Of a DNA stretch of 22,660 nucleotides, positions 1-22,660 are shown one piece after another. The notes under the pieces were generated by a model. It was not told the origin of the DNA. It ran no database searches and saw only the letters and a program-made list of their open reading frames with translations. The DNA lies in IMG/VR virus record IMGVR_UViG_3300005613_000432, positions 1 through 22,660 of that record. One strand, written 5' to 3'. Source of the stretch: a virus. Position 1 is the first letter of the stretch; each line of letters opens with the position of its first letter. A program made the position numbers and the translations under genes.

Positions 1-256
1 GGGCCCCGCCAGCGAAGTAGCCGTACGTCGCCCGGTCCGAGACGCCCGCCGGGGCGCGCCGCGCCTGGCTGAGGTTGCTGGCGGTGTTGGCTGCTGTGAC
101 GCCTGTGCTGAACGTGACGCGGTCAGCTGTCGCGACATACGCGCCAGTAGTCCCGCCTGCGAAGTAGCCATAGATTGCAGGCGTTGAACATGGTTGCACG
201 CCTGGCACATACCCTGGAACTCTCGTTCGCCTATAGTACGTCAGATAGTTTGTCAT
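1..256 (-). CDS. Kelch-like tail fibre/tip protein, N-terminal part, cut by window edge
   Basis: This reading frame starts at ATG 256 and is still open at base 1, giving 85 codons of a longer protein. The start overlaps the previous stop as TGATG, and an AGGA lies 7 bases upstream. After a short basic N-terminus, the motif YGYFAGG appears at about residue 29 and again about 49 residues later. Between them lie a 'ADRVTFSTG' strand and a 'NLSQARRAPAGVSDRATYGY' segment. This spacing of GYFAGG, aromatic and SQAR motifs fits Kelch-type beta-propeller repeats that I know from phage tail-tip or fibre proteins; the family call is from memory. Its place downstream of the tape measure fits a receptor-binding or tip protein. 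Full length and C-terminal domain cannot be seen. Confidence 0.75.
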   Translation of the reverse strand, partial: MTNYLTYYRRTRVPGYVPGVQPCSTPAIYGYFAGGTTGAYVATADRVTFSTGVTAANTASNLSQARRAPAGVSDRATYGYFAGGA

Positions 257-606
257 CACGTTATCCTATTGACGAATCCATGAATCATAACTACGTTGGC
301 TGAGCTAGCAAACGCTTTCACGACAAGCGAGTTTTGCAACAATAGCCCCGGCGCAATCAGCATCAAGCCGCTTTCAGCCGCTATACTGACCTCAATATTG
401 CCATCCGGCGCAGTCGCCTCGCCCCACTCCAGCGTTAGCTTGACCGCTGCCGCGCTAGAATTCACGGCCCACAGCCACACCTCGTCTAGTGACGACGCGC
501 CAGAAACAGCGGTATGAATCGTGTCGCCCGCCGTGGCGGTCTGCGTCACTTTGATAGCTTTCCCGTTCGTCGAGCCGCTAAGTAAAACTTTTGTGTACGT
601 TGCCAT
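256..606 (-). CDS. conserved small phage structural protein (116 aa), function unknown
   Basis: A 116-residue protein starting at ATG 606, with a GGAGG four bases before the start. It looks all-beta: alternating hydrophobic strands such as 'DEVWLWAVNSS' and 'VKLTLEWGEAT', ending 'HGFVNRIT'. Proteins of this shape and size, usually starting MATYTK, recur in tail regions of metagenomic siphophages as far as I recall; no biochemical role is known to me. It sits between the tail region and the Kelch-like gene, whose start overlaps its stop. No signal peptide or membrane segment is visible. A small tail-tip, decoration or fibre-adaptor role is possible but is only inference from position. Confidence 0.7.
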   Translation of the reverse strand: MATYTKVLLSGSTNGKAIKVTQTATAGDTIHTAVSGASSLDEVWLWAVNSSAAAVKLTLEWGEATAPDGNIEVSIAAESGLMLIAPGLLLQNSLVVKAFASSANVVMIHGFVNRIT

Positions 607-614
607 TACCCCTC

Positions 615-938
615 CTAGTCGAATACCTGCCCCATGAGAATCAGGGTATTGTCTCCGCTATCTTCGTCTGCGTGATCGTGTAGCGGGATATTCCCCGCTG
701 TCCCAGGCTTCACCACCGACCAATCTACGCTCGTTAGGTTGTTCGTCAGATCGTCGCTGGCGGCAGTCAGGTTGACAGTGGTGTTCGGATCGCCATAGCT
801 ACTGGATGAGACAACGCCATATTGGTAGCCATCCACCCCACAGTCACATCGCACCTTGCGATCAGCCACGAAGTCCGCCGTCTTATCGGTGGCTACTGTA
901 AATGTATCTGCATCCACGTAAGTTGCTGTTAGTCCCAT
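615..938 (-). CDS. small phage protein (107 aa), function unknown
   Basis: A 107-residue protein with ATG at 938 and a clear GGAGG six bases upstream. The first 80 residues look like a small beta barrel: 'TATYVDADTFTVATDKTADF', then 'RKVRCDCGVDGYQYGVVSSS'. The CDC pair could bind metal or form a disulfide. The N-terminal pattern resembles small beta domains used as modules in phage tail proteins, but I cannot name the family. The C-terminus is acidic and histidine-rich ('LHDHADEDSGDN'). It lies in the small-gene cluster after the tape measure, so a tail or tip accessory role is likely but unproven. The 110 bases before its start hold no gene I can support. Confidence 0.65.
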   Translation of the reverse strand: MGLTATYVDADTFTVATDKTADFVADRKVRCDCGVDGYQYGVVSSSSYGDPNTTVNLTAASDDLTNNLTSVDWSVVKPGTAGNIPLHDHADEDSGDNTLILMGQVFD

Positions 939-1048
939 AATCTACCTCCTAAACCATAGCCGCCCCGTCGCCATGTACCGCAAAAGGCGCGGAGACCGCA
1001 GCCCCTGCGCCCTCTGCGGCTAATGATAACTCTATGCAACAGATCAAT

Positions 1049-1492
1049 CTACGCAGGCGTCACCGTGAAGATCCCATCTGCGTTCCACTGGATGGTAAAG
1101 TCTCCGCCCGAGCTCGTCTTGTCCTCGCCGAAGTCCACGTAGCCGATCAACGGCTTGTCCGCGTCGGCCGCGGGGGTGTCGTCGTAGATTATCGCATATC
1201 GCGCGGTGATAGTGCTAGTCGACCACGTCACGTCGTCGGCGTCAAACTTGATAACGTTGGTCCCCGCCGTGTAGGTCAGGGCCTTGTTAGCCAACGTCGC
1301 GCCCCCGGCCACGTAGCCCGTGCCGCTGACCTCGTTCGTGATGTCCGCCCAGTCCTCGTGTGTATCCTGGTCGGGCGTATAGGTCGAAGTGCACAGGGCG
1401 ACTTTGATAGTGTCCGTGTCGATGTCTATGTCCTTCGTGCGGTCGAGTCCGAACTTCAGCATGTTCCCGTAGAGTTTAGCCGTTACTGCCAT
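1049..1492 (-). CDS. conserved phage virion-associated protein (147 aa)
   Basis: A 147-residue protein with ATG at 1492 and GGAGG seven bases upstream. It has a recognisable pattern: 'KLYGNMLKFG', 'DTIKVALCTSTYTPDQDTH', then 'GGATLANKALTY', 'DDVTWSTSTITARYAIIYDD' and 'FTIQWNADGIFTVTPA'. From memory this is a widespread phage family found close to capsid or tail genes, with no enzymatic function assigned. Length agrees with the family. It is predicted to be beta-rich and soluble. It follows the tape measure gene after only 16 bases, so it is probably co-translated with the tail module. A tail-associated or decoration role is inference from context. Confidence 0.75.
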   Translation of the reverse strand: MAVTAKLYGNMLKFGLDRTKDIDIDTDTIKVALCTSTYTPDQDTHEDWADITNEVSGTGYVAGGATLANKALTYTAGTNVIKFDADDVTWSTSTITARYAIIYDDTPAADADKPLIGYVDFGEDKTSSGGDFTIQWNADGIFTVTPA

Positions 1493-1508
1493 TTCAAAAC
1501 CTCCATTG

Positions 1509-4500
1509 TTATGTTATTCCCTCTCGCCGCAAATCAGCGGCCTGATGCTTGCTGACGATCCGGGCAATCTCACGCCCGTCCAACTTCACCGGTATCTCAA
1601 TCACCAGGGGTCGGCCGCCTCCAGCGCCGCCAACCATAGCCTCAGCCCCTCCTCCACCGTCAACCCCCAGAAAACGCTCCCCCACATGGGCCAACGCCGG
1701 GGCCGGCGACCCGAGCGGCCCCGGCATGGCCGCCATGGCCTGCGCCACATCAGATTGGCCAGCCTTCAGCGCCCCTACTAGCCCGGCCACCAGATTCTCG
1801 CCAAGAATCCACGTCTGCTTCGACGGCGACGCCACCCCGGCGGCCGCCTGCGCCGCAGCAATGGCCGCCGCCACAATACTGGCGATGGTCGAATATAGCG
1901 CCGAACTCTCGTTCTGCAGGCCGTCAATCATCCCCTGGATCAGTGATGTGCCTATGTTCCCGCCTGCCTCCGAGAAAGAAGCTGAGAAGCCTTGCATGTA
2001 ATTCTGTAGTGTTGTCATCAATGTCTGTACTGCCGCCGACATCTCGGTCGCTACAGCAGAAGTGGCCTCTATGAAACCATCGCGCAGTGCGAGTACCAGT
2101 TGCGTCCCTATTCCTCGCATATTGGGAACTTCGGCGCTCAGCCCGGCCAGTCTGCCCAAGGCGCTAATTACTTCCTCGATGCTCCCAACGACGGTATGAA
2201 CGTCGGCCAGTAGTTGGGTCAAATCGGCTTCTGCTGAGATGGCTGGAAAGATAGCAGTGATGTAGTCGATAGCATCAGTCAGATTGGTCGCCAGAGCGGT
2301 CAGCTCATCGATCAGGGATTCACTCTCATACTCGCCGATGCTCTCCATCGAGGACACCACCCCGCCAATATGCCCCATTAGCGCGTTGGCTTCTTCTGCC
2401 CATGAGGCGGCGGCGGCATTGGCCTCGGACCATGATACGCCTTCGAGTTCTGTAGTGATGGCATTGACTGCCTCTTGAAGATCTGCCGCCAGCTTCTCGA
2501 CAGCGGCGACTATGTTCTCCACCGAAACATACTCGCCGATGGCGACCAGGCTGTCTATAGCGCCAGCAATTGTCCCCACCAGCCCCGCCGCAAACTCCGC
2601 CCAAGCCGCCCGAATTGGTTCAAGTGCTCCCTCAGCGGTCACGTCTGGCACGGCGGCCTCATTCAGCACTCGGATGATCTCGGTCGCTGTTGCCTCCAGT
2701 TGTGAAACCAGGTTTTCGACGTTGGCAGTAGAGATTTCCAATCCCCCCTCGAAGGCGGCCAGCGTTTCCAGGTCGCCTATCACGCCTGCAATGGTCCCCA
2801 CCAGCCCCGCCGAGAACTTGAGCCACTCGGCCTTCAGCTCGTCGGCCTCCATTGTCGCCCAGGCGAACGTCTCGCCGACCGCGCCGATGGCGTTCAGGAT
2901 GAGCGTAGCCATTGAGTCCAATGAACTCACCAGGTTGGTTACATTGGACGCGCTGACTTCGATTCCGCCCTCGAAGGCCGCTATCTTCTGTGTGTTTTCA
3001 ATGACCCCCGCCAGGGTCGAAATCAGCCCTGCCGAGAAGTTCAGCCAGGCGGCCTTGAGTTGGTCTATCGAGTTGTCAGCTTGGAAATCAGAAGTCACGT
3101 CGCCGATGGCGTCTAAGATTTCGCCAACGAAAAACTTGAGCGTCCCTACCAGATTCGTCGCCGCGCCCCACTGAAACGTTAGCGGGCCTTCCAGTCCTGT
3201 TATAGTTTGCAAGTCTGTGACGACACTCGCCAGCGTAGACACCAACCCAGCCCCGAACTCCAGCCAGGCCGCCTTGAATCGGTCAATGGAATCATCGGCC
3301 TGGAAGTCCGATGTCACGTCGCCAATGGCGTCTAGGATGTCTCCCACGAATTGCTTTAGCGTCCCCACTAGATTGGTAACCGCGCCCCAGTGGAACGTCA
3401 GCCCGCCTTCAAATTCTGCCAGCGTTTTCACGTCCTCGATCACGCCCGCCAGCGTAGAGATAAGCCCTGCGCTGAAGTCCAGCCAGGCCTGATACATGGC
3501 TTGCGTCGTGGCCGCTCCCTCGTCCAGGATACCCGGCACGCGGGCCAGGCATTGCTTGATGTAGGTCACCGCCTGCGACAGCTTGTTCACTAAATCGCCT
3601 ACGGTTACGCTGCTCACCTCGATATCGCCTTCATAGGCAGTGATGGCGCGTAGATCGTCTATCATCCCTGCCACCGTAGACACTAGCCCCGCGGCGAAAT
3701 CCAGCCAGGATTGGTACGCTGCTTGCGTCGTGGCTGCTGCCTCGTCCAGGATGCCGGGCACCCTCGCCAGGGTTTGCTGGAGATACGTGACTGCTTGGGA
3801 CAGCTTGTTTATCAGGTCGCCTACGGTCACAGTGCTGACCTCAATATCTCCCTGGTAAGCGGTAACGGTGCGCAAGTCTTCTATCATTCCTGCGACCGCG
3901 CCAATCAACTGCCCCGCGAACTCGGCCCACTGCACCTGTAGCTCGCCCAGACCGCCGCCGTCGCCGATGGCCGCCGCCATTTGGCTTACCACGGATTTGA
4001 TGTCGTCTATCAGCGGCTTGATCGCCCCAGGTATGATGCCCGCGTAGTCTTTGACTTTGGTGAACGCCTCTGCTGCCTGGCCTACTACCTCCACCACACT
4101 GCCAACCGCCGAGGCCCACGATTCCATGTGCCCCCACACGGTGTCCTTGCGCTGGCCGCCCCATCCCCAGAGGTCCAGAAGTTCGGTGCGGACTTTGGTT
4201 AGCAGCATCTTGGTGTCCTCAATGAGCCGATCCAGCCCCGCCTCGAAGCCTGCCAGAGCAGGAAAGTCGGCCACGCCTGGGGCGATGTCCATCATGCCAC
4301 TGAAGGCGTCCACGAGCGACGACACCGCTTCGGCAACGGCGGTCACGGCCTCGGGCGCTTTGTCCTCAACGCCCGCGACAAGGCCCTGCATGATGTTTGC
4401 GCCGATTTCCATGAAGACCTTGGAGGGAGACTGGATGCCCAGGAAGTTTCTAACCGCTGCAGGAATCCGCCCTATGATTTCGTCAATCTTGGCTTTCAGG

Positions 4501-6656
4501 CCGCCCCATGCGTTTTCAAGCCCGCCCTTGATTCCCGCGATAAGCGCGTCCCCGATCTGGTTGGCCTTCGCCGCCAGCATGGGCACTGCCTCATTGATGA
4601 TCCATTCGCCTATCCCGGCTCCTAGCTCCATCAGGTTTTCAATGAGCCGTTCCTTCGCTTCCTGCACCCATCCGTAGAAGGCCATGCCCCACTCGCCGAT
4701 GCGAGAGATCAGCACGAGCAGCGTATCTCCTATGAATTTCAGGATGGCGATGCTAATGCCTGCCAGCCCCAGCAGCAGCTTGGGAATCATCGGAACTATC
4801 CAGTCCACGAACGCCAGCGCCCAGTCGCCTAGCCCCGCCACAATGGGACCCACCGCGCTTCCAATCCAGTCCAAGAATCGGTTCAGCATGCCGGGCCACT
4901 GGTCTATGAATTGCGCCGTGGCGGGTACGATCCAGGCAACGAACGCCTCCGCCCACTCGCCAAACTTTTCAGCGATCCTGCCAGCCTGTTCACCTATCCA
5001 CGCCAGAACGCTAGTCGCAAGCCCTTCCAGTCCCGCCACAATCTCAGGTATCTTTGGCCCTATCCAGCCTACGAACGCCTGTCCCCACTCAAGCACTTTT
5101 GCTGTGATGATAGGCACTTGTTCACCAATCCAGGTCAGTACGCCAGTCGCCAACTCTCCCAACCCCGTCACAATCTCAGGTATCTTTGGCCCTATCCAGG
5201 CGATGAAGGCCTCCGCCCACTCGCCAACCTTTTCCGTGATCACAGGTATCTGTTCGCCAATCCAGGCCAGAACGCTAGTCGCAAGCCCTTCCAGTCCCGC
5301 CACGATCTCAGGTATCTTTGGCCCTATCCAGGCGATGAAGGCCTCCGCCCACTCGCCAACCTTTTCCGTGATCACAGGTATCTGTTCACCTATCCACGCC
5401 AGAACGCTAGTCGCAAGCCCTTCCAACCCCGCCACAATCTCAGGTATCTTTGGCCCTATCCAGCCAATAAATGCCTGCGCCCACTCGCCAACCTTTTCCG
5501 TGATCACAGGTATCTGCTCGCCCACCCAGGTCAGTACGCCAGTCGCCAACTCTCCCAACCCCGCCACAATCTCAGGTATCTTTGGCCCTATCCAGGCGAT
5601 GAAGGCTGAGCCCCATTCTCCTAGCTTGGCAATGAGAACAGGCGCTTGTTCGCCTATCCAGGTCATAATGCCTCCGACAAACCCCCCCATCGCAGCCAAC
5701 GCCTCCGGAATCTTCGGCCCTATCCATTCCACCAAAGCATTGCCCCACCCCGCCAGCGCCTCGCCCAGGTTGCCCTCCTGGAAGGCGGCGATCACTTCAC
5801 CGACGAAGCCAATGAGATCGCTTATGGCGGGTATCAAATTGTCAGTCAGCCACCCCGCCAACCCCTCCGCCCACTCCGTCACCTGCGGCCCATACTCCTG
5901 CGCCAGGCTGGCTAGCGGGGTCAGTAGCGACATCAGGACGGGGATGAAGGCCGAACCTACCTCCGTAGTGATATTAGAGAAAGTGGTCTTAAGCTGCGCC
6001 ATCGTCGCCTGCGCCCCGCCCGTGCTCTCCCCCAGGCGCTCGATCATGTCCTGGCCCGCCGTCATGGCCTGGTTCATAAACGCCTGTTTCTTCTCAGCGT
6101 CGGTCAACTCGGCCACCGTCTTGCCCAGCGCGGCGGCGTAGTCCTCGTTGGCCTTCGCCATGTCCATCGTGATCCCCAAGTTGTCGATGATGAGCTTGCT
6201 GCTGCGGCCTATGCCCGTGACGAGAGACTGGAACATGAAGCCCATGTCCTCGCCTGTGGCGCGGCTGGCAACCTGAGCGATCTTGAGCATCTGGGGGAGT
6301 TCGTCGGCCACGTCCTGGCCAATGAGCAGCATAGCCTGATTAGCGCTCTTCATCAACTCGGCGTCGGTGATCATGCCCGCCGAGGCTTCTCTCATAGCGG
6401 ACAGCATAGTCGCCGCCGACGCGCCGGCGTCCTCTGCCAGCCGCTTGAAGCTCTGGCGCACCGGCTCCAACGCCGCCGCGTCCGATGCCAGCTTAAGAAC
6501 GCCAGCCCCCACCGCGCCCAGCGCAGCGCTGCCAGCGAGCATGAGCTTTCCAGCGGTCTTAGCCAGGCCGCCCAGGGATTTATCTATGCCGCTCAGGGTC
6601 TTTGATGCGTCATCCCTGGCCTTGATCACAATAGCCAATGCAGCATTAGACGCCAC
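1509..6656 (-). CDS. tape measure protein (1715 aa)
   Basis: This protein sets tail length during assembly and is probably injected with the DNA. It is by far the longest gene and directly follows the tail chaperone pair, the classical position. The start is GTG at 6656 with GGGAGG six bases upstream. The N-terminus resembles TMP families: 'DASKTLSGIDKSLGGLAKTA', a hydrophobic stretch at about 38-57, and a conserved block around residues 130-220. Residues about 300-625 hold a 44-residue repeat with regularly placed Trp. Residues about 900-1425 hold a degenerate repeat of about 74 residues. Two 'SPSK' blocks followed by a G-rich hydrophobic helix lie near 742 and 1612, typical of TMP C-terminal regions. 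At about 0.15 nm per residue, a family rule of thumb, the tail would be roughly 250 nm, which supports a siphovirus. Confidence 0.95.
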   Translation of the reverse strand: MASNAALAIVIKARDDASKTLSGIDKSLGGLAKTAGKLMLAGSAALGAVGAGVLKLASDAAALEPVRQSFKRLAEDAGASAATMLSAMREASAGMITDAELMKSANQAMLLIGQDVADELPQMLKIAQVASRATGEDMGFMFQSLVTGIGRSSKLIIDNLGITMDMAKANEDYAAALGKTVAELTDAEKKQAFMNQAMTAGQDMIERLGESTGGAQATMAQLKTTFSNITTEVGSAFIPVLMSLLTPLASLAQEYGPQVTEWAEGLAGWLTDNLIPAISDLIGFVGEVIAAFQEGNLGEALAGWGNALVEWIGPKIPEALAAMGGFVGGIMTWIGEQAPVLIAKLGEWGSAFIAWIGPKIPEIVAGLGELATGVLTWVGEQIPVITEKVGEWAQAFIGWIGPKIPEIVAGLEGLATSVLAWIGEQIPVITEKVGEWAEAFIAWIGPKIPEIVAGLEGLATSVLAWIGEQIPVITEKVGEWAEAFIAWIGPKIPEIVTGLGELATGVLTWIGEQVPIITAKVLEWGQAFVGWIGPKIPEIVAGLEGLATSVLAWIGEQAGRIAEKFGEWAEAFVAWIVPATAQFIDQWPGMLNRFLDWIGSAVGPIVAGLGDWALAFVDWIVPMIPKLLLGLAGISIAILKFIGDTLLVLISRIGEWGMAFYGWVQEAKERLIENLMELGAGIGEWIINEAVPMLAAKANQIGDALIAGIKGGLENAWGGLKAKIDEIIGRIPAAVRNFLGIQSPSKVFMEIGANIMQGLVAGVEDKAPEAVTAVAEAVSSLVDAFSGMMDIAPGVADFPALAGFEAGLDRLIEDTKMLLTKVRTELLDLWGWGGQRKDTVWGHMESWASAVGSVVEVVGQAAEAFTKVKDYAGIIPGAIKPLIDDIKSVVSQMAAAIGDGGGLGELQVQWAEFAGQLIGAVAGMIEDLRTVTAYQGDIEVSTVTVGDLINKLSQAVTYLQQTLARVPGILDEAAATTQAAYQSWLDFAAGLVSTVAGMIDDLRAITAYEGDIEVSSVTVGDLVNKLSQAVTYIKQCLARVPGILDEGAATTQAMYQAWLDFSAGLISTLAGVIEDVKTLAEFEGGLTFHWGAVTNLVGTLKQFVGDILDAIGDVTSDFQADDSIDRFKAAWLEFGAGLVSTLASVVTDLQTITGLEGPLTFQWGAATNLVGTLKFFVGEILDAIGDVTSDFQADNSIDQLKAAWLNFSAGLISTLAGVIENTQKIAAFEGGIEVSASNVTNLVSSLDSMATLILNAIGAVGETFAWATMEADELKAEWLKFSAGLVGTIAGVIGDLETLAAFEGGLEISTANVENLVSQLEATATEIIRVLNEAAVPDVTAEGALEPIRAAWAEFAAGLVGTIAGAIDSLVAIGEYVSVENIVAAVEKLAADLQEAVNAITTELEGVSWSEANAAAASWAEEANALMGHIGGVVSSMESIGEYESESLIDELTALATNLTDAIDYITAIFPAISAEADLTQLLADVHTVVGSIEEVISALGRLAGLSAEVPNMRGIGTQLVLALRDGFIEATSAVATEMSAAVQTLMTTLQNYMQGFSASFSEAGGNIGTSLIQGMIDGLQNESSALYSTIASIVAAAIAAAQAAAGVASPSKQTWILGENLVAGLVGALKAGQSDVAQAMAAMPGPLGSPAPALAHVGERFLGVDGGGGAEAMVGGAGGGRPLVIEIPVKLDGREIARIVSKHQAADLRREGIT
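2380..3945 (-). repeat. degenerate ~222-bp (74-aa) repeats inside the tape measure gene
   Basis: About seven to eight units encode the pattern W-x-x-F-x-A-G-L-x-x-T-x-A-G-x-I followed by a TAYEG/AFEGG block and a NLV/DLV helix. The first two or three units are close ('VTVGDLVNKLSQAVTY' recurs). Two middle units share 'AIGDVTSDFQAD'. Later units have drifted. Boundaries are approximate because I aligned by eye. They probably arose by in-frame duplication of a tape-measure building block. Confidence 0.75.
4780..5760 (-). repeat. 132-bp tandem repeats (44 aa) inside the tape measure gene
   Basis: The + strand string 'atctttggccctatcca' or a one-base variant recurs every 132 bases, at about 5050, 5182, 5314, 5446, 5578 and 5710. 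In protein this is six copies of WIGPKIPE followed by a GLE/GLG-GLAT-V-L-W-IGEQ block, plus two degenerate copies on the 4780 side. Neighbouring copies share long identical stretches (for example the segment around 5210-5260 recurs at 5342-5392). This suggests recent duplication or gene conversion rather than ancient drift. Outer limits are approximate. Confidence 0.9.
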
Positions 6657-6671
6657 CGAATACCTCCCTCA

Positions 6672-6872
6672 CTAACCCCGCGCTTTCGCAGCCGCCGCCT
6701 CAGCCCGCATCATCAAGACTATGTCATCCACCCGATGGTCTGGTGTATCCTGGAGTTCTCGCCAGCTCCAGCCCATATATTTACATATCAGGATCGGCGT
6801 CATACGAGCGGGATACTTGCCCTTCCCCATCGCCGCGTCCACCATGTCAAAACAAGGCATCCACGTCTTCAT
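6672..6872 (-). CDS. second tail assembly chaperone segment (lambda gpT-like, 66 aa)
   Basis: A 66-residue frame between the first chaperone and the tape measure. It overlaps the end of the upstream gene by 26 bases in a different frame. It encodes 'KYPARMTPILICKYMGWSWR', a short helical domain typical of the downstream partner in siphophage chaperone pairs, and a C-terminal Ala/Arg-rich helix. The ATG at 6872 follows a run of seven G with no spacer, so there is no normally placed ribosome site. Expression may therefore be mainly as a frameshift extension of the upstream protein. The family assignment rests on position, size and overlap, not on strong motifs. Confidence 0.75.
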   Translation of the reverse strand: MKTWMPCFDMVDAAMGKGKYPARMTPILICKYMGWSWRELQDTPDHRVDDIVLMMRAEAAAAKARG

Positions 6873-7266
6873 CCCCCCCAGACGAGCGGGTGGGATTGAA
6901 GTCGTTGATCTCCTCCAGGATGAACTCAGCGTAAGACTCGGAGAGCCGCCTGATATTCTTCCGTGAGAACGGCACTTCCTTCCCCTCGCGGGTGAACAGC
7001 GTCCACGACTTGATGCCTCTGTCCAGGATGGATAGATTCATCTTGCCCAGGACGATCTCGCTCTTTACCACCGCCCCGCGCTTTGCCTTACTGTCCTTCT
7101 CGCTGCCTTCCCAGTCGGCCGACAGCTTCATATACTCGCCAGACAAAGCCTGTCGGTCGGCGTAGGAGAACCTCTTGATGATCACTTCCTCGCCTTCCTG
7201 GAAAAAAGGCGCGGCGATAGTCTTCACGTCCCGCTCATCTATGAAGGCGTGAATTTCCTCAGCCAT
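6847..7266 (-). CDS. tail assembly chaperone (lambda gpG-like, 139 aa)
   Basis: A 139-residue soluble protein immediately after the tail tube gene and before the tape measure. ATG at 7266 has GGAGG seven bases upstream. In siphophages the gene here makes a chaperone that coats the tape measure protein during tail polymerisation, with a minor longer form made by frameshifting. The sequence is mostly charged helix ('GEEVIIKRFSYADRQALSGE', 'SESYAEFILEEINDFN') and ends in an acidic tail after a Gly-Gly encoded by the G run. It was called by synteny and by the overlapping second frame; primary sequence identity in this family is always low. Confidence 0.8.
   Translation of the reverse strand: MAEEIHAFIDERDVKTIAAPFFQEGEEVIIKRFSYADRQALSGEYMKLSADWEGSEKDSKAKRGAVVKSEIVLGKMNLSILDRGIKSWTLFTREGKEVPFSRKNIRRLSESYAEFILEEINDFNPTRSSGGDEDVDALF
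6873..6879 (-). other. G7 run, candidate -2/+1 programmed frameshift site
   Basis: On the minus strand the end of the chaperone gene reads TCT GGG GGG GAT GAA, with seven consecutive G. The downstream chaperone frame is +1, equal to -2, relative to this. After decoding GGG GGG, a two-base backward slip re-pairs the P-site tRNA with GGG and continues as GGG ATG AAG into the second frame. Most siphophage pairs use -1; phage Mu is known for a -2 shift on a G run. Direction and efficiency here are inference. Confidence 0.55.
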
Positions 7267-7303
7267 CGTGTTACCTCCCGTATTGAATTATCACGCTGCC
7301 AGC

Positions 7304-8311
7304 CTACGGCAGCGTAGCTACACCATTGTGCACCTGGATGCGGAACAGCTTGGCGTAAGTCGAATCGTACTGACCCGCCAGGGTCAACTCCACCAACGTC
7401 TGGCCGTCCTCCTCCGCCAGCTCCGCCACATTCTGGATCAGATAAGCCCCGTCGATGTAGATGTACTTGCTGGAGCCGCTCTCGATCTCAGAGCCCGTGC
7501 TCTCGATGCGTACTAACTGCACCGTCCCCGCGTCGTACTTGGTGGTGATCAGCGTCTTGGTCGTCGAATCCAACACCAGCCCCAGCACCAACTGCGGAGA
7601 GCCAAGCGCGAACTTCTTCTCACTGTGCTTGGTGAAATACTTCTGACCATCACTCGTCTGGAACGGCGCGAAGTGCTCGCCCATGTCCCAACCGAACCTG
7701 CGGAACGCAGTGGTGATCTGGGTGTCCCCCAACGTGCCACCGGCGTCGTCCATGTACAACTTGGACTTGTTCATCAGCACGCTCTCCACCGTCCGATCGG
7801 AGAGGTCCGCCGTGAAAGTGGTAGTGTCGTTCTTCCGCCCCACCAGCGGCGCCGTCACCTGCCAGATACCGTTCACATCGCCCTCGATCTTCAGCCCTGT
7901 AGCGAACGCATACGGAGCCTCCCACGCTTGCACGTCGTCCCCCCACTCCACGGTAAACGTCTTGGGCGTGTTGGCGCTGGTCAAGGCCGGATCGAAATCC
8001 CACAGATACGAGCTGGGATAATTCGAGCTGTCGGGCTGCGAGGCCGTCACCGTCTCGATGGCCATCAACAGCGGATAGATGATGTCCTCGAAAGTAACGT
8101 CGCCCACCAGGTCGCCCAACTCCGCCTTCTGCGACGGAGCCTCAGCCCGGAACGCCCCCACCAGCGAGCCGCGCTCCTCCTCTCGCTGCTGCCAATCTAG
8201 GTCGCCCACCGTCGGATGCAGCAAGAATTGCATCCACTTGGCCGTAGCTGCCACCGCTGTCCCGGCAGTATCCTCCGCACCCGCCTGTACCTTATAAAAT
8301 GGACTTGCCAT
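7304..8311 (-). CDS. major tail tube protein (335 aa)
   Basis: This is the probable subunit of the tail tube. ATG at 8311 has AGGAGG six bases upstream, lying inside the 3' end of the previous glycosyltransferase gene, with a 20-base overlap. The sequence is beta-rich and soluble, with a 'FTVEWGDDVQAW' strand, 'ATGLKIEGDVNGIWQVTAPL', 'ALGSPQLVLGLVLDSTT' and 'LVELTLAGQYDSTYAKLFRI'. The Gly-rich 'KIEGDVNG-W' block resembles siphophage tube proteins. It sits directly upstream of the chaperone pair and tape measure, the expected order. At 335 residues it is longer than lambda gpV, which is common for tube proteins with an added surface domain. The upstream glycosyltransferases might modify it, but nothing in this sequence proves that. 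Confidence 0.88.
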   Translation of the reverse strand: MASPFYKVQAGAEDTAGTAVAATAKWMQFLLHPTVGDLDWQQREEERGSLVGAFRAEAPSQKAELGDLVGDVTFEDIIYPLLMAIETVTASQPDSSNYPSSYLWDFDPALTSANTPKTFTVEWGDDVQAWEAPYAFATGLKIEGDVNGIWQVTAPLVGRKNDTTTFTADLSDRTVESVLMNKSKLYMDDAGGTLGDTQITTAFRRFGWDMGEHFAPFQTSDGQKYFTKHSEKKFALGSPQLVLGLVLDSTTKTLITTKYDAGTVQLVRIESTGSEIESGSSKYIYIDGAYLIQNVAELAEEDGQTLVELTLAGQYDSTYAKLFRIQVHNGVATLP

Positions 8312-9185
8312 GACTTACCTCCTTGGTTTTGATTGGATGCCCCTTCAGGGCCCCCGATAGCTTCTCTACCTTCTTCTTTGCCGCCCTCTTCCGCTTCCCG
8401 TGTCGCGCCTTCACCACGGACTGGCCCTCGACTTCCCGATAGAGACCCGAGGCTGCCAGCCCCTTCTGCGTCCTGCCCTTCCTGGCCAGCTCCAGCACGT
8501 CCCGCGCCGTTAGGTCACGCGCTGGCACGCCGATCAAGAAGCGACTGCCTCCCACGAACTTTAGAGCTTTTTCCATCCACTTCCTCCTGAATAATTCGCC
8601 CGCCTCCTCGATATGTCGGCTCGTCTCGGCAGTGTGGCTGCCGCGACCCAGATGCACCACGGCGGGCTCGGTGGTGACGAACTTGCGACCGTCCAGGACG
8701 GCCCGATACGACAAGTCCAGGTCGTCGTAGCCAAAGAAAAACTGCTCGTCGAAGCCGCCAACGCTTTCAAACCAGTCCCGTCGCACCGCACAGCAAGCTC
8801 CGCTGATAAAGTTGGTATACCGTGAGGGCTGGCCGTCGGGCTTCATCTGCTCAGCGCCCGCGATGGCCACGTCGGGATCATCAAAGGCGTCCAACACCCC
8901 CTCTAGCCAACCCTGGCTGAGCTCTATATCCGTGTTGAGGAAGAGGACGATCTCCGCCTCCCCCGCCGCCGCCCCCTGGTTGCACGCTTTGGCAAAGCCC
9001 GTGTTCTCCTCGTTCAGGACGGACGCTACGTCTACCTGCTCCATCAGCCATTCGTGCGTGCCATCAGTCGAGCCATTATCTACCACCACATAACTGGCCT
9101 GCGGCGCAGTCGCCTCTATCTGGATGATGAGTCCCTGGAGGAGGGGGAGCGTATTGTAAGACGGAATTACTATATCAACCTTCAT
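8292..9185 (-). CDS. family 2 glycosyltransferase with a basic C-terminal extension (297 aa)
   Basis: This is a GT-A fold sugar transferase of the rhamnosyltransferase-like type. Visible motifs in order are 'DIVIPSYN' (4-11), 'VVVDNGSTDGT' (33-43), 'NTGFAKACNQG' (61-71), the DXD-like 'FLNTDIEL' (82-89), and 'FFFGYDDLDLSYRA' (149-162), which holds the usual acidic catalytic region. It transfers a nucleotide-activated sugar to an unknown acceptor, probably in the cytoplasm. The enzyme core ends near 205. Residues about 209-252 carry 'FLIGVPARDLTARDV' and 'ASGLY', a pattern I recall from small phage head-region proteins. A Lys/Arg-rich tail follows (257-297). ATG 9185 overlaps the previous stop (ATGA). 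It is the last gene of a four-gene cassette and runs into the tail tube gene. Confidence 0.92.
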   Translation of the reverse strand: MKVDIVIPSYNTLPLLQGLIIQIEATAPQASYVVVDNGSTDGTHEWLMEQVDVASVLNEENTGFAKACNQGAAAGEAEIVLFLNTDIELSQGWLEGVLDAFDDPDVAIAGAEQMKPDGQPSRYTNFISGACCAVRRDWFESVGGFDEQFFFGYDDLDLSYRAVLDGRKFVTTEPAVVHLGRGSHTAETSRHIEEAGELFRRKWMEKALKFVGGSRFLIGVPARDLTARDVLELARKGRTQKGLAASGLYREVEGQSVVKARHGKRKRAAKKKVEKLSGALKGHPIKTKEVSHGKSIL

Positions 9186-9844
9186 AGGCCCATCTCCTCC
9201 ACATACCGCCGCGTCACTGCCTCGCGCTCCTGATAGTGATGCGGACGGTGACTATAACCCACCCCGTCCCCCTCTGGTAGATTTACCAGCCGATCGTGCA
9301 GCTCCAGCGACGCCAGATGCACAGGCTGCCCCTCGCCCACCGCCAGCGAGAACCAGATGTCCTCGTGAATCCAGAGGCCGTTCACATCCCTCGGCGGCCT
9401 GAGCTCAGGAAAGCCCGCCCGTCTCAAAATGTGCTTTCGGAACATCCAGAAGCGGCTCTTGACGATCTCCACGCTCCCAAAGGCGTCCTGAGCATAGAAC
9501 GGCGGCGACTTGCCCAACCTCCGCCCAAACGCCCCTGTAATGGCGTCTGGTCGCTGCTTGGCCAGCGCCAGCGCGTCGGCCACGAATCTCACGTCCCCAG
9601 GCTTCAGGTCGTCCTGGATCACCATCACCCAGTCGGTACGAGCATACAGGGCGAAGGGGATCACCAGGAACGGCCCCGCGTCCCATGGAATGTGAACCGA
9701 CCGCTCCACCCCAAAATCCTCACAGCCAGCGTTATTGATCAGCAGCAACTCGGGCCGCTCGGTCTGCGCCCGCAGCATGGCGATGATCTGGGCCATGTTC
9801 TGAGGGCGTTTGTAGTTTATGAGAATGGCAGTGACTTCAGTCAT
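9182..9844 (-). CDS. glycosyltransferase-like protein (220 aa)
   Basis: A compact GT-A-like enzyme. It begins 'TAILINYKRPQNM' (5-17), where a nucleotide-binding strand is expected, has the acidic 'VMVIQDDL' (73-80) in the DXD position, and 'LWIHEDIWFSLAVG' (157-170) where the catalytic acid of GT2-like enzymes usually lies. Donor and acceptor sugars cannot be read from sequence. It starts at ATG 9844 overlapping the upstream stop, and ends overlapping the next enzyme, so the cassette is translationally coupled. It has no membrane segment or signal peptide, so it is probably cytoplasmic. At 220 residues it is near the minimum for a full GT-A domain. Confidence 0.82.
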   Translation of the reverse strand: MTEVTAILINYKRPQNMAQIIAMLRAQTERPELLLINNAGCEDFGVERSVHIPWDAGPFLVIPFALYARTDWVMVIQDDLKPGDVRFVADALALAKQRPDAITGAFGRRLGKSPPFYAQDAFGSVEIVKSRFWMFRKHILRRAGFPELRPPRDVNGLWIHEDIWFSLAVGEGQPVHLASLELHDRLVNLPEGDGVGYSHRPHHYQEREAVTRRYVEEMGL

Positions 9845-10374
9845 CCCTCCGACCCCCGATCCACCTCGGCCGCCACCCTATCCAGCCAATAAAACGAACA
9901 GCCGATGTCCCACAGCTTGCGAATGAAATAGAAATCCCCACAGAGGGCCTTCCCAAAACTTGTGATGTGCTCCTGCCAAACCTCGCGCCTCGCCAGGAAA
10001 CAGGGCGAGCCAATCTTGCCCAGCACAGGCGGCCCCCGCCAGTTCGCCCCATCTGGCAGCACCTCCCCCCCGAAGTGCAGCCGCCGCATCCTGACCACGA
10101 TCACGTCGGGATCATCTTTAGCCGCCTTCTTCGCCTCCGCCACGAAATTGGGGTCGCACAGGTAATCATCGTCGTCCAGGATGTAGACGTACCGCCCCTT
10201 CAACACAGGCCCCGCCGCGGCCAGGCTGATATTGGCGTCGAGCAGTCCGTCCGCGCCCTCGATAAAGACCTGCTCCAGGTCTGGATCCGTCTGAGCGGCG
10301 ACCGAGCGCTTGTTGCGCTCCAGCAGTTCCTCGCGGCCTGGGCTGCATCGGGTGACGATGGATAGGAATGGCAT
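9841..10374 (-). CDS. glycosyltransferase-like protein (177 aa)
   Basis: A small GT-A-like protein: 'PFLSIVTRCSPGREELLERN' at the N-terminus, a strand-helix unit, then 'GRYVYILDDDDYL' (60-72) with the acidic metal-binding cluster expected of a DXD site, and 'SPCFLARREVW' later. I chose ATG 10374, which overlaps the previous stop as TGATG and lies eight bases after GGGGGAGG. A GTG at 10377 is an equally spaced alternative that adds one residue. The domain looks short at its C-terminus compared with usual GT2 enzymes of 220-300 residues, so it may need a partner from the cassette or may act on small substrates. Substrate is unknown. Confidence 0.78.
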   Translation of the reverse strand: MPFLSIVTRCSPGREELLERNKRSVAAQTDPDLEQVFIEGADGLLDANISLAAAGPVLKGRYVYILDDDDYLCDPNFVAEAKKAAKDDPDVIVVRMRRLHFGGEVLPDGANWRGPPVLGKIGSPCFLARREVWQEHITSFGKALCGDFYFIRKLWDIGCSFYWLDRVAAEVDRGSEG

Positions 10375-10985
10375 CACCTATACCTCCCCCTCGCCTTCGC
10401 CTCCGTCACCCACAACTTCCCGTAGTACACCTGCTTCAACTTCGTCCTGGCCTCAGACCGCTTCGACTGCAAATGCACCAGATGACAACCCGCCATCACC
10501 GCACACTCCAACGGATCGTTCACCCGCACCCCATCCACCCGATACACCCAATGCCCAGGGCTAACCTCCAGGCTCTCGTGATGCCTCACCACGCGGGGAA
10601 TGGGATACGGCAAAGCGTGGGGCGCGTCCCGCCTCAGCCCGATCATATAGGCCGGCGCCGTCAGGCCATCGGGCAACTCCCCCACCAACCGCTCGTCAGC
10701 GTCAATGAACAGGTAGTAATCGCCTTCCTCACCGACCAGGCACGCCGTCCGCTTGATACACTCGTCGGGCCAGCAGCCAGGGGGAGGCATGATCACGCCG
10801 GCTCCGTAGTCCAGCGCAATCTCCACCGTCCGATCCGTGCTACACCCGTCGGGGTGCTGATGAGGGAAGTCGGCGTAGGCCCCGTCCACCACCACGCACC
10901 GAGCGACCTTGCCCGCCAGAGAATCCAGGCAGCCCTCGATCATACCCTCTTCATCAAAGGCGATCACGCAGGCGATCCACATCAT
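10374..10985 (-). CDS. glycosyltransferase family 2-like protein (203 aa)
   Basis: First enzyme of the glycosylation cassette. 'WIACVIAFDEEGMIEGCLDS' (3-22) is a typical start of GT2 proteins that add sugars to lipid or protein. It is followed by 'CVVVDGAYADF' (30-40), 'CSTDRTVEIALDYG' (48-61) and the DXD-like 'YLFIDADERL' (91-100). C-terminal conserved His residues lie in 'HHESLEVSPGHWVYR'. I chose ATG 10985, which overlaps the stop of the tail terminator gene (ATGATG). The frame stays open upstream to 11015, but that would overlap the previous gene by 34 bases. The stop overlaps the next enzyme. Acceptor is unknown; virion proteins or cell-surface glycans are the natural guesses. Confidence 0.83.
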   Translation of the reverse strand: MMWIACVIAFDEEGMIEGCLDSLAGKVARCVVVDGAYADFPHQHPDGCSTDRTVEIALDYGAGVIMPPPGCWPDECIKRTACLVGEEGDYYLFIDADERLVGELPDGLTAPAYMIGLRRDAPHALPYPIPRVVRHHESLEVSPGHWVYRVDGVRVNDPLECAVMAGCHLVHLQSKRSEARTKLKQVYYGKLWVTEAKARGRYR

Positions 10986-11425
10986 GCCCCCGTCACAATC
11001 GCCTCGTGGCACCAAACCTCCAGGCGCAGCGCCGCGCCGATGTAATCCGTATCAAACGGCGGCAACAGGCCCACGCGATAGCCCGTGATCAACGCCTGCT
11101 TTACCGTGGCTAGTTCGTCCAGGGTTAGCGCTTGGGCATAGCGAACTATGAAACGGTCGATGAACGGCGCCGCGTCGCCAAAGTTCTGAGCGATGCTTCC
11201 CTGCCCCAGGGGGCTGACGTAGACACAAAGCCAGATGTTATGTTTATTGTGCGAAAGCTGCCCAGCGGAGAAGGCAATGTCGCCCTCGTCCAGCAGGGGC
11301 ACGGCGGCGGGTAGGTTGCCTGTAGGCAGCGTCTGGGGCAGGTCGTCATAGCTATAGGCGGTCACAATGCCTGTGATCCCCGCGTTGATGTCCTTGATTC
11401 GGTCGAAGACAGTCTCCAGGCTCAC
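10982..11425 (-). CDS. tail terminator-like / head-tail joining protein (147 aa)
   Basis: A 147-residue protein right after the head-tail connector gene. It starts with GTG at 11425, five bases after AGGAGG; that ribosome site also encodes the last two Arg codons of the upstream gene. Size, position and the alternation of helices and strands ('FIDRFIVRYAQALTLDELAT', then 'YIGAALRLEVWCHEAI') fit the small proteins that cap the tail tube or occupy the neck. These families are too divergent for a firm name by eye. The usual next gene is the tail tube; here four glycosyltransferase genes come between. Confidence 0.65.
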   Translation of the reverse strand: MSLETVFDRIKDINAGITGIVTAYSYDDLPQTLPTGNLPAAVPLLDEGDIAFSAGQLSHNKHNIWLCVYVSPLGQGSIAQNFGDAAPFIDRFIVRYAQALTLDELATVKQALITGYRVGLLPPFDTDYIGAALRLEVWCHEAIVTGA

Positions 11426-11427
11426 GC

Positions 11428-12222
11428 CTACCTCCTGTGGTAAAACGTTGTCGCGTTCTGAATGTCCGTCGGCAACGAGGCCGGCACATGCACCGCCCCC
11501 GTCTCAGGAAACGCTATCTTCATAAATGGAGCGTCTTTCTGCTTATAGAGCCAGGCCGCCAGCCTCAGTACCCAGTGCACCACGTCCGCCGAGGGCTGCC
11601 AGATGGTGATGGCCGAGGCGGCCGTGTGCTCTGCCGCCGTCGTGCCATTCTTGCCCCGCTCCACCGTCAAGGCATTGTCCGTAATAGCCGTTATGTACAG
11701 TTGCTCGCTCCCGATCTTGACAACCTGCTGCACCGCGAAGTTGTCACCGTCAGACACGTTCAGCGTAGTTGCCGCCGCCGTCAGCGGGTCGTCCTGCACC
11801 GTATCCCCCGAGCTGGCCCAGGCGTTGTCGTAGTCGTTGTGCCAGCCCCATAGCCCTAACACTGTGATGGCCCGCTGCCGCGTGCTCAAGTAGTTGAAAG
11901 ACTCCCCGCAGTTCTTTTCGATTTCAATCCACAACTTGGGATAGAAATTCAACGGATACAGGAAATAATCGTCCGAGGAGATAGCATCCCCGTCGCCGTT
12001 GGTGAGCGTAGTGAGACTGAGCAGATCGGCTGCGAGGCGCAACTCGTAGGCGTCCTGGTAGTCGTAATACCGCGTCTCCAGCTTCTCGAAGAAGGACCGC
12101 CGCGTCAGCGTGTCCCAGATGCGACTAGCGCGCGTGCAGATATTCTTGAGCAGAGCATCATCGCCCGCGCCCGTGACGCCCAGGTAGGTTTTCAGGTCTG
12201 AAAATCCAACATACTCGTTCAT
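11428..12222 (-). CDS. head-tail connector / head completion protein (264 aa)
   Basis: The N-terminus 'YVGFSDLKTYLGV' and 'DDALLKNICTRASRIWDTLT' is the small helical fold of phage head-tail adaptors (HK97 gp6-like), which dock below the portal. Such adaptors are usually 100-200 residues. Here a beta segment follows at about 145-205, 'TAAATTLNVSDGDNF', 'VVKIGSEQLYITAI' and 'LTVERGKNGTTAAEH'. It resembles a small module I have seen inserted in other phage structural proteins. The C-terminal helix 'VVHWVLRLAAWLYKQKDAPF' completes the adaptor. ATG 12222 overlaps the lipoprotein stop as ATGA, and the last codons supply the ribosome site of the next gene. Confidence 0.75.
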   Translation of the reverse strand: MNEYVGFSDLKTYLGVTGAGDDALLKNICTRASRIWDTLTRRSFFEKLETRYYDYQDAYELRLAADLLSLTTLTNGDGDAISSDDYFLYPLNFYPKLWIEIEKNCGESFNYLSTRQRAITVLGLWGWHNDYDNAWASSGDTVQDDPLTAAATTLNVSDGDNFAVQQVVKIGSEQLYITAITDNALTVERGKNGTTAAEHTAASAITIWQPSADVVHWVLRLAAWLYKQKDAPFMKIAFPETGAVHVPASLPTDIQNATTFYHRR

Positions 12223-12722
12223 CTCTGCCAGTAGATGTAAGCCTTCAGGGTGCTGGTAGACGATTCGGATACTGCGACCCGAACGTAGTCGTCCACCCAG
12301 AAGGGCTCATAGATCTCGTTTGTGCCATCGAAGGTGACGTTAGTGTTCGTGTTGTCCTGCACCGTCCGCCGAGGATAGACCCAGGTGTCGGTGTAGTAGT
12401 TGCTGAGCGACAGGATGGTATCCGACGGTGCATGTTCAGCCCCAATCACCACATCGGTGGTGGTGGAGATGTCGGCAGTATAGTTGAGATAGATAGCCAT
12501 CACCTGGCCGCGCACCATCTCGTCAGTATCAGCAGTCCCCGTCGCGGCCCCCGCTGCCCCGCTCACCGTCACCGATGCCAGCGCCCGGCCCACGCCAAGC
12601 GATTGAGTGGCGGCTGCGGGAACACACTGCCCGCATCCCGCCAGGCCGATCAGCAGAGCCAGGACCAGGCATAGGCCCAAAAGCGCCGCCAGGCCGGGTC
12701 TCAGGATAGGCTGTATCTTCAT
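12219..12722 (-). CDS. predicted lipoprotein with a phage structural-type domain (167 aa)
   Basis: ATG 12722 overlaps the previous stop and has GGAGG seven bases upstream. Residues 1-30 form a classic type II signal: 'MKIQPILRP', a Leu-rich core, then lipobox 'LAGC' with Cys30. That predicts export and lipid attachment in the host membrane. The mature part looks like an all-beta virion accessory domain: 'GQVMAIYLNYTADISTTTDV', 'SLSNYYTDTWVYPRR', and a final 'VDDYVRVAVSESSTSTLKAY' strand pair. Phage proteins with that last motif are common near capsid genes, usually without a signal peptide. The role is unknown: a membrane-anchored virion part, an assembly anchor or a superinfection factor are all possible. 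It lies between the capsid and connector genes. Confidence 0.72.
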   Translation of the reverse strand: MKIQPILRPGLAALLGLCLVLALLIGLAGCGQCVPAAATQSLGVGRALASVTVSGAAGAATGTADTDEMVRGQVMAIYLNYTADISTTTDVVIGAEHAPSDTILSLSNYYTDTWVYPRRTVQDNTNTNVTFDGTNEIYEPFWVDDYVRVAVSESSTSTLKAYIYWQR

Positions 12723-12919
12723 GGTGTTGCCTCCAGCTTCCTGCTCTTGATCTTCTCTTCGGGCTCAATGACCACCAGCAGGTTCGGATGCGTCTTCTTG
12801 AGATAGTCGACGAATGGCTTGGGCAGGTTGTGAGTGCCAGCGGGAACGCGCTCCAGCCGCCGCTTGCCCAGTTCAATAGCCGCCCATCCCTGATAGGCTT
12901 CCTTCAGTGCGACTTTCAT
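12719..12919 (-). CDS. small hypothetical protein (66 aa)
   Basis: The true start is ATG 12919, with GGGAGG eight bases upstream; the frame is open further upstream, but that would run into the previous gene. The 66 residues are basic and soluble ('MKVALKEAYQGWAAIELGKR', 'LPKPFVDYLKKTHPNLLVV', 'EEKIKSRKLEATP'). No known motif is recognised. Tiny proteins like this often sit between capsid and connector genes in siphophages. The stop overlaps the start of the second lipoprotein, so the two are probably co-translated. Confidence 0.7.
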   Translation of the reverse strand: MKVALKEAYQGWAAIELGKRRLERVPAGTHNLPKPFVDYLKKTHPNLLVVIEPEEKIKSRKLEATP

Positions 12920-12942
12920 AGTTGTTGCCTCCCGTTGTAGTA

Positions 12943-12974
12943 GGGGAGGGGCTGGATTAGCGCTACCCCTCCCC
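12943..12974 (-). other. G/C-rich stem-loop between genes
   Basis: GGGGAGGGG (12943-12951) and CCCCTCCCC (12966-12974) form a perfect nine-base stem with a 14-base loop. It lies between the stop of the large lipoprotein gene and the start of the 66-residue gene. No T-run follows on the minus strand, so it is not a canonical terminator. It may protect mRNA ends or tune expression of downstream genes. Confidence 0.5.
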
Positions 12975-12981
12975 CGTTGCG

Positions 12982-14616
12982 CTACTGCAAGTTGATCTCG
13001 AACATCAGCAGCCACTCGCTGTCGAAACACATGAACCCCAACACGTCGTACTGGTCAATCGCCAGCGCGTTCCCGTCAGTGGTCCGAAGGTTCGTGGCAT
13101 TGACGTTGTAAGTCTGCGCGCTGTCCGCTGCCAGGTAGAGCATCTGCCCATCGGTGCAGCTACTTCCGAGAGTGAATGTTACTGTGCCCGAAGCCGTCAG
13201 GTTGTAGGCTGAGATGGTGGTGGGGGTTATCGTATCCCCGTCGCTTACCGCCAGGTCGTCGGCTTCCTGCAGGATCAGACCGTTGCTCATCACCAGGTTG
13301 CCTGCCACGGTCGCGCCGCCGTCCAGCCTGGCCGCGCCGTCCGCCTCCAGCGTCCCCTCCACATAGGCGTCTTCGCCATTCAGAGTAAGAGACGGTGAAC
13401 CGTCGCCGACCTTCAGGTTGCCAGTTTCGATGACCATGTAGCCGCTTGCGCCGCCGATGGTGTAGGTGATCACGTCGTCCGAGCTTGCCGCCGAGGTCGT
13501 GTCACTATCGGCGTCCCAAGTGATGGTCTGGCCCGCGATGTCGATGGCGCCGTCTACATCAACGGCGTCGAGATTGGTCGTGCCGTCCACGTCCAGATCG
13601 GTGTCGATGTCAGCACTGCCATTGACTTCCAGGTCGCCCTCGATCCCAACGTCATTATCACCGTCTGCGGTGGTGTAAGTGCCGCTACCGAAGTCTGTGA
13701 GTCCGCCGTCTATCGCTAGGCCATATACTGAACCAACGTCAATGTCAATGCCCTGCGTGATAGTCTCATTCGCGTCTAAGTGGATCGCGTCAGCAGCTTC
13801 TTCATCGCCCTTGACGGTTACGCTCCCCGTCTCAGCCTCTACCGTGATGTCGCCGCTGGCTGTATTGACATTGAACGCTCCTGTGCCGTCCACAGAGAAC
13901 GGCCCGCCGTCAATCGTAAGGCCGCTGGTGGCGCCCGTGTCAATGTTGATACCAGAAGTCACAGTATCGTTGGCGTCCAGGTGAATAGCACTGGCGTCCG
14001 CTTCACTGCCGATGATATTCACGCTTCCCGTTTCCGCGTCGATGGTGATGTCGCCAGTGGAAGCGCTCAGATTCGTTGCGCCATCGGTATCTATCGACCC
14101 GCCCGCCGTGATGTCCACGTCAAAGGCCGAGCCGTCCAGGTCGAAGGCGCCGTCCACATCAAGCGTGTCATTGATGACCACGTTCCCGTCGGGCACATCA
14201 AGAGCTGTGGCGGTGTTGGTCCCTGTGATGATCAACTGTTCCGCCGACGTATCCCAGTGCAAGTAATCCCCCGCAGTGTCAGAGTAGAAGATCACGTCTG
14301 CACCAGTCCCGTCAACGCCCATCGTGAACGCGCCCGCCAGGGCCAATGTCCCCTCGGCGTCCAGGTTCCCCGTCGCGCCGTCTATGTGAAACTTCTGCGT
14401 AGACAGATCGTCGGAGTAGAAATAAGCATCGGCTCCGTACCTCCACCAACAGTCCTTGCTGGCCAGGATGGCAATGCGCTCCCTGGCCTGAGCCCCTACG
14501 CCAGGCGTATCGACCTCGACCCACCCGCTCTGGTCAACCGCAGGCAGGAAGCAGCCAACGACCGCCGCTATCAAGGCGATCACAGCGAGCGCCTTGTAGA
14601 AAGGAATCTTGTTCAT
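12982..14616 (-). CDS. predicted lipoprotein with DLDVDG-type beta repeats (544 aa)
   Basis: I chose ATG 14616, which has GGAGG seven bases upstream. The frame is open further up, but that would overlap the capsid gene and gives non-protein-like sequence. Residues 1-22 are a lipoprotein signal: 'MNKIPFYK', a hydrophobic core, then lipobox 'VVGC' with Cys22. The remainder is acidic, Asp/Gly/Thr-rich and repetitive, as in beta-helix or fibre shafts. Two copies of a block of about 50 residues (188-238 and 255-305) share 'AETGSV' and 'AIHLDAN', with a 67-residue period. Shorter 'DLDVDG', 'GDLEVNG' and 'GTLEADG' units follow. The C-terminal 150 residues ('ITPTTISAYNLTASGTVTFT', 'DQYDVLGFMCFDSEWLLMFE') form a separate domain, probably for trimerisation or binding. 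A surface-attached adhesin or head fibre is possible. Confidence 0.78.
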   Translation of the reverse strand: MNKIPFYKALAVIALIAAVVGCFLPAVDQSGWVEVDTPGVGAQARERIAILASKDCWWRYGADAYFYSDDLSTQKFHIDGATGNLDAEGTLALAGAFTMGVDGTGADVIFYSDTAGDYLHWDTSAEQLIITGTNTATALDVPDGNVVINDTLDVDGAFDLDGSAFDVDITAGGSIDTDGATNLSASTGDITIDAETGSVNIIGSEADASAIHLDANDTVTSGINIDTGATSGLTIDGGPFSVDGTGAFNVNTASGDITVEAETGSVTVKGDEEAADAIHLDANETITQGIDIDVGSVYGLAIDGGLTDFGSGTYTTADGDNDVGIEGDLEVNGSADIDTDLDVDGTTNLDAVDVDGAIDIAGQTITWDADSDTTSAASSDDVITYTIGGASGYMVIETGNLKVGDGSPSLTLNGEDAYVEGTLEADGAARLDGGATVAGNLVMSNGLILQEADDLAVSDGDTITPTTISAYNLTASGTVTFTLGSSCTDGQMLYLAADSAQTYNVNATNLRTTDGNALAIDQYDVLGFMCFDSEWLLMFEINLQ

Positions 14617-14643
14617 TGTAGAACCTCCTGTTATTGGTTTGTA

Positions 14644-14672
14644 GGGGGATGCGAATTTGGTTCGCATCCCCC
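14644..14672 (-). other. strong stem-loop after the capsid gene
   Basis: GGGGGATGCGAA (14644-14655) pairs perfectly with TTCGCATCCCCC (14661-14672), leaving a five-base loop. It lies 12 bases after the capsid stop. On the minus strand the bases after the stem are 'tacaaaccaataac', with no T-run, so classical termination is unlikely. An RNA processing or 3'-stabilising role for the abundant capsid message is plausible. Confidence 0.6.
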
Positions 14673-14683
14673 CAGGCTTAACT

Positions 14684-17281
14684 TCACACGGTGATGTTGT
14701 AGGAAACCGCAGACACGTCCGTGTCAAAGTTGATGAAGGCCAGGCGCGCAGTGGCCATGATGTAGTGCGCGTCGGCCAAGGGCACCTTCTCCACCGCCAG
14801 CTTGATGTGACGCCTGAAACCCACCAGCCAGCCAGGCCGATAGACAGCGAGCAGTCTACCCAGCGTCCCGCCGCCGCTCGGGATCTTCCCCGAGCTGTTG
14901 GCCAGCGCCATCTGCTCGGAGACGATGATGGGCACGCCAAACATTGAGAGAAGCTGTCCAGTCAGGATCGTGGCCTTGGGGCCGAGTTTGTCCAACGTCA
15001 GGCAATCGTCGATGGGGATGGCCTTCTGGTAGGTATGGTAGTCCACGACGAAGGCCAGCTTGGTCGGGTCAACCCCATACTTCCCCATCAGCGCGCGGGT
15101 CAGCATGAAGTCGTCTGAGGTCAGCGTTCCACCATCTCGCGAGTTGTCAGTGTTGGTCACCAAGCAATTCTTCAACAGGCCATTGAACACCAGGTATTTG
15201 TTTCTCTTGTTGCCAGTGCTGGTCGGCGTGTCGTCGATGAGGTTGATGTTGGTGCTGGCTCCAGTTTCCGTGTCGCCGTTCAGGAGCACATTGTCCACCG
15301 CCGCCTCCATTGCCATGCCCATCTGGGCGCGCAGCTGAGCCGCGATGGGGATGATCGAGTCCTCGACCAACTCCTCAGTGTACGGCACGAAAGCCCCCAA
15401 CTTCTTGGCGTTCAGAGTCTTGTAACCAGTGGCGACCGTGGATTCGCCAATGGGCTGATTAGAGCCGATGGTCATTTGAGCTAGGTCGTCGGTCTCCGCG
15501 ATGTAGTACACGGTTGGATCAGCGCCTTCGTAGGGCAGGCGGTAGGGATCGCTCGGCATCTCCAGCGTGCGGAAAAGCCCCAGCACCTTGTTATCCAGGC
15601 GCAACTTGTGCCACAACTCGCTGGCGTAGATCGTGGGAACCCATTCCAGGCCATAGCCCGAGACATCCGAGCCCAGCAATTCGTCGGCCTTGACCCCCAG
15701 CGCCTTCAGTCCGCCGATAGCCTTGGCTTCCATCCGACCCTTCTCAACCGCATCGAAGGACTTCATCGCACAAGCCTTGACGATGGCGTCAGACGGGGTC
15801 TGTCCGGCCCCCTTGATGCACTCGATAGCGAAAGCCAGGTCGCCAGCGTCCAGGTGGCCATAGCGATGATCCAAATCCAACGCGCCGCTCGTAGCGATGT
15901 TGACCGGGAAGTCGATCTTGCGCCCCTTCACCATCGTCAGGGCCATCTCTCTGGCCCTGGTCTCAATCTTCTCATCCTCAGCTTTCTTGGCCGCGGCCGC
16001 CTCTTCCTCGGCCAGCGCCTTGGCCGCCAGCGCATCCTCTACGCGCTGAGCAACCAGTTCATTTAGTTTGCTCTCGTCCATGTCAAAAACCTCCTGAGTT
16101 TTGATTGATCCGCCCCCCTCTGGCGGCGGGTTATCCTCGCTGTTCACAGAGCTCACGCCCTCTCCCCCGACGCCCTTCAGGCCCGTAGCGCCCGCATCCC
16201 CTGCGGCTTTGCGCTCGGCTTCGCCCTCGTTGGCGTCAAGGTCGAAAGTCGTGTCTATTGATAGTAGAGATTTGAGTGGCATAACGATATTGCGAGACTC
16301 ACATGGCTGGTGCGTAAGACTCGCGTCTTTGCCGAGAGGCCATCGTGTGATCTGGTTAGCCTTGCCCTCCGGCCTGCTTTTCACCAGGTGCTGTGGTACG
16401 CCCGACGACCAACCCAGCTTGCCCAGCTTCGCCTGCTCCAACAGAAACGCCTCATACTCCTTGCGCTCGTCGAGCAGAGTTTCACACCAGATGCCGAAGT
16501 CGGTGAGAGTCAGAGTTGACGGGTGTAGCTTGCCTTCTATCACCAACTCCTTCCCGCTCTTCGTCCTGATTGGCTGAGCATGATGAAAGTAGGTGGTAGA
16601 TTTGCCAGGGAGCTCGATGTCGTAGTCAGTCTCTGGCGGGGGCGTGAAGAAGTCGCCCACCAGGTCGGGGTCATCTGACGTAGTAAAGCGAACCAGATAC
16701 CCCCCTACTCGGCCATCGCCGAGAGCCTTCACCGCGCCTCCCTGAGCAACGAGCGTCTCATCAATCGCTTTAGCCGGGACCTCCTCGCTCTCACCCTGCT
16801 CCGTTTCACCAATTGCTCCCGTTTCTTGCTCGTCCATATTCACCTCCATATTCTTAGCCTGCCCCGCGTCGGCGCGGGGGTGCCCCCCGCCTCCGCCGGC
16901 CGCCCGTTGGGCATCGGCGACTAAACCTTTGCTTCCTTCTGGTTCTTCTCCTGGCTTCGCCCCCCGCATCTTCGCGCCGCACTTGGGGCACTCCATCTCC
17001 GCGCAGGCCGCGCCGCGCTCGTGCTCCGCCAGGTAGCCGCACTCAGGACAAATGCACCAGTCCGCGCCGCCTACTCCCTGGCGGTCGCCACCTACACCCT
17101 GGCCTTCGCCGAGGGCCTTTTCCCCGTGCGCGGCCCGCCATTGGCTGTGGCACATAGCCACGGCCTGACCCCGCTGCTTCTCATCCTCCGCGTCTAGCCC
17201 CTCCGCCTTGATCACGGCGGGCGTGCAGCGCCCGATAAACTCCTGCGCAGTTTCGTTCTCGTTAGGTGTCGGTAGTGGCAT
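14684..17281 (-). CDS. prohead protease-scaffold-major capsid fusion protein (865 aa)
   Basis: One continuous frame from ATG 17281 (GGAGG five bases upstream). Residues 10-50 hold 'AQEFIGRC' and 'QAVAMCHSQWR', a short motif common at the start of phage head proteins. Residues 76-101 form a zinc-ribbon-like CPECG...CPKCG pair. Residues about 185-335 match a U9/S78-type prohead protease: 'GYLVRFTTSDDPDLVGDFF', a His in 'TYFHHAQ' (233/234), Ser in 'LGWSSGVPQH' (292/293) and 'ASLTHQP' (320-326). Residues 401-455 are a charged helix like an HK97 delta domain. About 460-865 is an HK97-fold capsid ('YGLEWVPTIYASELWHKLRL', 'TYQKAIPIDDCLTLDKLGPK', 'LLAVYRPGWLVGFRRHIKL'). Protease and capsid are separate genes in many phages. 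Two strong internal ribosome sites suggest shorter products are also made. Confidence 0.93.
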   Translation of the reverse strand: MPLPTPNENETAQEFIGRCTPAVIKAEGLDAEDEKQRGQAVAMCHSQWRAAHGEKALGEGQGVGGDRQGVGGADWCICPECGYLAEHERGAACAEMECPKCGAKMRGAKPGEEPEGSKGLVADAQRAAGGGGGHPRADAGQAKNMEVNMDEQETGAIGETEQGESEEVPAKAIDETLVAQGGAVKALGDGRVGGYLVRFTTSDDPDLVGDFFTPPPETDYDIELPGKSTTYFHHAQPIRTKSGKELVIEGKLHPSTLTLTDFGIWCETLLDERKEYEAFLLEQAKLGKLGWSSGVPQHLVKSRPEGKANQITRWPLGKDASLTHQPCESRNIVMPLKSLLSIDTTFDLDANEGEAERKAAGDAGATGLKGVGGEGVSSVNSEDNPPPEGGGSIKTQEVFDMDESKLNELVAQRVEDALAAKALAEEEAAAAKKAEDEKIETRAREMALTMVKGRKIDFPVNIATSGALDLDHRYGHLDAGDLAFAIECIKGAGQTPSDAIVKACAMKSFDAVEKGRMEAKAIGGLKALGVKADELLGSDVSGYGLEWVPTIYASELWHKLRLDNKVLGLFRTLEMPSDPYRLPYEGADPTVYYIAETDDLAQMTIGSNQPIGESTVATGYKTLNAKKLGAFVPYTEELVEDSIIPIAAQLRAQMGMAMEAAVDNVLLNGDTETGASTNINLIDDTPTSTGNKRNKYLVFNGLLKNCLVTNTDNSRDGGTLTSDDFMLTRALMGKYGVDPTKLAFVVDYHTYQKAIPIDDCLTLDKLGPKATILTGQLLSMFGVPIIVSEQMALANSSGKIPSGGGTLGRLLAVYRPGWLVGFRRHIKLAVEKVPLADAHYIMATARLAFINFDTDVSAVSYNITV
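16081..16095 (-). promoter_or_regulatory. internal ribosome site and start for scaffold-capsid product
   Basis: Inside the protease-capsid frame, AGGAGG (16090-16095) lies eight bases before an in-frame ATG at 16081 (Met401, 'MDESKLNELV'). This would yield a 465-residue scaffold plus capsid protein without the protease. The sequence is as good as any ribosome site in the window. Confidence 0.65.
16837..16847 (-). promoter_or_regulatory. internal ribosome site and start for protease-capsid product
   Basis: GGAGG (16843-16847) lies five bases before an in-frame ATG at 16837 (Met149, 'MDEQETGAIG'). Starting here removes the zinc-ribbon leader and gives 717 residues. The true main start of the protease-capsid protein may be this one. 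Confidence 0.55.
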
Positions 17282-17301
17282 ATAACCCTCCTGAATACGG
17301 G

Positions 17302-17346
17302 AAATAAAAAACGGGGCTACTCTCCCCGAAGGGAGAGTAGCCCCGT
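17302..17346 (-). terminator. strong intrinsic terminator upstream of the capsid gene
   Basis: On the minus strand a perfect 16-base stem (17346-17331 pairing with 17326-17311) closes on a TTCG loop, giving the exceptionally stable C(UUCG)G tetraloop. It is followed at once by TTTTTTATTT. It lies between the 54-residue gene and the capsid start at 17281, on the late-transcript strand. Confidence 0.92.
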
Positions 17347-17369
17347 GTCTCGCTGTTCCTGGCGCTCTG

Positions 17370-17389
17370 GCCCGCTATGGTGGGCGGGC
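17370..17389 (-). other. short GC hairpin before the terminator
   Basis: GCCCGC (17370-17375) and GCGGGC (17384-17389) form a six-base GC stem with an eight-base loop, 23 bases upstream of the terminator stem in the direction of transcription. It could be a pause or anti-terminator partner, or chance in GC-rich DNA. Confidence 0.35.
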
Positions 17390-17409
17390 GATTATTGATT
17401 GTCAGTCAG

Positions 17410-17574
17410 TTATGATTGTGCAACTTCCAGCTTCGCCCCATCATTCACCAGGGCCAGCTTCCAACTTCCGTTCTTCTCCTTGTAGAGTATGAGCACGTAA
17501 ACGCAGCCCTTAGGCAGAGCCTGGAGCCGACGGGCAACCTTGATGGCGGCTTGAGATAGGTCAGTTTCTGTCAT
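17410..17574 (-). CDS. small hypothetical protein (54 aa)
   Basis: The start is ATG 17574, overlapping the stop of the gp10-like gene as ATGA, which is strong evidence for coupling. The frame is open upstream but would lie wholly inside the previous gene. The protein is a small alpha/beta unit: helix 'LSQAAIKVARRLQAL', then two strands 'GCVYVLILYKEKNGSWKLAL' ending 'LEVAQS'. No family is recognised. It is the last gene before the strong terminator. Confidence 0.72.
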   Translation of the reverse strand: MTETDLSQAAIKVARRLQALPKGCVYVLILYKEKNGSWKLALVNDGAKLEVAQS

Positions 17575-17981
17575 CCCGCCAACCTCCTTACAATCTCCGC
17601 TATCCCCTCGCTGAAATAGCCTATGATCTGCGGCGTGTCGCCCCTGGCTATGGCCTCCGCCGTGGGCCAGCGGCCCCGGTGCATCCACGCCTGGTCTGCC
17701 TCCCCCATCACGTAGCGGGCATAAGGCACAGCGTTGCCCACCCTCCCCGTCAAATCCGCGCCCCGCCCCTCGACCTTCGTCGTCCAACTGCGCCCCAGCG
17801 TCCCCGTGCGACGATAGAGCGAGTCTGGCGGAGGAGGGGGATACTGCGCCACATTCGACTGGAGATAGTGGACGCTCTTGTGCATAGCGTCCTTGAGCAC
17901 GCTCCGCACCAGGCCCGTGTCGCCAAAACGGCGAATAGCCTCTTCTATCCCTTCGATTTCGACGGTTACACTGTCAGGCAT
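17571..17981 (-). CDS. HK97 gp10-like neck/tail-completion protein (136 aa)
   Basis: The N-terminus 'VTVEIEGIEEAIRRFGD', the central 'SLYRRTGTLGRSWTTKVEG' and 'GNAVPYARYVMGE' with a final 'HRGRWPTAEAIARGDTPQII' match the HK97 gp10/minor tail completion family, which joins head to tail. Length is normal for the family. ATG 17981 follows the portal stop after nine bases; the ribosome site is only an AGGA. Position is unusual: the family normally lies after the capsid and connector genes, whereas here it precedes the capsid. Confidence 0.8.
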   Translation of the reverse strand: MPDSVTVEIEGIEEAIRRFGDTGLVRSVLKDAMHKSVHYLQSNVAQYPPPPPDSLYRRTGTLGRSWTTKVEGRGADLTGRVGNAVPYARYVMGEADQAWMHRGRWPTAEAIARGDTPQIIGYFSEGIAEIVRRLAG

Positions 17982-17990
17982 TACCTAATC

Positions 17991-20243
17991 CTACACCACC
18001 GCCGCCACCCAGCATCTACATCCCACATGTGCGGGAGGATTCTCATACTCCTCCCCAGTCACAGGATGAATGAATGGCTTGTCAATATCAGCCACAGTAG
18101 CCCTGCGCCTCTGAGTGGGGATACTCGCTGGTAGGGCCTCGCCCTCCGTTACTGTGAGCCCGCCCAGCGGGGCGCAAATCGGACACACTCTCTCGTCGTT
18201 GGCGGTTACCCAGCGGCGCCCCTTTACAACCCCGCTTTCCTTCCAGGCCAACGTGTTCGCCTCAGCATAGACCCTGGTAATCTCCGTAGCCGCGATCATC
18301 TCGGCCCGCACGGGATTGTTGAAGATCTTCTCCACCCTGGCCGTCAAGTCGGGCAATGTCTCCCCCGCCTCGATCCAATTATTGATCGCCGCCTGCAACC
18401 GCGCCGCCGTCGTGTCGTTGATGCCAGAGATGAGATCATACGTGTAGCCCCTGGCCCACTCCGCCGCCGCCGTGTTCACCAGCGTCCAATCAATGCCAAT
18501 CTGGAACGGCAGCCCCGCAATGGCCGTCTGCGCCGCCTCTGCCATCACTTCCTCGAAAGCAGGAAGAAGAAGCTGCGTGTAATCCTGCTCGAAGCCTGCC
18601 CACAGACTCGCATTGCCAGCCAGGTCCTCGCCCACGGCCTTGATTCGCTTTTTAACGTCCCGCTGCTTTTGCAGCCATTCCATCGCCTGCGCCGCGTGCC
18701 TCCTCCACATCTCCAACAAGCCCTGGATCAGCCTCTGCTCCCAGGTCCGCTTCTCCTCAGCCGCAGGATCAGCGGACCCCGCGCCAAAAGGGTCGGCGAA
18801 GACCGCCTTCACCTCCTCGGGCCCCCGCGCCAGCCACAGCGCCTCCGTGATCCGCGCTCGAACGTGATCAGGGATGATGGCCGACTTGAACTCCCGCTCG
18901 GCGGGATTGCGCTCGTTTCTCACCAGCCTTAAGCTCACGTCCCGCCAGCGCCTGAGCTCAGCCTTCAATGCCTCCTCGTCGTCGTCGTCCTCTTCCCCGC
19001 CCTCCTCTGGCGCTGGCTTCACTGGCGCAGGCGAGGGGCGCGGCGCAATCATCGGCTGCATGTCGAAATACTTCTCGCGGATCTCGTCTCTGTCCATGAG
19101 CGGCTCAGGCAGCCCCATCGGGCCAACCACGCCCCTGGTCACAATGTCCAGCTCTTGCAGCCAGACTTCCTTTGACTCCCCGATCCGCACGTCCTCGAAC
19201 TCGCCCACAAGCCCAGGGCCATAGCGAGATAGCAGCTCCGCGCTCAGCTTCGAGCCCAACGCCAGCAACTTGGGGTAAATCGTCTGATTCATAAAAGAGC
19301 GTTCGGCGACCTTGGCGTTGGCCTCAGTCGCGTTCTCCGACAGCAGCCCCAGCGGATGACCAAAAATGTTGCAGATCATCTCTTTGGTAGCCCCCATCGT
19401 CTCCAGGAGTTGCATGTCCTTCTGGGAGATGGAGAGCGTGCTCACCTTTACGTCGCCGCCCCGAACGAAGGCGGTCTTATGTGCTCTGGACGCGCCCTTG
19501 TACTTGCCCATCCACCGTTTCTGAACGTGCTCATAATCAGCATCGCTGATATTCCCCACGTCCACGATGGCCGAGGGGACAGCGCTCTCCTTGAAAAACG
19601 ACAAGTCCCAGACTAACGCCTTGTTGTCCAATTCAACGGCCAGAGCCGCCGCTTCAATGGCGCTAAGGCCCTGGTAATCCCTCAGGGGATGCCATCTCTT
19701 CAGGTGGATCACTTCCTCACGAGAGAGGGGGCACGGTACCCCCCCCACGGTATAAACATAGCCTTTGATCCACTGCTTTCGATCTGGCACCACGGTCATG
19801 CGATCCGGCCGCAGTGGCCACAGCTCCAGCGGCGGACCCTGGTTAGGGTTTACGTAAAGATACGCATTGCCGCACAGCTCCAGGTATCCCGATATGGCCT
19901 CCATCAACTCGAACCCGCTCCAGCGGTCATTGGGGCGTTGCAATACTTGCTCCAGCGGGTGGTTGGGGACGGCGATCTTCTCCTCCCCCTCGGTCTCGAA
20001 AACGTTAAACGGCGCGCCGGCGATGGTGGCATTGATACGAGACACACAGACGTACACCCAGGCCGATTGAGCGTAAGCCTTAGCCTGGTTGGCATACAGC
20101 TCGTAGGAGGGGGAGGCCCCCTGGCTGGCCGCCGCCGTTTCCTCCATCCAGCGGTGTCTCGTGCGTGGCTTATCTGCCTTGACGAACGGCGGTACGTCCA
20201 TCGCCGTCGCCAACGTGTCGCCTATCGCGGCTCTCAAGCTCAT
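17991..20243 (-). CDS. portal protein fused to a MuF-type minor head protein (750 aa)
   Basis: I chose ATG 20243, with GGAGG eight bases upstream and a TGA overlap with the small membrane protein. The longer open frame starting at 20459 would cross that gene and terL. Residues about 50-400 are an HK97-type portal: 'WVYVCVSRINATIAGAPFNV', 'SGYLELCGNAYLYVNPNQG', 'LWPLRPDRMTVVPD', 'EEVIHLKRWHP' and 'GLSAIEAAALAVELDN'. It forms the dodecameric DNA gate. An acidic linker follows (413-424, EEGGEEDDDDEE). Residues about 625-748 are a MuF/SPP1 gp7-type domain: 'RAEMIAATEITRVYAEANTL', 'RVCPICAPLGG' and 'AHVGCRCW', with the conserved cysteines. The two are usually separate neighbouring genes, so this is a natural fusion. 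Confidence 0.93.
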   Translation of the reverse strand: MSLRAAIGDTLATAMDVPPFVKADKPRTRHRWMEETAAASQGASPSYELYANQAKAYAQSAWVYVCVSRINATIAGAPFNVFETEGEEKIAVPNHPLEQVLQRPNDRWSGFELMEAISGYLELCGNAYLYVNPNQGPPLELWPLRPDRMTVVPDRKQWIKGYVYTVGGVPCPLSREEVIHLKRWHPLRDYQGLSAIEAAALAVELDNKALVWDLSFFKESAVPSAIVDVGNISDADYEHVQKRWMGKYKGASRAHKTAFVRGGDVKVSTLSISQKDMQLLETMGATKEMICNIFGHPLGLLSENATEANAKVAERSFMNQTIYPKLLALGSKLSAELLSRYGPGLVGEFEDVRIGESKEVWLQELDIVTRGVVGPMGLPEPLMDRDEIREKYFDMQPMIAPRPSPAPVKPAPEEGGEEDDDDEEALKAELRRWRDVSLRLVRNERNPAEREFKSAIIPDHVRARITEALWLARGPEEVKAVFADPFGAGSADPAAEEKRTWEQRLIQGLLEMWRRHAAQAMEWLQKQRDVKKRIKAVGEDLAGNASLWAGFEQDYTQLLLPAFEEVMAEAAQTAIAGLPFQIGIDWTLVNTAAAEWARGYTYDLISGINDTTAARLQAAINNWIEAGETLPDLTARVEKIFNNPVRAEMIAATEITRVYAEANTLAWKESGVVKGRRWVTANDERVCPICAPLGGLTVTEGEALPASIPTQRRRATVADIDKPFIHPVTGEEYENPPAHVGCRCWVAAVV

Positions 20244-20413
20244 CTCCCTCGCCTCCGCTCCAAGAGTCCTACAATCAGAATCATCCCTATCCACCAGCCC
20301 GCTGCGAATCCCCAGCGCTCCCACGACACCCAGGGAAATGCAGCCGCCCCCAGGGGGAGCAAAACCAACAGGATTGCGGCCAGAAATACGACCACGTAGG
20401 ATACACGTAGCAT
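20240..20413 (-). CDS. small two-TM membrane protein (57 aa), holin-like shape
   Basis: A short frame exactly filling the gap between terL and the portal gene. Its ATG at 20413 directly follows the terL stop (TAG ATG). Its TGA overlaps the portal ATG. Two hydrophobic helices are clear: residues about 5-26 ('SYVVVFLAAILLVLLPLG') and 35-51 ('GFAAGWWIGMILIVGLL'), joined by a Trp-rich turn and followed by a basic end 'ERRRGR'. Two TM helices with a positive C-terminus resemble small holins, but the position in the packaging module is not where holins usually lie. It could instead anchor head assembly to the membrane. It is easily missed because the portal frame is open across it. Confidence 0.72.
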   Translation of the reverse strand: MLRVSYVVVFLAAILLVLLPLGAAAFPWVSWERWGFAAGWWIGMILIVGLLERRRGR

Positions 20414-21817
20414 CTACACCCACTCCATTCTGAACTTGGGGCGACTGCTTCCTAGCCACGCCAACGCCCCCGCCGCTATGCTATCTGGCAGGTGCCCCGA
20501 ACCGTAAACGTCATCAACGCTGGCGTACTTGTGTTCATTGTACATAAACTCAATCCTGGGCGATATAATTTCTTTGCTTTCAATAGCCTTGATGTAGTTG
20601 GACAAGAGATCGGCCCTGGCCCTGCCAACCATCGTGAAGCTGGTGGCTACGACGCCCAAAAGATCATCCACCACCGTGCCCAGGCCAGTGCCATCATGCG
20701 CCGCACGGGATCCATACCGTGTCACCTGTCTATTAAATTTCCCTACCATTACTGGCCACGGTAGCCGCCCGCACCGCTCAAAGGCTACCAGACGAACAGG
20801 CTTAACGTCTATTCTGTTGGTAACGATGATCGTCCAGTCCTTCTTCTTGCCCCAGTCGGCGCCCGTGGCATACGAGGCCATCCTGAGCTTGTCGCTGCCA
20901 CATGCCTCGCACTTCTTACCGTCTTCCTGTTCGGCCCCGCACTTCTGGCAGATGTAGACCGGCGCCTCGACCTCGATGTACTGGCCACTGTGGCCCTTGT
21001 ACGTCCCCAGACTGACGTCGAACATCGCCTCGACCGCCTGTGGCTGAATGGCGCGGTGCTCTGGCGACGGCTCTTGTAGGTCATACTCCACCCGCCACAT
21101 GGCATCACTGACCTCGCCACGCTTGCGCTCGACCTCGGTGGGGATGAGCCAGCCCTGCATGGTCTCACGATAGCACCATTCATAGACCGGCCACCCCTTG
21201 TCACCTGCTCGCCTCAGCACCTCAGTCATCGTGCCATCAGCGTGCTGGTGGGTGCTGCTCGCCACGGTCTGGGCTGCCACGCCATTGGCCTGCATCGTCT
21301 GGCCCATCGCCGCCTCGAAAATGGCCAGCGCCATCTCGTCTATCTCATCGAGGCGAAGGCGTTGGGGGTGGGGACCCCTGACGCTGGCTTGCGATGCCAT
21401 CAACGCCTTGATCCTGTTGCCGCCAGCCAGGTTCGTGTGCCGCCTGGCAGGATCGGAGCGAAGAAAGGCCCTGGGCGCCCCTGGATAATCCCACCGCGTC
21501 TGCATGCAGTTGTGAACGTTCTCGCTCTGCTCCCCCGACCCGCCCAGGATATTCACGTCAGCGCCCAGCGTGACAGCCTCAGTGAGGCCCAGGACAGCCA
21601 ATAGAAAGCTCTTGCCACCGAATCCGCGACTGGCCTTCCAGACGGCCATGGAGTCCTTGGCGAAATAGGCATCGGCGAAGGCCCGCCAGGGCGTGGTATG
21701 GTTTGGGCAGACCTGCACGTTGGGGATGTCTACTCCCCACACCTTCTGGACGAAGAGCCTTAGCTCCGCCTCAGATTGCAGGGGCAGGTCGAATTTCCAA
21801 TCAATTGCCTTCATCAT
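20414..21817 (-). CDS. terL: terminase large subunit (467 aa)
   Basis: ATPase and nuclease that pumps and cuts DNA at the portal. Walker A-like 'KASRGFGGKS' is at 61-70. Walker B 'RLRLDEID' is at 153-160, with catalytic Asp157/Glu158. The motif around 'VASSTHQHADG' (185-195) fits the coupling region. The nuclease domain carries 'ATGADWG' (Asp321), 'AAHDGTGLG' (Asp375) and 'GSGHLPDSIAAG' (Asp445), the usual acidic set. Between the two domains is a zinc ribbon with Cys290, Cys293, Cys303 and Cys306. Length is normal for siphophages. The start overlaps terS by 17 bases. ATG ATG leaves a one-residue ambiguity. Confidence 0.95.
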   Translation of the reverse strand: MMKAIDWKFDLPLQSEAELRLFVQKVWGVDIPNVQVCPNHTTPWRAFADAYFAKDSMAVWKASRGFGGKSFLLAVLGLTEAVTLGADVNILGGSGEQSENVHNCMQTRWDYPGAPRAFLRSDPARRHTNLAGGNRIKALMASQASVRGPHPQRLRLDEIDEMALAIFEAAMGQTMQANGVAAQTVASSTHQHADGTMTEVLRRAGDKGWPVYEWCYRETMQGWLIPTEVERKRGEVSDAMWRVEYDLQEPSPEHRAIQPQAVEAMFDVSLGTYKGHSGQYIEVEAPVYICQKCGAEQEDGKKCEACGSDKLRMASYATGADWGKKKDWTIIVTNRIDVKPVRLVAFERCGRLPWPVMVGKFNRQVTRYGSRAAHDGTGLGTVVDDLLGVVATSFTMVGRARADLLSNYIKAIESKEIISPRIEFMYNEHKYASVDDVYGSGHLPDSIAAGALAWLGSSRPKFRMEWV

Positions 21818-22310
21818 TCACATACTCGCGCACGATGATCGTGGTCAGCGATTCGATCTTCTCCCCCTTACTGGTTAGGTCCAGACCCTTGGGAGCGTCC
21901 AGCCCCAGAATCTTACACCGCCGCTCAATGCACCACTGAACGCCAGCCAGAAAGCTCGGGTTGCCAACCTGTCCCTCACGCCGTATCTGTGCCTTGTCGC
22001 GCGGCTTCTCGCTGGCAATCTTCTCAGTGATCGAGGTTTCCTTGTCCCGCTTGCTCTCTTCCCAAGCATCCCAGTACTCGCGCTCCAATCTATCAATCTT
22101 GGCAAGCTCTTTGGCTTTGGCTTCGTCAAAATCAATGAGGGAAGATGCAAGCCATTCAACCTGTAGAGCCTTGAGGTCTCGGCTGACAGTAGATTGGTCA
22201 ACGCCGATTTCTTCTGCGATGTCGGCCTGTATCTGACCCGCAAGGTACAAGTCAGCTATTCGCCGCCTATCCCTTGCAAGTTCTGCCGATGATCTACGTC
22301 TCCCACTCAT
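21801..22310 (-). CDS. terS: terminase small subunit, HTH protein (169 aa)
   Basis: A DNA-binding protein likely to recognise the packaging site and recruit TerL. Residues about 15-50 form a helix-turn-helix: 'RRIADLYLAGQIQADIAEEI' then 'VDQSTVSRDLKALQ'. Two long charged helices follow ('FDEAKAKELAKIDRLEREYW'), suited to oligomerisation. The C-terminus has 'FLAGVQWCIERRCKILGLDA', a pattern often seen in this family. It lies directly upstream of terL and overlaps it. ATG 22310 has no good ribosome site; it is the first gene after the minus-strand promoter, with a leader of about 100 bases. An HTH regulator is a less likely alternative. Confidence 0.8.
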   Translation of the reverse strand: MSGRRRSSAELARDRRRIADLYLAGQIQADIAEEIGVDQSTVSRDLKALQVEWLASSLIDFDEAKAKELAKIDRLEREYWDAWEESKRDKETSITEKIASEKPRDKAQIRREGQVGNPSFLAGVQWCIERRCKILGLDAPKGLDLTSKGEKIESLTTIIVREYVNDEGN

Positions 22311-22399
22311 TATGTCTATGCACCCAAGTATGCAAGTTTACCCCAAAAGCCTCGGCTCGCCGTGCGTCAGGTCGGCCCAGCGCTGAATTGCGACGGCGC

Positions 22400-22428
22400 T
22401 TGACAATTTCCGCCCTCTGTATTATACT
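22400..22428 (+). promoter_or_regulatory. sigma70-type promoter driving the + strand gene
   Basis: TTGACA (22400-22405), 17 bases, then TATACT (22423-22428): a full consensus -35, five of six at -10 and optimal spacing. The start site would be near 22435, about 120 bases before the ATG of the zinc-finger gene. Confidence 0.8.
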
Positions 22429-22449
22429 TCTCTTGTCAAGGCAGCACAA
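22421..22449 (-). promoter_or_regulatory. probable minus-strand promoter for the late operon
   Basis: On the minus strand TTGTGC (22449-22444), 17 bases, then a perfect TATAAT (22426-22421). The -35 matches three of six consensus bases. Its -10 overlaps the -10 of the + strand promoter, so the two polymerases would compete. The start would lie near 22414, giving about a 100-base leader before terS. Confidence 0.55.
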
Positions 22450-22511
22450 TCCATCGAGCGGATTTTTGTTTCTTGTGACCCCTGCGGGTTAAGTGGATGC
22501 TGCCTTGACAA
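22433..22511. repeat. 14-bp perfect inverted repeat in the divergent region
   Basis: TTGTCAAGGCAGCA (22433-22446) is the exact reverse complement of TGCTGCCTTGACAA (22498-22511), with a 51-base spacer. The left arm begins at the predicted + strand start site and lies within the spacer and -35 of the minus promoter. It may be a pair of operator half-sites or a stem in the leader RNA. The string CTTGACAAT is also repeated directly at 22399 and 22504. Confidence 0.8.
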
Positions 22512-22556
22512 TCAGCACCGCCGCCCAACGGGGTCTCCTTGTTTTAGGAGCTACTA

Positions 22557-22660
22557 ATGATACTTACCTGTGCTTATTGTCAACAACCCTTTAAGACAAA
22601 TGATCGTCGCCGCAAGTATTGTTCCCGCAAATGTTATTTTGCTCATGTCAAAGGGCAACA
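22557..22660 (+). CDS. zinc-finger protein, probably an HNH endonuclease, N-terminal part only
   Basis: ATG 22557 follows AGGAG with a six-base gap, and the frame is open to the end of the window. The 34 residues show Cys5-x2-Cys8 ('CAYCQQPF') and Cys22-x3-Cys26 ('KYCSRKCYFAHVKG'). This is the treble-clef-like N-terminus commonly seen in phage HNH nucleases and related proteins. Phage HNH nucleases often sit beside the terminase genes and help cut packaging DNA. The catalytic His-Asn-His region would lie outside the window, so this is a tentative call. It is the only gene on the + strand. Confidence 0.6.
   Translation, partial: MILTCAYCQQPFKTNDRRRKYCSRKCYFAHVKGQ

Follow-up and report, generated by a model that had tools for sequence, protein, structure and literature searches.

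Glycosyltransferase (GT) genes placed among phage structural genes are known from two clusters of mycobacteriophages. In cluster O, GT genes lie inside the structural operon (PMC4351075), and cluster J phages carry GT cassettes within the structural operon whose roles were called unknown in a 2013 paper (PMC3706429). Three papers report virion glycosylation for mycobacteriophages including Corndog, and also report that the cluster O GTs modify the capsid and the tail tube (PMC11600133, PMC12619734, PMC12363180). In the literature searched, experimental support for virion glycosylation was confined to a few mycobacteriophages. GT cassettes in structural operons and the glycosylation of virions are thus a kind of system already known, so that the suggestion in the original prediction of an undescribed pathway holds for only some of its parts. 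What appears to be new at the locus described here is the exact insertion slot, a GT64-like enzyme, and a core-plus-variable pattern across unrelated tails, none of which was found in the literature searched.

The locus lies in a virus record of 22,660 bases, the whole of which was analyzed and is referred to as the window. Its structural genes are on the minus strand in the order terminase, portal, neck, capsid, adaptor, terminator-position gene, GT1 to GT4, tail tube, chaperones and tape measure. The four consecutive GT genes occupy 10985–8292 (−), between the terminator-position gene and the tail-tube gene, and encode GT1 (10374–10985, −; 203 aa), GT2 (9841–10374, −; 177 aa), GT3 (9182–9844, −; 220 aa) and GT4 (8292–9185, −; 297 aa). 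The reading frames were confirmed, as was the predicted overlap of no more than four bases between successive GT genes. The overlaps are 4 bases for terminator/GT1, 1 base for GT1/GT2 (or 4 from an alternative in-frame GTG start of GT2 upstream at 10377), 4 for GT2/GT3 and for GT3/GT4, and 20 for GT4/tube. An acidic DXD-type motif had been noted in each enzyme and is present (FIDADE, ILDDDD, VIQDD and FLNTD, respectively), with an additional YDDLDL motif in GT4. No transmembrane segments were detected in GT1, GT2, GT3 or GT4, as expected of cytoplasmic enzymes with a soluble acceptor. We also considered whether the cassette is recently acquired foreign DNA, but the GC content and third-position GC content of GT1–GT4 do not stand out.

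The gene upstream of the cassette (10982–11425, −; 147 aa), which follows the head-tail adaptor gene (phrog_442), had been called a tail terminator. Its position and size agree with this assignment, but it matches no family in Pfam or PHROGs and its similarity to other terminators is not significant, so the name used here is positional. On the other side of the cassette lies the gene for the major tail-tube protein (7304–8311, −; 335 aa), which matches phrog_290 (tail; E 3e-6). Its structural model is of low confidence (mean pLDDT 41), and the structures it matches best are for the most part tail tubes and Hcp. The tube gene is followed by those for a tail assembly chaperone (6847–7266, −; 139 aa; weak phrog_313 match, E 0.012), a probable second chaperone product whose ORF overlaps the end of the first (6672–6872, −; 80% conserved in the relative L003 described below) and the tape measure protein (1509–6656, −; 1715 aa; phrog_5493, E 2.8e-45). 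A Shine-Dalgarno sequence for the tube gene, AAGGAGG, can be read at 8318–8324 (−) inside the end of GT4. With this strong site of its own, the tube can be translated independently, and the proposal that expression of the GTs is locked to tail-tube translation was too strong.

The cassette resembles the Corndog and Che8 systems in consisting of several tandem phage-encoded GTs, and its placement among late structural genes is of the cluster O type. Corndog gp35–gp38 and Firecracker gp33–gp36 are likewise tandem, overlapping GT genes within the structural operon, but the cluster O cassette sits between the genes for portal and protease and also encodes an O-methyltransferase. The Firecracker record stands for cluster O in our sequence comparisons with the Corndog kind; GT4 has a weak but significant match to Firecracker gp35 (E 5.6e-6, Z=200), and no relatives of GT2 or GT3 were found among the cluster O enzymes at the threshold used. 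Cluster J phages (Omega, Thibault, Wanda) also have several GT genes in the structural operon, and the Mycobacterium phage Wanda gp24 glycosyltransferase is the best pairwise and best phage match of GT1, with the common motif VDGAYxxFP. Their GT insertion, however, lies between the capsid and head-tail connector genes and is accompanied by kinase and methyltransferase genes. The window tube was also compared with the Wanda major tail protein, and no homology was found. Che8 gp108–gp110 are three tandem overlapping GTs for which virion glycosylation is reported, but they lie apart from the structural genes, at the right end of the genome. A GT2 profile matches Che8 gp108 weakly (E 0.009, Z=200), and the GT2 homologue of the contig L008 introduced below matches it with E 6e-5. 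GT3 has no similarity to the known virion-glycosylating enzymes compared (Firecracker, Che8).

The original description of all four enzymes as GT-A-like is supported in each case by relatives, profile or fold, although unevenly. GT4 is a clear member of the GT2 family (PF00535, E 5.2e-19; 69.2 bits versus a curated cut-off of 23.3). GT1 (PF00535, E 0.0018; phrog_7009, E 0.0022; searched with a longer ORF) and GT2 (PF00535, E 0.0019; phrog_14775, E 2.4e-5) fall below the PF00535 cut-off (18.7 and 18.6 bits versus 23.3) and are thus called GT2-family-like only, on the basis of motifs and relatives. Relatives of the small enzyme GT2 occur in five further viral contigs (38–75% identity) with invariant DDD and GD motifs; residues D67–D69 are invariant in 6 homologues, and one homologue also matches PF00535 in its N-terminal part. 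Single-sequence pattern scans, which reach close homologues only, found no GT1 relatives in viral contigs. In GT4, N84-T85-D86 is kept in its one close homologue (L003, 64% identical). GT4 also has a basic C-terminal extension of ~90 aa that on its own has no significant family match. It has a motif presumably similar to one in phage structural proteins, but its assignment as a virion-protein domain was unsupported by Pfam, NCBIfam, PHROGs and phage tblastn. As originally proposed, the four enzymes are not recent duplicates: the best cross-match among them is GT2/GT3 with E 0.002 over 32 residues.

GT3 searched alone had no Pfam, PHROG or NCBIfam match, and PF09258 (Glyco_transf_64) was matched by neither GT3 nor its L003 homologue. 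A distant homologue in the contig L010 does pass the PF09258 cut-off (25.7 versus 21.3), and because it is the only one to do so, GT3 is termed 'GT64-like'. A six-member GT3 profile finds EXTL2 (1omx, E 5.9e-8) over positions 4–227 of 234, effectively its full length, as well as exostosins. Of the checks suggested with the original prediction, structure prediction and fold search were run on GT3 and gave a GT-A fold closest to EXT2 (Foldseek, 5.3e-7) and EXTL2 (6.0e-7), from a model of moderate confidence (mean pLDDT 64; first 100 residues mostly ~80). D78, D79 and D162 are invariant in six homologues. Taken together, the profile matches and predicted fold identify GT3 as an exostosin-like GT-A enzyme, albeit one of phage origin with only ~16% identity to the GT64 enzymes. 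A genome scan with GT3 yielded two bacterial MAG loci with distant relatives and no phage context seen there, and direct relatives of GT2, GT3 and the tube were absent from 50,697 phage records.

Relatives of the tail tube were found in the viral contigs L003, L011 and L012. In L003 (IMGVR_UViG_3300009529_000032), the order GT2-GT3-GT4-tube-chaperone-tape measure start is kept, with amino acid identities of 75, 81, 64, 75, 79 and 71%, respectively. GT1 is absent from L003, where the terminator-position gene abuts GT2, and a search for GT1 in G001 and G003 did not find it. The DNA similarity between the window and L003 sets in with the opening codons of GT2 (window 10369), suggesting that cassette and tube move as one recombination block; the genes directly upstream of the block in L003 are unrelated or far more diverged, and the head genes differ strongly. 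Comparison with L003 gave dN/dS values of 0.149/0.744 for GT2, 0.122/0.743 for GT3, 0.276/1.089 for GT4 and 0.200/0.809 for the tube. All four are under purifying selection, and in the three GTs dN is no more than about one quarter of dS.

The same slot is occupied in a second contig, L008 (IMGVR_UViG_3300028837_000751). Here, the terminator-position gene is followed by genes for a GT-B enzyme and for homologues of GT2 (38%) and GT3 (41%), and directly after this cassette come two tube paralogues in tandem (L008:5927–6706). Both share homology with the major tail protein of Sinorhizobium phage phi3LM21, not with the window tube. The expectation that the tube gene normally follows the terminator directly was borne out in cassette-free relatives of both tubes, in which the two genes are adjacent or almost adjacent. 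In phi3LM21 the two genes are 9 bases apart, and no GT separates the terminator-position gene from the tube in L011 (tube 43% identical to that of the window) or L012 (34%). Co-occurrence of cassette and tube among related phages was thus seen for GT2–GT4 in L003, but not in these two contigs. With the slot filled in the window/L003 and in L008 and GT-free in relatives of both tubes, it has been used in two tail lineages, and these are the two independent instances found. Tube relatives without the cassette are about the same length and have no evident missing acceptor region. In L011, a GT-B glycosyltransferase gene lies directly before the head-tail adaptor gene (L011:4786–6435) and no GT is beside the tube.

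Relatives of GT2, GT3 and GT4 are also found outside the tube slot, where the contigs L007, L009 and L010 have glycan-type clusters that carry sulfotransferase-like, cytidylyltransferase and ABC-importer genes, indicating that these families are not bound to tubes. L009 and L010 each combine a GT2-type with a GT3-type gene and also carry a cytidylyltransferase and a sugar-type ABC importer; this association speaks for a shared pathway of the two enzymes. The clusters of L009 (1305–8531) and L010 (2888–9727) have in common the cytidylyltransferase, a solute-binding protein, two permeases of the carbohydrate-type importer and the GT2 and GT3 homologues, at 36–63% identity. The L010 cluster comes after a GP7-like major capsid gene. 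A sugar importer encoded by a phage would be unusual.

The recurrence of some of these GTs in the same slot of two other phages, one with an unrelated tube, suggests that the phage sugar-coats its own particle. We consider it probable that the locus is a virion-glycosylation cassette of modular build, in which GT2 and GT3 form a constant core with exchangeable flanking enzymes, and that its target is a late virion protein. The core would consist of the small GT-A enzyme GT2 and the exostosin-like GT3, which, going by its family, probably transfers hexosaminyl or hexuronosyl residues. The flanks appear to be exchangeable: GT1 is present here and absent in L003, and the position of GT4 would be taken in L008 by the GT-B enzyme. 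A pair that stays while its partners change is in keeping with a glycan whose inner part is conserved and whose outer sugars vary. The GTs would be made late, from a polycistronic message shared with the tail proteins, and in the cytoplasm they would assemble a short glycan on a virion protein, drawing on nucleotide sugars of the host. The leading candidate acceptor is the tail tube encoded directly downstream, possibly along with another abundant virion protein, and the likely benefit would be a changed particle surface affecting adsorption, stability or shielding.

Several other readings have to be weighed against modification of the tube. The slot could be a permissive insertion site only, with another virion protein in place of the tube as the target, for example the major capsid protein or a 652-aa Ser/Thr-rich protein (12982–14940). 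In this sub-case of virion glycosylation, the GTs found next to capsid or connector genes elsewhere (after the GP7-like capsid gene in L010, before the adaptor gene in L011 and after the capsid gene in Wanda) would be easily accommodated, and the 652-aa protein is indeed 19.3% Ser/Thr with one stretch of 13 Ser/Thr in 30 residues. It is a possible but not a favored reading, since in L003 GT2–GT4 are inherited along with the tube but the head genes are very different, and since the slot recurs in L008. That the GTs act on host surface glycans, causing superinfection exclusion or receptor change, seems unlikely, although phage GTs often have such a role. GT4 and GT3 are weakly similar to lipid-carrier GTs such as GtrB, and the related clusters in L007, L009 and L010 resemble glycan-building clusters. 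However, gtrABC-type serotype-conversion operons differ from the cassette, which in this fragment record has neither a membrane flippase neighbor nor a membrane-bound GT. The lack of membrane components makes host-surface modification less likely, and the late structural-operon position and co-inheritance with the tube also speak against it.

Glycosylation of hypermodified bases in the phage DNA is improbable. Hypermodification of DNA by virus-encoded GTs has been reported (Pyle et al. 2024, as cited in PMC12619734), but no thymidylate-synthase-type hydroxymethylase was found in eight records, all of them treated as fragments, and the late operon position of the GTs argues against this role as well. 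A search for Tet/JBP gave no match in these records, and its control was also silent. With the records taken as fragments, genes for a flippase or for DNA modification could be located beyond their ends. The view that the GTs are decaying or passenger genes without function in the window phage can draw on the failure to find GT1 in the relative, but it is very hard to reconcile with the intact frames, the conserved catalytic residues and a dN well below dS for GT2–GT4. Given the absence of membrane segments, the placement with tail genes and the co-inheritance with the tube, glycosylation of a late virion protein is the most economical reading. The virion target favored in the original prediction thus gains support from the tube co-inheritance in L003 and the reuse of the slot with an unrelated tube in L008.

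A more specific and decidedly tentative extension is that a module for glycosylating the tail tube has docked more than once at the junction of the terminator and tube genes. In this module, the conserved GT2 and exostosin-like GT3 would make the inner glycan, and the exchangeable outer enzymes would vary the sugars that coat the tail. This would be the phage equivalent of surface-glycan variation, and it would lie beyond the actinobacteriophages, the group in which virion glycosylation is known. If the cassette does glycosylate the tail tube, virion glycosylation would extend to unrelated environmental phages and would employ an exostosin-like enzyme within a portable module of fixed core and variable ends. 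With four small soluble enzymes and a likely acceptor encoded within 3.7 kb, the system is experimentally tractable.

Three other genes of the window are of note. The major capsid protein (14684–17281, −; 865 aa) has a phage-capsid match on its C-terminal part only, and its long N-terminal part has weak zinc-ribbon/IBR-type matches. In the head-tail adaptor (11428–12222, −), a C-terminal domain (residues ~146–211) matches tail-fiber and virion-structural families. Finally, a lipoprotein-like gene within the head-tail operon (12219–12722, −; signal segment followed by LAGC) is partly conserved (48%) in L003 (5196–5516) and possibly encodes a superinfection-exclusion or host-envelope protein.
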